From assembly GCA_030445275.1 (NCBI GenBank), contig JAUCSE010000031.1:1-64000 (forward strand): 64,000 nucleotides of DNA. The letters run 5' to 3'. The notes below the pieces were generated by a model. It searched no databases. It was not told the DNA's origin and saw only the letters and a program-made list of their open reading frames with translations. Positions 1-64,000 of the stretch are shown here, piece by piece (positions within the stretch are counted from its first letter, which is position 1; every line of letters begins with the position of its first letter). The translations under genes were made by a program, and so were the position numbers. Origin of the DNA: Mucilaginibacter sp. (lineage in GTDB: Bacteria; Bacteroidota; Bacteroidia; Sphingobacteriales; Sphingobacteriaceae).

Positions 1-1
1 G

Positions 2-397
2 ACCAAAGATTTCGGGGTATTTGCCAAGTTAAGTTACAATGATGGCCATACCGAAACCTGGTATTTCACCGAGATCGACCGTTCCCTGAGTTTTGGCGGG
101 GTATTGAAAGGCAATTCCTGGAAACGGCCCGATGATGAACTGGGTTTGGCTTTTGTGGCCAATGGGCTTTCGGCTCCCCATCGTGATTACCTGGCTGCGG
201 GTGGTTATGGCTTTTTAATTGGCGATGGCAAGCTGAATTACGGTCACGAGCTGATTGCCGAACTGTATTATAAAATAAATGCCTATCAAAAGAAATTCTG
301 GCTCAGCCCTGATTACCAATTTATCCTGAATCCGGCTTATAATAAAAATCGTGGACCGGTGAATGTGTTCTCACTCAGGGCGCATGTGGAGTTTTAG
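2..397 (+). CDS. C-terminal part of an outer-membrane porin, possibly OprB-like carbohydrate porin (truncated by window edge)
   Basis: Open frame from base 2 (TKDFGVFAKLSYNDGHTETWYFTEIDRSLSFGG...) to a terminal ...VNVFSLRAHVEF with the aromatic C-terminus of a beta-barrel. Confidence 0.6.
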   Translation, partial: TKDFGVFAKLSYNDGHTETWYFTEIDRSLSFGGVLKGNSWKRPDDELGLAFVANGLSAPHRDYLAAGGYGFLIGDGKLNYGHELIAELYYKINAYQKKFWLSPDYQFILNPAYNKNRGPVNVFSLRAHVEF

Positions 398-404
398 GGG
401 AGAT

Positions 405-716
405 AAAATGACTCACCCCGCCTGTCCGCCATCCGGCGGACGGCCCCCCTCTCTTCGGCTTCGCCAGAAAGAGGGGGATTTTCAAAATACACTTGTCATG
501 CTGAACGCAGTGAAGCATCTATTATACACCATACATATTCACGAACAGATCCTTCGTTCCTCAGGATGACAATCTCTTTTTGTCTTTGCTCTTTTATCCA
601 TTGATCTTTGCTCCATTTTAAAACCCTCTTTCCGGCGAAGCCGAAGAGAGGGTGGTCCATCCGCCGACTGGCGGAGATGACCGGGTGAGTCCAATCGCCG
701 ATTTTGTCTGAACCAT
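405..716. repeat. Composite ~300-bp intergenic palindromic repeat, copy 1
   Basis: Nearly the same ~300 nt recur at 1990-2300 (ctcaccccgcct..ccgccatccggcgg..cttcggcttcgcc..gtcatgctgaacgcagtgaagcatctattatacacc..gccgattttgtctgaacc). Confidence 0.85.
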
Positions 717-830
717 GATCCCTAGGATTAGGGGATTTACATGATTTGCAAATCAAAATCCCAAAAATCTGATAAATCCGCTTAACGGCGAAGCCCTCTT
801 GAACACCATTGAAAAATCCGGGTTCAGGCA
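705..830. repeat. Dispersed gtctgaacc...ggattaggggatt palindrome family
   Basis: Shares gtctgaacc / gggattaacatgatt-like words with 33813-33934; cttaacggcgaagccctcttgaacaccattgaaaaat recurs inverted near 13770. Confidence 0.6.
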
Positions 831-868
831 AATTAATTAATAATCCCCCGTCGTTACAGCACCTTCCC

Positions 869-1873
869 CTACTTATTACGTTTGATAAAAGCTATCAAAC
901 CTGGAAAATATTGATTAGGGTTGTCAATAAAACAGATATGGCCAGCATTTGGTACCACATCATATTGAGCATCAGGAAACAATTTGTTTAGCGTTTTAAT
1001 CTGTTCAGTACTTATAATAAAATCATATTCTCCCCTGATCAGCAAAACGGGAATAGTTATTTTGGGTATCATAGCAGCATAATTCAGCGAAAACGTTGAC
1101 GGTCCTATCTTTTGGGCAACCTCAAAATTCTTATGGATTTTTGTTCTTAAAACCGCATCCGGCAATTTGTTCAGTCTAATTACAAAGCTCCTGGTAAATG
1201 TGCTGTCGAACGCTTCCTGATATACTTGTTTATCATAAGCCAATCCTTTCTCCTTATTCTGAATAAGATCACTATACCTTTTTGTTGAATTGAGTATGCT
1301 GTCGGTTTGGTTATTAATAAAAGAAATTCGTTGATCGAAATCTTTTGGAAACGGATTCATGTCTGAAAATATCATCCCTTTAACGTGGCTTTGATATTTG
1401 TAACTATAAGCAAGAGCAAGCAAAGCACCATAGGAGTGCCCATATATAAAAAACTGGTTGAGTTTTAATCCCTTCCGTACCTGTTCTACCTCTTCAACAT
1501 AGCGGGACACCTTCCAAAGGGCGGTGTCATTTAATTGCTGTTTTGTTGGTTGCTCAGAAAAGTATGACCCAAACTGGTCATAATAATAAATGGTTATTCC
1601 CTGGTTTGGGAGGTACTTTGAAAATATTTCAAAATACTCATGTGATTGGGCAGGGCCGCCATGCAACAACAAAACATTAATTTTTCCGTCTCCAATTTTT
1701 TGAGTCCAAACCCAAAACTTTCCGTCAATCAATATTTTCTTTACTCCCTGCTCATGTTGTTTTTTGTAATATACACTATCTTTCTCCTGACCTTTAGTAA
1801 CCATTGCGGTCAAAAGCAAAAAAAGCGCTATTAAACAAGTCCGTAAATTGGGGAGGGCAAATGGTATGTTCAT
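869..1873 (-). CDS. Secreted alpha/beta hydrolase, proline-iminopeptidase-like
   Basis: Signal peptide; LLLHGGPAQSHEY oxyanion region; IYGHSYGALLAL nucleophile elbow; C-terminal GHICFIDNP histidine. Confidence 0.85.
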   Translation of the reverse strand: MNIPFALPNLRTCLIALFLLLTAMVTKGQEKDSVYYKKQHEQGVKKILIDGKFWVWTQKIGDGKINVLLLHGGPAQSHEYFEIFSKYLPNQGITIYYYDQFGSYFSEQPTKQQLNDTALWKVSRYVEEVEQVRKGLKLNQFFIYGHSYGALLALAYSYKYQSHVKGMIFSDMNPFPKDFDQRISFINNQTDSILNSTKRYSDLIQNKEKGLAYDKQVYQEAFDSTFTRSFVIRLNKLPDAVLRTKIHKNFEVAQKIGPSTFSLNYAAMIPKITIPVLLIRGEYDFIISTEQIKTLNKLFPDAQYDVVPNAGHICFIDNPNQYFPGLIAFIKRNK

Positions 1874-1989
1874 TTTTTTGATTTAGGGTTATGACTATAC
1901 TATTTACACCTGGGTTACAGCCTAATCATTTATCCTTAAAATTTCCTCTGTGTCGTCAATGTGGTTTATAAATGGTGGTGACAGGCGAA

Positions 1990-2300
1990 GCGTTGACTCA
2001 CCCCGCCTATCCGCCATCCGGCGGACGGCACCCCTCTCTTCGGCTTCGCCGGAAAGAGGGGATTTTCAAAATACACTTGTCATGCTGAACGCAGTGAAGC
2101 ATCTATTATACACCATACATGTTCACGGACAGATCCTTCGTTCCTTAGGATGACAATTTCTTTTTGTCTTTGCTCTTTTATCCATTGATCTTTGCTCCAT
2201 TTTAAAACCCTCTTTCCGCCGCGGGCGAAGAGAGAGTGGTCCATCCGCCGACTGGCGGAGATGACCAGGTGAGTCTAATCGCCGATTTTGTCTGAACCCG
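1990..2300. repeat. Composite ~300-bp intergenic palindromic repeat, copy 2
   Basis: Direct repeat of 405-716 with scattered substitutions. Confidence 0.85.
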
Positions 2301-2302
2301 CC

Positions 2303-2326
2303 GTTGTTGGTGTTGTCACCAACAAC
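2303..2326. terminator. 10-bp perfect hairpin downstream of the UbiA-like gene
   Basis: gttgttggtg-ttgt-caccaacaac; no strong T-run, so terminator function is tentative. Confidence 0.4.
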
Positions 2327-2334
2327 ATAATCAT

Positions 2335-3219
2335 CTACCCCCATATCGCCAAAACCCCAAAATAAACCAGCATACAGGCCGAACTCAAAAAATTCATACG
2401 CATGGCATTCTTATAATTAGCATTTGTTGTTGACTGGCCAACCTTATAAAACCAGTAGTTAAAAAATAAAAATATGGGCAGCGCACAAACCACAAAAAAG
2501 TAAAAGTGCAGCATCCTCCCTTGTGAATGCCAGTAATAAAACGACAGCGCTATCCCCAAGGCAAATAATATCCCCGAAAAAACAAAAGAGCCTTTATAGC
2601 CCAGTACCAGGCTCAGCGTCCGGTCGCCGCGACGACTATCCTCTGCATGCTGGTAAACCTGGGTAAGCGGATATGATGCCCCTATTAAGCAGGAACATAT
2701 GGCCCCTGCTACGGTAAAACCGGTGTCCCAATGTCTGAATAAGCTTAGTCCGCTTAATGCGGAGTAGGTGGTATAATAAATAAATGCCCCCTGAAAAAAG
2801 AAAACGGTGAGGAAACTGATGATGGGATATTTTTTTAACCGCGTAGCCGGGTGACTGTACAACTTGGACATAATACCATATACCAACACCGCAAAGGCAA
2901 ATTCCCAATTGATCAAAAAGCCAAGCAAAAAAGCCACCGCTTCCAACAGTATCGAAAAATAATAAAGGCTGATATCAACCTCGGGTGGCTTGGCTAGCAG
3001 GGCAATACTGTCCTCATCCCGGTCAAAATAACTGTTATAACCATTACTTGCCGGGAAAGCCAGTAAATGCCATATGAAGAATACAAGTATAGCCGACGAT
3101 GCGTGAATAACCTGTACCTGGCTAAAGGCAAACAAATATACCGGGAGCAAAAACACAGAAAAAACAAAGCGCAGATGCGCCCATGCCGATGCGGTAGGTA
3201 TTAGCTGTTTAAATTTCAT
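2335..3219 (-). CDS. UbiA-family prenyltransferase
   Basis: Multi-TM protein with NGYNSYFDRDEDS (NxxxDxxxD-type Asp-rich motif). Confidence 0.85.
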   Translation of the reverse strand: MKFKQLIPTASAWAHLRFVFSVFLLPVYLFAFSQVQVIHASSAILVFFIWHLLAFPASNGYNSYFDRDEDSIALLAKPPEVDISLYYFSILLEAVAFLLGFLINWEFAFAVLVYGIMSKLYSHPATRLKKYPIISFLTVFFFQGAFIYYTTYSALSGLSLFRHWDTGFTVAGAICSCLIGASYPLTQVYQHAEDSRRGDRTLSLVLGYKGSFVFSGILFALGIALSFYYWHSQGRMLHFYFFVVCALPIFLFFNYWFYKVGQSTTNANYKNAMRMNFLSSACMLVYFGVLAIWG

Positions 3220-3394
3220 ACAGTAAAGTTTGTTTTTTAAACAGACAAAAAGGCGGTAAAGGCTATAAATTTTTTAAAGGCAACCCTTTATGCCTGCACC
3301 AACGTAATAATCTTAAACATAATGTTCATTTACACTACAGTAAAATTTAATGATGAGTAAAATGTTATGTTTAAAACTACGTTCGTATTCCATG

Positions 3395-3928
3395 ATGAAA
3401 AAAATTTATACAGCTATAATTTTAGCTATTTTAGTAAGCAATAGTTTTGCCCAGGTAAAGCCCACCGTAACCAAATCAGAAATCACCTTTAAAATTAAAA
3501 ACCTCGGCATTAATTGTAATGGCAATTTTACCGGTTTGCAGGCCGATATACAGTTTAAGCCAACTGATCTGACCACCAGTACCATTGAGGCATCTGTTGA
3601 TGCAGCTTCTGTTAATACCGATAACGGCTCGCGCGATAAACACCTGAAAAGTGAGGACTATTTTGATGTGGCCACCTACCCAAAGATCAAGCTCAAATCG
3701 GTATCATTTAAACATAAAAGCGGCAACAACTACATTGGTAATTTTAACGTAACTATAAGAGATAAAACAAAGTTGATCGAAATACCTTTTACGTATACAG
3801 AAACAGGCAATGCGGCTGTGTTTAACGGTAGCTTTAAAATAACCAGGACCGATTTTGGCATCGGCGGTAAAAACCTGATCCTATCAAACGAAGCTACAGT
3901 TACCGTGAATGTGGAAATTAGTAAGTAA
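3395..3928 (+). CDS. YceI-family periplasmic lipid-binding protein
   Basis: Signal peptide MKKIYTAIILAILVSNSFAQ (ORF track begins at 3350); YceI-like SEITFKIKNLGI...TYPKIKLKSVSF...FGIGG. Confidence 0.85.
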   Translation: MKKIYTAIILAILVSNSFAQVKPTVTKSEITFKIKNLGINCNGNFTGLQADIQFKPTDLTTSTIEASVDAASVNTDNGSRDKHLKSEDYFDVATYPKIKLKSVSFKHKSGNNYIGNFNVTIRDKTKLIEIPFTYTETGNAAVFNGSFKITRTDFGIGGKNLILSNEATVTVNVEISK

Positions 3929-3934
3929 ACCGCG

Positions 3935-4043
3935 TTTTAGTATCAAGTATCATGACAGAAGCGTTTTTATATAAACCAGAACATTCAAAAATCTTGATAT
4001 TTGATACTAGCTACTTGATACCAACAACAACTTGATACTAAAA
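3935..4043. repeat. TTGATAC-word palindromic repeat
   Basis: Perfect 13-bp terminal inverted repeat ttttagtatcaag (3935-3947) / cttgatactaaaa (4031-4043) with internal ttgatac copies. Confidence 0.75.
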
Positions 4044-4044
4044 A

Positions 4045-5154
4045 ATGGATAGTTGCATCAGTGCTATTGGGATAGCAAATCCCGACAACCGTATTGCGCA
4101 GGGCGATATTTACCATTTTATGGTGAATGCCTTTGGGCTGGATGCAACTAACGCGGCACGGCTTAAAACTATTTATGACCATTCGGGCATTGATTACCGT
4201 TATTCGGTTATCCCTGATTTTGCCAGCAGCGATCCATCACAATATATCTTTTTTGAACAGACCACTAACCTGGAGCCTTTTCCCGGCACACAGAAACGGT
4301 TAAAGTTTTACGAACAGGAAGCCATAGCTATTGCCATTAAAGCGGTGCAAAACTGCCTGAGTAATTTTGAGGATGGCATTTTACAGCAGATAACGCACCT
4401 GATTACCGTGAGCTGCACCGGCATGCACGCCCCCGGCATCGATATCGAGCTGGTTGAAAAACTGCCCCTGAATCGCGATACCGAGCGTACGTGTATCAAT
4501 TTCATGGGATGCTATGGCGCCATAAATGCCCTGAAAGTAGCCGACTATATTTGCCGGGCCGAACCCAATGCCAAAGTGCTTATCGTAAGTGTAGAGCTTT
4601 GCACCCTGCATTTCCAGAAGGCTAACACGCTTGATAACTGGGTGGCCAACTCGTTGTTCAGCGATGGTGGAGCAGCAGTACTGGTTGAAAATACAGCCAA
4701 TCGTTTAGGCAAGGGAACTTATCTCTCCTTAAAAAACTTTTACACCGAGTTTGTAACTGAGGCCCGCGATGATATGGGTTGGTACGTGGGCAATACCGGT
4801 TTCGAAATGAAATTGACTTCACGGGTATCCAAGCAGATCAAAAAACACATTAAGGATTTAATGGGTCGCTTTTTGCAAAAGGTTAAGGTTGATGCCGGAC
4901 AGGTAACCGCCTATGCGGTACATCCGGGCGGGCGCAAAATATTGGAAGCCGTGGAGAGTGCGTTGGAACTGCCCGAAGAAAGCAATGCCTTCGCCTATCA
5001 AACGCTGCAGGAGTACGGCAATATGTCATCAGCCACGATATTGTTTGTGCTGCAAAAAATGTTGGCAGCGCAAAATTTGAAGGAGCAAACCATCATGAGC
5101 TTTGCCTTTGGCCCGGGACTAACGGTTGAAGGTATGATACTGGAAATGCACTAA
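4045..5154 (+). CDS. Type III polyketide synthase (chalcone/stilbene-synthase-like)
   Basis: Cys in VSCTGMHAPGID, His in AVHPGGRKIL, Asn in YGNMSSATILFVL: the type III PKS catalytic triad contexts. Confidence 0.95.
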   Translation: MDSCISAIGIANPDNRIAQGDIYHFMVNAFGLDATNAARLKTIYDHSGIDYRYSVIPDFASSDPSQYIFFEQTTNLEPFPGTQKRLKFYEQEAIAIAIKAVQNCLSNFEDGILQQITHLITVSCTGMHAPGIDIELVEKLPLNRDTERTCINFMGCYGAINALKVADYICRAEPNAKVLIVSVELCTLHFQKANTLDNWVANSLFSDGGAAVLVENTANRLGKGTYLSLKNFYTEFVTEARDDMGWYVGNTGFEMKLTSRVSKQIKKHIKDLMGRFLQKVKVDAGQVTAYAVHPGGRKILEAVESALELPEESNAFAYQTLQEYGNMSSATILFVLQKMLAAQNLKEQTIMSFAFGPGLTVEGMILEMH

Positions 5155-5157
5155 CCT

Positions 5158-6306
5158 ATGAGCGATATCATTGTAATTGGCGGCGGTTTGGCAGGTTTAT
5201 TCAATGCCATTTTACTCAACCGGGCCGGTTTACAGGTTACCCTGATCGAAAAAAAGACCTACCCCATGCACCGCGTATGCGGCGAATATATATCCAACGA
5301 AGTAATTCCTTTTCTCAGCGCTTTAGATATTGACCTGGAACCCTTGAATGTTGCCCGCATTAACCGGCTGGAAGTTACCGCGGCATCGGGTACTAAACTC
5401 TCGCAAAAACTTGATCTGGGTGGTTTTGGACTAAGCCGTTTCACCTTTGATGATCTGTTATATTGCAAAGCTTTGGCCGAGGGGGTGACGATGATGACTG
5501 ATACCCGGGTAGAGGATGTGCGTTTCGTCAATAATCATTTTGAGGTGGTTACACCTGGCAACGTATTAACCGCGCCACTGGTTATCGGTTCATTTGGTAA
5601 ACGCTCCAATCTTGATCAAAAATTAAAACGCCCTTTCTTTTATAAACGTAGTCCGTACCTGGCTGTAAAGTTTCATGTCAGGATGGATTTCCCGGACGAT
5701 CTGATACAGCTTAACAATTATAAAGACGGCTATTGCGGCGTAAGCAAAGCCGATGGCGATCGCTACTGCATGTGCTATATGGCCCATCGCGATGACCTGC
5801 GTAAATATGGCACGCTGCAGGGATTGGAAGAAAACGTGATCCGCAAGAATCCATACCTGAACGATATTTTCAACAATGCCGAATTTTTAATGGATAAACC
5901 CGAGGTGATCAACGAGATCTCCTTTGAAAAAAAAGCCCCGGTCGACAACCATATCCTGATGAGCGGCGATACCGCCGGTATGATTGCCCCCCTTTGCGGC
6001 AACGGCATGACCATGGCCATCCACTCGGCCAAAATACTATCCGAAATAATCATCAGCCATTATAAACCAGGCAAGTTTAACCTCATTAATAGGGTAGCAC
6101 TCGAAGCAAATTATACCCAAAGCTGGAATAAAGAGTTCGCCCGGCGCTTATGGGTGGGTCGGCAGCTACAGCGTTTATTCGGCAATAATAATACTACAGC
6201 ACTCACTTTAAATTTACTGAAAGGTCTGCCTTCGGTATCTAACTTTTTGATCAGTAAAACACATGGAAAACCAATGGACACGAATTTCACGAATGAGATC
6301 GAATAA
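5158..6306 (+). CDS. FAD-dependent oxidoreductase, geranylgeranyl-reductase-like
   Basis: N-terminal Rossmann IIVIGGGLAGLFNAILLNRAG; SGDTAGMIAPLCGNGMTMA; starts 3 nt after the PKS stop. Confidence 0.9.
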   Translation: MSDIIVIGGGLAGLFNAILLNRAGLQVTLIEKKTYPMHRVCGEYISNEVIPFLSALDIDLEPLNVARINRLEVTAASGTKLSQKLDLGGFGLSRFTFDDLLYCKALAEGVTMMTDTRVEDVRFVNNHFEVVTPGNVLTAPLVIGSFGKRSNLDQKLKRPFFYKRSPYLAVKFHVRMDFPDDLIQLNNYKDGYCGVSKADGDRYCMCYMAHRDDLRKYGTLQGLEENVIRKNPYLNDIFNNAEFLMDKPEVINEISFEKKAPVDNHILMSGDTAGMIAPLCGNGMTMAIHSAKILSEIIISHYKPGKFNLINRVALEANYTQSWNKEFARRLWVGRQLQRLFGNNNTTALTLNLLKGLPSVSNFLISKTHGKPMDTNFTNEIE

Positions 6307-6406
6307 ACACTAATTAATGCTCTATTTAAAGAATTTATACCTATTCGTAAGATTTGTGCTAATTCTATTCGTGAAATCCGATCTCATTCGTGAAATTCGT
6401 GTCTAT
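6274..6406. repeat. TTCACGAA-word palindromic repeat spanning a gene junction
   Basis: Perfect 25-bp inverted arms gacacgaatttcacgaatgagatcg (6277-6301) / cgatctcattcgtgaaattcgtgtc (6379-6403). Confidence 0.9.
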
Positions 6407-7094
6407 GAAGAATCGCTCGGTAGTCCCCGAAATAATGGATGATTTTGATCTGCCAACAAGCGAAATTGCACCTGTTCTGACCGGATTAGGTAAAGTAAAC
6501 TCTTGGTTTGGCGGGCATAAAAGCATCATCAAAGCTTTGGAAAAATTCCCGGTACATACCGGTTACTCCATAAGTGATTGGGGTTGCGGCGGTGGCGATG
6601 CCCTGATCGCGATTCATAAATGGGCCACTAAAAATAAGCTGGACCTAAAATTAACAGGGATCGATGCCGCCCCGGCTGCCATCAGCTTTGCCCGGTCGGC
6701 ATCTGCCGGGTTCCATAATATTGATTATTTGCAGGCCGATGTTATTAATAATATTGACAAAATAAAACCTGCTGATATCATCATAAATAACCTCTTTACC
6801 CACCATTTTGATGACGAAAACTGGATAAAACTGATCAAAAACATGCAATTATCGGCACAAAAAGGCATCATTATTACCGATTTGCACCGTCATTGGCTAT
6901 TATATTACGCTGTTATTGCCATTACGCACGCATTTACCCGCAATAAAATGGTACGCAATGACGGACCCTTATCGGTAAAGCGGGCATTCAAAAAACGGGA
7001 GTTGGTGGCCTTGCTAAAAGCCGCGCAAATTATTAACTATAATTTAACATGGCATTGGCCATTCCGCTGGGCTTTAGTCATCTACAAATCGTAA
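6405..7094 (+). CDS. Class I SAM-dependent methyltransferase
   Basis: SDWGCGGGDALIAIHKWA motif I; ORF track starts at GTG 6390 inside the repeat, ATG at 6405 looks more likely. Confidence 0.85.
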   Translation: MKNRSVVPEIMDDFDLPTSEIAPVLTGLGKVNSWFGGHKSIIKALEKFPVHTGYSISDWGCGGGDALIAIHKWATKNKLDLKLTGIDAAPAAISFARSASAGFHNIDYLQADVINNIDKIKPADIIINNLFTHHFDDENWIKLIKNMQLSAQKGIIITDLHRHWLLYYAVIAITHAFTRNKMVRNDGPLSVKRAFKKRELVALLKAAQIINYNLTWHWPFRWALVIYKS

Positions 7095-7103
7095 CTTTAC
7101 GAT

Positions 7104-8168
7104 ATGAATTTGCGTGTACTGGTTTTAATAACCGCCCTGGGCGTGGCTATAACGCTATCAGCTGTTAACTTTTACTTTCAGCACAAATGGTATGATGTAA
7201 TGGTAACCTTTCTGGCTACATTGGTTACCAGTTATGTAGTTTTTTATTACCTCATTGAAAAATACATATACTCGCGCATCAAGCTCATTTACAAGCTTAT
7301 ACACAACCTAAAACTGGGCCGCGATCTGCGTGATGCACTTGGCGAACACGTAAGTGTGAACCCGATTAATGATGTAGAGCAGGAGGTAAAGGAGTGGGCC
7401 AAGCAAAAGAAAATAGAAATTGATGAGCTTCGCAAACAGGAAAAATTCCGCCGCGACTTCCTGTCAAACATATCACATGAGTTTAAAACGCCTCTTTTTG
7501 CTATACAGGGATACATTGAAGCCTTGCAGGATGATGACTTTGACGATCGTGAAATGGCTCGCCAGTTTTTGGATAAAGCATCAAAAAATGTGGATCGCCT
7601 GAGTTATCTGATCCAGGATCTGGATGAAATATCGAAGCTTGAATCGGGCGAAATACCTATTAATTACAGCAAATTCAAGATCAACGACCTGATTAAGGAG
7701 GTTTTTGAATCATTGGAGATCAAAGGCAAACAGTACCATATTAAATTAATATTTAAACAAAAATACGATGAAGGCATATTGGTATATGCCGACCGCGAAA
7801 AAATACGGCAGGTACTGGTTAACCTGATCGATAACTCTTTTAAGTATGGCAAGGAAGAGGGCAGCACTTCGGTAAGTCTTTTTGTACTGCATGACCAGGT
7901 ACTGATTGAGGTAACAGACGATGGCATCGGCATTGAAGAAAAGTTCCTGCCACGCTTGTTTGAGCGGTTTTATCGTACGGATACCAGCCGGTCAAGGCAA
8001 ATTGGTGGCTCAGGGTTAGGGTTGGCCATTGTAAAACATATTATTGAGGCCCACCAGCAAACCATTAATGTACGCAGCACTGAAGGGCTGGGTTCAACAT
8101 TCGGGTTTACTCTGCAAATAGCCAAACAAACCTTGCCTTTCCCCAGTATACCCGTGTTAAAGAGTTAA
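7104..8168 (+). CDS. Membrane sensor histidine kinase, PhoR-like
   Basis: Two N-terminal TMs; H-box FLSNISHEFKTPL; N box VLVNLIDNSFKYG; GSGLGLAIVKHI. Confidence 0.9.
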   Translation: MNLRVLVLITALGVAITLSAVNFYFQHKWYDVMVTFLATLVTSYVVFYYLIEKYIYSRIKLIYKLIHNLKLGRDLRDALGEHVSVNPINDVEQEVKEWAKQKKIEIDELRKQEKFRRDFLSNISHEFKTPLFAIQGYIEALQDDDFDDREMARQFLDKASKNVDRLSYLIQDLDEISKLESGEIPINYSKFKINDLIKEVFESLEIKGKQYHIKLIFKQKYDEGILVYADREKIRQVLVNLIDNSFKYGKEEGSTSVSLFVLHDQVLIEVTDDGIGIEEKFLPRLFERFYRTDTSRSRQIGGSGLGLAIVKHIIEAHQQTINVRSTEGLGSTFGFTLQIAKQTLPFPSIPVLKS

Positions 8169-8215
8169 CATTAACTTAACATAACAACCGTACCTTTACC
8201 CTAATTTTAAGCATT

Positions 8216-8866
8216 ATGTCACTTAACAGCATATTCCAATATTTTGTACCCAAGGACAAGAAGATATTTTTTCCTTTATTTGAGCAAGCCGCAAACAATG
8301 TAGTTATTATGGCTACCGTATTGGTTGAAGCTGTTAACTCCAATAATCCTGCTACACAGGAAGAATTATACAAACAGATTGATAAATTAGAGAACAAAGG
8401 CGATGAGCTAACCCACCAGATATACCTGGAACTGGGTAAAAACTTTATCACTCCCTTTGACCGCGAAGATATACATGCCCTGGCTACAGCTATTGATGAT
8501 GTGGCTGATTATATTCATGGGGCCGCAAACCGCATGAGTCTTTATAAAATAGATGACTTTAACGAGCATATCCGCAAACTGTCTGACCTGATATTGCAGG
8601 CCAGCATTGACCTGGAAAAAGCGGTAAAGGAATTAAAGGATTTAAGGAACGTACGCAACATTGCCGATTCCTGCATCAGGATAAACAGTGTGGAAAACCA
8701 GGCCGATTATGTTTTTGACCGTGCCGTTGCCGATTTGTTCTTGTACGAAAAGGATGCTATCCGCCTGATAAAATATAAAGAAATACTTGCTGCTCTGGAA
8801 ACCGCCACAGATATGTGCGAAGATGCGGCAAACGTTATGGAATCAATTTTAGTTAAAAACGCTTAA
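8216..8866 (+). CDS. DUF47 / PhoU-like protein, PiT accessory
   Basis: Helical DUF47 sequence (LENKGDELTHQIY...DREDIHALATAIDDVADYI) directly upstream of PiT. Confidence 0.9.
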   Translation: MSLNSIFQYFVPKDKKIFFPLFEQAANNVVIMATVLVEAVNSNNPATQEELYKQIDKLENKGDELTHQIYLELGKNFITPFDREDIHALATAIDDVADYIHGAANRMSLYKIDDFNEHIRKLSDLILQASIDLEKAVKELKDLRNVRNIADSCIRINSVENQADYVFDRAVADLFLYEKDAIRLIKYKEILAALETATDMCEDAANVMESILVKNA

Positions 8867-8886
8867 GCATACCTAATCATCATTAA

Positions 8887-9906
8887 ATGGTTTCCGTTGT
8901 TACCCCTCTACTTGTTGTTGTTATTGCCCTGGCGCTTATTTTTGATTACACAAATGGTTTTCATGATGCAGCCAACTCTATTGCCACTATAGTATCAACC
9001 AAGGTGTTAACACCATTTCAGGCTGTGTTAATGGCTGCTATATTTAACTTTATAGCCTATTTTTTTATAAAAGACCATAAAGTTGCCAATACCGTATCAA
9101 AAATTGTATTAGAACACTTTGTAACCATTCATGTTATACTCGCTGGTTTAATAGCGGCCATCTCCTGGAACCTGATCACCTGGTGGTTTGGTATACCCTC
9201 CAGTTCATCACATACGCTTATAGGCGGCTTTGCGGGTGCCGGTATGACAAATGCGCTATATATGCATGCTAATCCGCTTAATGCTATTGAAATGCATTAC
9301 GTGTTAACCATCGTAGCCTACATTGTTTTAGCGCCATTTATAGGCTTAATTATAGCCTACATTGTAACCATTGTCATATTACACCTGTGCAAACGGGCCA
9401 GACCAGCCGTTGCCGAGCGTTGGTTTAAAAGAGCCCAGCTGGTATCAGCCGCAGCGTTGAGTTATGCGCATGGGGGCAATGATGCGCAAAAGGTAATGGG
9501 TATACTGTACGTAACCCTGGTTACATCAAACGTAATAAAGAGCGGAGCACCAATGCCCGAGTGGATACCACTGGCTTGTTACTCAGCTATAGCTGCCGGA
9601 ACCATGTCGGGCGGATGGAAAATTGTTAAAACCATGGGATCAAAGATCACCAAGGTAACACCGTTAGAGGGTGTGAGCGCTGAAACCGCGGGTGCAATAA
9701 CTTTATTCATCACTGAAAGATTTGGTATCCCGGTATCAACTACGCATACTATTACAGGTTCAATCATAGGGGTAGGCTTAACCAAACGTGTTTCAGCGGT
9801 ACGTTGGGGTGTAACCATTAACCTGGTTTGGGCATGGATTATCACTATACCTATCTCGGCGCTTATTGCAGCCGGTGTATTTGCTTTATTAAAGGTTATA
9901 GGATAA
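8887..9906 (+). CDS. pit: PiT-family inorganic phosphate transporter
   Basis: DYTNGFHDAANSIATIVSTK and SYAHGGNDAQKVMG signature repeats. Confidence 0.95.
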   Translation: MVSVVTPLLVVVIALALIFDYTNGFHDAANSIATIVSTKVLTPFQAVLMAAIFNFIAYFFIKDHKVANTVSKIVLEHFVTIHVILAGLIAAISWNLITWWFGIPSSSSHTLIGGFAGAGMTNALYMHANPLNAIEMHYVLTIVAYIVLAPFIGLIIAYIVTIVILHLCKRARPAVAERWFKRAQLVSAAALSYAHGGNDAQKVMGILYVTLVTSNVIKSGAPMPEWIPLACYSAIAAGTMSGGWKIVKTMGSKITKVTPLEGVSAETAGAITLFITERFGIPVSTTHTITGSIIGVGLTKRVSAVRWGVTINLVWAWIITIPISALIAAGVFALLKVIG

Positions 9907-9943
9907 TTTTTTGTGGCATTAATTTTTACTAAATTTAACCACC

Positions 9944-10675
9944 ATGAGATCAAAAGTTTTCACCATAAGTTCTTTACTGGTATTTTTCATATTTGCCAGT
10001 TCTGATAGCTTGAACCAGACCGCACAGGCGGCTGTTCCAATACAGGGAATCCCATCAACATTAGAAATAGGCAACGGCCTTAAACAAGCGCTTGAAATTG
10101 GCACGGGCAAAAGCTCTGATCAGCTATCGGCCGTAAATGGCTTTTTTGGCAATGCTGCCGTTAAAATACTTTTTCCGCCCGAAGCTCAAAAAGCCGAAAA
10201 AACATTACGCAGCCTGGGTATGGGTAAATTATGCGACAATGTGATACTATCGCTTAATCGTGCAGCCGAAGACGCTGCCAAGCAGGCCAAACCTATTTTT
10301 GTGGATGCCATTAAGCACATGACCTTACAGGATGTTACCAGTATTTTAACGGGTAACCCTGATGCCGCAACCCAGTATTTTAAACGGACCACTACCACCC
10401 AATTAACTGGTAAGTTTAAACCTGTTATACAGGGAAGTTTGACTAAAACAAACGCGACAAAATATTATGGCGATGCAGCACAAGCCTATAACAAAGTACC
10501 TTTTGTAAAAAAATTGAATCCTGATATGAGCGACTATGTTACACAAAAAGCCATTGATGGTTTATTTGTGGAGATAGCCCATGAAGAACTGAACATCCGT
10601 TCAAATCTTGGTGCACGCACCACCCCGTTACTGCAAAAGGTATTTTCTTTTGCTGATAAAAAGAAATCTGAATAA
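9944..10675 (+). CDS. DUF4197 domain-containing secreted protein
   Basis: Signal peptide; GLKQALEIGTGKSSDQLS...GFFGNAAVKILFPPEAQK characteristic of DUF4197. Confidence 0.85.
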   Translation: MRSKVFTISSLLVFFIFASSDSLNQTAQAAVPIQGIPSTLEIGNGLKQALEIGTGKSSDQLSAVNGFFGNAAVKILFPPEAQKAEKTLRSLGMGKLCDNVILSLNRAAEDAAKQAKPIFVDAIKHMTLQDVTSILTGNPDAATQYFKRTTTTQLTGKFKPVIQGSLTKTNATKYYGDAAQAYNKVPFVKKLNPDMSDYVTQKAIDGLFVEIAHEELNIRSNLGARTTPLLQKVFSFADKKKSE

Positions 10676-10692
10676 AAGGTAAGCTTTTTAAT

Positions 10693-10770
10693 TTGTCGTC
10701 CTGGGGAACGAAGGATCTATTTTCAACCTTGTATATCAAATAATAGATCCCCTCCGTTCAGTATGACAAA
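10693..10770. repeat. GTCATGCTGAACG...GGATGACAA palindrome family
   Basis: Same family as 495-570, 2077-2156, 11599-11679, 18507-18586. Confidence 0.8.
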
Positions 10771-10794
10771 TTCACGATATATTCGCCTTAGGTC

Positions 10795-11529
10795 CTAGTT
10801 ATTCAATTTCATGAAATTGATCACGTTGCTTACAATAATACGTTGCTGTTCATTTCTGGATATGCCCGCTTTTTTATCGCCCAGTTGAAAGCCATAATAG
10901 GCAAATTGTGAATGGTTACCACCTACTATAGGTACGAATATCGTTTTTTCAGGAAGTTTATTTTTGTTTGATTCCACCTTGCCGGGGTTAGCCACTCCAT
11001 CGTTTAATCCATAAATTTTCATGACAGGTATTTTTAAATCGGATAAATCAAAGTTAACCGGGTGGGTAGTACCCATCAGTATTAAACCACTTATTTTGGC
11101 AAGCTTTTCATGTATAAAGCGGGTTGCTATGGCGCCTCCTTTTGAATGACCTGATAAAAAGTATTGTTGAGTAGTATCAGAAAAAATGACTGTTGTAGAT
11201 GGTTTATTGTAGCCAAACTGTGCTAAACGATAAGGCATAAAAACAATAATGGCATTAAATCCTGCCTCCGCTATTTTATGGCACATGGGCGCATAAGCAT
11301 AGGGATCAACAAGGGCTCCCGGAAAAAACACAAAAACTTTCCCGGCTTTTTTTACAGGCTCAAACTCAAGGCGATTGTCAAATTCCACTACATTAACAGT
11401 TGGACCAGGCTCCAATACTGATGAGTTAAAGCCACTTGCCTTGTATGATATATATAGCCAAAGCAAAAACGATATGCCTACTATAAACCAAGATAATCCT
11501 ACTATTCTTACTAACTTACTTTTAAACAT
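10795..11529 (-). CDS. Membrane-anchored alpha/beta hydrolase
   Basis: N-terminal TM; FLSGHSKGGAIATRF nucleophile elbow; GGNHSQFAYYG. Confidence 0.8.
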   Translation of the reverse strand: MFKSKLVRIVGLSWFIVGISFLLWLYISYKASGFNSSVLEPGPTVNVVEFDNRLEFEPVKKAGKVFVFFPGALVDPYAYAPMCHKIAEAGFNAIIVFMPYRLAQFGYNKPSTTVIFSDTTQQYFLSGHSKGGAIATRFIHEKLAKISGLILMGTTHPVNFDLSDLKIPVMKIYGLNDGVANPGKVESNKNKLPEKTIFVPIVGGNHSQFAYYGFQLGDKKAGISRNEQQRIIVSNVINFMKLNN

Positions 11530-11598
11530 TACGATTTCTCCTTGTTATTTGTAGAGCCAGTTTATAGTCTGCGTTGAATCTTATTACTTTTACACCTA

Positions 11599-11679
11599 TT
11601 GTCATCCTGAGGAACGAAGGATCTATTTTCAACCTTGTATGTAGAATAATAGATGCTTCACTTCGTTCAGCATGACAAA
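11599..11679. repeat. GTCATGCTGAACG...GGATGACAA palindrome family
   Basis: gtcatcctgaggaacgaaggatctatt...aatagatgcttcacttcgttcagcatgacaa. Confidence 0.85.
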
Positions 11680-11687
11680 CATTTAGG

Positions 11688-12455
11688 CTAAAACTCCAGC
11701 TCCAGTAATACCGGGCAATGGTCTGAGTGCTTAGCTTCGGGTAATATGGCAGCTCGTTTTATGTTATTTTCCAACTCAGTACTGGCCATGGTATAATCAA
11801 TACGCCAGCCCAGGTTTTTAGCTCTTGAATTGGCTCTGAAACTCCACCAGGTATAGTTATGCGGTTCTTTATTTAAATGGCGGAAAGTATCAATAAAGCC
11901 ACTCTCTACAAACTTCTCCATCCATTCGCGTTCTTCGGGCAAAAAGCCGGATGAGTTTGCGTTTGATTTAGGGTTATGAATATCAATAGGGCGATGGCAA
12001 ATGTTATAATCGCCGCATACCACCAGTTTAGGATAAGTAGCTTTCAGCAGCGTAAGGTATTTGCCAAACTCATCTAAAAAGCGGTATTTAAATATCTGGC
12101 GCTCATCGCCGCTGGAGCCCGACGGAAAGTAAACACTCATTACCGACACCTCATCAAAATCAACCCGGATGTTGCGGCCCTCGCGATCAAAATCGGCAAT
12201 ACCACAGCCATATTCAATATGATTAGGCGTACGTTTGGTAAAAATAGCAGTACCGCTATAGCCTTTTTTTTCGGCCGGGAACCAGTAGTGTTTATACCCC
12301 AACTGATCAACCAGCCCTAGATCGGTAAGCACATCAGGAGTAGCTTTAATTTCCTGCAGACAAACTACATCGGCATCGGTAGCCTGCAGCCAGGCCAGCC
12401 AGTTCTTGTTTATGGCCGATCGGATACCGTTAACGTTATATGTGATTATTTTCAT
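11688..12455 (-). CDS. xth: Exodeoxyribonuclease III
   Basis: MKIITYNVNGIRSAINKNW...DVVCLQEIKA...VCGDYNICH...KHSDHCPVLLEL; the ORF-track start at 12506 adds repeat-derived residues. Confidence 0.93.
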   Translation of the reverse strand: MKIITYNVNGIRSAINKNWLAWLQATDADVVCLQEIKATPDVLTDLGLVDQLGYKHYWFPAEKKGYSGTAIFTKRTPNHIEYGCGIADFDREGRNIRVDFDEVSVMSVYFPSGSSGDERQIFKYRFLDEFGKYLTLLKATYPKLVVCGDYNICHRPIDIHNPKSNANSSGFLPEEREWMEKFVESGFIDTFRHLNKEPHNYTWWSFRANSRAKNLGWRIDYTMASTELENNIKRAAILPEAKHSDHCPVLLELEF

Positions 12456-12456
12456 G

Positions 12457-12590
12457 TTGATTTCGGAATTCGGATGTTCGATTTCGGAATTACCAAAGTA
12501 CGACATTTTAGATTTTTTATTGGTCAGTTAATCGACTTAAAAATCATCAACTCGCTAAATAAAAATCCGAAATCGAACATCCGAAATCAC
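12457..12590. repeat. TTCGGA-word inverted repeat between xth and the cyclophilin gene
   Basis: gatttcggaattcggatgttcgatttcggaatt opposed by aatccgaaatcgaacatccgaaatc. Confidence 0.75.
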
Positions 12591-13297
12591 TCCCCCTTCG
12601 GGGGGGCCGGGGGGTTAAATATTTTATCCAGTTGCTGACATTCCTTTTTACTGAGCACCTCAACTGTCATGGCCACATCAGCCAACGGACGATCGCACTC
12701 ATCTTTTTTTACAGCGGCAATGCGGTCAACCATGTCGATACCTGAAACTACCTCGCCATAAACGGTATAGTTTTGATCAAGGTGCGGTACACCACCAACC
12801 GATTTATACCAATCCCTTTGCCAGGCGGGTATTTTACGGCCCTTTAAACGGGTGTTTTCCAGCGTATCCAGCTTACCATCAGTAAATCGTTTCCCTTCGG
12901 TAATATAAAACTGGCATCCGCTTGATGCTTTTTTGGGGTTATCATCCCGGGCAGCCGCCAAAACACCACGTTTATGAAAAAGACTATCCCTGAATTCAGC
13001 TGGTACCGTATAGCCAACATCGCCGTCACCCAATTGCAATTCAGGTATAGCGTTTTTGGAATCGGGGTCACCGCCCTGTATCATAAAATTTTGTATCACC
13101 CTATGAAACAGCGTACCGTTATAAAATCCCTTTTTTGCCAGTTTAATAAAGTTATCTCTGTGCAATGGTGTTTCATTATATAAACGGATGATGCAATCGC
13201 CATAGGTGGTTCTGATGCGCACGTATTGATTTTTGGGTGGCCTGGCAAAAGTGGTAATGCTTAACAATAATAAAGTTAGGGTAAAGATTTTTTTCAT
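12587..13297 (-). CDS. Secreted peptidyl-prolyl cis-trans isomerase (cyclophilin type)
   Basis: Signal peptide; FHRVIQNFMIQGGDP cyclophilin motif. Confidence 0.95.
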   Translation of the reverse strand: MKKIFTLTLLLLSITTFARPPKNQYVRIRTTYGDCIIRLYNETPLHRDNFIKLAKKGFYNGTLFHRVIQNFMIQGGDPDSKNAIPELQLGDGDVGYTVPAEFRDSLFHKRGVLAAARDDNPKKASSGCQFYITEGKRFTDGKLDTLENTRLKGRKIPAWQRDWYKSVGGVPHLDQNYTVYGEVVSGIDMVDRIAAVKKDECDRPLADVAMTVEVLSKKECQQLDKIFNPPAPPKGE

Positions 13298-13359
13298 ATA
13301 TCTGAATCAGAATTTACCGAATTTAAGAATTTTCAGAATTTATTTTCCTGAACCATCTG

Positions 13360-13707
13360 CTATTCCCCCTCCAGCTCCTCAAAGTAACTTATGATCAATG
13401 ATTTAATGATCATTTCCTGCTCCATCAGTGTATAGTTAGGTAAAACCTTCACTCGTTTCCAGTGCGGCCAGCCATCCTGATCCTGGCCTTCCAGTTCATA
13501 AAAACCAAGCATGCTAAACAATTTACAATTAGCAATGTGCATCAGCTCTTCTTTCTGGCGTTTGCTGAACTTGCGCGGCCCCTGGCCTAGCTCCTGCACA
13601 CCAATTAAAAACAACATTACTTTAATATCTGGCTTTTCGTTATCAAAATCATCCGCAATACGTTGCTGCAGGGCATTCCACTTTAAATTAATTTCAGCAG
13701 GTTTCAT
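13360..13707 (-). CDS. Hypothetical cytoplasmic protein
   Basis: Start MKPAEINLKWNALQQRI; ORF-track start at 13749 overlaps a repeat. Confidence 0.6.
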   Translation of the reverse strand: MKPAEINLKWNALQQRIADDFDNEKPDIKVMLFLIGVQELGQGPRKFSKRQKEELMHIANCKLFSMLGFYELEGQDQDGWPHWKRVKVLPNYTLMEQEMIIKSLIISYFEELEGE

Positions 13708-13735
13708 AAGGGCAAAGATATGTATAGTTGTTTGA

Positions 13736-13830
13736 ACCATGATTTTCACTTATTATTATATTTTTCAATGGTGTTCAAGAGGGCTTCACTGTTAACCGGA
13801 TTAAGGGATGATCCTGATTATTTATAATAA
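13736..13830. repeat. Partial copy of the gtctgaacc/ggattaaggg repeat family
   Basis: atttttcaatggtgttcaagagggcttc is the reverse complement of a segment at 780-815. Confidence 0.55.
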
Positions 13831-13919
13831 CAAGCAAAATTCTTCAATCTCTAAACTCTGTTTCGGGGAAAAATGACTAAATTACCCCATTACTGGCATG
13901 TGCTATATATGCGATTAAC

Positions 13920-13944
13920 ACTAATGTTACAATGTTGCATTAGT
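13920..13944. promoter_or_regulatory. 25-bp palindromic operator resembling a Zur box
   Basis: actaatgttacaatgttgcattagt; agrees at about 15 of 19 core positions with the E. coli Zur consensus recalled as AATGTTATAATATAACATT; TACTTTTG -7-like box at 13962-13969. Confidence 0.5.
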
Positions 13945-13966
13945 TTTAACGTTTTATTAATTACTT

Positions 13967-14323
13967 TTGCGTGATCTTTGTAAAAAAGGTGTTAAAGTGA
14001 AGAAAAAATTACACATCGTTTATTCGTGGTTGCTGCTTATCTTCTTTATTGCAGGTCAGTATATGGTATATACGCACCAGCACCTGCTTGTAAAGGGGGT
14101 ATACAAAACTACGCACATCAACACCAAAGATCATTCACAGCAAACCGTTAAGGAAAAATGCTATATGTGCGATGCGATGCATCACCAGGTTGCCATAGTT
14201 AATACCCCTTTTCATTTTAGTCCTCAAGTGGCTGAAGTCTACTTTTTTATACCCGTTACCTACAACTTTGTAAACATAGGGCTTGTACTTGCTGCAGGCC
14301 GGGCTCCTCCGGTGCTTTCATAA
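13967..14323 (+). CDS. Small His/Cys-rich protein upstream of TonB receptor (HYC_CC_PP / DUF2946-like)
   Basis: N-terminal TM, THQH, CYMCDAMHH, terminal GRAPP; immediately precedes a TonB receptor. Confidence 0.6.
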   Translation: MRDLCKKGVKVKKKLHIVYSWLLLIFFIAGQYMVYTHQHLLVKGVYKTTHINTKDHSQQTVKEKCYMCDAMHHQVAIVNTPFHFSPQVAEVYFFIPVTYNFVNIGLVLAAGRAPPVLS

Positions 14324-14391
14324 TATCATTCTTCCTGCAAATCGCGCCACTTTTTTAACGTGGTATTTATTGATCCAAAAATATTTTTATT

Positions 14392-16911
14392 ATGAAATTA
14401 AAGCTAATTAGTAGCTTATTAATGCTGTTTATAGGTTTTTCTGCATTTGCAGATGCCCCTATTGTTTCTGTTAAAAAAGCCACTGTTGATGAAGAGGCCG
14501 TTGGAAATTTGTCTGGTACTGTTACCGATAAAGCCGATGGTAAACCGGTTATTGGCGCCACGGTAAGTATCCCCGATCTTAAAATAGGTTCTATTACCGA
14601 TGTTAACGGAAAGTATGTTTTTAACCATGTGCCCAAAGGTGTTTATTTGGTGCAGGTAAGTTATTTAGGTTACGCCACCTTTAATCAAAAGGTTGATTTT
14701 ACAAAAACATCTGTATTTAATGTACAGCTGCAAACCTCATCGTTAGAGGCCGGCGAAGTAGTGATAACCGGTGTAAGTAAAGCCACCGAAATAAAACGCA
14801 GCCCCGTACCTATGGTAGCTGTAGGCAAGGCTTATTTAGATCAACGCGCTGCCTCGGGCAACATTATTGATCAGATAGCCAATTTGCCTGGCATAAGCGC
14901 GGTTACAACCGGGCCAAACGTATCAAAACCATTTATACATGGTTTAGGATATAACCGGGTAATTACCTTACAGGATGGTATCCGTCAGGAAGGCCAGCAA
15001 TGGGGTGATGAGCACGGTATTGAAGTTGATCAAAACTCTATTGATCGTGTAGAGGTCATCAAAGGCCCTGCAAGTTTAACTTATGGTTCTGATGCCATTG
15101 GTGGTGTTGTGAACCTGATTACTCCTGCTCCGGCGCCCGAAGGTAAAATTTTAGGATCTGTACAGGGTATTTATGGCACCAACCAGGGTTTACTTAATGG
15201 CTCGTTCAGGTTACAGGGTAATCAAAATGGGCTTATTTGGGGAACGGTAGTATCGGCCAAAGAAGCTAAAAATTATCAAAACGAGCATGATGGCCGGGTA
15301 TACGCTACCGGGTATAAAGAAAAAGATGCCCGTGTAATGGTTGGCTTAAACAAATCATGGGGTTATTCTTATTTACATGCTTCGGTTTTTGATGACGAGC
15401 AGGATATTCCTGATGGCAGCCGCGACTCGCTTACCCGTAAATTTACCAAACAAATAACTGAAGACGACGCTTTTCGTCCAATTGTTCCGGAATCTGAATT
15501 AAACTCCTATAAAATTCCAACCCTGCATCAGCACGTACAGCTTTACCGCATCTATAACAACAGTAATTTTATTTTAGGCAGCGGTAACCTGTTGGTAAAC
15601 CTGGGTTACCAGTTTAGCCACAGACGCGAGTACACTCACCCTGAAGACGGTGATATAGCGGGCTTAAACCTGCACCTGAGTACCTATACCTACGATGTAA
15701 AGTATAACTTTAACATAGGTAATGATTATGAAACTACTTTTGGTATAAACGGCCAGTATCAGAACAATACCATCGGCGATGCTACCGATTTCCCGATACC
15801 GGCTTATCACCAGTTTGATATAGGCCCTTTCTTTGTGATTAAAAAGAGTTTCGGCAAGTTAGACCTATCAGCCGGTGCACGTTTTGATAACAGATCATTT
15901 AGCGGCAATGCTGCTTACGTTGATACCTTAGGCGGTCCACATGGTTTCCCTACTTTATATACGGGGCCTAATCCAACTACAGCTCCAAACGTTAAATCGC
16001 AATTTGATGCTTTAAATAAAAACTTTTCAGGCGTTTCAGGCAGTTTTGGAGCAACCTACAATGTGTCTGATGAATTTCTGGTTAAAGGTAATATCGCCCG
16101 TGGTTTCAGGGCGCCAAGTATTGCCGAACTATCAGCAAACGGACCCGACCCTGGTTCGCAGATCTATCACGTAGGCGATAAGAACTTTAAACCGGAGTTC
16201 AGTTTACAGGAAGATATCGGTGCTTTTTTAACCCTGCCCAACATTTCGGCAAGTGTTGAGTTATTTAATAACGATATCTCGAATTACATATTCCAGCAGC
16301 AGCTGTTAGATAAAACAGGCGCTCCTGTTATTACACAAGGTTATAACACCTTTACTTACGTGCAAAGCAAAGCCAGGATATATGGCGGCGAGGTTAATGT
16401 TGATCTTCACCCGTTACCATGGTTACATTTTGAAAATTCACTTAGCTTAACCTATGGCGAAAACAAAGGCAACGGCGGCCCCGTAGCCGACAGCTTAAAA
16501 TATCTGCCGTTTATTCCGCCATTGCATACCCATTCAGAACTGCGTGCAAACTTTAACGGCGGTTTCAAAAGTGTTAAAGGCTTGTACGCTTTTGTAGGTT
16601 TTGACCATTATAGTGCGCAAAACCGCTTCTTTGCAGCTTACGGTACCGAAACAGCAACCCCAGGTTATAACCTGTTAAGCGCTGGTTTGGGTGGTAATAT
16701 TGTAAACAAAGCCGGTCAGCCAGTTATCAAACTGTTTATTGAAGGCACCAATCTGGCCAATGTAAATTATCAATCAAACATGAGCAGGCTTAAATATTTT
16801 GATAATAAAGACGTACCAGATGGTGTTCGTCCGGGCATATTTAATATGGGCCGCAATATCAGCTTTAAAGTGGTTGTTCCTTTTGGTTTCAACACCAATA
16901 AAAAATCCTGA
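14392..16911 (+). CDS. TonB-dependent receptor with N-terminal carboxypeptidase-regulatory-like domain
   Basis: Signal peptide; GTVTDKADGKPVIGATVSI; plug domain RVEVIKGPASLTYGSDAIGGVVNLI; C-terminal beta-barrel. Confidence 0.93.
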   Translation: MKLKLISSLLMLFIGFSAFADAPIVSVKKATVDEEAVGNLSGTVTDKADGKPVIGATVSIPDLKIGSITDVNGKYVFNHVPKGVYLVQVSYLGYATFNQKVDFTKTSVFNVQLQTSSLEAGEVVITGVSKATEIKRSPVPMVAVGKAYLDQRAASGNIIDQIANLPGISAVTTGPNVSKPFIHGLGYNRVITLQDGIRQEGQQWGDEHGIEVDQNSIDRVEVIKGPASLTYGSDAIGGVVNLITPAPAPEGKILGSVQGIYGTNQGLLNGSFRLQGNQNGLIWGTVVSAKEAKNYQNEHDGRVYATGYKEKDARVMVGLNKSWGYSYLHASVFDDEQDIPDGSRDSLTRKFTKQITEDDAFRPIVPESELNSYKIPTLHQHVQLYRIYNNSNFILGSGNLLVNLGYQFSHRREYTHPEDGDIAGLNLHLSTYTYDVKYNFNIGNDYETTFGINGQYQNNTIGDATDFPIPAYHQFDIGPFFVIKKSFGKLDLSAGARFDNRSFSGNAAYVDTLGGPHGFPTLYTGPNPTTAPNVKSQFDALNKNFSGVSGSFGATYNVSDEFLVKGNIARGFRAPSIAELSANGPDPGSQIYHVGDKNFKPEFSLQEDIGAFLTLPNISASVELFNNDISNYIFQQQLLDKTGAPVITQGYNTFTYVQSKARIYGGEVNVDLHPLPWLHFENSLSLTYGENKGNGGPVADSLKYLPFIPPLHTHSELRANFNGGFKSVKGLYAFVGFDHYSAQNRFFAAYGTETATPGYNLLSAGLGGNIVNKAGQPVIKLFIEGTNLANVNYQSNMSRLKYFDNKDVPDGVRPGIFNMGRNISFKVVVPFGFNTNKKS

Positions 16912-16934
16912 TATGCTTTTGAATAAATAATAGC

Positions 16935-16968
16935 AAAAAAGTCCCGCTCTGAAGAGTGGGACTTTTTT
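16935..16968 (+). terminator. Rho-independent terminator after the TonB receptor
   Basis: aaaaaagtcccgctc-tgaa-gagtgggactttttt. Confidence 0.9.
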
Positions 16969-16989
16969 ATTGGAGATGATCAGTCGTAG

Positions 16990-17060
16990 AAGACTCACCC
17001 CGCCATCTCCGCCAGCCGGCGGATGGGCGACCCTCTCTTCGGCTTCGCCGGAAAGAGGGT
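16990..17060. repeat. Partial copy of the composite intergenic repeat
   Basis: gactcaccccgcc...ccggcggatgggcgaccctctcttcggcttcgccggaaagaggg. Confidence 0.7.
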
Positions 17061-17300
17061 TGAGGGAAAAAGCTTTCTCCCTATCATATTCATACTGTCA
17101 GCAGATAAGCTTCGGATGAAATCGGGCAGAACGATGGTGGCCTGTGCAGCTGCAGGGGCATAGCAAATATTTGCAGAAGCGAAGGCCCAAGTGTGATCCG
17201 CCGGCTGGCGGAGGGGCAATTGTTTGCAGCCCAGGTTCTGCCAGATTTGCAGGGTAAAGGCCATGAGCCAAAGAAGCATTTCTGCTGACTTGATCTTTTG

Positions 17301-17328
17301 GTTACTTTTGTATCAAGACAAAAGTAAC
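17301..17328. repeat. Small hairpin gttacttttg / caaaagtaac
   Basis: Perfect 10-bp inverted repeat. Confidence 0.6.
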
Positions 17329-17465
17329 AGCCTTAGCGGCAATTGAGCGTTCTACGATAGGCATTATCCGCCCTGTATAGCATAGAGATTGCTTCGTACC
17401 TCGCAATGACGCATTTTTTATTTTAGTTCTCTAAACATTTACCCCTTCAACCCTGTATACATACT

Positions 17466-18446
17466 ATGCACCGGAAAATAATATTACTATTTACCATACT
17501 AACCACATCAATTGCCGCCCATGCGCAATCAGACACGCTATCCATCACCCTCGAAAATGTTAAATATCCATACCCCGTAAGCTTTTTCCCTATCCGGGTT
17601 GAAGGGCAGGATATACGTATGGCCTATATGGATATTAAACCCGCAAACACCAATGGGAAAACCGTGATATTATTTCATGGTAAAAACTTTGGCGGATATT
17701 ACTGGACAAACGTGATCCAAACCCTTACGGCCAAAGGTTACCGGGTTATTGTGCCCGATCAAATAGGCTTCGGCAAATCGTCAAAGGCATTTATACATTA
17801 TAGTTTTCATCAGCTGGCGCGTTTTAATAAAAACCTGCTTGATACTTTGGGCATCCAAAAGATAACTATACTGGGACACTCCATGGGCGGTATGCTAGCC
17901 ACACGCTTTACGCTGATGTACCCAGAACGTGTTGAAAAACTACTGCTGGAAGACCCTATCGGCCTGGAAGATTATCGCACCTTTGTACCCTACCAAAGTG
18001 CCGAAGAAGATTATAAAGCCGAGCTGAAAACAAGTGCTGAAAGCGTAAAGAAGTATTACCAAAACTCCTACTTTACCTCATGGAAACCCGAATATGACTA
18101 CCTGGTTAAAATAGGATCAGGCGTAAGTAAAAGCGCCGATTTTCCGCGCTATGCCAAGGTTGCCGCCCTTACCTTCGAAATGATATATGAACAACCAATA
18201 TGCTATGAGTTTGGGTTGATCAAAGTGCCCACCGTGCTCTTTATCGGTAAAGAAGACAAAACCATTGTAGGCAAGGCCCTGTTAAGCGATGAAGAAAAAG
18301 CCAAACACGGGCAATACAAAATATTAGGTCCCGAAACTGCTAAAAAGATACCCGGCTGTAAGTTGATTGAATTTGAAAACTGCGGTCATATTCCGCATAT
18401 TGAAGTACCTGAAAAATTTCTAAAAGCCCTGAATGAGAATATTTGA
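17466..18446 (+). CDS. Secreted alpha/beta hydrolase
   Basis: Signal peptide; VILFHGKNFGGYYW; ILGHSMGGMLATRF; NCGHIPHIEVPE. Confidence 0.9.
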   Translation: MHRKIILLFTILTTSIAAHAQSDTLSITLENVKYPYPVSFFPIRVEGQDIRMAYMDIKPANTNGKTVILFHGKNFGGYYWTNVIQTLTAKGYRVIVPDQIGFGKSSKAFIHYSFHQLARFNKNLLDTLGIQKITILGHSMGGMLATRFTLMYPERVEKLLLEDPIGLEDYRTFVPYQSAEEDYKAELKTSAESVKKYYQNSYFTSWKPEYDYLVKIGSGVSKSADFPRYAKVAALTFEMIYEQPICYEFGLIKVPTVLFIGKEDKTIVGKALLSDEEKAKHGQYKILGPETAKKIPGCKLIEFENCGHIPHIEVPEKFLKALNENI

Positions 18447-18506
18447 TGATGCGATGATTTATCTGCTTAAGTATTTGATTATTTTTGAGGGAGAGAAAGA
18501 CCACCT

Positions 18507-18586
18507 TTATCATGCTGAACGGAGTGAAGCATCTATTGTACGACATGTAAATTGACGAATAGATCCTTCGTTCCTCAGGATGACAA
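18507..18586. repeat. GTCATGCTGAACG...GGATGACAA palindrome family; right edge supplies the called tsaE ATG
   Basis: atcatgctgaacggagtgaagcatctattg...aatagatccttcgttcctcaggatgacaa. Confidence 0.85.
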
Positions 18587-19029
18587 GAACATATAAAAGA
18601 CCAATACAAAAAGTGTTACTAACAGTTCAAACTATATCAAAATTATCTGCTGCAGCCAAAGCCATTATTGAGCATGCAGCCAATAACCGGATATTTCTTT
18701 TTTACGGCGATATGGGTGCCGGCAAAACTACGCTCATTAAAACGCTGTGCAGCGTTTTAGGTACGGAGGACACGGTTACAAGTCCAACGTTTTCTATCGT
18801 GAACGAATACCAGGCCGCGAATGATAAAATATATCATTTTGATTTTTATCGGCTTAAAGATCAAACAGAAGCCATGGATATGGGTTATGAAGAATATTTT
18901 TACGCGGGTGCCTATTGCTTTATTGAGTGGCCCGAAAAGATCCCCGATCTGCTGCCGCCGCACTATACCAACATTAGTATAAAGGCTTTAAATGACGGTT
19001 CGCGACAGATCAATATTGAAAATTTTTAG
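18580..19029 (+). CDS. tsaE: tRNA threonylcarbamoyladenosine biosynthesis ATPase TsaE
   Basis: FYGDMGAGKTTLIKTLC Walker A; TSPTFSIVNEY; FIEWPEKI. Confidence 0.93.
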   Translation: MTRTYKRPIQKVLLTVQTISKLSAAAKAIIEHAANNRIFLFYGDMGAGKTTLIKTLCSVLGTEDTVTSPTFSIVNEYQAANDKIYHFDFYRLKDQTEAMDMGYEEYFYAGAYCFIEWPEKIPDLLPPHYTNISIKALNDGSRQINIENF

Positions 19030-19081
19030 TTTAATGGTAAACCCTTTTTTCTTATCTTCAACAGCCACAAAATAAAACATC

Positions 19082-20308
19082 ATGAGTTCAGGGATATATA
19101 GTGGGTTTTCGGACATTGCCAAACAGGCAATGATGCAGCCTCAGGAATCGATGCTGGAGGTTAAAAGCAAGAAAGATAAATTATACATTGGCATTCCTAA
19201 GGAGATATCATTTCAGGAAAACAGGATCCCTTTAACTCCTTTATCGGTAGCTTTATTAGTTAACAATGGGCACGACGTTATTTTGGAGAGCAACGCCGGG
19301 CAAGCCGCTAATTTTTCTGACAAGGATTACAGCGAGCAAGGGGCCCGTATTGTTTATGATACCAAATCTGTTTACGAGGCCGATATCATTATCAAAATAG
19401 CGCCACCGATGTTGCAGGAAATTGAGCTGATGAGGGCAGGGCAAATACTCATATCGGCCCTGCAGCTATCAACCCTCAAGGCCGATTGCCTGCATGCCCT
19501 GATGAATAAAAAGGTGACCGCCCTTAGCTTTGAACACTTGCGCGATGAGGGTAACACCCTGAGCGTGGTTAGGGCCATGAGCGAAATTGTGGGTGCAACA
19601 TCCGTATTGATAGCAGCCGAATATTTAAGCAATGTGTTTGAAGGCAAGGGTTTGATGTTGGGAGGTATTACCGGTGTGCCACCTACCGAAATTGTGATAT
19701 TAGGCGCAGGTACTGTTGGCGAATACGCCGCCCGTACCGCCATATCATTAGGTGCCGAAGTAAAGGTTTTTGATCCATCCATATACAAGCTGCGCCGTTT
19801 GCAAAACAATATCGGCAGCCGGGTTTTTACCTCGGTAGTGCAACCTATTGTATTGGAAAAAGCCATCACCACCTGCGATGTAGCCATTGGTGCCATCAGG
19901 GCCGAAGATGGCCGGAGCCCTAATATCATTTCAGAAGCTACGGTAAGTCGCATGAAGCGCGATTCGGTAATTATTGATGTAAGTATTGATCAGGGTGGTT
20001 GTTTTGAAACATCGGAGGTTACCAATCATACGCACCCTGTTTTCCGTAAGTATGATGTAATTCATTATTGCGTGCCCAATATAGCCTCGCGCGTAGCCCG
20101 CACAGCAACTTATGCGCTCACCAATATATTTGCGCCTATATTGCTGGACATTGGCGATCAGGGCGGCATTAAAAATGTGATATGGCAAAAGTCAGGCGTG
20201 CGGAACGCGGTATACATTTACCATGGGCATTTGACCAATAAACACATCGGCGAGCGTTTTTCTATCCCCTGTAAGGATCTTGATCTGCTTATTGTATCGC
20301 ACCGCTAA
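19082..20308 (+). CDS. ald: Alanine dehydrogenase
   Basis: IGIPKEISFQENRIPLTPLSVALLVNNGHDV; IVILGAGTVGEYAARTA; VIIDVSIDQGGCFETS. Confidence 0.93.
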   Translation: MSSGIYSGFSDIAKQAMMQPQESMLEVKSKKDKLYIGIPKEISFQENRIPLTPLSVALLVNNGHDVILESNAGQAANFSDKDYSEQGARIVYDTKSVYEADIIIKIAPPMLQEIELMRAGQILISALQLSTLKADCLHALMNKKVTALSFEHLRDEGNTLSVVRAMSEIVGATSVLIAAEYLSNVFEGKGLMLGGITGVPPTEIVILGAGTVGEYAARTAISLGAEVKVFDPSIYKLRRLQNNIGSRVFTSVVQPIVLEKAITTCDVAIGAIRAEDGRSPNIISEATVSRMKRDSVIIDVSIDQGGCFETSEVTNHTHPVFRKYDVIHYCVPNIASRVARTATYALTNIFAPILLDIGDQGGIKNVIWQKSGVRNAVYIYHGHLTNKHIGERFSIPCKDLDLLIVSHR

Positions 20309-20320
20309 AAACAATATCAT

Positions 20321-21004
20321 ATGCGCCGTTACCTCATTGCTTTGCTTTTTATTATTGGAGGGATCAATGCCCGGGCGCAGCATTTTTATAAATACATTGA
20401 CAGTACTAAAATAAGCGGAACCGCCCGTTATAAAAGACAGGTAAAAGCTAATCCGGATAAACAACTGGTTGAAATTAAGCAATATATTCCGGCTATAGTT
20501 TTGGATATCCGATATGCCACCAACAACAATTTTATGCACAGGCGCATGTACCAACAGCCCAAAGCCTATGCCCGTTTGCCGGTGGTAAAAGCCTTACAGC
20601 AAGTAGAGGCCGATCTGAAAACCCGCGGCCTTGGTCTTAAAATTTATGATGCTTACCGGCCTTATTCGGTTACTGTTCAATTTTACGAAATGGCAAAGGA
20701 TACTAATTTTGTGGCCAATCCAAGGCATGGCTCCAAACATAACCGGGGCTGCGCCATTGACCTGAGCCTGATCAATCTTAAAACAGGTAAAGAACTGGAT
20801 ATGCCAACCGGTTTTGATAGTTTCAGCAAAAAAGCATCGGCTAATTACCCTACACTTACAAAGCCCCAGCTTGATAACCGGGAACTGCTAAAAACCGTTA
20901 TGCAGGCACATGGATTTACCGTATTGCCTACCGAGTGGTGGCACTATGATTTTAACGGATGGCCAACGTACGAATTATTGGACATTCCATTTTCTGCACT
21001 TTAA
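20321..21004 (+). CDS. D-alanyl-D-alanine dipeptidase (VanX-like, M15D)
   Basis: LDIRYATNNNFM; GSKHNRGCAIDLSL; EWWHYDF zinc-ligand motifs. Confidence 0.93.
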   Translation: MRRYLIALLFIIGGINARAQHFYKYIDSTKISGTARYKRQVKANPDKQLVEIKQYIPAIVLDIRYATNNNFMHRRMYQQPKAYARLPVVKALQQVEADLKTRGLGLKIYDAYRPYSVTVQFYEMAKDTNFVANPRHGSKHNRGCAIDLSLINLKTGKELDMPTGFDSFSKKASANYPTLTKPQLDNRELLKTVMQAHGFTVLPTEWWHYDFNGWPTYELLDIPFSAL

Positions 21005-21076
21005 TTTACCCTCGTAATACTTAAAGGCACTAAAATTGCTAAACGTAGTTGCAATAAAATCATTAAATTACCGGGG

Positions 21077-22048
21077 ATGAAACTATTTAGTAAAGCCTAC
21101 CTAAAACAACTGTGGAAAATACTGATAGCTACGTTTAAGGCATTTTCGAATGATAACGGCTTAAAATTGAGCGCATCACTGGCCTATTATACCATTTTCT
21201 CCATAGCTCCACTACTTTTTTTGGTGATAGCCGTGGTTGGCCTGATTCCCGTAGCCAAAACAGACACATTATATCAACAGATAGCAACCTATGTTGGTGC
21301 CGGCGCGGCTAACCAAATACACAGTACAGTTGCAAGTTTAAAGCTAAATGGCAAAAGCGGCTTTGGTTTTGCTATAGGCCTGGTAACTTTACTGATTGGC
21401 GCAAGCAGTATATTTATTGAGATACAGGATTCTTTAAACATCATTTGGCGAGTTAAAGCCAAGCCTAAAAGTGGCTGGGTTAAACTACTTCAAAACAGGT
21501 TCCTTTCCTTTTCATTAATTATAAGTTTAGGTTTTTTGTTGTTAGCATCCTTACTGGTAAATATCATTATTGAGGCCTTGGGCAAAAAAATAGAGCATTT
21601 TTTACCCGCTATAACCGGCCTGATATTACAAGGCGTTAACCTGGCTTTAACACTGGTAGTGATCACCGTTTTATTCGGCATTATATTTAAGTTTTTGCCC
21701 GATGTAAAGATCAAATGGAGGGATGTGCGCACCGGCGCGTTTTTTACCGCATTGCTGTTTATGCTTGGCCAGTATCTTATTGGCTTATACATACATTACA
21801 CAGCCCAGGGATCGGTATATGGTGCTGCGGGATCGCTCATTGTTATTTTGGTTTGGATCTATTATACATCGGCTATATTGTACATCGGCGCGGAATACAC
21901 CCAGGTTTATGCCGAAGCTATGGGCAGCCGTATTGAACCGGCAGAATACGCCGTATATGTGCGGCATACAGAAGTGGAACATACAGTAAAAAAACTACCA
22001 ACACAAAACCCGGAGTTGCAAGGGAATTTGAAAAAGGATGATAAATAA
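21077..22048 (+). CDS. YihY/BrkB-family membrane protein
   Basis: SASLAYYTIFSIAPLLFLVIAV; WIYYTSAILYIGAEYTQVYA. Confidence 0.93.
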   Translation: MKLFSKAYLKQLWKILIATFKAFSNDNGLKLSASLAYYTIFSIAPLLFLVIAVVGLIPVAKTDTLYQQIATYVGAGAANQIHSTVASLKLNGKSGFGFAIGLVTLLIGASSIFIEIQDSLNIIWRVKAKPKSGWVKLLQNRFLSFSLIISLGFLLLASLLVNIIIEALGKKIEHFLPAITGLILQGVNLALTLVVITVLFGIIFKFLPDVKIKWRDVRTGAFFTALLFMLGQYLIGLYIHYTAQGSVYGAAGSLIVILVWIYYTSAILYIGAEYTQVYAEAMGSRIEPAEYAVYVRHTEVEHTVKKLPTQNPELQGNLKKDDK

Positions 22049-22619
22049 TAATATGAAACCTTTTTTTGAAGAAAGAGACACTTACGCTCAAACACTTGAT
22101 CAGGCAATTGCTGAAACTGAGCAATTCATAAAACAGTTTCCGCATTTAACCATATATCGGCCTATTCTTCAACAATTGCTCTATATTCAAAATATTGTTG
22201 TTACCGAAAAACGCAGGCCTAACCCAAAAGATGTTGACCAGCTTACCGCGGCTCAAATATCTTTGAAAAACTTTGATGATTATAGTGATGGAAAAGATCC
22301 TTACGCCCGCCTGCTTTTTTATATCTATCATGGTTTTAAACGATATTCGGAAGAAGCCGACACCAGGGAAAAGATTGTAAAGGAAATAGCCTTATCATAC
22401 CTGCAGAAGTTGAAAATTAAATATGATGCCATAGAAGACCCTGAATACAAAACCGATTATGATATTCAAACCAAAGGCGGAGGGAGCCAAAAGACTAATG
22501 TTTGGATAATACCTTATACTTACACCGTGTTTGAAGAAGAGATGGCTTTTATATATTTAGATGATCATTGTTTTGAGTTGATCTACATAATGACAAAGCA
22601 TGGCTATATTACAGCATGA
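22038..22619 (+). CDS. Hypothetical protein overlapping the yihY 3' end
   Basis: 193-aa ORF; likely start MKPFFEERD; overlaps upstream CDS. Confidence 0.6.
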   Translation: MINNNMKPFFEERDTYAQTLDQAIAETEQFIKQFPHLTIYRPILQQLLYIQNIVVTEKRRPNPKDVDQLTAAQISLKNFDDYSDGKDPYARLLFYIYHGFKRYSEEADTREKIVKEIALSYLQKLKIKYDAIEDPEYKTDYDIQTKGGGSQKTNVWIIPYTYTVFEEEMAFIYLDDHCFELIYIMTKHGYITA

Positions 22620-22768
22620 TCACTGCTTTCGGGCTTTACTTTCACTTACTCTTATTTTGCCCCCTGTTCTTGATTCCTGCATCTAATAGCCTTGACTCCC
22701 TTTCCCCCACTTCACACTATATTCACATTTTATTCGTAAATTCGTATATTAAATTATTTTAATACAAC

Positions 22769-23500
22769 ATGGAAACTAAAGATTCTAACTACGTTTATAA
22801 AAACGTAATACAATTAAATGAGGTTGATGCATCGCGTAAATTCATAGCCAATGTATTTGTGTGGATGTTTGTTGCCTTAGGCCTTTCAGCCTTTTGCGCA
22901 TTTGCCTTTTCACAGGATCCGGCATTACTCAGTATGCTCAGAGACCCTGAAACTGGTCGTAATACCGGCTTGGGTACTATAACTATGTTTGCACCGCTGA
23001 TATTTGTTTTGGTTATCTCTTTTGGTTTTAATCGCCTTTCATATGCCGTATTAGCATTCCTTTTTGTCGCGTTTTCGGCAATAATGGGCATTAGCTTAAG
23101 CTATATACTTTTAATTTTCACAGCAAGCTCTGTATTAGGTGTATTTATAACCACTTCATTAGTTTTTGGTGTAATGGCCATTGCAGGTTATACAACCAAA
23201 ACTGACCTTACCAAATTTGGTTCTATCATGATGATGGGTCTATTTGGCATTATCATAGCATCGGTTGTTAACATGTTTATGCGCAGCAGCCAGTTAGAGT
23301 ATATCATCAGCTACATAGGTATAGCTGTATTTGTGGGCTTAACCGCTTATGATGTACAAAAGCTAAAACGTATTGGTGCTGGCCTGGAATATGGTGATGC
23401 CACTGCCAAAAAAATGGCCCTGATGGGTGGCTTAACACTATACCTTGATTTCATCAACCTTTTCCTGATGATACTGCGCTTATTTGGCAGAAGAAGATAA
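22769..23500 (+). CDS. Bax inhibitor-1/YccA family membrane protein
   Basis: Seven-TM profile; FVGLTAYDVQKLKRIG; LYLDFINLFLMILRLFGRRR. Confidence 0.93.
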   Translation: METKDSNYVYKNVIQLNEVDASRKFIANVFVWMFVALGLSAFCAFAFSQDPALLSMLRDPETGRNTGLGTITMFAPLIFVLVISFGFNRLSYAVLAFLFVAFSAIMGISLSYILLIFTASSVLGVFITTSLVFGVMAIAGYTTKTDLTKFGSIMMMGLFGIIIASVVNMFMRSSQLEYIISYIGIAVFVGLTAYDVQKLKRIGAGLEYGDATAKKMALMGGLTLYLDFINLFLMILRLFGRRR

Positions 23501-23522
23501 TAATCAACAAAAAACTATTATT

Positions 23523-23551
23523 AAAAGCTGCCCGCAAAGGCAGCTTTTTTT
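23523..23551 (+). terminator. Rho-independent terminator
   Basis: aaaagctgcc-cgcaaa-ggcagcttttttt. Confidence 0.9.
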
Positions 23552-23566
23552 ATTTGCATAGCAGCT

Positions 23567-23644
23567 TCACCCTTCCCTCTCCAAAGGAGAGGGTCTAAAA
23601 GCGCGAAGTTAAAGTCCTCTCCTTTGGAGAGGATTTAGGTGAGG
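23567..23644. repeat. cctctccaaaggagagg palindrome repeat
   Basis: Two opposed copies of cctctccaaaggagagg/cctctcctttggagagg framed by ttcaccc / aggtgagg. Confidence 0.75.
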
Positions 23645-23734
23645 CCAAATTGTTTACATAATTTTACTTAGCGTACACATACTGAAAGGGCAGAAACTAT
23701 TGCATATTAAAGCTTTATTATGCACCTTTGCATT

Positions 23735-23842
23735 GCTTATGGAGAAAGACGGAGGGATTAGACCCTGCGATGTCTTAGCAACCTGTGCTTCACAAGGTGC
23801 TACATTCTACTCAACCACTACAACGTGTTGGGAAAGATAAGC
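23735..23842 (+). ncRNA. SAM-I (S-box) riboswitch upstream of metH
   Basis: gcttat...agaaagacggagggattagaccctgcgatgtcttagcaacc...aaggtgctacattctac...gataagc match the S-box core and P1. Confidence 0.93.
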
Positions 23843-23884
23843 GAAAGTCAAAAGAACACCCGACTTTTCGATGTAAGCTGTATT

Positions 23885-23974
23885 TTTAGATTTGAGACAT
23901 TAGATTTGAGATTTGAGATCGCTTGCTTGTGGTTTAATTTCTCATATCCCACATCTCATATCTAATATCTCAAA
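23885..23974. repeat. TTTGAGA-word palindrome between riboswitch and metH start
   Basis: tttagatttgagacattagatttgagatttgagat opposed by ctcatatcccacatctcatatctaatatctcaaa; right arm ends a few nt before the metH ATG. Confidence 0.75.
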
Positions 23975-23979
23975 GAACA

Positions 23980-26900
23980 ATGGATATTAGAAAAGAATTA
24001 GAGAAACGCATACTGGTTATTGACGGGGCAATGGGTACTATGATACAACGGTACCAATTAACCGAGCGGGATTTTCGTGGGGAGCGTTTTAAAGATCACA
24101 ACTCTGACCTGCAAGGAAATAACGACCTGCTGAATATAACCCGCCCCGATATTATCAAAGCCATCCACGCCGAATACCTGGATGCCGGTGCCGATATTAT
24201 TGAGACCAACACATTTAGCACGCAGATCATTTCACTTGCCGATTATAAGCTGGAAGAGCTAGCCTATGAGCTGAGTTTCGAAGGCGCACGTCTGGCCCGC
24301 GAAGTGACCGACGAGTATAATATAAAAACACCCGATAAACCGCGCTTTGTAGCCGGTGCAATAGGGCCAACAAACCGTACCGCGTCGTTATCACCGGATG
24401 TTAATGATCCGGGTTACCGGGCCGTAACTTTCGATGATCTGGCTGAGGCTTATTACGATCAGATTCGTGGCCTGGTTGATGGTGGGTCAGACCTGTTATT
24501 GGTCGAAACCATATTTGATACCCTGAATGCCAAGGCGGCGTTGTTTGCCATCAATCGTTATGCTAATGAATCGGGCAAGCATTTGCCTATCATGATATCC
24601 GGTACCATTACCGATGCTTCGGGCCGCACTTTATCCGGCCAAACGGTCGAGGCTTTCTGGAACTCTATCCGTCATGCCAACCTGCTTTCGGTAGGTTTAA
24701 ATTGCGCTTTGGGTGCCAAAGAAATGCGCCCTCACCTGGCCGAGCTTTCTGAAAAAGCCGATGTGTTTATATCAGCTTATCCAAACGCGGGCTTGCCTAA
24801 TGAATTTGGACAGTATGACGAAACAGCGCATGAAACCGCGCACCAGGTTGATGATTTTATAAAAGCTGGCCTGGTTAATATTGTGGGGGGGTGTTGTGGC
24901 ACTACGCCCGAGCATATCCAGTGTATTGCCGAAAAAGCAGCCAAATATCCCCCAAGACAAATACCCGAAATTTACCCCAACTTACGCCTAAGCGGCCTCG
25001 AAGCTGTTACCATAACCCCCGAAAGCATTTTTGTTAACGTGGGCGAGCGTACCAACATCACCGGATCGCCAAAATTCTCCAAACTTATTCTGGCCGAAGA
25101 TTATGAAGCTGCCCTTGCCGTTGCCCTGCAACAGGTAGAAGGCGGCGCGCAGGTGATCGATATCAACATGGATGAGGGTATGATTGATTCGGAAGCGGTG
25201 ATGGTGAAATTCCTGAACCTGGTAGCTTCTGAACCCGATATTGCCAAACTGCCCATCATGATCGACTCCTCCAAATGGACGGTTATTGAGGCTGGCTTAA
25301 AGTGTATACAAGGCAAGGGTATCGTGAACTCCATCTCGCTTAAAGAAGGCGAGGAAAATTTTAAAGAGTACGCCCGCAAAATATTAAGCTATGGTGCTGC
25401 CGCTGTAGTGATGGCCTTTGACGAAACCGGTCAGGCCGATTCATTGGAACGCCGTAAGGAGATTTGCCAGCGCTCTTACAACATATTAGTGAACGAGGTT
25501 GGTTTCCCGCCACAGGATATCATTTTTGACCCGAACATACTAACCGTAGCCACCGGTCTCGAAGAACATAATAACTACGCGGTCGACTTTATTGAAGCTA
25601 CCCGCTGGATAAAACAAAACCTGCCCCATGCCAAAGTGAGTGGCGGTGTAAGTAACATATCATTCTCTTTCAGGGGTAATAATGTGGTGCGCGAGGCTAT
25701 GCACTCCGCATTCCTGTATCACGCCATTGGCGCAGGTATGGATATGGGTATTGTGAATGCCGGTATGCTGGAAGTGTACCAGGAGATAGATAAACACCTG
25801 CTGGAACTGGTGGAAGATGTGCTGCTGAATCGCCGCGATGATGCTACCGAACGTCTGGTTGAACATGCCGATACCATCAAAAGTAAAGGCAAAGAGATTG
25901 TGAGGGATGAAGAATGGCGCAAAGGCCCCGTTGCCGAAAGATTATCGCACGCGCTGGTAAAAGGTATTATTGAGTATCTGGATGATGATGTGGAAGAAGC
26001 CCGTCAGGCTTACGCCAAACCGCTGGAAGTGATTGAAGGGCCATTGATGGACGGCATGAACATCGTTGGTGACTTGTTTGGCGCCGGAAAAATGTTTTTA
26101 CCGCAGGTAGTAAAATCTGCCCGGGTAATGAAAAAGGCCGTGGCTTACCTGCTGCCTTTCATCGAGCTGGAAAAACAAAGGGTTATTGATGCCGGCGAAG
26201 ACTCCAGCGGAAACAGGGCTAATGCCGGTAAAATATTAATGGCCACCGTAAAAGGCGATGTGCATGATATCGGCAAAAATATAGTAGGTGTCGTACTCGC
26301 CTGTAATAATTTTGAGGTGATTGACCTGGGCGTGATGGTTCCAGCGCAAAGGATCATCGAAGAAGCAAAAAAACAAGAAGTAGATATCATTGGTCTTAGC
26401 GGCCTGATCACGCCATCGCTTGATGAAATGGTGCATTTCGCTAAGGAAATGGAACGCGAAGGTTTTACTATTCCATTGATTATTGGCGGGGCTACCACAT
26501 CGCGCATACATGCAGCGGTAAAGGTGGCCCCCAACTATTCCGGCGCTGCTATACACGTGTTAGATGCCTCGCGCAGCGTTACTGTTTGCAGCAGCCTAAT
26601 GAACAAAGACAATCGCGATGGCTATATACAAGGCATTAAAGACGAATACGCCAAAGCCCGCGAAGCACATCTGAATAAAAAATCGGACAAACGTTTTGTA
26701 AGTATTGAGGATGCCCGAAAAGGCCGGTTCCAGATCAGTCTGGATGGTGATGTAGCCCCAAAACCTACTTTTACCGGCACCAAAGTATTTGAATCGTATC
26801 CACTGGAAGAGCTGGTACCTTATATTGACTGGACACCGTTTTTCCATACCTGGGAGTTACGTGGCAGCTACCCTAAGATATTTGCCGATAAGTTTGTGGG

Positions 26901-27669
26901 CGATGAAGCCAAAAAACTTTATGACGATGCCCAGGAACTGTTAAAGAAAATAGTTGATCAAAAACTGTTAAAGGCTAACGGTGTTATCGGCTTTTGGCCG
27001 GCCAATAGTGTAGGCGATGATATTGAACTATATACCGACGAAACCCGCACCAAGTTATTGACCCGTATACATACTCTGCGCCAACAGGCCGAAAAGGTAA
27101 AGAATGATCCGTATTATGCCCTGTCGGATTTTATCGCACCTAAAGAGAGCGAAGTACCTGATTACTTTGGCGGTTTTGCCGTAACAACTGGTATTGGCTG
27201 CGACGAACTGGTAGCTGAATTTGAACGCGACCATGACGACTACAACAGCATTATGGCCAAAGCCCTCGCCGACCGCCTGGCCGAGGCATTTGCCGAAAAA
27301 ATGCACGAGCTGGTGCGTAAAGAATACTGGGGCTATAGCAAGGGTGAGCAACTAAGTACCGACGATTTGATCAAGGAGGAATACCAGGGTATCCGTCCAG
27401 CGCCGGGTTATCCTGCTTGTCCGGATCATACCGAGAAAACAACGCTGTTTGATATCCTCAAAGCCGAAGATAACGCCCAAATGCACCTGACTGAAAGTCT
27501 GGCCATGACACCGGCCGCCTCAGTAAGCGGTTTTTATTTCGCACATCCACAGGCAAGGTATTTTGGACTGGGCAAGATCAGTAAGGATCAGATTGAGGAT
27601 TATGCTATACGTAAACAGATGGATTTAGAGGATGTAGAACGCTGGCTTGGGCCTAACATAAACTATTAA
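23980..27669 (+). CDS. metH: Cobalamin-dependent methionine synthase
   Basis: Hcy domain ([23 protein letters not shown]), pterin domain, B12 [18 protein letters not shown]-terminal activation domain. Confidence 0.98.
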
Positions 27670-27698
27670 GGTCACAACTATAAATAGGTATATAAAGC

Positions 27699-27783
27699 GC
27701 GTCATTGCGAGGTACGAAGCAATCCCCGACTTACAGAGTCGCTCTGTATAGCTTAGAGATTGCTTCGTCCCTCGCAATGACGG
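27699..27783. repeat. cgtcattgcgagg...cctcgcaatgacg palindromic repeat
   Basis: Inverted arms gtcattgcgaggtacgaagcaatc / gattgcttcgtccctcgcaatgac; half copy at 17372-17412. Confidence 0.85.
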
Positions 27784-27845
27784 GAGGGTAAAATCCCGTA
27801 ATAACAAAGCATAAGAACAAAAAATAGTACAACGCAAACCAAATC

Positions 27846-28805
27846 ATGAAAATTACGGAGCACATCAAGAATGCGCAAGGCAAAACACTTTTTTCTTTTG
27901 AACTGATACCGCCTTTAAAGGGGCAAAGCATACAGGGTATTTACGATGCTATTGATCCTTTGATGGAGTTTAAGCCGCCGTTTATTGATGTGACATCGCT
28001 GCGCGAGGATTATATTTATAAGGAACACTCTAACGGTTTGCTCGAGAAGTTGAGCTATCGCAAACGCCCGGGCACTATCGCCATTTGCGCAGCTATCATG
28101 AACAAGTATAAGGTAGATACCGTTCCGCATTTGTTATGTGGTGGTTTTACCAAGGACGAAACCGAGAATGGGCTGGTCGACTTGCAGTTTTTGGGTATCG
28201 AGAATGTGCTGGTATTGCGCGGCGATGCACGGCGTGGCGATGCCTCATTTGTACCTACCCCCAACGGGCACAATTATGCTACCGATTTACTGCAGCAGGT
28301 GGTGAACATGAACAATGGTATTTACCTGCATGAGCAGCATAGCGATGAAAGTTTAAAAACCGATTTCTGTATAGGCATAGCCGGTTATCCAGAAAAGCAC
28401 TTTGAAGCTCCAAACCTAAAAACCGACTTCAAATACCTGAAACAAAAGGTAGATATGGGCGCCAAATTTATTGTTACTCAAATGTTTTTCGACAATCAGA
28501 AATATTTTGATTTTGTGAATAACTGCCGGGCAAATGGCATTGATGTGCCTATTATACCAGGTTTAAAACCAGTTACTTCATCAAAACAGCTGATTAATCT
28601 GGCAAAAACATTCCACATTGATATGCCAGAGGACCTTTGCGATGCCATCAATGGTTGCAAATCAGAAAAAGAAGTAAGGGATATGGGTGTGGAATGGATG
28701 ATCAATCAATGTAAGGAGCTGATTAAGTTTGGTGTACCTGTGCTCCATTTTTATACCATGAGCAACGCTGGCCCAACAAGGCGCATTGCTGAGGCTATAT
28801 TTTAG
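27846..28805 (+). CDS. metF: Methylenetetrahydrofolate reductase
   Basis: FSFELIPPLKG; VLVLRGDARRGD; IVTQMFFDNQKYFDF; VLHFYTMS. Confidence 0.97.
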   Translation: MKITEHIKNAQGKTLFSFELIPPLKGQSIQGIYDAIDPLMEFKPPFIDVTSLREDYIYKEHSNGLLEKLSYRKRPGTIAICAAIMNKYKVDTVPHLLCGGFTKDETENGLVDLQFLGIENVLVLRGDARRGDASFVPTPNGHNYATDLLQQVVNMNNGIYLHEQHSDESLKTDFCIGIAGYPEKHFEAPNLKTDFKYLKQKVDMGAKFIVTQMFFDNQKYFDFVNNCRANGIDVPIIPGLKPVTSSKQLINLAKTFHIDMPEDLCDAINGCKSEKEVRDMGVEWMINQCKELIKFGVPVLHFYTMSNAGPTRRIAEAIF

Positions 28806-28840
28806 CCATTCTATCTCAAAATAGAGCTTCACAAAGCCCT

Positions 28841-28962
28841 TGTCATTTCGAACGAGGAACGAGGAGAAATCTTATACAACATACAAAGCGGACTCTGCAA
28901 TATGTATAAGATTTCTCTTTCGAGCCTCTCACATAATCCCTCACTGCTCTCTCGAAATGACA
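28841..28962. repeat. gtcatttcgaacgaggaacgagg...tcgaaatgaca palindromic repeat
   Basis: Opposed tgtcatttcga / tcgaaatgaca and gagaaatcttatac / gtataagatttctc. Confidence 0.8.
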
Positions 28963-29328
28963 TATCTCTTTATTATATATGATAAACCTAGATAATAAGC
29001 AAAATATTACCAATATCAACCTTGTTAAATACTTTTTGACAATTACTTACAACTATTAATAAATATATGGTCGTATATATCATACCTTATTGATATCGGC
29101 CAAATAACGCCCATATTTAGCTTGCGTAGTACTACAGTTTTTGATGCGTAAAACTACGTAATATGATTTCTGGCAATTATTAGAACCGCCATATTATTAT
29201 CTGTTTATCAATATGTTACCTGATTTTTAATAAGAGATTAATTTTAAAACGGCTTAGTCCATTTTTGAAATAACAGCTAATAATGTTAGTTTTATCAACT
29301 AAAACTCAATCCTATAATTAGTTTAATC

Positions 29329-29844
29329 ATGGAAACAACAACTACAACAACAGAAACAGAACAAGCAAGGGGTATCATCACCGGTAATGAAGGTGGCGTT
29401 ATAAGCCTTGAAAGCGCTGCAAAATTTACAGCCAATCACCGGCACCGCAGCCCTAAAGGCTCTGCTATTTCTCAGCTTTTCGGGCAGGTCATTGTAAACA
29501 AGATCCTTGCCCAGCCAGGTTGCCTGGCTATTCGTATTTATTATGCCAACAGGCAACAGCTAAGTGGCTTTCAGCGTTTTTTTGTAGCTATCGGTAACTT
29601 TTTTATCAAAACAGTTGCTAAGGCTGATGGCGATATGCGCTTTGTAATATCGGGTGTTACCGAAGATGGTGAAGATATGTTGCCGAGCGATATGAAAGGT
29701 GAAGCTGTTATCTCAACAACTTTTTCAACAACAGAAAAGACATATAAATTGATGGCAGCACAAGAGGACAATAGTTTAGCAGATCAATCGATGCCTTGTC
29801 CTGGTTCATCAGGCTGCCCATCTAATGCCCTTACTGGTCAGTAA
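29329..29844 (+). CDS. Hypothetical protein with Thr-rich N-terminus and Cys-containing tail
   Basis: METTTTTTETEQ...SLESAAKFTANHR...ILAQPGCLAIRIYYA...PCPGSSGCPSNALTGQ; precedes TM protein and two-component genes. Confidence 0.75.
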   Translation: METTTTTTETEQARGIITGNEGGVISLESAAKFTANHRHRSPKGSAISQLFGQVIVNKILAQPGCLAIRIYYANRQQLSGFQRFFVAIGNFFIKTVAKADGDMRFVISGVTEDGEDMLPSDMKGEAVISTTFSTTEKTYKLMAAQEDNSLADQSMPCPGSSGCPSNALTGQ

Positions 29845-29867
29845 ACAAATGTAATTTAAAAAAAACT

Positions 29868-30497
29868 GTGAGTCATATCCTACAAATATTTTCTATAATA
29901 TCCGGTTTAATTCCGGTTATTTCTGCGATGTTTAACTATAGGCGAATTGATAAAATATTAAAAATATTCGCAGCTTTTTTATTGATTTCATTTCTTTTTG
30001 ATGTAGGTTTCTGGCTTGCTCAGGCCTTACAAAACACTAAAAATGATATGCCATTAGTACATTTGTATTTAGCTATTAGTCTTGCTTTTTTTTCCATAAT
30101 ATACTATCGACTATTTTTTAAGGAAGCTTTAAAAAAAACAACTTTAATACTTAGTACTATAACTTTACTAGTACTTTTATATAATTCACTTAAAATATGG
30201 GAGTATCCGTCTATATCAAACACTGCTCTGAGTATCCTTCTTATTATTTTATCATTAATATATTTTTACCAGTTATTCAATCGACAAGAATTTGTGTATA
30301 TTGAAAAGCAAGGACTCTTTTGGATAAATGCAGGAGTACTATTTTATTCTTCTGTAAATATTTTTTTCTTTATGCTATTCAATCAACTTTCAAATAAAGA
30401 GCAGGCAGAAGTTTTTATTATACATAGTTTAACCAACATTATTGCCAACATATTATATTCAGTAGGATTATTTTGCAAACCACAGAAAACAACCTGA
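29868..30497 (+). CDS. Multi-pass membrane protein of unknown function
   Basis: About 6-7 hydrophobic segments; overlaps next HK gene; ORF track start is non-ATG. Confidence 0.65.
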   Translation: MSHILQIFSIISGLIPVISAMFNYRRIDKILKIFAAFLLISFLFDVGFWLAQALQNTKNDMPLVHLYLAISLAFFSIIYYRLFFKEALKKTTLILSTITLLVLLYNSLKIWEYPSISNTALSILLIILSLIYFYQLFNRQEFVYIEKQGLFWINAGVLFYSSVNIFFFMLFNQLSNKEQAEVFIIHSLTNIIANILYSVGLFCKPQKTT

Positions 30498-31255
30498 TCC
30501 CGGTACTTATTATAGGTACGCTGGTAGTTGTTATATTAATTACTTGTTTGTTTTTTTTCGTGATCATTTATCAGCGAAGAATGATACAAAACCAGGTTGA
30601 ATTACGCACCTTGCACGATCAGCGGCAAGGTGATTTGATGAGCGCTGTTTTTGAAACACAGGAGAGCGAACGCAAACGCCTTGCCGAAGATCTGCATGAT
30701 AGCGTTGGGCAGGTGCTGTCGGCCATTAAACTGAACCTGCACCGGCTTGATAAAAATTGCATCAACGAAAGTACCCAGCCCCTGCTGCTGGATACCCGCC
30801 GGCTTATTGATGAAAGTATACAGGAAATACGCAACATTATTCACAACGTTTTACCACCCGTATTAACTGACTATGGCTTTCTGGTAGCCCTTGAAGCCCT
30901 GAGCCATAAAGTGGAGCAAGCCACCCGCATTAAGGTAAAATTTGATAAAAAAATAAGCGAACAGCGGTTTCCGCAGGAGGTTGAACTGGCGCTTTACCGC
31001 ATTGCCCAGGAACTTTTTGGCAATGCCATTAAACATTCTGATGCCTCTATCATCAACCTTTCAATAACCCAGCAGGCAGGTTTTATGATTATGGAGTTTA
31101 AGGATAACGGCGTGGGTTTCAAGCTAAACGAAGTTAAACAGGGCTTTGGCATCAAGAACCTGGAGAGCCGTGTGCAACTCATCAACGGCGAAATCAGCAT
31201 CCACAGCAAACCTCAAAATGGCACCTGCACAACTATAAAATTAAAAATGGCATAG
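30473..31255 (+). CDS. NarX/NarL-type sensor histidine kinase
   Basis: RKRLAEDLHDSVGQVLSAIKLNLHRLD (HisKA_3); ELFGNAIKHSDAS; GFGIKNLESRV. Confidence 0.9.
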   Translation: MQTTENNLIPVLIIGTLVVVILITCLFFFVIIYQRRMIQNQVELRTLHDQRQGDLMSAVFETQESERKRLAEDLHDSVGQVLSAIKLNLHRLDKNCINESTQPLLLDTRRLIDESIQEIRNIIHNVLPPVLTDYGFLVALEALSHKVEQATRIKVKFDKKISEQRFPQEVELALYRIAQELFGNAIKHSDASIINLSITQQAGFMIMEFKDNGVGFKLNEVKQGFGIKNLESRVQLINGEISIHSKPQNGTCTTIKLKMA

Positions 31256-31297
31256 TTTATATCTTTAAACTATATTTAGCCAACTATTTGTTATACA

Positions 31298-31954
31298 ATG
31301 GGCACAATTAAATTAGGCATTATAGATGATCATAAAATTTTCAGGAACGGGTTAAAAGCAACCTTAGAAGATTGTGAAGATTTTGACCTGATACTTGAAG
31401 CATCAAATGGCAAAGAGCTGGTGGGCCTGCTTACCACCAAGACCCCTGATGTATTATTAATGGATATAAAAATGCCCGAAATGGACGGCATTCAAACAGC
31501 AACTTATGTGCATGAGCATTACAAGCATATCAAGATACTGGCCCTATCCATGTTTAACGAGGATAAATATATTGTGGATATGATGAAGGCCGGGGCATCA
31601 GGCTACCTGCTTAAAAATGCGGAACCGGAGGAGATTACCGAGGCTATATCCACCGTTTATCACAAAGGTTTTTATTTTAACGAGCATCTTTCCATAACGC
31701 TTATTAAACAACTGGTTGTTAATGATCATGTAGATAATACGGCTCATAACAAGGCCGATTTGAATGAGCGCGAAATAGAGGTATTGAAACTGGTTTGCCA
31801 GGAATACTCGAACCAGGAAATAGCTGATAAAATTTTTCTGAGCGTACGCACTGTAGAAGGCTACCGTGCCCGTTTATTTGAAAAAACATGTTCAAAAAAC
31901 CTGGTGGGTTTGGTTATATACGCTATAAAGCGTGGTATAATCAGCGTATCTTAA
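31298..31954 (+). CDS. NarL/FixJ-family response regulator
   Basis: Receiver (VLLMDIKMPEMDGI) plus LuxR HTH (LNEREIEVLKLVCQEYSNQEIADKIFLSVRTVEGYRARL). Confidence 0.95.
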   Translation: MGTIKLGIIDDHKIFRNGLKATLEDCEDFDLILEASNGKELVGLLTTKTPDVLLMDIKMPEMDGIQTATYVHEHYKHIKILALSMFNEDKYIVDMMKAGASGYLLKNAEPEEITEAISTVYHKGFYFNEHLSITLIKQLVVNDHVDNTAHNKADLNEREIEVLKLVCQEYSNQEIADKIFLSVRTVEGYRARLFEKTCSKNLVGLVIYAIKRGIISVS

Positions 31955-31966
31955 TTTGTTGACCCC

Positions 31967-32860
31967 TCAGGCTGATTGTCTTTTATCGCCAACCAGGTTA
32001 CGCATAAATCTTTTACGGTAATTGAGCGGACTCAAATTCATTTTGGCCTTAAACATTTTGTAAAAATGCGATACATCACCAAAACCACTTTCGAACGATA
32101 TCTCGGATATAGGCTTATCGGTTTGCACCAGTTGTTGTATGGCGTAATTTAACCGGTACTCAATAATGGTTTCCATAAACGTTTTGCGGGTTACTTTTTT
32201 AAAGTATTTACAAAACGCATTGGTGGTCATGTTAGCTATACTCGCGGCGGCATCCAACGAAACCTGTTTCCTGAAATTTTCAACAAGATAAGCCAATACC
32301 GGGTTTATACGCTCGCGCTCGGTTAGGGTACGTTCGGCAATTATCCGGTGCTGATCAAGCAGTATATACTCATCTGATGATGCCATACGCTCCAATACCT
32401 CCAACAGGCATATCAGTATCCTGAAGTTACTTTTTTCTTCAACAAGCTCTAATAACAGTTTACTTACTTCGGCCTGGGTATCTGAGTGAAATAAAATCCC
32501 GCTGCCGCTTTTTTGAAAAAGCTGCTTAATATGCTGTAATTCAAATTTATTGAAAAACTCATCGCCCAAAAAAGCATCATTAAACTGAATAACAATGGCG
32601 CTGGCATCGGCAGGCATTACTTCGCCTGGCTCCAGTTTCCAACAGTGCGGCAGGTTTGGTCCAAGCAATACCAGATCGCCTGAAACAAAATCCTCCATAT
32701 GGCTGCCAACATACCGTTTACCGCTACCTTTTATAACGCACGTTAGTTCATATTCATCATGAAAATGGTAAGGGGCATCAAATGCCAGTTTATCAAATTT
32801 CCTGACAAGGAATGATTGACTGTTTGCGGGTTGAAGTACTTCGTACGAGGCCTTGATCAT
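31967..32860 (-). CDS. AraC-family regulator with N-terminal cupin-like domain
   Basis: FHDEYELTCVIKGSG cupin; AASIANMTTNAFCKYFKKVTRKTF...ISEISFESGFGDVSHFYKMFK AraC HTH. Confidence 0.93.
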   Translation of the reverse strand: MIKASYEVLQPANSQSFLVRKFDKLAFDAPYHFHDEYELTCVIKGSGKRYVGSHMEDFVSGDLVLLGPNLPHCWKLEPGEVMPADASAIVIQFNDAFLGDEFFNKFELQHIKQLFQKSGSGILFHSDTQAEVSKLLLELVEEKSNFRILICLLEVLERMASSDEYILLDQHRIIAERTLTERERINPVLAYLVENFRKQVSLDAAASIANMTTNAFCKYFKKVTRKTFMETIIEYRLNYAIQQLVQTDKPISEISFESGFGDVSHFYKMFKAKMNLSPLNYRKRFMRNLVGDKRQSA

Positions 32861-32987
32861 TGCATATATTAATATAAAAAATAAATATAAGTTAAATATA
32901 AGATAAAATACCCCATAAATATGCCACTCATACTATTTTTTTTATTTTAAAGATAAGCTTCCTTTAAAAAATAAACCAAAAAAAATT

Positions 32988-33809
32988 ATGAATACGCAGT
33001 CACCCTATTTGCCTGAGTTAGATAGTTTTAAAAAATTGCCTGAAGAAGTCATTCAGGAGTTCGGCCAGAAGGGGCATACACTTATTAAAAATGTGCTTTC
33101 AAAGCATGAAATAGAGGCCTACAGACCTGTAATTGTGGATGCGACGAACAGATACAATACCGAAAAACGCAAGCTACAGGAAAGGGATACTTATGGTAAA
33201 GCTTTTTTGCAGATCATGAATTTATGGCGGGTTGATACCGATAGTAAAAAGTTTGTTACATCCAGGCGTTTGGCAAAAATAGCTGCCGATTTAATGGGGG
33301 TTAAAAATGTAAGACTGTATCATGACCAGGCCTTGTTTAAAGAACCAGGCGGAGGTCCTACACCATGGCATCAGGATCAATACTACTGGCCAATTGACAC
33401 CAACAACACCGTAACCATGTGGATGCCCCTGGTTGATATTGATGTGGAGATGGGTATGCTCACCTTCGCCTCAGGATCATACGTTAACGGGGCGATTTTT
33501 AACCATGAGATTTCTGATGAGTCTGAAACCTTATTTGATGATTATGTGAAGGAAAAACAGTTTGCCATTAGCAGGGCTAAAACCATGAAAGCCGGCGATG
33601 CCACCTGGCACCGTGGTTTTACCATACATAACGCCCCCGGTAATAACTCCGATAAAATGCGCGAGGTGATGACCATTATTTATGTGGCCGATGGCGCCCG
33701 TATTACACCCCACAAAAACGAATGGCAAAAGAACGACCATGAAAAATGGCTAATGGGTAAACCCATTGGCGGGCTTATTGATTCGGAGTTGAATCCGAGG
33801 TTGCTGTGA
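32988..33809 (+). CDS. Phytanoyl-CoA dioxygenase (PhyH)-family protein
   Basis: PTPWHQDQYYWPID (HxD) and WHRGFTIHNAPGNNS Fe/2OG motifs. Confidence 0.92.
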   Translation: MNTQSPYLPELDSFKKLPEEVIQEFGQKGHTLIKNVLSKHEIEAYRPVIVDATNRYNTEKRKLQERDTYGKAFLQIMNLWRVDTDSKKFVTSRRLAKIAADLMGVKNVRLYHDQALFKEPGGGPTPWHQDQYYWPIDTNNTVTMWMPLVDIDVEMGMLTFASGSYVNGAIFNHEISDESETLFDDYVKEKQFAISRAKTMKAGDATWHRGFTIHNAPGNNSDKMREVMTIIYVADGARITPHKNEWQKNDHEKWLMGKPIGGLIDSELNPRLL

Positions 33810-33812
33810 TTG

Positions 33813-33934
33813 TTGTCTGAACCGGGATTTCAAGAATTAAGGGATTAACATGATTTTTCTTAAATAATAAAGAACTCGGGCAATCCCTTAATCCTTGAAA
33901 TCCCGGTTCAGACAAAAAATCCCGGTTCAGACAA
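33813..33934. repeat. gtctgaaccgggatttcaag..ttaagggatta palindrome plus third half-copy between convergent genes
   Basis: ttgtctgaaccgggatttcaagaattaagggatta opposed by aatcccttaatccttgaaatcccggttcagacaa, then aaaatcccggttcagacaa again. Confidence 0.85.
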
Positions 33935-33937
33935 CGG

Positions 33938-34930
33938 TTATGCAGCCATCCAAATGGCATCAATAAACCATTTTTTGGTGTCAAAAAACTGGCCGACCGG
34001 CACAAAACCAGCATTTATAGCTATCTGATCGGTTTGCATAATGGTGAACTTCTGGGAAATCTCCATGTAAATGTATTCGTCTTTTAAAAACGATATGGTT
34101 TCCTTGCCATTGATGGTTACCTGCTGGTCTTGCAAACTGATGAGATAGCTTTTGCATGCACCAGATTCAGGATCATAGGTAGGATAATGGTCAAACTTGC
34201 TGATATCAAAATTTGAGTTCAGCTCCCTGTTAATGCGCTCCAACAGGTTCAAGTTAAATCTTTTGGTAATGCCTCCTTTATCGTTATAAGCAGCCAGCAC
34301 AATTTTCGGATCTTTCTTAAGGTCCATACCAATCAGCGCCATATCCCCCTCAGACAGGTGCTTGCGCAGTTCGCGGCAAAACTCAATGGCATCGTTTACA
34401 GGCATGTTGCCAATGTTCGATCCTAAGAATAACACCACTTTACGCTTTGATGAAATCGACGCAGCTTTTGTAAGCATGTCAAAGTACTCGCCGTTAAGGC
34501 CGGTAATTTTGATGCCAGGCAAGGTAACAGGCAATGATATATTGAGGTATGATATTACATTTTCAGAAATATCAATAGGCAGATAAGTAAAATCGGCCTT
34601 TTTCTCAAGCAGGTACTTAAGCAGGTAGGTTGATTTGGTGGCATCACCCGCACCCAGTTCAATCAGGTCAAAAGCATCCCCATCAGCAATAATAGCCTCG
34701 CCAAGCTCTGCCGTTTTTTCCGAAAATATTTCCAGTTCACAATCGGTTGGATAATATTCAGGACTGTTCATCAGCTCCTGGAAAAGTTTATCGCCATTGG
34801 CATCATAAAAATATTTTGAATTTAAACGCTTAGGGGTTGATCTTAACCCGGCTATAACATCATTATAAAACAGGTCGTTCTTTGCTTTTAATGAGTCGTT
34901 CAATTCCGTTTGTGCTAAGGTTGAGTCCAT
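33938..34930 (-). CDS. egtD: L-histidine N-alpha-methyltransferase EgtD
   Basis: PKRLNSKYFYDANGDKLFQELMNSPEYYPTDCE; DLIELGAGDATKSTYLL; VVLFLGSNIGNMP. Confidence 0.93.
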   Translation of the reverse strand: MDSTLAQTELNDSLKAKNDLFYNDVIAGLRSTPKRLNSKYFYDANGDKLFQELMNSPEYYPTDCELEIFSEKTAELGEAIIADGDAFDLIELGAGDATKSTYLLKYLLEKKADFTYLPIDISENVISYLNISLPVTLPGIKITGLNGEYFDMLTKAASISSKRKVVLFLGSNIGNMPVNDAIEFCRELRKHLSEGDMALIGMDLKKDPKIVLAAYNDKGGITKRFNLNLLERINRELNSNFDISKFDHYPTYDPESGACKSYLISLQDQQVTINGKETISFLKDEYIYMEISQKFTIMQTDQIAINAGFVPVGQFFDTKKWFIDAIWMAA

Positions 34931-34953
34931 GTCTTCCTAAATATTTGTTGCAA

Positions 34954-36102
34954 TTACCTTGCAAGCCTTATGCCAGTAAATTGCCAGCGTAAATTTGTCT
35001 GAAAAAAATTGCGGTAAGTAATACGGCTATGCCCCGGCGATGTAGCCTCTGACGCGCCGCGCAGTACCTTTTGATTTACCATGAATTTGCCATTATACTC
35101 GCCAATAGCGCCCGGCGCCTTGGCAAAGCCCGGATAAGGCAGGTACGAGCTTTCTGTCCACTCCCAGCTTTTGCCCCAGCTAAACTTTGTTGCGGCAGCC
35201 TCCCACTCAAACTCGGTAGGCAACCGGAGGCCCTTCCATGAGGCATAGGCATAAGCCTCAAAATAACTGATATGGCATACCGGATTATTTAAATGAAGCG
35301 GCTCCAGGCCATGAAAAGTATAGTTGTTCCATTCGCCATCAATTAAATGCCAGTAAAGCGGCGCCTCTACCTGGTTGGTTTTAACCCAGTCCCAGCCTTC
35401 GGCATGCCAGTGGCGAAAATCATGATAACCACCGCTGTTTATAAATTCCAGGTATTCGGCATTGGTAACCAGATTCGGGCTTATTTCATAGGCATTTAAA
35501 TACACCTTATGGCGATTAAGCTCATTATCAAAACAAAAGCCTTCGCCCTCAAAACCTACCTCATAAACCCCTTCATTCACCTTAATAAACTCCGGATCTA
35601 CCGCTTGCACCTTTGTCGACACATAGCTTGTGGAATATGCCGGAAACAGGGGATTATGCCCTAAAATGTATTTGATATCGGTTAATAAAAGCTCCTGGTG
35701 TTGTTCTTCGTGGTTAAAGCCCAGAATGATGAGTTCCTTAACATCATCGGCAGGTTCCGCACTCAGAAACTTTTCCATAGCCTCATCAACATATGCCCGG
35801 TACTGATAAATATCATTAACGGTTGGTCTGCTTAAATTCCCCCTGTCTGTACGGATCACGCGGTTGCCAACGGTTTCGTAATAACTGTTAAATACGTAAT
35901 TGTAGTTTGAATTAAACTCCTCATAGCCCATAAAATAGGGTTTCAGGATAAAAGTTTCGAAAAACCAGGTGGTGTGCCCGATATGCCATTTAGGCGGACT
36001 AACATCAACCACAGGCTGTACCACGTAGTCTTCTGTTTGCAAAGGGCTGCAAATGTACTCCGTACGCTGGCGAACTTTTTTATAACGATCAACTAAATTC
36101 AT
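34954..36102 (-). CDS. egtB: Ergothioneine biosynthesis sulfoxide synthase EgtB
   Basis: WHIGHTTWFFETFIL; GFNHEEQHQELLLTDIKYI iron ligands; FGE-sulfatase fold C-terminus (RLPTEFEWEAAATKFSWGKSWEWTESSY). Confidence 0.95.
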   Translation of the reverse strand: MNLVDRYKKVRQRTEYICSPLQTEDYVVQPVVDVSPPKWHIGHTTWFFETFILKPYFMGYEEFNSNYNYVFNSYYETVGNRVIRTDRGNLSRPTVNDIYQYRAYVDEAMEKFLSAEPADDVKELIILGFNHEEQHQELLLTDIKYILGHNPLFPAYSTSYVSTKVQAVDPEFIKVNEGVYEVGFEGEGFCFDNELNRHKVYLNAYEISPNLVTNAEYLEFINSGGYHDFRHWHAEGWDWVKTNQVEAPLYWHLIDGEWNNYTFHGLEPLHLNNPVCHISYFEAYAYASWKGLRLPTEFEWEAAATKFSWGKSWEWTESSYLPYPGFAKAPGAIGEYNGKFMVNQKVLRGASEATSPGHSRITYRNFFQTNLRWQFTGIRLAR

Positions 36103-36106
36103 GAAA

Positions 36107-37678
36107 CTACTTACTATTCAAATACCGTTTGAGGCTTGAAATTGTTTTAATATTTAAGCTTTTTGCCTGCTGCTCCCGCATCATTAAAGCATAGGCATTA
36201 TTAAACCCAATGGGTTTTAACCACTTTATCTGGTATCTTTTTTTAAACTCCTGCTGCACATAATTGTAAGTGCTGTCCTTATTTTTTGTTACCTCCGTAA
36301 TGATTTTTGGCGATGCCTGTAATATGGCCAGCAAGCCAGTACCTGTGTATTCCGGATAAAAATCAATCTGATCATTTGTCAAGGCATCAAAGCAAATTTT
36401 GGTACCTCCTAAGCCCGTTTTTGTTGATACATTATAATTGGTATATCCCTTTATCAGCATGCTGTATATGTTGGCCAGTATATATTGCTCGCCAAATATT
36501 TTTGAGCCAATACGCACTATCCCTCCATTCCCTTCACGCGATGTTTTCCAAAGCTTATGTACTACCAAAAAATCTTTGGCCACACGTTCCGGGCTTTGGT
36601 GAAGATAATCAGTACGGTAATTTAAATCGGTCATCACGGAATCATTTATTTTACCGGAGAGCAGATTTAGTGTTTTTTCGAGCTCAGGGAATTTCCGGAG
36701 CGCATCTTCGCGCACGATAGGCGCTGCATAATAGGGTGGGAATATACCTTTATCGTCATCCAAAACAACCAAACCGTATGCCTTCAAACGCCCATCGGTT
36801 GAGTAGCCGCTGATCACATCCAGTTGTTTTTCATAAGCCGCTTTATACATCACCGCATCGCTGATCACAATGGTGTGGATCTTTAGTCCGTATTTGCTCT
36901 CCAAACCCAGGTTGCCATCCTGCCGGCCCATAAACTCGGGCGTAAAGCCTGCGGTAAGTTTACCACCATAAGCCGATGGAATAAAATAAAGGGACGACAG
37001 TAAAAAAAGCAAAACTGGTAAAGCATAAGCTACACGTCTGACTTTTTTAAAGTTGAGTTTTTGTATCAGCGATAGCAGAAAATCAAAAATAATAGCCAGC
37101 AACGCGGCCGGAATAGCCCCAGCCAGTATCATGTTGGTATTGTTAAGCGATATACCACCGAATATAAACTCGCCCAGGCCACCTGCGGCTATGTATGATG
37201 CCAGTGTTGCTACACCAACATTGATCACCGTAGCGGTACGGATACCGGCCAAAATCACGGGCATAGCCAGGGGCAGCTCCACCTTGAACAATATTTGCCA
37301 CTTACTCATACCCATAGCCACGGCGGCCTCCTTCACCGATGCATCAACACCGGTAATACCTGTATAGGTATTGCGGATGATGGGGAGCAGCGCGTACAGC
37401 AGCAGAGCAACAATAGCGGGCTTAGCGCCAATACCTAATATGGGTATCATAAAACCAAGCAGGGCAATACTTGGTATGGTTTGCAATATACCGGCAACAC
37501 CCAAAACCGACCCTGATAGTTTTTTTTTACGGGCGATGAAAATACCCAGCGGCAAACCAATAAGTACCGCAATAAAAAGCGATATAAAGGTAAGCCCTAT
37601 ATGCTGCAGGGTTTGTACGGCAAGCTTATCTGATTGCTGCTGCATAAACTCCAACAAGGTTTGCTGACGCTCATTCAT
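36107..37678 (-). CDS. Fused ABC permease / substrate-binding protein of the OpuC/EgtU type, binding domain in permuted order
   Basis: N-terminal BPD_transp_1 permease (VKEAAVAMGMSKWQILFKVELPLAMPVILAGIRTATV); then STDGRL...DDDKGIFPPYYAAP before VRIGSKIFGEQYIL...IDFYPEYTGTG. Confidence 0.9.
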   Translation of the reverse strand: MNERQQTLLEFMQQQSDKLAVQTLQHIGLTFISLFIAVLIGLPLGIFIARKKKLSGSVLGVAGILQTIPSIALLGFMIPILGIGAKPAIVALLLYALLPIIRNTYTGITGVDASVKEAAVAMGMSKWQILFKVELPLAMPVILAGIRTATVINVGVATLASYIAAGGLGEFIFGGISLNNTNMILAGAIPAALLAIIFDFLLSLIQKLNFKKVRRVAYALPVLLFLLSSLYFIPSAYGGKLTAGFTPEFMGRQDGNLGLESKYGLKIHTIVISDAVMYKAAYEKQLDVISGYSTDGRLKAYGLVVLDDDKGIFPPYYAAPIVREDALRKFPELEKTLNLLSGKINDSVMTDLNYRTDYLHQSPERVAKDFLVVHKLWKTSREGNGGIVRIGSKIFGEQYILANIYSMLIKGYTNYNVSTKTGLGGTKICFDALTNDQIDFYPEYTGTGLLAILQASPKIITEVTKNKDSTYNYVQQEFKKRYQIKWLKPIGFNNAYALMMREQQAKSLNIKTISSLKRYLNSK

Positions 37679-38628
37679 GCCTGTTTGTTTTTATATTGAT
37701 TAAAAGCCGACATGAGCTGCTCAAAACCAATGGTTTTTATTTCGTTTTGCTCATTCCTGATATCAATAGTTTCGGCATTATGAAAGCGGAGCAGCTCCAA
37801 AGCCGACCATATATCGGTATTTGCCGGTAGGGCATGAGCCTTATCTTTTTGATGATCTGGCAGCAAGGGCCACAGATCTATGAGTTTGATGGCCTTAAAT
37901 TCCAATTGCAAACGCTGATCCTCTAAAAAATCTTTCACAAACTTATTGGCGGGTTTAAACAACAGATCGGCAGGGGTGCCTGATTGTATGATCGTGCCTT
38001 TATCCATAAGGCATATCCTGTTACCCAGTTCAAAGGCTTCCTGCACATCGTGGGTAACCATGATAATGGTTTTCCGTGTCAGCTCATCCAACGCTTTAAA
38101 CTCCTTTTGAATATTGGCCCGGGTAACATTATCCAATGCGCCAAAAGGTTCGTCCATCAACAAAACCGGCGGATCAGATACCAATGCCCTCGCCAAACCA
38201 ATCCGCTGCTGCTGGCCACCACTTAATTCATTGGGATAAACGTGCAGGTAATCGGCGGTCAGATGCAGCTTTTCCATCAGTTCGGCCGTGCGATTTTCGG
38301 TTTTCTTTTTATCCCATTTTAGTAGATTGGGTACAATGGCAATGTTTTCGGCTACTGTATAATGCGGAAACAGACCATTGTTTTGCAATACATAACCAAT
38401 GCTTCGCCGCAAGGTTTCAGGTTGCTCATCAGCAATATTTTTACCGTTAATGAAAATATTACCGCTGGTGGGTTCTATCAACCGGTTTATCATTTTAAGC
38501 GTTGTGGTTTTGCCGCAACCGCTGGTACCCAGCAATATCAGGTTTTCCTGCTCCTGAACCTCAAACGAGATCGAATCAACCGCCTTAGTTTTACCAAAAT
38601 GTTTGCTTACACTATCAACCTTTATCAT
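37675..38628 (-). CDS. ABC transporter ATP-binding protein (OpuBA/EgtV-type)
   Basis: LLGTSGCGKTTTLKMIN Walker A; LSGGQQQRIGLARAL signature; LLMDEPFGALD Walker B; CBS-like C-terminal tail. Confidence 0.93.
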   Translation of the reverse strand: MIKVDSVSKHFGKTKAVDSISFEVQEQENLILLGTSGCGKTTTLKMINRLIEPTSGNIFINGKNIADEQPETLRRSIGYVLQNNGLFPHYTVAENIAIVPNLLKWDKKKTENRTAELMEKLHLTADYLHVYPNELSGGQQQRIGLARALVSDPPVLLMDEPFGALDNVTRANIQKEFKALDELTRKTIIMVTHDVQEAFELGNRICLMDKGTIIQSGTPADLLFKPANKFVKDFLEDQRLQLEFKAIKLIDLWPLLPDHQKDKAHALPANTDIWSALELLRFHNAETIDIRNEQNEIKTIGFEQLMSAFNQYKNKQA

Positions 38629-40013
38629 TAATCCTCCAGGGTCATAAACAGGTTATTCAATGATTCGGAATACAGCGGATGCGCAAATACACAATACCGT
38701 ATTCGATCATAAGTAATGCCGCCCTCCATGGCCATTTGTAGTACGGTCATGATTTCGCCACCTTCGGGACCTAACACGGCCACGCCCAATATCTTTTTGG
38801 TTTTTATATCAACAATAGCCTTCATAAATCCACGGGTATCTCCGGTTTCAATAGCCCTGGCCACGTGTGCCATGGGCAATTTCGCAACCTTGTAATTCAG
38901 ACCCTTTTCCTTAGCTTCTGTTTCGCTGATCCCTATCCTGCCCAGTTGCGGGTCGGTGAACATACAATAGGGCACAGGTCTATCGTTTATATTCAGGTTT
39001 TGCTTTTCGATCAGGTTACGATAAACAATGGTATAATCGTTATAAGAAATATGCGTAAACGCCGGACCGCCTTTTACATCGCCTAAAGCATAGATACCAG
39101 GGGCAGTAGTTTCCAACTTATCGTTTACTTTAATATTCCCCTTTTCATCGGTATCGATGCCTGCTATTGGCAGGTTCAGTGCTTCAGTTTGTGGGGTGCG
39201 ACCAACCGCGACCAATACATGCGAGCATTTGATCTTTTTTTCTTCGCCATTGGCTGATACGGTAACTGTTATTTTTCCACCTGTATTCTGCTTAAATTTA
39301 GTGGGCTTAGCATTGGCGTGTATTGTTATCTTCTCTGCTTCCAATATCTTCAGCATTTCGGCAGAGATATCTTCGTCCTCATGAAATACTATCCGCGATG
39401 ATTTTTCCAATATGGTAACCTTACTGCCAAACCTGCGGAACATTTGCCCAAACTCCAGTCCGATGTAATTGCCACCCAGCACCAGTAAGTGTTCGGGGAC
39501 ATAGTCAAGGTCAAGTATGGTGGTTGAGTTAAGGTAGTCAATATCACTTAACCCTTCAATTTCAGGAATAAAGGGTTTTGCACCGGGGTTTAAAAATATA
39601 AGATCGGCTTGTAATACCTGTTTTTTGCCATCGTTAAGATTTACTGAAATAGTTTTATCGCCGGTAAAAGTAGCTTCGCCAAACAGTACATCCAGATTCT
39701 TTGTTTTTTCGGCCGCGTGTAAACCACCGTTTCTTGACCGCAGCACAATCTCGTCCTTACGCTTTTTTATTTGCGGCATATTTACCGAGAAACGTTTAAC
39801 AGGCACGCCTAATTCACTGCTTTTACCAGCCATATAAGCGGCCTTTGCCGATGCCACCCAGGTTTTGGTAGGTGTACAACCATCATTTACACAGGTACCG
39901 CCATAAAACCGTTTTTCAATGATCACGGTTTTTTTACCTGCCATCGCTAGCTTTTTGGCCAGCGGAGCGCCGGCCTGACCGGCACCTATGATAATGGCAT
40001 CGTATTTTTTCAT
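38628..40013 (-). CDS. FAD-dependent pyridine nucleotide-disulfide oxidoreductase, mercuric-reductase/Lpd-like
   Basis: IIIGAGQAGAPLAKKLA; redox motif GGTCVNDGCTPTK; LVLGGNYIGLEFGQMFRRFG; YALGDVKGGPAFTH. Confidence 0.93.
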   Translation of the reverse strand: MKKYDAIIIGAGQAGAPLAKKLAMAGKKTVIIEKRFYGGTCVNDGCTPTKTWVASAKAAYMAGKSSELGVPVKRFSVNMPQIKKRKDEIVLRSRNGGLHAAEKTKNLDVLFGEATFTGDKTISVNLNDGKKQVLQADLIFLNPGAKPFIPEIEGLSDIDYLNSTTILDLDYVPEHLLVLGGNYIGLEFGQMFRRFGSKVTILEKSSRIVFHEDEDISAEMLKILEAEKITIHANAKPTKFKQNTGGKITVTVSANGEEKKIKCSHVLVAVGRTPQTEALNLPIAGIDTDEKGNIKVNDKLETTAPGIYALGDVKGGPAFTHISYNDYTIVYRNLIEKQNLNINDRPVPYCMFTDPQLGRIGISETEAKEKGLNYKVAKLPMAHVARAIETGDTRGFMKAIVDIKTKKILGVAVLGPEGGEIMTVLQMAMEGGITYDRIRYCVFAHPLYSESLNNLFMTLED

Positions 40014-40014
40014 A

Positions 40015-40296
40015 TCATTCGGTTACTTTAACGCCTTTCCAAAACGCTATATAATTGGTAATGTGAGTGGCTGTTTCTTTAGGCTGCGGATAATACCAGG
40101 CTGCATCCTGATTCTGCTTTCCATTAACGTTAAGGTTATAATAGGATGCCAAACCTTTCCACGGACAGGTGCTTTTGGTTTCGCACTCCTCCAAAAATTC
40201 GGCTTTTACACTTTCTTTAGGGAAATAGTGGTTATTTTCGACTATAATAGTATCATTACTCTCAGCTATAACCTGATCGTTCCAAATTGCTTTCAT
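40015..40296 (-). CDS. DUF427 domain protein
   Basis: MKAIWNDQVIAESNDTIIVENNHYFPKESV...STCPWKGLASYYNL...AAWYYPQPKE. Confidence 0.9.
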   Translation of the reverse strand: MKAIWNDQVIAESNDTIIVENNHYFPKESVKAEFLEECETKSTCPWKGLASYYNLNVNGKQNQDAAWYYPQPKETATHITNYIAFWKGVKVTE

Positions 40297-40451
40297 GGTG
40301 GTATGTTTTATTTATTGATAAAGATAGCTTTAACGCAGATAGTTTTACAATACCAAGCAGACGATTTTTGTTTGAAAACCTTGAAAATAAGTGGCTTTTA
40401 TAGGTAAAAACATTTTTTTTAAAATTTATTTTTAATTTATCGCTAAAGCTA

Positions 40452-40459
40452 TATCTTTG
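40452..40459 (+). promoter_or_regulatory. Bacteroidota -7 box (TAnnTTTG) for tRNA-Glu
   Basis: tatctttg about 35 nt upstream of the tRNA. Confidence 0.6.
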
Positions 40460-40492
40460 CAATCCCAAAACAAGGGAAACAAAATAAAAAAA

Positions 40493-40564
40493 GGCCCGTT
40501 CGTCTAGGGGTTAGGACGTTAGATTTTCATTCTAGAAACAGGGGTTCGATTCCCCTACGGGCTA
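40493..40564 (+). tRNA. tRNA-Glu (anticodon TTC)
   Basis: ggcccgt..cgtctaggggttaggacg..ttaga-ttttcat-tctag..aggggttcgattcccct..acgggct-a fold as cloverleaf; no encoded CCA. Confidence 0.93.
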
Positions 40565-40588
40565 CGGAAAACAATATCGAAAAACACT

Positions 40589-40623
40589 AAAAGGCTGCAA
40601 ATCAAACATTTGCAGCCTTTTTT
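40589..40623 (+). terminator. Terminator after tRNA-Glu
   Basis: aaaaggctgcaaat-caaac-atttgcagccttttttt. Confidence 0.9.
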
Positions 40624-40812
40624 GTTGGTATCAAAATGCTATTTTATGCATCAATTCTCATTAAAAAAGTGAGTTATTCGGTGAGTAAAAAATGGCAGAA
40701 TTTCTACTCACCAGAACTGTCTTAATTAATTGATAGTCAAGATGTTTAATTATTGAACATCTTGATTCCGCAAAGATGCAAGCTTACATTTGTTTACCCT
40801 TAAAGCTTGTTT

Positions 40813-40902
40813 ATGAACACAAATTTCACCCTGCTTTTTTATTTAAAGAAGCCAAAAGCCTGGATCAAGAGTCCGGGCAAGGCCAGGATTTGTCGCATAT
40901 AG
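40813..40902 (+). pseudogene. N-terminal remnant of a Bacteroidota tyrosine integrase
   Basis: MNTNFTLLFYLKKPKAWIKSPGKARICRI*: resembles the typical N-terminus (MxTNFSLLFYLKKxK...) of Bacteroidota site-specific integrases; core domain absent. Confidence 0.65.
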
Positions 40903-40987
40903 AGAGACCGTAGCGCCACCGACAAAAACGTAACCCTGTTCAAGTCCTTTAAGGACCCGATGTACGGCTTTTATTCTAACTAAATTC

Positions 40988-41509
40988 TCATGCATATTCC
41001 AGTCCGAAAATTTGCCTTAGCAATTCAATGGCTTTCTCAGATTCCCTTACCTTTCCCACCCTAATACTATCCGTTAAAGCCAGCATGTTATAAAGCTTTT
41101 CATCGTTTAGAACGGCTTTGATCTGATTCGGGTATAATGGAATGATCGCCTGACCTCTGACCTTTCCATTAGAGGACGGCCAGACATAATTCTCTTCTGA
41201 TAAAAAGTGTTCTTTTAAGATAGGTGCACTGTGCGCAGTTGGAATACCCCGTTCTATTGCACCCGGTTCTACAGGAAAAACGAACCCTAATCCGTTCTCA
41301 ATAAAACGCATTAGTGCACTTTTAAACACTTTCTTTTTGTCAGGACTTATCAAGTGTGCGATCATTGACCGGTTTAAAGATTCACTTATCTCAGATGAAC
41401 TGATAAATAAACTCTCAGAAAGGTCTTTATTTAACCATTTATCGCCTAATGATATGATCTTTAGTAGCACAACTACATCATGTGGCCTCATTCCATTGTG
41501 AGCTTTCAT
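40988..41509 (-). CDS. Predicted winged-HTH-like DNA-binding protein
   Basis: VVVLLKIISLGDKWLNKDLSESLFISSSEISESLNRSM helix-turn-helix pattern; start may be 41509 or 41491. Confidence 0.65.
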   Translation of the reverse strand: MKAHNGMRPHDVVVLLKIISLGDKWLNKDLSESLFISSSEISESLNRSMIAHLISPDKKKVFKSALMRFIENGLGFVFPVEPGAIERGIPTAHSAPILKEHFLSEENYVWPSSNGKVRGQAIIPLYPNQIKAVLNDEKLYNMLALTDSIRVGKVRESEKAIELLRQIFGLEYA

Positions 41510-41520
41510 ACACAAATATA

Positions 41521-41565
41521 AACATTAATCCCCGATTCGCAAATCGCGAATCGGGGATTAATGTT
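41521..41565. promoter_or_regulatory. Perfect 20-bp inverted repeat at the HTH gene promoter
   Basis: aacattaatccccgattcgc-aaatc-gcgaatcggggattaatgtt; minus-strand TATATTTG box next to it. Confidence 0.75.
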
Positions 41566-41582
41566 ATTGCAAGAAAAGTTTC

Positions 41583-42005
41583 TTAATCAAGAACTAATAC
41601 CCTGTCAGCATTGAACGCTCCATGTTCTTTATGATGAACATAGCCAAACTGGTTCGTCACCACTTTGGTATTTCCAATGAGAAAGTCTTCAGTTGCTGCA
41701 TGATGGTGCCCATACACCCAATAATCGGCATTACAGGATTCAATGAAATAATCCAGATCTGTTGCAAAAGCATCATTCAATGGACTGCCAATATATTTAA
41801 GCGGATAATTTTGAAACGTTGGAACATGATGCGTAATGATCACGTTCTTATTATCCTCCCCCTCGCTGTCCTGATCACGAAGAAGAGCCGTCTTTAAGAA
41901 TACTAGGGATTCTGCATGCATCCGGTTATATTGTTCTACCGATAGTCGCTGCCCTTCAAATTTGATGGAATGAAAATCCATCAAACTATGTTCAATACTC
42001 CATGC
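41583..42005 (-). pseudogene. C-terminal fragment of a metallophosphoesterase
   Basis: NVIITHHVPTF and WVYGHHHA motifs present, N-terminal metal motifs (GDxH, GNHD/E) absent. Confidence 0.75.
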
Positions 42006-42008
42006 ATG

Positions 42009-42171
42009 CGATTTGGAGATATTAGACGGCGACGATCCAATAGTTTACGAAGCTATTTTATATGCCGATTCAACAAATGAATGGATTCATAATTTAGCAC
42101 ATAATATGAGATTGTCAGAATACATTGATCGCGGTATAGATAAACTGTTAAATGGCCAAAATCCGTTTTAA
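42009..42171 (+). pseudogene. C-terminal fragment of an unidentified gene
   Basis: Open frame DLEILDGDDPIVYEAILYADSTNEWIHNLAHNMRLSEYIDRGIDKLLNGQNPF* with no local start. Confidence 0.45.
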
Positions 42172-42459
42172 TACCTAAACTAATTTACCAGTTAATCTGG
42201 AATTTATTTGATTTCGAAGCCATTAAAATCCCCTTACCGTAAGTAAATACTGTCGATTCCACTCAAACGTTCAAATGTCTGCCGTGCAATTGACTCTATA
42301 ATCACATAGCCGCTTTCTGTAACCCTGCAAAATCTCTTGAGTTTTGCATACATGCGAAGATGAGACGATATGCGTGGACTTTGATACAATATGAAGATAT
42401 CCCGGCAACGCTTTTACTTACTTTTACGATTTGAAGAAGATATCAATTATATACTATCC

Positions 42460-44925
42460 ATGAACCAATTTAACCGACTTAAGTCATTGGTCTTACTGGC
42501 CTATGCATGTTTGACCGGAACTGTGCATGCACAGGAAAGAAAAGCACCTGCTTACCCGCTGATCACCCACAATACTTACTTTAGCATCTGGTCAAATACC
42601 GACCAACTGAACAACTCTACCACAACGCACTGGACAGGAGCAGAACACTCATTACTGGGATTGATCAATGTGGATGGGAAGATTTATCGTTTCCTGGGAA
42701 AAGAGCAGACCAACTACAAAACCATAATGAGCGCTTCTGACGAAGCGTCTTATAACGTTAGTTACACGGAAAACAAACCAGAGGGTGACTGGACTTCGCT
42801 AAAATACAGTACTGCCGGCTGGAAGTTGGGACAGGCGCCGATTGGCGACGATGAGAAGAACGTAAAAACGTTGTGGAAATCGGATGACATTTGGGTAAGG
42901 CGGACGTTTAATCTTAGCTCGATCGCCAGCATTAATGAGCTTTTTCTAAAACTTAACCACGACGACAACGTTGAGGTTTTTTTGAACGGCACCAGGATTT
43001 ACGAGAAGAAAGGTTGGACAAGCAGTTTCCAATATTTCCCGATCAATAAAAATGCACTTAAAGCGGGTCAAAACGTGATCGCTATCCACCTGGTTAATAC
43101 GGCAGGTGGTCGCTTTTTGGATTTTGGCCTTGTTGACAAATTAAAAGACAATGCCACCCAAATACTGCTGGCTGAACAAAAAAATGTGGAAGTGAACGCA
43201 ACGCAAACTGTTTACAATTTCAACGCCGGAAAAGTGAACCTTCAACTTACTTTCACTTCACCCTTGCTGTTGAATGACCTGAGTTTGTTGTCTCGTCCGG
43301 TTTCCTATATTACTTATAAAGTAAACGCAAATGACGGGAAAAACCACGCCGTAAAAGTTTTCCTCGGTGCATCATCTGATATCGCAGTCTATCAGCCTTC
43401 ACAGGCGGTTAGCGCACAAAAATATGCGACTGCGAAACTTTCTGTCTTAAAAACCGGCTCCGTTGAGCAGCCTGTTCTCCAAAAAGGTGGCGACGATATG
43501 CGTATCGACTGGGGTTATTTTTATGTAGCTGCGCCAAAGACTGCCGGAGCGGTTCAATTTATTACCAAAGGCAGCGAGGCTGCTAACGCATTCAAGAAGG
43601 GAGCTGTTTTATCAACCGCATCTAAGGGTCGTTCACTTTCACTAAATACGATCATTCCTTTTGGAACTGTTGGTAAAAACGCTGTTGAGCGCTTTGTTGA
43701 GTTAGGCTATGACGAACGGTTTTCCGTACAGTATTTCAATACTGATTTGAGGCCCTGGTGGAATAATTCAGGCAAAGCTACCATTGAAGACGAACTGACA
43801 GATGCCTTTAATGAATACCAGTCTGTTGTGCAAAAATGTAACGCTTTCGATAAGGAAGTTTATGCGGATGCCTTACGTTCGGGAGGGGCAGCTTATGCAC
43901 ACTTGTGCGTATTGGCCTATCGTCAAAGCATTGCGGCACATACGCTGGTTAAAAGCCCCGCAGGCGAAACCTTATGGCTATCTAAGGAAAACAATAGCGG
44001 CGGTTTCATCAATACCGTGGATGTAACCTATCCCTCAGCACCGCTTTATCTGCTTTACAACCCGGAATTGATGCAGGGTATGCTGAACGGTATTTTCCAC
44101 TTCAGCGAAACGGGCAAATATCCGCACCCATGGGCTGCGCATGATCTGGGCACTTATCCGAAGGCCAACGGACAGACTTATGGTGAGCCGATGCCGGTGG
44201 AGGAATCTGGTAATATGATCATTCTTTGTGCCGCTATTGCTAAAGTGGAGGGCAACGCCGACTATGCAAAAAAACACTGGCAAACGCTAACCACCTGGGT
44301 TGATTACCTTGCCAAAGAAGGTTTGGATCCGAAATCCCAGTTATGTACGGATGACTTTGCCGGACATTTGGCCCGCAACGCCAATTTATCGGTAAAAGCT
44401 ATCGTCGCGATAGCTTGTTACGCACAAATGGCCGGGACATTAGGTGAAACCGAAACCGCTAAAAAATATCGGGCTATAGCCGAAGGCATGGTGCCTGAGT
44501 GGATAAAAATGGCTGATGCTGGCGATCATTATGCACTCACTTTTGACAACAAAGATACCTGGAGCCAGAAATATAACCTGGCTTGGGACAAGGTGTTGGG
44601 CTTACATTTATTTCCTCAGAAAGTTTATGATACCGAAACCCGGTACTATCTGACTAAAATAAATAAGTTCGGTATTCCGCTGGACAGTCGTAAATCATAC
44701 ACCAAGAATGACTGGATTGTTTGGACGGCAACTTTTGCCCCTCAAAAGGATCAGTTTGAGGAACTGATCAGGCCGCTTTATGTACACGCCCTGGAAACCC
44801 CGTCACGCGTGCCTCTGAATGACTTTTACGATTCAAAAACGGGCATCAGGGAAAACTTCAAAGCAAGGAGTGTAGTAGGTGGTTTTTATATGAAAATACT
44901 GGCTGATAAGTTGAAAGCAGAATAG
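42460..44925 (+). CDS. Secreted glutaminase-A-like / DUF4965-family protein
   Basis: Signal peptide MNQFNRLKSLVLLAYACLTGTVHA; HDLGTYPKANG and LCTDDFAGHLARNANLSVKAI of DUF4965/DUF1793; ORF track starts at 42391. Confidence 0.85.
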   Translation: MNQFNRLKSLVLLAYACLTGTVHAQERKAPAYPLITHNTYFSIWSNTDQLNNSTTTHWTGAEHSLLGLINVDGKIYRFLGKEQTNYKTIMSASDEASYNVSYTENKPEGDWTSLKYSTAGWKLGQAPIGDDEKNVKTLWKSDDIWVRRTFNLSSIASINELFLKLNHDDNVEVFLNGTRIYEKKGWTSSFQYFPINKNALKAGQNVIAIHLVNTAGGRFLDFGLVDKLKDNATQILLAEQKNVEVNATQTVYNFNAGKVNLQLTFTSPLLLNDLSLLSRPVSYITYKVNANDGKNHAVKVFLGASSDIAVYQPSQAVSAQKYATAKLSVLKTGSVEQPVLQKGGDDMRIDWGYFYVAAPKTAGAVQFITKGSEAANAFKKGAVLSTASKGRSLSLNTIIPFGTVGKNAVERFVELGYDERFSVQYFNTDLRPWWNNSGKATIEDELTDAFNEYQSVVQKCNAFDKEVYADALRSGGAAYAHLCVLAYRQSIAAHTLVKSPAGETLWLSKENNSGGFINTVDVTYPSAPLYLLYNPELMQGMLNGIFHFSETGKYPHPWAAHDLGTYPKANGQTYGEPMPVEESGNMIILCAAIAKVEGNADYAKKHWQTLTTWVDYLAKEGLDPKSQLCTDDFAGHLARNANLSVKAIVAIACYAQMAGTLGETETAKKYRAIAEGMVPEWIKMADAGDHYALTFDNKDTWSQKYNLAWDKVLGLHLFPQKVYDTETRYYLTKINKFGIPLDSRKSYTKNDWIVWTATFAPQKDQFEELIRPLYVHALETPSRVPLNDFYDSKTGIRENFKARSVVGGFYMKILADKLKAE

Positions 44926-44948
44926 TTCCAGGAACGCATCCTTATACA

Positions 44949-46055
44949 ATGGACAATAATAAATTGATCACCAAACCGCATTACCCGATACTGGATGGTT
45001 TACGCGGTGTTGCAGCTATTATCGTAGTTACCTTCCACCTGACCGAACCGCTGGGGACAGGTCATCTGGATATCATCGTTAATCACGGATACCTGGCTGT
45101 CGATTTCTTTTTCCTGCTGTCGGGTTTTGTTATCGGCTATGCTTATGACGATCGCTGGCATAAAATGACAATCGGCACTTTCTTTAAACGCCGTATCGAG
45201 CGCCTTCAGCCGCTGGTAATCCTGGGCATGACATTGGGCGCTATAGGTTTTTACTTTACAGATTCAACGCTTTGGCCGCTTATCCATACCGTACCATTTT
45301 GGAAAATGCTGCTGGTTTTACTTATCGGTTACACTATTCTGCCTGTACCGCTATCCCTGGATATACGCGGCTGGCAGGAAATGCATCCGCTTAACAGTGT
45401 AGGATGGTCTTTATTTTTTGAATACATCGCCAACATCCTTTATGCGGTTTGGATAAGAAAATTTTCAAAAACTACGTTGACTGTGTTAGTATGTGTTGCA
45501 GCTATAGCACTTGCGCACCTGGCTATCACCAATGGGGATGTAAGCGGCGGCTGGACATTTAACGTGGAGCAGTTGCGCGTGGGTATTACCCGCACAATAT
45601 ACCCGTTCTTTGCCGGCCTGTTGCTTTCGCGTATTATTAAACCCGCCCGCATCAGGCATGCATTTTTATGGTGCAGCGTTTTATTAGCGATGGTATTGTA
45701 TATGCCGCGCATCGGTGGCGCTGACCATCTTTGGATGAACGGGATATACGAGTCCGTTTGTACCATTATCGTTTTTCCGCTTATCGTTTACCTTGGCGCC
45801 AGCGGTGAGGTTCATACCCAAACAGAGAGCAGGATATGCAGGTTTCTTGGCGATATATCCTATCCTCTTTACCTGGTGCATTATCCGCTGGTTTATTTTT
45901 ATGTGGCATGGATCAGCAATCACAAAGGCGTAACCATTGCACAGGCCTGGCCTTATGCATTCGCTATTTTGATCAGTGCAATTATTCTGGCGTATATCAC
46001 TTTGAAATGGTACGATGAGCCGGTTCGTAAATGGCTGCGAAAAAAACTTGGCTAA
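44949..46055 (+). CDS. Acyltransferase family 3 membrane protein
   Basis: LDGLRGVAAIIVVTFHLTEP; FFFLLSGFVIGYAY; FLGDISYPLYLVHYP. Confidence 0.93.
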   Translation: MDNNKLITKPHYPILDGLRGVAAIIVVTFHLTEPLGTGHLDIIVNHGYLAVDFFFLLSGFVIGYAYDDRWHKMTIGTFFKRRIERLQPLVILGMTLGAIGFYFTDSTLWPLIHTVPFWKMLLVLLIGYTILPVPLSLDIRGWQEMHPLNSVGWSLFFEYIANILYAVWIRKFSKTTLTVLVCVAAIALAHLAITNGDVSGGWTFNVEQLRVGITRTIYPFFAGLLLSRIIKPARIRHAFLWCSVLLAMVLYMPRIGGADHLWMNGIYESVCTIIVFPLIVYLGASGEVHTQTESRICRFLGDISYPLYLVHYPLVYFYVAWISNHKGVTIAQAWPYAFAILISAIILAYITLKWYDEPVRKWLRKKLG

Positions 46056-46127
46056 AACATCTCACTGAAAAAAACAGACATTTATACTAAATCAAGAAGC
46101 GGCTAATAGCCGTAAATCTTCTAAAAA

Positions 46128-46157
46128 GGGGTTCGAAAACGTTCCCCTACGGACTAC
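46128..46157 (+). other. Degenerate copy of the tRNA-Glu 3' end (candidate attR)
   Basis: ggggttcga[aaacg]ttcccctacggactac versus ggggttcgattcccctacgggctac at 40541-40565. Confidence 0.65.
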
Positions 46158-46190
46158 AAACCCGCTTTATAACATGTAGAGCGGGTTTTT
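46158..46190 (+). terminator. Terminator-like hairpin
   Basis: aaacccgct-ttataacatgtag-agcgggttttt. Confidence 0.85.
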
Positions 46191-46488
46191 ATTTTTTGAT
46201 TCATTTTTAAACTAGCGTTTCCCGTTAATAGAAAGCACTTTTCGAGTTCGATCCTCGTAAAGTCATTCCAATAGTACAGCGGGAGTAGCATTGCTTCATT
46301 CGACCACTCTTTGGGAGTTGAATCTCGACGAGAGTTGAAAAAGTCGACTTTTATGAAACAGCTACACAATCCAAAACTGAACGGCTCAATGTGCGGTTTT
46401 GTTACAGTGCATCTATTTTATTCTATATAATTTTTCATATATCAATAAGTTATAAGTTTGTAACAGCGATTGAGTTTTAATATTTCAA

Positions 46489-49400
46489 ATGGATACATAT
46501 ACTTTCCATATTAATACCTACGACCTGGCTTTCTTTGGTACGATCTTTATCGGGCTCACTTTTATCCTGCTTTTATGGTTCACCAAAAGGATAAACCGGG
46601 CCGCAAACCGGTTTTTGGCCCTGGCAATGGTTACGATTGTTTTGTGGATAGCCCGGATATTGGGCATCGACATCGGGCTGTCAACTTACATTACTAATTG
46701 GAGCCGGCTGCCGCTACAATTTTCGCTTGCTCTTGGGCCCCTTATTTTCTTTTACGTGCTTAAAATAACTCGGCCAGAATATAAATTCCGGTCTAAGGAT
46801 CTGCTGCATTTTAGTCCGTTGCTGCTGGAATTGGGTGCTCAGGTATTGGAAGTTAGGGATAGTATAAATACCGGTGCAACTACTTATGCAACGCCGGCCT
46901 TTCAGCAACTGAACCCGGTATTGCAACTGCTGGCGTTTGTTTCGGTCACAATTTACCTTTACCTGGCTCACAGGCAGATAGGAAGCTTTTATCGGCGGTT
47001 AAAATTCAATGGGGGTGACCGGTATCGGTACGAATTCCGCTGGCTGCATAACTTGCTGGCAGGTTTCGGCTTGTTGTGGCTGTTGTGGATACCCTTTACC
47101 GCCGCAGATTATTTATATTACCATCATCAATTGGGCGTATATGCTTATTGCCCCATTTATCTCCTTTTAGTCGTGATAATCATCTGGATGGGGGCCGCAG
47201 CCCATTTAAGAACGGAGCCAGGCGTTCGGGCAGAATCCACTTCATTTTTAAAACCACCGCTTCCTGCGGCAATGAAGCAAAAGGGAATCTGGCTAAAGAA
47301 AGCTGTACAGGCCAACCTTTATTACCAGGACCCGGAACTGAGTTTAAGTTTACTGGCTGAAAAGCTTGATCTAAGTCCGCACGAATTATCCCGAATTATT
47401 AATGCAGTTTTCAAAAAAAGCTTTAACGATTTTATTAATGAATATCGTGTTCGCGAGGTTGCGCTTAAAATGCAGAATCCCTCGTATGATCATATAACCT
47501 TGCTCGGTCTCGCGTATGAATCAGGCTTTAATTCAGAAAGCAGCTTTCATCGTATTTTTAAGCAATTTACCGGTAAAACCCCTCTGGAGTATAAAAATCA
47601 CCTTCAAAAAGTTCTGCCAACTTATAACTTGAGAGGTTTTACCCGAACTATGCCGCTAATATTGAACCATGTAAACCCTCTGGGGTGGACGCATGAAAAA
47701 TTAACCGGCAACATTATGATAAAAAACTATTTTAAAATTGCATTCCGCGGATTTTGGAGGCACAAGTTATTTACACTGATAAATATTATCGGTTTATCCA
47801 TCGGTATAAGCGCTTTCCTGGTCATTTATTTTATTGTACACTACGATTTTACGTTTGATAAATTTCACAAGGACAGCGACCGGATTTACCGCGTTGTTAT
47901 GAACATATCATTTCAGGGACATAAAAACTATTCGAGTGGCGTACCGGGCCCGCTGGCTGAGGCGATTAAAAGTCAGGCCACAGGAATAGAGGAAATTACG
48001 CCGGTATATACACTGTCGCCTCATTTTGTCTATATCGACAAAGATAAAAAAGCACAAAAGCGGTTTAAAGACCTGGACAGGATAACACTTGCCGATCAGC
48101 AATATTTTAAAATTTTCAATTATGTATGGCTTGCCGGCTCATCGCAACACGCGCTTGATGAGCCCAGCCAGGTAGTACTAACATCCCAACAAGCCAGGCT
48201 TTACTTCCCGTCGTTAACCTATCATGAAATGATTGGTAAAGTAGTTACCTATGATACCCTTAAAACAACCGTTAGCGGAATAGTCGAAACGTTTACTGAA
48301 AATAGCGACTTCACCTTTCATGATTTTATTTCCTTTGGGACCGCCACAATTAATAAACAATTAGCTACTGATCTGCATATAAACAATTGGGACTGGCTCT
48401 CTTCGGCATCGGAGCTTTTTATAAAGCTGGCGCCTGGCGTTCCTGCACCCGGGGTTGTAAAACAGATCAATACCATTTTCAGAAAAAATAATCTGCCGCG
48501 TGCCGAACAAAAAATGCCTGCAGGCATCGTGGATATGGCCTTGCAGCCATTGGACGATATTCACTTCAATCTCGACTACAATATTTTTAATTACTCATCG
48601 CCAGCCAGTAAAACAACACTTTATGGATTATTGGCATCCGCTATCTTTTTGTTGTTGCTGGCATGTATCAATTATGTGAATTTAACTACCGCCCAGGCCG
48701 CCCAAAGGGCAAAAGAAATTGGCATCCGCAAAACTTTGGGTAGCAGCCGGTTACAATTAGTAGTTCAGTTTTTAGGCGAAACATTTTTTATAACATTCTT
48801 TGCGGTTTGTATATCGGTGTTGCTTGCGCCAATTATTTTAAAAATGTTTGCCGACGTTATATCCCCTGATATTCATGCGAATATTCTGCAGCCAGATGTT
48901 ATACTCTTCCTGCTGATCTTAACTATGGTGATCAGTATTTTGTCGGGTTTTTATCCCGCAATTGTGTTATCGGGCTACAAGCCGGCATCGGTGCTAAAAA
49001 ACCAGGTGCATAGCAATAAAACACGAAACGCGTGGCTCCGTAAGTCGCTTACGGTTTCGCAGTTTGTTGTAGCCCAGTTTTTTATAATGGCTACCATTTT
49101 GGTAGGCCAACAAATTTACTACGCCTTACATAAAAACCTCGGGTTTAAAAAGGATGCCATCCTGCTTATTAATACACCCTGGAAAACCAGTAAGGCCAGC
49201 ACCAACCAGGTACTGCTGAACGAATTCAGGCTGATGCCGCAAGTTGCCCTTGTGGGTTTAGGTAATGACCCACCTTCGGCTGATGCATTTAACAGGACGC
49301 GCATTACTTATCACGATGGAAAAAAACAAATTACAACAGAAGAAATAATAGTTAAGTCTGGCGATGAAAACTACATCAAAATATACGAGCTAAAACTGCT

Positions 49401-50184
49401 TGCCGGCAGAAACATAAGCGAAGCCGACACCGGGAAAGCCATCATCATTAACAATACTTACGCTAAATTATTAGGGTTTACTAACCCTCATGATGCTATC
49501 GGGAAGCAGTTGAATTGGTTTGGTGGCCGAAATATTAGTATTATTGGCGTAGTTGTCGATTTTAATCAGCGGTCGCTGCATTCTGCCATTTATCCATCAA
49601 TCATAACATCGGGCAGTCCAATCCCCCGGCCAATGATGACGTTACATGTTAGTTTGAAACCTGAAACCGCAGGCGGTAATGAGTGGAAAACTGCAATTAC
49701 AAATATGGGAAAGGCCTGGAAGAAGGCTTATCCTGACGATGATTTCGATTACCATTTTTATGATGATACGATAGCCAGATTTTACGACACAGAACAACAC
49801 ACATCAACGCTGCTCACCTGGGCAACAGGTTTCTCGATATTGATTAGCTGCCTCGGGCTGTTAGGACTTGCCATTTACACCACCAATCAACGAACAAAGG
49901 AAATTGGCATACGCAAAGTATTTGGCGCAAGCGTTGCTCAAATAGTAACGCTGCTATCAACCGAACTGATATCGCTTATTTTACTGGCTTTTATCATAGT
50001 AACGCCGATTGCATGGTACGCCGTAAATAAATGGATGGAAAGCTTTGCCGACCACGTAGCTATTAGCTGGTGGGTATTCGTTATCAGCGGCGCAGGGATG
50101 CTGCTAACAGGATTATTTACCTTAAGTTTCCGAACCATTAGGGCTGGTATGGCGAACCCAGTGAAGAGTTTGCGAAATGAATAA
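46489..50184 (+). CDS. Fusion: multi-TM sensor + AraC HTH + FtsX/MacB-type ABC permease
   Basis: N-terminal TMs; LSLSLLAEKLDLSPHELSRIINAVFKKSFNDFINEYRV...LLGLAYESGFNSESSFHRIFKQFTGKTPLEYK; then MIKNYFKIAFRGFWRHKLFTLINIIGLSIGISAF...EIGIRKTLGSSR...EIGIRKVFGASV. Confidence 0.92.
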   Translation: MDTYTFHINTYDLAFFGTIFIGLTFILLLWFTKRINRAANRFLALAMVTIVLWIARILGIDIGLSTYITNWSRLPLQFSLALGPLIFFYVLKITRPEYKFRSKDLLHFSPLLLELGAQVLEVRDSINTGATTYATPAFQQLNPVLQLLAFVSVTIYLYLAHRQIGSFYRRLKFNGGDRYRYEFRWLHNLLAGFGLLWLLWIPFTAADYLYYHHQLGVYAYCPIYLLLVVIIIWMGAAAHLRTEPGVRAESTSFLKPPLPAAMKQKGIWLKKAVQANLYYQDPELSLSLLAEKLDLSPHELSRIINAVFKKSFNDFINEYRVREVALKMQNPSYDHITLLGLAYESGFNSESSFHRIFKQFTGKTPLEYKNHLQKVLPTYNLRGFTRTMPLILNHVNPLGWTHEKLTGNIMIKNYFKIAFRGFWRHKLFTLINIIGLSIGISAFLVIYFIVHYDFTFDKFHKDSDRIYRVVMNISFQGHKNYSSGVPGPLAEAIKSQATGIEEITPVYTLSPHFVYIDKDKKAQKRFKDLDRITLADQQYFKIFNYVWLAGSSQHALDEPSQVVLTSQQARLYFPSLTYHEMIGKVVTYDTLKTTVSGIVETFTENSDFTFHDFISFGTATINKQLATDLHINNWDWLSSASELFIKLAPGVPAPGVVKQINTIFRKNNLPRAEQKMPAGIVDMALQPLDDIHFNLDYNIFNYSSPASKTTLYGLLASAIFLLLLACINYVNLTTAQAAQRAKEIGIRKTLGSSRLQLVVQFLGETFFITFFAVCISVLLAPIILKMFADVISPDIHANILQPDVILFLLILTMVISILSGFYPAIVLSGYKPASVLKNQVHSNKTRNAWLRKSLTVSQFVVAQFFIMATILVGQQIYYALHKNLGFKKDAILLINTPWKTSKASTNQVLLNEFRLMPQVALVGLGNDPPSADAFNRTRITYHDGKKQITTEEIIVKSGDENYIKIYELKLLAGRNISEADTGKAIIINNTYAKLLGFTNPHDAIGKQLNWFGGRNISIIGVVVDFNQRSLHSAIYPSIITSGSPIPRPMMTLHVSLKPETAGGNEWKTAITNMGKAWKKAYPDDDFDYHFYDDTIARFYDTEQHTSTLLTWATGFSILISCLGLLGLAIYTTNQRTKEIGIRKVFGASVAQIVTLLSTELISLILLAFIIVTPIAWYAVNKWMESFADHVAISWWVFVISGAGMLLTGLFTLSFRTIRAGMANPVKSLRNE

Positions 50185-50355
50185 ATTGCAAAATGAAGGT
50201 AATCATGCTTACATGTTTTTTTTAAAGGATATAATATTTCAAGTCCTAGAGATCAAAACTACCATATACATGCAGTTCCTCAAAACCATCCATTATGGGA
50301 CCCGCTTCTCTATAGATCAAAAAATAATATTATTATCTTATTTAAAACACTGTTC

Positions 50356-51306
50356 ATGAAGCAAAATATAATAACCTTCGTGTTAACGCTATTATTGGTC
50401 TATGCCACTATAATTATTGGCTGCAGCAATAATAATCCTCATATTGTTAAGCATAATGGCGAGAAGGATTTGATCTCTTTTAAATCAATAGAAGGAATTA
50501 GTTACACTGAGATAAATCGGCATCTAAAAAATGGCCTCTCATTTAGTGAGGATGGTTACCAGTTAGAACCTCAGTGGAAAGTAAATTTCGTTTCAGATGA
50601 TTCGGTAAGTATATATAGCCCCGGTAAAAACCGCTTTTTTAATTTTCCGCTCTCACGAGGTTATGACTCTGTTTTTAACACAGCCAGAACCTGGTTAAAA
50701 GTAAGAAAGATGAGTAAAGACAGCCTCGTGCTGGAAATGCTTAAAGCCCAAGGTGATAGTGTCGACATTACAGGCGCTGGGATTTATATGACCTTTTACG
50801 CCGATAATTATGTAAAAAATGTACTCCGAAGTGATACAACTATACTTAAACGTGCCAGTCGAAAAGACAGTTTGTTTATCAAATCATTAGTAATCAAAGC
50901 TAACACCGACATAAAAAAGGCTTTTGCAGCAAGACAACCGGTTGCGTTTATAAGCAAAAGTCCATCAGTAAAAGTGGAAAAATGGAAAGCGGAAGGAGAT
51001 CTTTTTAATAATTTCGACACTTCTGATGATTACTTTAATCCAACGTTTAGTATTACTATCAATAAAGCATACACAAATTTTTATTATTCATTTTCTGTAT
51101 ATGTTGATGAGAAGGCGCAAATGCACTATGGAGAACCCTTAATTGGGTTTTGGGGTGAATCACTCAGGGAAAGTTATATTCATGAATCACAGACTGTTAT
51201 GAATAGCTATCTTAAGTATTATTTGCAGGTAATTCCAGGGAAAACGTTAAATATGCCTCACACGAGCCTTATAAATATTCACGTTGAGGGAACTGTACGT
51301 CCTTAA
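50356..51306 (+). CDS. Hypothetical lipoprotein
   Basis: Signal with lipobox-like IIIGC; no recognised domain. Confidence 0.7.
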   Translation: MKQNIITFVLTLLLVYATIIIGCSNNNPHIVKHNGEKDLISFKSIEGISYTEINRHLKNGLSFSEDGYQLEPQWKVNFVSDDSVSIYSPGKNRFFNFPLSRGYDSVFNTARTWLKVRKMSKDSLVLEMLKAQGDSVDITGAGIYMTFYADNYVKNVLRSDTTILKRASRKDSLFIKSLVIKANTDIKKAFAARQPVAFISKSPSVKVEKWKAEGDLFNNFDTSDDYFNPTFSITINKAYTNFYYSFSVYVDEKAQMHYGEPLIGFWGESLRESYIHESQTVMNSYLKYYLQVIPGKTLNMPHTSLINIHVEGTVRP

Positions 51307-51434
51307 CATTAAAGACAAACTTTCCCATAACCAAACAGTAATCTTTTGTTTTATTGATTGGTAACGATTTGTTTCGAAGAGCGCAGGCGGCAAAATAAAT
51401 ATAAAGTTCACACAATAAAAAAACTCTAAACCTC

Positions 51435-52718
51435 ATGAAGTTAAATCTTATTCGCCTAAAAAAGGCCATTTCCCTCTGCTTGGTGACCCTGTTCCTGGTA
51501 ACAGCACTGAAAGCGCAAACTATCAAAAATAACCTTATTGTTATGGGCGTTGTTGATAGCGTTCACTCGAAAATATTGAATGAAACCCGCAAACTCTGGG
51601 TGTATGTTCCGGCACGTGATACAACGTTCGCCAGGCAAAAATACCCGGTAGTTTACCTTCTGGATGGCGACGCTCTTTTTCCTTCGGTTGCCGGCCTGAT
51701 ACAACAGCTCAGCAGAGCTGGCAACTTCCCTGGCAACTCCCTGTGCCCCGACATGATCGTTGTGGGTATACCCAATACTGACAGGATGCGCGACTTGACC
51801 ACCAAAGGCAATCCTGCTATAAAAACTTCGGGCGGTGGCGAAAACTTCACCTCGTTTATCGAGAAAGAACTAATGCCGCACATCGATTCTATTTATCCTA
51901 CCACTCCTTACAAGATACTCATCGGCCACTCGCTCGGGGGATTGATGGTGATCAACACACTGGTCAATCATCCCAATATGTTCAATGGTTATATCGCTAT
52001 CGATCCTAGTATGTGGTGGGATCGGGGCATTCTGCTAAACCGGGCCCGCGAAGTACTGAAACAAAGAAATTACTCGGGCAAACACTTGTTCATGGGCATT
52101 GCCAACACCATGCCGAAGGGTATGGATACCACCCAAGCCAGGAAAGACACTTCGGCTGCAACCAATCATATCCGGGCGATATTAAATCTCAGGGATATGA
52201 TTCAAAGCGATACTGCTGCCAACAAATTAAAGTTTGCGTACAAATATTATCCTAACGACACGCATGGTTCGGTGCCCCTGATCACGGAATATGATGCTTT
52301 ACACTTTTTCTTTGCAAACTACGACTTTCCCCAGGAAATGATAAGGAAGATATTCGGCAAAGATTCAAACCCGGAGGTAGTGTTGGCTGAAATCCAATCG
52401 CATTACGATAATATCTCCAAACAAATGGGTTATAAAGTTATACCGCCGGAAGACGTGATCAATCTTTGTGGCATTATCCTGATAACGAGAATTCCCAAAA
52501 TGGCCTTCCCTTACTTGCAATTAAACATCAAAAATTACCCCAACAGTTATAACGTTTATGACAGCATGGGCGATTATTACGATGCCGTAAAGGACAAAAC
52601 TAAAGCCATAGCATATTATAGAAAAGCGCTGACGCTTAAAGAATTTCCGGATACCCGCTCCAAGCTGAACAAACTATTGGCCACGAAGGATACGGGCTCT
52701 AAAAAATTACAAAATTAA
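51435..52718 (+). CDS. Secreted alpha/beta hydrolase esterase (Fes/esterase-D-like) with TPR-like C-terminus
   Basis: YPVVYLLDGDALFPSV; ILIGHSLGGLMVINTL; YYDAVKDKTKAIAYYRKALTLKEFPD. Confidence 0.87.
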   Translation: MKLNLIRLKKAISLCLVTLFLVTALKAQTIKNNLIVMGVVDSVHSKILNETRKLWVYVPARDTTFARQKYPVVYLLDGDALFPSVAGLIQQLSRAGNFPGNSLCPDMIVVGIPNTDRMRDLTTKGNPAIKTSGGGENFTSFIEKELMPHIDSIYPTTPYKILIGHSLGGLMVINTLVNHPNMFNGYIAIDPSMWWDRGILLNRAREVLKQRNYSGKHLFMGIANTMPKGMDTTQARKDTSAATNHIRAILNLRDMIQSDTAANKLKFAYKYYPNDTHGSVPLITEYDALHFFFANYDFPQEMIRKIFGKDSNPEVVLAEIQSHYDNISKQMGYKVIPPEDVINLCGIILITRIPKMAFPYLQLNIKNYPNSYNVYDSMGDYYDAVKDKTKAIAYYRKALTLKEFPDTRSKLNKLLATKDTGSKKLQN

Positions 52719-52754
52719 AAGCGAAAAGGGCCGTGAGGCATCTTTCCGCTTTTT
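52717..52754. terminator. Probable terminator
   Basis: aaaagcgaaaag...ctttccgcttttt. Confidence 0.7.
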
Positions 52755-53196
52755 CTAATTGCGTCATCGGCCAATTGGTAATCGATATAATTTTAATTTC
52801 CTCACTTAGAAACGAAGCAAAAACCCGGCATTTGCACCAGCGCAACAAGGTATTAATCATTATTTTCCCGTGCCTTAAAGCGATAAGCAAACCAGATGGA
52901 TGGTTTAAAGCAGTGAGGCTTTGCTGTTGAAACCGGTATACTTTCATGATATAGGTAGCATAAATATTATATATCCTTTTTAAATTACTATAGACTAAAG
53001 GATGCCTTTCTTATGATCCATCAGCAATAAACTGATAATAAACAACTTAAAATTCAATCAATCACAAAATGGATATAATTTCGTTTCAAATTGAAAGGGT
53101 AAAACTCTCATAACGAAACACTGAAACGGAAAAACAACCGGTTTTCCCGTTTCAGTATGAGCCTGATCTAAATGGATTAGGAAGAATTCCGAACCA

Positions 53197-53607
53197 TTAC
53201 AATGTCTCTAAATGATGGAACGATTCATAATGTTTACAGGCGTTTTCATTGGCCTCGGCAAGCATTGGTAAAAGGACATCGTTGTCCGTTCCTTTAATAA
53301 GATAATCGAATGCCCCGCTTTTAATGGCCCTGACTGCTTCATAGATGCTGCCATGGGTAGTCAGTAAAATCACTTCTACATAAGGCCTTTTTACTTTGAC
53401 CGTTTTTACGAAGTCTGTAAAATCCATGTCCGGAAGATCAACATCACTCATAATCACCTGTATTTTTTCTTTCTCCAATAGTCTGATTCCCTCTAAGTCG
53501 CTTTCGACCTGGTAGCAAACATAACCGGCCAGGCGCACAGTTCGCCCTAACCAGCCGCCCGACCTTCTTTCATCGTCTATCAGTAAAATCGTGGGTTGCA
53601 TATTCAT
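53197..53607 (-). CDS. Receiver-only response regulator linked to kdp locus
   Basis: ILLIDDE; IMSDVDLPDM; VILLTTHGSIYEAVRAIKSGAFDYLIKG; ends without an output domain. Confidence 0.87.
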   Translation of the reverse strand: MNMQPTILLIDDERRSGGWLGRTVRLAGYVCYQVESDLEGIRLLEKEKIQVIMSDVDLPDMDFTDFVKTVKVKRPYVEVILLTTHGSIYEAVRAIKSGAFDYLIKGTDNDVLLPMLAEANENACKHYESFHHLETL

Positions 53608-53997
53608 ATGTTATAAAATTAATGCTGTTATTTTCCGCTACCGGATCTGTAACAGCGGTAAACGATATTATTAAACACCAGGAATGGTTAAGCATCTGTG
53701 GGAGTAAACAGGCAAACGCCTGATAGAACTATGTTGTAGCTATCCGCCCTGATTAAGGACAATAGGCTATTGTTATGCCAAATGTTTTAATCGGCCAAAA
53801 AAGTTGATTTAGACTTCAAAAACGCCATTTTCAAACTATCGGATCTTATAAAGGCAATTAAATCTATTTCAAAATGAGATTTCAAAAAATCATTTTAATA
53901 AATTCTGCCCCATCCTGGTACGATGATCAGTACCGTTGTTTAGCCATGCTAAATTTTGCTGGTGGCTACACTTCAATATGATCAATGCAAATACATT

Positions 53998-55758
53998 CTA
54001 TTTATTGTCCTGATGTGAGGGTAATGAAAAATAAAAACTGCTGCCTTCACCAATGGCGCTTTCCACCCAGATTTTCCCTTGCTGGGCTTCAATAAAATTC
54101 TTGGAAATGGCCAGGCCTAATCCAGAACCAGATTTATTTTGCCCATCTGTTGGTACCTGGAAATAGCGCTCAAACAAGCGCTTCTGATATTGCTCATCTA
54201 TCCCTTTACCAAAATCCCTGACGTTGAAAATTACCTCGCCCTTTTTTTCGGATACGCCTATGATCACTTTAGATTTTTCAGCGCTGTATCGAAGGGCATT
54301 GGAAAGAAAATTAACAAGTACCCAGGCCGTTTTTTCTACATCCACCAGCACTTTTGGAAGATTGTTTGATGCATTGATATCGAGGTTTATCCCCTTTTGC
54401 TCAGCCTGAAATTTTACAGCATTTATCGCATAATTTACAATTTCCAAAGGATCGGAGGATACAAAATTCAATTGAATATTACCGGTTTCTACCTGCGAAA
54501 GGTCAAGTAGTTCACTGGTGATTTTTAATAAGCGGTCACTGTCGTCGTTAATGTGTTCCACCAGTTCAAGTTGTTGCGGATTGACAGGGCCTATACGCTC
54601 ATCTTTAAGCAGCTTCAGGCTCATTTTTATTGAAGAAATAGGCGTTTTCAGTTCGTGTGATATCGTTGCGATAAAGTTGGTCTTTGCTTCATCCCGTTCT
54701 TTAAACTCGGTTATATTTCTCATGATGTACACCTTACCCACCGATTTACTGGCGATGCTGATGACCGTTTTTTGCGGATTAAGATTTGGAATGACAATTT
54801 CACGGCTCTCTAACTGAAAGTAAGATTCCTTACCATTAAGTGCGATTTTAAAAGGACGTAAACTATTATTATTCTCTAAAATAGATTTTAACAGATCATT
54901 TTGAATGGTGAATTCATCGGCCCGCTTTCCAATCACCTTTTTCCCGTCAAGGTTTAAAATATTTGCAGCGGCTGTATTGATAAACAAGATCTCTTTATCT
55001 TCATTTAAACCGATAATAGCATCCTGCATTTGTTCAATGATCGTTTCGATGCGTTGTTTTTCAGATAGTACCGTAGCCAGGTTACTATTTTCCCATTCTT
55101 TCAGCCGGTCAGTCATTTCGTTAAAGGCCGTAGCTACTTCGGCAAATTCATCATTCTTGGTAAAATTCAGCCGCTGGTTATAATTCTTTAAACTGATCTC
55201 GCGTATACCCTCTAATAAAGCCCGCATTGGGTTAGCTATAAATCCAGGAAAGTTAACGCTAAAGCTAAAAAGCACTAAAAAAGTGAATGTACCAGCCAGC
55301 CCAAGGAACAGGGTAGCCTTTCGGACAGAGGCCTGGGCCGAATCATTTTTACGAACTATAGCCTGCATATTCAATTTCTCGATCTGCCTTAATTGTGCTC
55401 TTGCCTCATGTTCTGCATTTTCCTGTTGTGTAAGCGGAGAAGCCGAAGATTGAAGTTCGTTAAATGCTATTCTCAGTGCGGCAGCCGCAGTACCCTCGCC
55501 ATCCTCTGTAATGTTGTGTTCCTCCAGGGTCAGTTGGTGGCTAAAATCAGTTTTTGACTTATCGTTTAACGGCAGCCTGTCTTCATCAAGAACGGTACGC
55601 ATTTCCCGTGCAAAATTCAGTGATTCATAATTATTCTTCAGAATCACTTTGGCGCTGTCCGAAATCTCATGGATATAAAATATGGATACCGCCCCAAAAA
55701 AAAGGACAACGACAAAAAGAAAACCGAAACCCAGCCGAAGTTTATTCTTTATTTTCAT
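53998..55758 (-). CDS. Sensor histidine kinase (HAMP-PAS-HisKA-HATPase)
   Basis: Two TMs, HAMP-like NPMRALLEGIREISLKNY, H-box FIATISHELKTPISSIKMSL, GSGLGLAISKNFIE. Confidence 0.92.
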   Translation of the reverse strand: MKIKNKLRLGFGFLFVVVLFFGAVSIFYIHEISDSAKVILKNNYESLNFAREMRTVLDEDRLPLNDKSKTDFSHQLTLEEHNITEDGEGTAAAALRIAFNELQSSASPLTQQENAEHEARAQLRQIEKLNMQAIVRKNDSAQASVRKATLFLGLAGTFTFLVLFSFSVNFPGFIANPMRALLEGIREISLKNYNQRLNFTKNDEFAEVATAFNEMTDRLKEWENSNLATVLSEKQRIETIIEQMQDAIIGLNEDKEILFINTAAANILNLDGKKVIGKRADEFTIQNDLLKSILENNNSLRPFKIALNGKESYFQLESREIVIPNLNPQKTVISIASKSVGKVYIMRNITEFKERDEAKTNFIATISHELKTPISSIKMSLKLLKDERIGPVNPQQLELVEHINDDSDRLLKITSELLDLSQVETGNIQLNFVSSDPLEIVNYAINAVKFQAEQKGINLDINASNNLPKVLVDVEKTAWVLVNFLSNALRYSAEKSKVIIGVSEKKGEVIFNVRDFGKGIDEQYQKRLFERYFQVPTDGQNKSGSGLGLAISKNFIEAQQGKIWVESAIGEGSSFYFSLPSHQDNK

Positions 55759-55769
55759 GGCATAATTGG

Positions 55770-56900
55770 TTATGATAAAATTACTAAATCTATTGCCGTT
55801 TTAGATATATTATTAAGTAACTGATTAAACACGGCTGTTCTTAAAATTACCTGGAACAAATTTAAATGCGGTTTCCCGATACAGATCGTGGTTACCTCAC
55901 GCTCTTCAGCAATTTTCATGATCGTCCGGGTGATGTGATCACTTTTTATTTTAATCACTTCTCCTCCCAACTCCATAGCCAGCTTAAAATTATTGATCAG
56001 GTGACGCTGCTTGTCCAATTTTATCCGGTTGCCACTTTCCCCGCTGCTTTGCACGTATAAAACGATCCAGGATGAACGATAATAAGAAGCAAGACGGGCC
56101 GTTTTGCGGATGACAATCTTTGCCGTATCTGAATTGGAGGAGATACAGGCTAAAAACCGTTCGGGGCGCAATTTGATCTGCTTAGGTATTTCTATATTGA
56201 TCTTCCTTTCCACATGATGTGCCACTTCTTTGAGCGCCAGTTCCCGTAACTGCAGGATCCTATCGGGCTGGAAGAAGTTCAACAAGGCCGTTTTCACCTT
56301 TGATTGATCATATATTTTCCCCTCTTTTAACCGGTCGATCAATTCGTCAGCCGTGAGGTCAATATTGACAATTTCATCAGTCATTTCCAATACTTTATCA
56401 GGAATACGCTCAGTGATGGGAATCCCCGTAATTTCTTCGATCTCCTGGTTCATACTTTCCAGGTGCTGAATATTGACCGCCGAAATCACGCTGATGCCCG
56501 CATCCAGTATATCCACTACATCCTGCCAGCGTTTACCATTCTTACTGCCTTCAACATTACTATGGGCAAGTTCATCAACAATCACGACCTCAGGGTGCCG
56601 GTTCAGGATGCCCTGAAGATCCATTTCTTCCAGCTGCTTACCTTTATAAAATACACTCCTGCGCGGTATAAGCGGCAGTCCCGCTACCAGCGCTTCAGTT
56701 TCAGCCCGGTTATGTGTTTCGATATAACCGATCTGAATGTCGATCCCGTTCCGTAAAAGTGCATGCGCTTCCTGCAACATCCGGTAGCTCTTGCCTACTC
56801 CGGCACTCATACCAATATAGATCTTAAACTTTCCGCGCCTTGATTTTTTTACAAGCTCAATAAAAGTTTTAACGGTCGAATCTTTATCTTCTTCAGACAT
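55770..56900 (-). CDS. kdpD: KdpD N-terminal sensor module (KdpD + USP-like domains) without a kinase
   Basis: GKFKIYIGMSAGVGKSYRMLQEAH; VIVDELAHSNVEGSKNGKRWQDV; RPERFLACISSN; ends before any HisKA domain. Confidence 0.9.
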   Translation of the reverse strand: MSEEDKDSTVKTFIELVKKSRRGKFKIYIGMSAGVGKSYRMLQEAHALLRNGIDIQIGYIETHNRAETEALVAGLPLIPRRSVFYKGKQLEEMDLQGILNRHPEVVIVDELAHSNVEGSKNGKRWQDVVDILDAGISVISAVNIQHLESMNQEIEEITGIPITERIPDKVLEMTDEIVNIDLTADELIDRLKEGKIYDQSKVKTALLNFFQPDRILQLRELALKEVAHHVERKINIEIPKQIKLRPERFLACISSNSDTAKIVIRKTARLASYYRSSWIVLYVQSSGESGNRIKLDKQRHLINNFKLAMELGGEVIKIKSDHITRTIMKIAEEREVTTICIGKPHLNLFQVILRTAVFNQLLNNISKTAIDLVILS

Positions 56901-57259
56901 ATTATTGATTAAAATGAACCCGCTATACTGATGGTAATTAATAGACTGTTAGCTATATAAACATAGTCCTATACAAATATATTATCTTTACCATGTCAGA
57001 TACGCTTTTTCTTTTATTCCCGCACATGGCCATTTGAACGGGCAGACGGTTATGATCAGCAGGTTTATTAAAATCAAAACTGTAATATAGTTCTGTTTAA
57101 CAGCTGTTGGTTAATTCCGGGTAGGCTGTTTGTAGTATTCTGCACATGAACTATCATTGCCATAGTCGTTAACAGGGGTATTTTTCTCCTAGTTTAGTTT
57201 AGAGGTTGGAATACTGGAAGCCGTTTTTTCATTCACGACTTCCAGACTTCAGAATTTGA

Positions 57260-57823
57260 TTACTTCAATTCATCAAGTGCTATGTTTAATTTCAATACAT
57301 TAACTTTTTCAGGGCCAAACAGTCCTAATAAAGGTGCCTCAACATGACTGTTAACCAGGGCTGCAACCTTGCTTTCATCCAGTTTGCGGTATTGAGCAAC
57401 CCTTTTTACCTGCATCTTGGCAGCATCAGGTGAAATGTCAGGATCAAGTCCACTACCCGAGGCCGTTATCATTTCTGCAGGAATATCATTCTTTTTAAGA
57501 TAAGGATGGTATTTAAGCAGGGTATCCAGCCGGCTATGCACATCTTTTAAATAGTCGGGGTTACTTGGCCCCTTGTTGGAGCCTGCCGAACCGGCCGCAT
57601 TGTAACCTACTGCCGATGGCCTGCCCCAAAAATACTGGGGTTTAGTAAAGCTTTGACCGATGTTGGCATAGCCCACCACTTTACCATTCACCACGATCTT
57701 TTCACCGTCACCGGCCCCTTTGGAAAGCTTGCCGATCAACATAATGAACAGCGGGTATATCACACATAATACAATGGTGAGTACAACGGTAATTCTTATT
57801 GAGGGTAAAATATACTTCTTCAT
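57260..57823 (-). CDS. kdpC: K+-transporting ATPase subunit C
   Basis: IGQSFTKPQYFWGRPSAVGYNAAGSAGSNKGPSNPDY; ASGSGLDPDISP; start MKKYILPS. Confidence 0.96.
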   Translation of the reverse strand: MKKYILPSIRITVVLTIVLCVIYPLFIMLIGKLSKGAGDGEKIVVNGKVVGYANIGQSFTKPQYFWGRPSAVGYNAAGSAGSNKGPSNPDYLKDVHSRLDTLLKYHPYLKKNDIPAEMITASGSGLDPDISPDAAKMQVKRVAQYRKLDESKVAALVNSHVEAPLLGLFGPEKVNVLKLNIALDELK

Positions 57824-57833
57824 TTTTTTATTT

Positions 57834-59861
57834 TTAAAGCATGAAAGCAACAGCCAAATCAATTAATTTGATCCCAATAAATGGCGCTATAACACCACCT
57901 ACCCCATAAATGAGCAGGTTGCGGCGCAGCAGTGCGCTGGCACCAATGGGTTTGTATTCCACCCCTCTAAGTGCGAGCGGGATCAGCATAGGGATAATGA
58001 TGGCGTTAAATATTACCGCAGATAATATCGCCGATTCGGGACTGTGCAGGTGCATGATATTAATGCTTTGCAATGCCGGTATGGAAGCCATAAATAAGGC
58101 AGGGACAATCGCAAAATATTTGGCCACATCATTGGCGATGGAGAAAGTGGTCAGTGTACCACGGGTGATCAACAGCTGTTTCCCGATCTCCACGATCTCG
58201 ATCAGTTTGGTAGGGTCATTATCCAGATCCACCATGTTACCAGCCTCCTTAGCCGCCTGAGTACCGCTGTTCATGGCCACCCCCACATCTGCCTGCGCCA
58301 GGGCAGGCGCGTCATTGGTCCCGTCACCCATCATAGCTACCAGTTTGCCTATGTTTTGCTCAGCCTTGATATAGTTCATTTTATCTTCCGGCTTCGCTTC
58401 GGCAATATAGTCGTCCACACCAGCCTTCTCGGCAATAAACTTGGCGGTTAAAGGGTTATCGCCCGTCACCATAACCGTTTTAACACCCATTTTACGCAGG
58501 CGCTCAAATCGTTCAGAGATACCGGTTTTGATAATATCCTGTAATTCTATAACACCCAGGATCTTTTCATTTTGGGAAACCACCAGCGGGGTACCACCAT
58601 TGGAAGCAATGACCTTTACCCTATCTTCCACTTCTTCAGGGAAAGGGTTACCAGCTTTTAACGCGATATTACGAATGGAATCAAATGCACCTTTACGCAC
58701 ACGAAGACCATCAGGGGTATTGATACCGCTGGAACGTGTTTCGGCGGTAAATTTTACAGATTCCGATCCGGCAGGGGCTACCGGTAATGCAAAATGGCTG
58801 GCTGCCAGTTCTACAATTGATTTACCTTCGGGCGTTTCATCTGCCAGCGAGGATAGTACACAGGCCGTGATCAGGTCATCCGGCAATATATCCAAAGCGG
58901 GCCAAAAATGAGTGGCTTTACGGTTACCTATAGTAATGGTGCCCGTTTTATCCAGTAAAAGCACATCAATATCACCGGCTGTTTCTACCGCTTTACCAGA
59001 TTTGGTAATCACGTTGGCTCTTAATGCCCGGTCCATACCTGCAATACCAATGGCCGATAACAATCCGCCTATGGTGGTCGGTATCAAACACACAAATAGC
59101 GATATCAACGCTGCTATAGTAATTGGCGTATTGGCATAGTTAGCAAAAGGCTGCAGGGTAACGCAAACAATAACGAATATCAGCGTAAAGCTGGCCAGTA
59201 AAATAGTCAGCGCGATTTCGTTGGGTGTTTTTTGGCGTGACGCGCCTTCCACCAGGGCAATCATCTTATCCAGGAAGCTTTCGCCCGGTTGGGTAGTCAC
59301 CAATACGTTGATCTCATCAGACAGTACTTTGGTACCACCGGTAACGGACGATTTATCACCACCCGCCTCCCGGATCACGGGGGCTGATTCACCGGTAATT
59401 GCCGATTCATCAATGGTAGCGATACCTTTGATGATCTCTCCGTCAGTAGGGATCGTATCGCCGGTTTCGCAGGTAAACACATCCCCCTTGCGCAATTCGC
59501 TGGAAGACTTCATAACCACCGTTCCATCCTGAAGCAACACCTTTGCCGGTGTTTCCTCACGGGTTTTACGCAAACTGTCGGCCTGTGCCTTACCACGCGC
59601 TTCGGCAATCGCTTCAGCAAAATTGGCAAACAGCACGGTTAACAACAGGATAGCGAAAATGGCTACGTTATATGCAAAAGATCCCTGGTCACGATGAGAA
59701 AAGCTATATATACTTACCACCAGCATCACCAAAGTTCCGATCTCCACGGTGAACATCACCGGGTTACGGATCATCTTCCTGGGATCCAGTTTAATGAATG
59801 ATTCTTTTAGAGCAGTCTGCACTTGGGCAGATTCAAATAATTTATTGGATTGATTTTTCAT
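57834..59861 (-). CDS. kdpB: K+-transporting ATPase subunit B
   Basis: [66 protein letters not shown]. Confidence 0.98.
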
Positions 59862-59946
59862 TAGCGTAATTTTTTTATCGAAATTGAAGCGATCAGGAGC
59901 AACTTAAGTAGGTTACCAAGGCAACTCCCGATGCTTTCATTTTTCT

Positions 59947-61665
59947 TTACTTAAGCATGGAGAAATGTTCTGCCAGCGGACCAAGAGCTAGTGCCGGGAA
60001 GTACGACAGGGCGTTCAAAACGATAATAACCGCAAAGGTCATCACTCCAAAAGTGAGTGTATCAGTCTTTAAGGTACCCGCAGACTCCGGAATATATTTC
60101 TTTTGCGCCAGTAAGCCAGCTATGGCCACAGGTCCGATGATCGGCAAAAAGCGCCCGAGGATCATTACGATACCGGTGGTGACATTCCAAAAGATATTGC
60201 CGTCGCCCAGTCCTTCAAATCCCGACCCGTTGTTGGCGTTTGACGAAGTATACTCGTATAACATTTCAGAAAAACCGTGATAACCGGGGTTGTTGAGCCA
60301 GGTGCTTGGTTTAACCGCCCAGTCAATATTTGGATGGGCCATAAAAATATAGCTTGATAACGCTGCGCCTGACATGATCAGGAAAGGGCTGAGCAGTGTG
60401 ATCAGGGCGGCAATCTTCACTTCGCGCGCCTCTACCTTATGCCCCAGGAACTCAGGTGTACGCCCCACCATCAATCCAGATATAAATACGGCAATAATAA
60501 GGTAGATAAAGTAATTCAATACGCCTACGCCGCAGCCACCATAGAACGAGTTGATCATCATGGCCAGTAATTGCCATAAACCGGTTAAAGCCATGGTGCT
60601 GTCATGCATTCCATTTACTGAGCCGGTAGATATTACCGTAGTCAGTGTGCTCCAATAAGCGGTTGCTGTTGGGCCAAATCTAACTTCCTTCCCTTCCATG
60701 GCCCCGGTAAGCTGGCTCACACCCATTTTTGCGATCAGCGGATTGCCGCCTAACTCGCTGCTAATGGTTGGGATCATGAGCATGAATACGCCTACAGTCA
60801 TTACCCCGAATATGACCCAGCCTAATTTTTTGCGGCGTATGAAATAGCCAAAAGCAATAACCATGGCAATAGGGATGATACACTGTGCAATGATCTCCGT
60901 CATATTAGTCAGATAATTCGGGTTCTCCAGCGGGTGAGCGGAATTGGCTCCAAACCATCCGCCGCCGTTAGTACCTAAATGCTTAATAGCGATCATTTGC
61001 GCGGCAGGTCCGCGGGATACATTCACAGTATCACCTTGTAAGGATATAAATTTGTCTTTACCTGCATAACTGCTTGGCGTACCGTTGAATGTCAATATCA
61101 ATGATACAACAATGGAAAGCGGTAAAAGCAAACGGGTAATAGATTTTACAAACAAGTTCCAGAAGTTACCCATATCTGTTGTCGTTTTATCGCGGAAAGC
61201 CTTAAATACCGCAACAGCGCAAGCCATACCAGTAGCTGCACTTACAAAGTGCAGAAACATAAAGATAAAGTGCTGGGTAAGGTAAGTGGCCCCGGTTTCA
61301 CCCGAGTAGTGCTGCAAATTACAGTTTACCACAAAACTGATGATGGTATTAAACGCTGTATCAGCTGTCTGACCAGCATTACCATCCGGATTAAGTGGCA
61401 GCTTATCCTGATAAATTAAAACAAAAAAGCCATATACTAACCATAAGATATTAATGGTGATCATGGCCTTTAAGAACTGTTTCCAGTTCATAGGCTCATT
61501 GGGCTTAATACCCCCCAATTTAAACAGACCTGTTTCAATTGGTTTTAAAAAATCCAGCCAGGTCTTTTCCCCGGCATACATTTTAGCCAGGTACCTGCCC
61601 AGTGGTATCGCGATCAGCAAAGTGATGGCGAACGAGGCAATAATTCCAAGTAATTCTGTGTTCAT
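59947..61665 (-). CDS. kdpA: K+-transporting ATPase subunit A
   Basis: NCNLQHYSGETGATYLTQ; KHLGTNGGGWFGANSAHPLENP; SNANNGSGFEGL. Confidence 0.98.
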   Translation of the reverse strand: MNTELLGIIASFAITLLIAIPLGRYLAKMYAGEKTWLDFLKPIETGLFKLGGIKPNEPMNWKQFLKAMITINILWLVYGFFVLIYQDKLPLNPDGNAGQTADTAFNTIISFVVNCNLQHYSGETGATYLTQHFIFMFLHFVSAATGMACAVAVFKAFRDKTTTDMGNFWNLFVKSITRLLLPLSIVVSLILTFNGTPSSYAGKDKFISLQGDTVNVSRGPAAQMIAIKHLGTNGGGWFGANSAHPLENPNYLTNMTEIIAQCIIPIAMVIAFGYFIRRKKLGWVIFGVMTVGVFMLMIPTISSELGGNPLIAKMGVSQLTGAMEGKEVRFGPTATAYWSTLTTVISTGSVNGMHDSTMALTGLWQLLAMMINSFYGGCGVGVLNYFIYLIIAVFISGLMVGRTPEFLGHKVEAREVKIAALITLLSPFLIMSGAALSSYIFMAHPNIDWAVKPSTWLNNPGYHGFSEMLYEYTSSNANNGSGFEGLGDGNIFWNVTTGIVMILGRFLPIIGPVAIAGLLAQKKYIPESAGTLKTDTLTFGVMTFAVIIVLNALSYFPALALGPLAEHFSMLK

Positions 61666-61677
61666 TGTTTTTTACAA

Positions 61678-61755
61678 TTAAAATTTTTCTGGTTTGAGCA
61701 GTACATACACCATGTATATGAAAACTGCAACGGCTACGATGAATAGTGCTAACAT
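61678..61755 (-). CDS. kdpF: K+-transporting ATPase subunit F (25 aa, absent from ORF track)
   Basis: MLALFIVAVAVFIYMVYVLLKPEKF* directly upstream of kdpA; single TM ending LLKPEKF. Confidence 0.85.
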   Translation of the reverse strand: MLALFIVAVAVFIYMVYVLLKPEKF

Positions 61756-61760
61756 AATTT

Positions 61761-61844
61761 TCAGATTTGTTCGAAATAATCAATGGATTTGTAAATAAGC
61801 CAACAGCAAAGCAGTATGGCCAGGAAAAGGATAATTGTGTTCAT
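61761..61844 (-). CDS. 27-aa predicted membrane microprotein upstream of kdpF (absent from ORF track)
   Basis: MNTIILFLAILLCCWLIYKSIDYFEQI*: single TM, stop 5 nt before kdpF ATG. Confidence 0.55.
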   Translation of the reverse strand: MNTIILFLAILLCCWLIYKSIDYFEQI

Positions 61845-62061
61845 GATGTTTAGTTTAAACGGCATAGACAAATTCTATACCTGTAAATTGTTTTATTTTA
61901 TAAAATATTAATACACAATATATTACAGCCAAATAAACAATAAATAATCGCTATAAAAACCAGGTAATCTCCTCATTACGAGAAGTGATTTTATCAAAAT
62001 AATAAGGTGGCTATTGTTTTTGTACACCTAAAAAATGGCAATTGTTCAAACTGCATTATAA

Positions 62062-62086
62062 AAGCCCCGGCAGGGTACCGGGACTT
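62062..62086 (-). terminator. Hairpin between the 62.1-kb secreted-protein gene and kdp
   Basis: aagccccgg-cagggta-ccgggactt. Confidence 0.6.
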
Positions 62087-62110
62087 TCATTTCATTATAT
62101 GACAGGGGTA

Positions 62111-62713
62111 TTAAAGGGCTGCATGCTGCGTACCGGGAGTTTGTTTATGCTCAAAGTACAGGTGCTTGATTTCATATTGATTATCCGCCTTGTCAAAGGT
62201 GATCAGATCAGCATCCTTATGGAAATAACTCTGGACACTGTAACGAAATTCGCTTTGGGCAGAGAAGCTTTTATCTATATTTTCAATGGTTAAACTTAAA
62301 ACCGGCATAGCAGAACTGGTACTAAAGAAATACCCTTCAACAGGCTTATATCCTTTACCCTGCTGGGTTAATTGCGGGTGGCTGTAAAGCAGGAAACCCG
62401 CGGTATCCAGTATCTGGTATGCTTCGTTATGAAAAAACCTGAAGTCCTGGTTGTTTTGACGGTATCCAAAAACTTCACTTTTTGATAATTTGATTTTTTT
62501 ACCCTGGTAAACCAAGCCTATATGCTTTCCACCTAAAAATCCGTTCAACTGTAGTTTATCATTAGCACTTAAGATATAGCTAAGTTTACCGGTCTTGAAA
62601 TCCTGTTCGGTAAGATAAATACCGGTTGTAGTTTTTGTATTTTGTGCATGTAAACGTATACCTTGTATACTGATTACCATCATCGCGATGAGCATTTTGA
62701 TTGAATTTTTCAT
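62111..62713 (-). CDS. Hypothetical secreted protein
   Basis: Signal peptide MKNSIKMLIAMMVISIQGIRLHAQ; no recognised family. Confidence 0.75.
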   Translation of the reverse strand: MKNSIKMLIAMMVISIQGIRLHAQNTKTTTGIYLTEQDFKTGKLSYILSANDKLQLNGFLGGKHIGLVYQGKKIKLSKSEVFGYRQNNQDFRFFHNEAYQILDTAGFLLYSHPQLTQQGKGYKPVEGYFFSTSSAMPVLSLTIENIDKSFSAQSEFRYSVQSYFHKDADLITFDKADNQYEIKHLYFEHKQTPGTQHAAL

Positions 62714-62769
62714 GATTATATATATTAGAATTATGATGATATATACTGTTGCGCCATAGCGCTTTTAAA

Positions 62770-62793
62770 AAGCCGGGAGGCAAGTCCCGGCTT
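62770..62793 (-). terminator. Strong minus-strand terminator
   Basis: aagccggga-ggcaag-tcccggctt preceded by a plus-strand A-run (T-run on minus). Confidence 0.75.
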
Positions 62794-62831
62794 CCAACCT
62801 TACTAAACTTAGCCAAACAATCAGGCGTAAG

Positions 62832-62990
62832 TTATTGCCGGTTTTGGTGGTGTTTTTTGTCGGCTTTTTTATTATTTTCCTTGTCCCGTATATATGTATT
62901 CCATCTGTATGCCAAAACGTTCTTTTTTGGCAAAAACCGTCTAAACAACGTTATTTTGATGGTTTTTATTAATGTGAATACACAGGGCAT
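62832..62990 (-). CDS. Candidate 52-aa highly basic small protein (absent from ORF track)
   Basis: MPCVFTLIKTIKITLFRRFLPKKNVLAYRWNTYIRDKENNKKADKKHHQNRQ*; gaggagg upstream; terminator downstream at 62770-62793. Confidence 0.35.
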   Translation of the reverse strand: MPCVFTLIKTIKITLFRRFLPKKNVLAYRWNTYIRDKENNKKADKKHHQNRQ

Positions 62991-63080
62991 CCCATACCTC
63001 CTCGAACTGATATGGATGATTTATCATTTTGAGGATAACATAAATAATTATTGACCAAGAAAGTGGTGCAGGTTAAGGTA

Positions 63081-63108
63081 ACCGAAGCGGCTCAAGAGCT
63101 GCTTCGGT
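63081..63108 (-). terminator. Hairpin downstream of porin gene
   Basis: accgaagc...gcttcggt with inner stem. Confidence 0.55.
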
Positions 63109-63117
63109 CAGGTCATT

Positions 63118-64000
63118 TTAGAAACGAACCAATAGAGCACCAATGAACCTGGTTTCTGATGGTACCAGATCAGGTGTAAAATCTGATGGTACTGGTGTGG
63201 TATTATATCCATCAGGAGAGGTGACCCCTCCATGACCTGCAAAGTAAGGTACACTGGCATGACGATGCACAACCTCTAAACGAAAAGTCAGGTAATCGTT
63301 AGGCATCAGATCGATGGTAGTTGAGTAATCATAACCATGAAACTGATCGCCGGGATTAGCCGTAAAAGGATGTGAACCGATTGCACCAGTATTAATAGCA
63401 GGTATTGGGTTGGCATCACCGGTTGGGTACAACACCAGGTAACGTCCCGGGTTATTGATCACCCCACCACCAACTGTCCAGCCTAAATGTCCTTTTGCCA
63501 TCACCATACGGTGATATATCATACCGCTGGCAAAATACTGGGCTGGCCCCTTAATTGGATCGGCATGGAAACCGTTAACACCATCGCCTTTTTCAAAACC
63601 GATATCGCCGGTGATCGAAAATGCAGCACTGTTAACAAAACTTCCTTTGTCCTGGCTTTTAAAATACCTTACCTCAATGCTGTTATCAGAATGGAAGCGT
63701 TTTCTTCCGGGTTTGTCCTGTGTATCTGCACCATAATAAGTGTTAGTTAAAGCCTGGAACCATTCAACAGGGCGCCACAAAATTTGCCCACCTACACCAG
63801 GCTGGCTGTTAAACATGCCATATGACTGCCAGCCATTGATCAACCAAGGTTCGATCTTCAACTTATCGCTTACAAAGATTTGCACGCGGATACCGTTAAA
63901 AAACCATGGTGTATTATCAGAAGTAAAAGATGGCTGATAAGCCCAGTTCTCAGCATTATAATAAGAGAATAACCCGACGTATGACATGAATATACCAGCA
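63118..64000 (-). CDS. Outer-membrane beta-barrel porin (OmpL-like/BBP2-type), truncated by window edge
   Basis: Open frame to the window end; many amphipathic aromatic strands; C-terminal ETRFIGALLVRF. Confidence 0.8.
   Translation of the reverse strand, partial: AGIFMSYVGLFSYYNAENWAYQPSFTSDNTPWFFNGIRVQIFVSDKLKIEPWLINGWQSYGMFNSQPGVGGQILWRPVEWFQALTNTYYGADTQDKPGRKRFHSDNSIEVRYFKSQDKGSFVNSAAFSITGDIGFEKGDGVNGFHADPIKGPAQYFASGMIYHRMVMAKGHLGWTVGGGVINNPGRYLVLYPTGDANPIPAINTGAIGSHPFTANPGDQFHGYDYSTTIDLMPNDYLTFRLEVVHRHASVPYFAGHGGVTSPDGYNTTPVPSDFTPDLVPSETRFIGALLVRF

Follow-up and report, generated by a model that had tools for sequence, protein, structure and literature searches.

A circularly permuted substrate-binding domain in a permease fusion encoded in an egt operon of Mucilaginibacter

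Within the window, a stretch of 64,000 nucleotides from Mucilaginibacter sp. (contig JAUCSE010000031.1), we identified a permease fused to a substrate-binding domain (SBD) that is circularly permuted. By sequence, profile order and predicted fold, this SBD is one cluster F domain with its halves exchanged and its old termini joined. We think it quite probable that the protein is the permease chain of a type I ABC importer and bears a permuted OpuC/EgtU-type (cluster F-III-like) SBD, that the permutation arose in a single event and that the likely cargo is a histidine betaine.

The open reading frame at 36107-37678, whose minus strand and coordinates were confirmed exactly, encodes 523 residues consisting of a permease domain (PF00528, residues 41-215) followed by a PF04069 (OpuAC) match in two stretches, which at 188.4 bits against a gathering score of 21.2 places the SBD in the OpuAC family. 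The stretch nearer the permease (36566-36961, E = 1.5e-29) covers profile positions 114-255, while the stretch at the C-terminal end (36110-36517, E = 4.1e-24) covers positions 3-114; the second half of the profile precedes its first. An earlier note, made from the letters alone, had described this reversal after the permease and placed the C-terminal half at about 36110-36517, which coincides exactly with the PF04069 match. The best solved-structure match of both halves by sequence is Streptococcus pneumoniae EgtUC (SpEgtUC), and here too the halves match in exchanged order rather than in linear correspondence, with residues 239-376 aligning to chain positions 137-274 (123.8 bits) and residues 390-518 to positions 10-134 (71.9 bits). 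As an order control, we re-arranged the identical 285 SBD residues into canonical order and rescored them. PF04069 then matched contiguously (profile 3-255) at 204.5 bits, whereas the native order had scored 190.7 bits over two stretches, and SpEgtUC likewise aligned in one stretch (3-274 to 10-274, 212 bits) instead of two (196.8 bits). Because the re-ordered halves merge into a single match and a second copy of either half was absent in 99/99 permuted loci, we read the region as one domain rather than two.

The permease (transmembrane) part comprises residues 1-235 (36974-37678, minus strand, as are all segments of the protein), and its last hydrophobic helix, at about residues 210-236, leads into the SBD. 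The first SBD segment (residues 239-376; 36551-36964) is the canonical C-terminal half, equivalent to SpEgtUC chain 137-274; it holds most of lobe D2 and the C-terminal part of lobe D1, including pocket residues E248, R252, Y292 and Y316. Between the aligned halves, an 11-residue linker (residues 377-387; 36518-36550) joins the old C-terminus to the old N-terminus, and 88 of the 95 relatives scored have a spacing of 18 residues from the VAKxFL motif to the IGSK motif. The second segment (residues 388-523; 36110-36517), equivalent to the canonical N-terminal half (SpEgtUC chain 10-134), contains the N-terminal part of D1 and the start of D2, carries K393, T426, Y444, T447, F492, N494 and Y496, and ends at the new C-terminus of the protein, TISSLKRYLNSK. 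The permutation cut does not separate lobe from lobe: each segment mixes parts of D1 and D2, and the pocket residues are now supplied by both exchanged halves.

Structure prediction gave a consistent picture. AlphaFold2 (AF2), run on the permuted SBD with 27 related sequences, returned a compact, confident single-domain fold rather than two domains (pLDDT 93.8, pTM 0.89), and the SBD is accordingly predicted to keep the cluster F fold of its linear relatives. Foldseek aligns sequentially, so its alignments report chain order. Its top five PDB matches to the model were all Bacillus subtilis OpuAC (BsOpuAC), aligned end to end over 295-300 columns (TMq 0.58-0.64) at 15-17% identity, whereas linear EgtUC aligned over only 141 columns, half its length, despite 46% identity. 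By comparison of PDB sequences, BsOpuAC (2b4l) is itself permuted relative to linear Lactococcus lactis OpuAC (LlOpuAC; 3l6g, 7ahc) and is cut at the same point as the protein described here; the BsOpuAC sequence used as query matched the whole of 2b4l. With NKTIIGIDPG at its start and NVNSIEDLKK at its end, BsOpuAC has its cut between helix NSIEDL and strand TIIGIDPG, for which the counterparts here are ISSLKRYLNSK and GKLTAGFTPEF. The topology therefore has a solved precedent in a different subfamily. A 2008 report described circular permutation in the glycine-betaine-binding proteins (PMC2395249), and the statement in the earlier note that half-swaps are known in related betaine transporters is correct on this evidence, BsOpuAC being permuted relative to LlOpuAC.

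The permuted form is widespread within one phylum. We counted 99 permuted loci, found only in Bacteroidota among what was searched; these are loci and not species, and a few, L007 and L053 among them, may stem from the same or nearly the same species retrieved along two paths. Nearly all of the proteins are 519-535 residues long, with a C-terminus 24-30 residues past the hinge tyrosine. In 121 genomes of the family to which the Mucilaginibacter window belongs, every fused match of about 525-535 residues with both halves reported was permuted, and the full-length stand-alone binding proteins retrieved from the same genomes were linear and of OpuA type. The best 80 loci of a contig search were all permuted and came mostly from Mucilaginibacter and Pedobacter, with some from Flavobacterium, Olivibacter and others. 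Across 398 Bacteroidota genomes there were two fused architectures, one permuted (permease-C half-N half) and one linear with the SBD first (N half-C half-permease). The latter, an SBD-TMD arrangement, occurs in many Bacteroidota (L017-L037, L148-L167), unlike the SBD-last fusions of Bacillota. Searches outside Bacteroidota covered plasmids and phages, in which no permuted form was seen: plasmid-borne fusions in Bacillota, Fusobacteriota and one cyanobacterium have the order permease-N half-C half, one in Gemmatimonadota has the order N half-C half-permease, and ten of the ten retrieved plasmid examples were linear or unfused. A junction-spanning peptide searched against plasmids and phages gave, among the matches listed, only two-piece matches spanning about 780-840 bases, which is the linear order.

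The permutation also moves the attachment of the SBD to the membrane. The published lobes of SpEgtUC are D1 (residues 233-331 and 445-506) and D2 (residues 341-432) (PMC9732360). With numbering derived from K242 as chain position 13, chain position 137 is residue 366, and the cut falls at about residue 365/366, inside D2. Both new termini therefore lie in D2, while the linker bridges the old pair in D1. Since both new termini are located in D2, the membrane tether shifts from D1 to D2, and the proposal of the earlier note that permutation changes the tethered lobe follows from the SpEgtUC boundaries. In a full-length AF2 model, the last hydrophobic helix spans about residues 210-236 and is followed by the first SBD strand from residue 242, with low confidence at 231-238 and a poor membrane part; the geometry of the tether in the membrane, and with it docking on the permease, would presumably be altered.

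The gene lies fourth in a minus-strand operon, which reads from a 93-residue protein through an FAD/NAD(P) disulfide oxidoreductase, an ATPase and the permease-SBD fusion to egtB and egtD. The ProV-like ABC ATPase (37675-38628; PF00005) overlaps the start of the fusion and scores 310.8 bits with TIGR01186 (proV), slightly under the cut-off. Directly downstream of the fusion, the ergothioneine-synthesis gene egtB (34954-36102; DinB_2 and FGE-sulfatase domains) scores 538 bits with TIGR03440 against a cut-off of 360, and egtD (33938-34930), encoding the histidine N-alpha-methyltransferase, matches PF10017 (E = 1.6e-95) and scores 279.1 bits with TIGR03438, under the cut-off of 290.9. The oxidoreductase (38628-40013, redox motif CVNDGC) keeps its position in most of the best 80 relatives; most Sphingobacteriaceae relatives carry it in this operon, its best NCBIfam model is PRK06370-type, and its relatives include RclA, MerA and mycothione reductase. 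It could be an ergothioneine-disulfide or related reductase. The 93-residue protein encoded by the first gene (40015-40296) is conserved in the operon and had zero NCBIfam matches; it may be DUF427-like. Its homologues adjoin egt genes in other families as well (L039, L040, L041, L152). On the opposite strand to the operon lies a PhyH-type dioxygenase gene (32988-33806, plus strand), adjoined by an AraC-type regulator gene (31967-32860, minus strand).

We examined how far egt genes accompany each architecture. Of the 80 best-matching close relatives, 77 had egtB or egtD nearby, as did 12 of the 18 wider permuted loci and, among Bacteroidota loci with a linear SBD ahead of the permease, 5 of 20; the remaining 6 of the 18 had neither within the stretch read. 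Permuted transporters without egtB or egtD in the stretch read are L038 (on a short contig), L043, L044, L045, L046, L050, L131, L134 and L137. The permuted form is thus usually egt-linked, yet egt genes do not require permutation, since the linkage is also seen among the linear SBD-first loci. The earlier note had called a permuted SBD in an egt operon notable and had suggested a survey of permuted and linear forms in Bacteroidota egt loci. In our survey the claim is tempered by permutation being the rule in this clade, by the permuted loci with no egt genes nearby and by the egt-linked linear fusions elsewhere in the phylum.

We then compared the pocket with that of SpEgtUC, in which trimethylammonium, carboxylate and imidazole are held by Y341, Y419, Y443, N339, K242, T296, R379, E375 and T275 (PMC9732360). 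All nine have equivalents that do not vary across the 44 permuted sequences sampled, and the carboxylate and imidazole contacts K242, T275, T296, E375 and R379 correspond to K393, T426, T447, E248 and R252 here. The fusion of permease and SBD with a partner ATPase is likewise shared with EgtU, while the linear domain order is not. Two further features differ: G244, invariant in EgtU SBDs, is F395 in our protein (40 of the 44 permuted sequences have F here and 4 have Q), and F293/Y337 are Y444/F492, the state of AfProX-like (ProX-like) proteins. Ergothioneine binding by SpEgtUC becomes about 100-fold weaker with G244F, less so with F293Y, and about 500-fold weaker with E375Q (PMC9732360). Judged from these residues, the protein lacks two hallmarks of high-affinity EgtU, and we would not file it as EgtU in the strict sense.

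To place the permutation in the history of the family, we built trees from SBDs in canonical order. In a tree of permease plus re-ordered SBD (54 rows, with L144 and L145 left out), the permuted proteins group together in a single clade (95/92); two linear permease-first fusions lie beside it (88/81), and the Bacteroidota SBD-first fusions are distant from it. An SBD-only tree, to which OpuA-type sequences and unfused outgroups were added and which includes the very long branches L141 and L142 and the separate genes L144 and L145, does not recover the permuted set as one clade and needs two changes, with long-branched and unfused sequences intruding. In the best tree, then, the permuted clade has a single origin. 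In the canonical-order SBD-only tree, BsOpuAC groups with linear LlOpuAC (100/99) within a separate clade (100/100), and the permuted Bacteroidota sequences fall among linear EgtU/ProX-like ones. Because BsOpuAC clusters with linear LlOpuAC in a separate clade, the Bacteroidota permutation is independent of that in BsOpuAC, although made at the same cut point.

Several other accounts of the exchanged order can be weighed against this evidence. That there is no permutation, and that the region holds two independent domains or results from a gene-fusion, frameshift or assembly artefact, has a probability close to nil. Leftover duplicate halves or two separate domains are ruled out by their absence from the 99 loci, and an assembly or frame artefact by conservation of the permuted frame across relatives, the order being kept in one frame at 99 loci from independent assemblies; the region moreover has the length of a single domain and matches as one when re-ordered. 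It is very unlikely that the halves instead complement each other between the two permease chains of a dimer, forming a domain-swapped clamp: a homodimeric permease with two fused SBDs makes this possible in principle, but the single-chain AF2 model is compact and confident, and BsOpuAC, with equal order, was solved as a stand-alone binding protein. Inheritance of the order from BsOpuAC-type proteins through one shared permutation event would account for the identical cut point and the same fold order; we consider it exceedingly unlikely, as the trees separate BsOpuAC from the permuted Bacteroidota sequences, and the native sequence finds EgtUC as its best PDB match, not 2b4l at E 0.001.

The strongest competing account leaves the permutation in place and concerns the cargo. 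The protein could be a general quaternary-amine importer for glycine betaine, choline or similar compounds, with the egt operon incidental or reflecting methyl or osmotic supply, a proposal that we take seriously while doubting it. It draws on the AfProX-like four-tyrosine cage, on the phenylalanine that nearly all permuted sequences have at position 244 and on the permuted loci that lack egt genes nearby. Against it, the egtB-egtD operon is retained across most of the clade and in distant families (f1, f3, f10, f24), and the equivalents of E375, R379 and K242 are retained, though these are not exclusive to EgtU. We therefore favor a histidine betaine (ergothioneine or hercynine) as the likely cargo, taken up or recaptured with an affinity below that of SpEgtU or through other contacts, and we infer that the direction of transport is import.

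The favored history would start from an ancestor with a linear permease-SBD fusion, in which the permutation arose once, most likely when the segment encoding the SBD was duplicated in tandem and the outer halves were then lost; no intermediate of this route was found. The short linker would have joined the old D1 termini, with new ones created at a helix-strand junction in D2. Both lobes of the clamp and the aromatic cage would reassemble unchanged, and ligand capture should therefore match that of the linear proteins. The last membrane helix would run into D2, not D1, after about five residues, and ergothioneine or hercynine would be imported beside the genes that make it.

Known systems share parts of this arrangement. 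S. pneumoniae EgtU (EgtUBC; SBD 7TXK, 7TXL) is also a permease-SBD fusion with a separate ATPase, and its cage, carboxylate and E375/R379 residues are kept; however, EgtUC is linear and D1-tethered whereas the Mucilaginibacter protein is permuted and D2-tethered, lacks G244 and the F293/Y337 switch, and lies within an egt biosynthesis operon. B. subtilis OpuAC (2B4L) is permuted in the same way, its chain opened between the same helix and strand, but belongs to another sequence clade, lacks a Tyr-cage type of pocket at the mapped positions and stands alone, unfused to a permease. L. lactis OpuABC (7AHC; SBD 3L6G) carries its SBD fused behind the permease, but in linear order and of OpuA type. 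The SBD-permease fusions of Bacteroidota and Gemmatimonadota have a related permease and SBD with near-identical pocket residues, sometimes beside egtB or egtD, but place a linear SBD ahead of the permease. Treponema pallidum TpMglB-2 (Tp0684), a sugar-binding lipoprotein reported in 2016, is another natural circularly permuted binding protein, although of Type I/cluster B and with a different cut; its authors considered that tethering might account for the permuted topology (PMC4990184).

Permutation among glycine-betaine-binding proteins had already been reported, and BsOpuAC gives the topology a solved precedent. In the freely accessible literature searched, we found no report of the permuted permease-fused version, of its egt context or of independent recurrence at the same cut. 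We suggest, tentatively and with some reservation, that cluster F SBDs have been permuted at least twice independently at the same D2 helix-strand junction, and that the fused form may be kept because a D2 tether alters docking on the permease. If true, the permuted clade would offer a natural experiment for asking how ABC import is controlled by the lobe that is tethered. Fused SBDs are a test bed for the number of receptors per ABC importer and for which lobe touches which permease half, and with the same pocket, the opposite lobe tethered and linear relatives nearby, the question of the lobe becomes testable by comparison. There is also a caution for annotation, in that profile searches and similarity cut-offs split or misplace permuted proteins. 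Cluster F proteins are already in use for biosensor design, and a cut point that recurs in two distant subfamilies would mark a preferred permutation site useful for such work.
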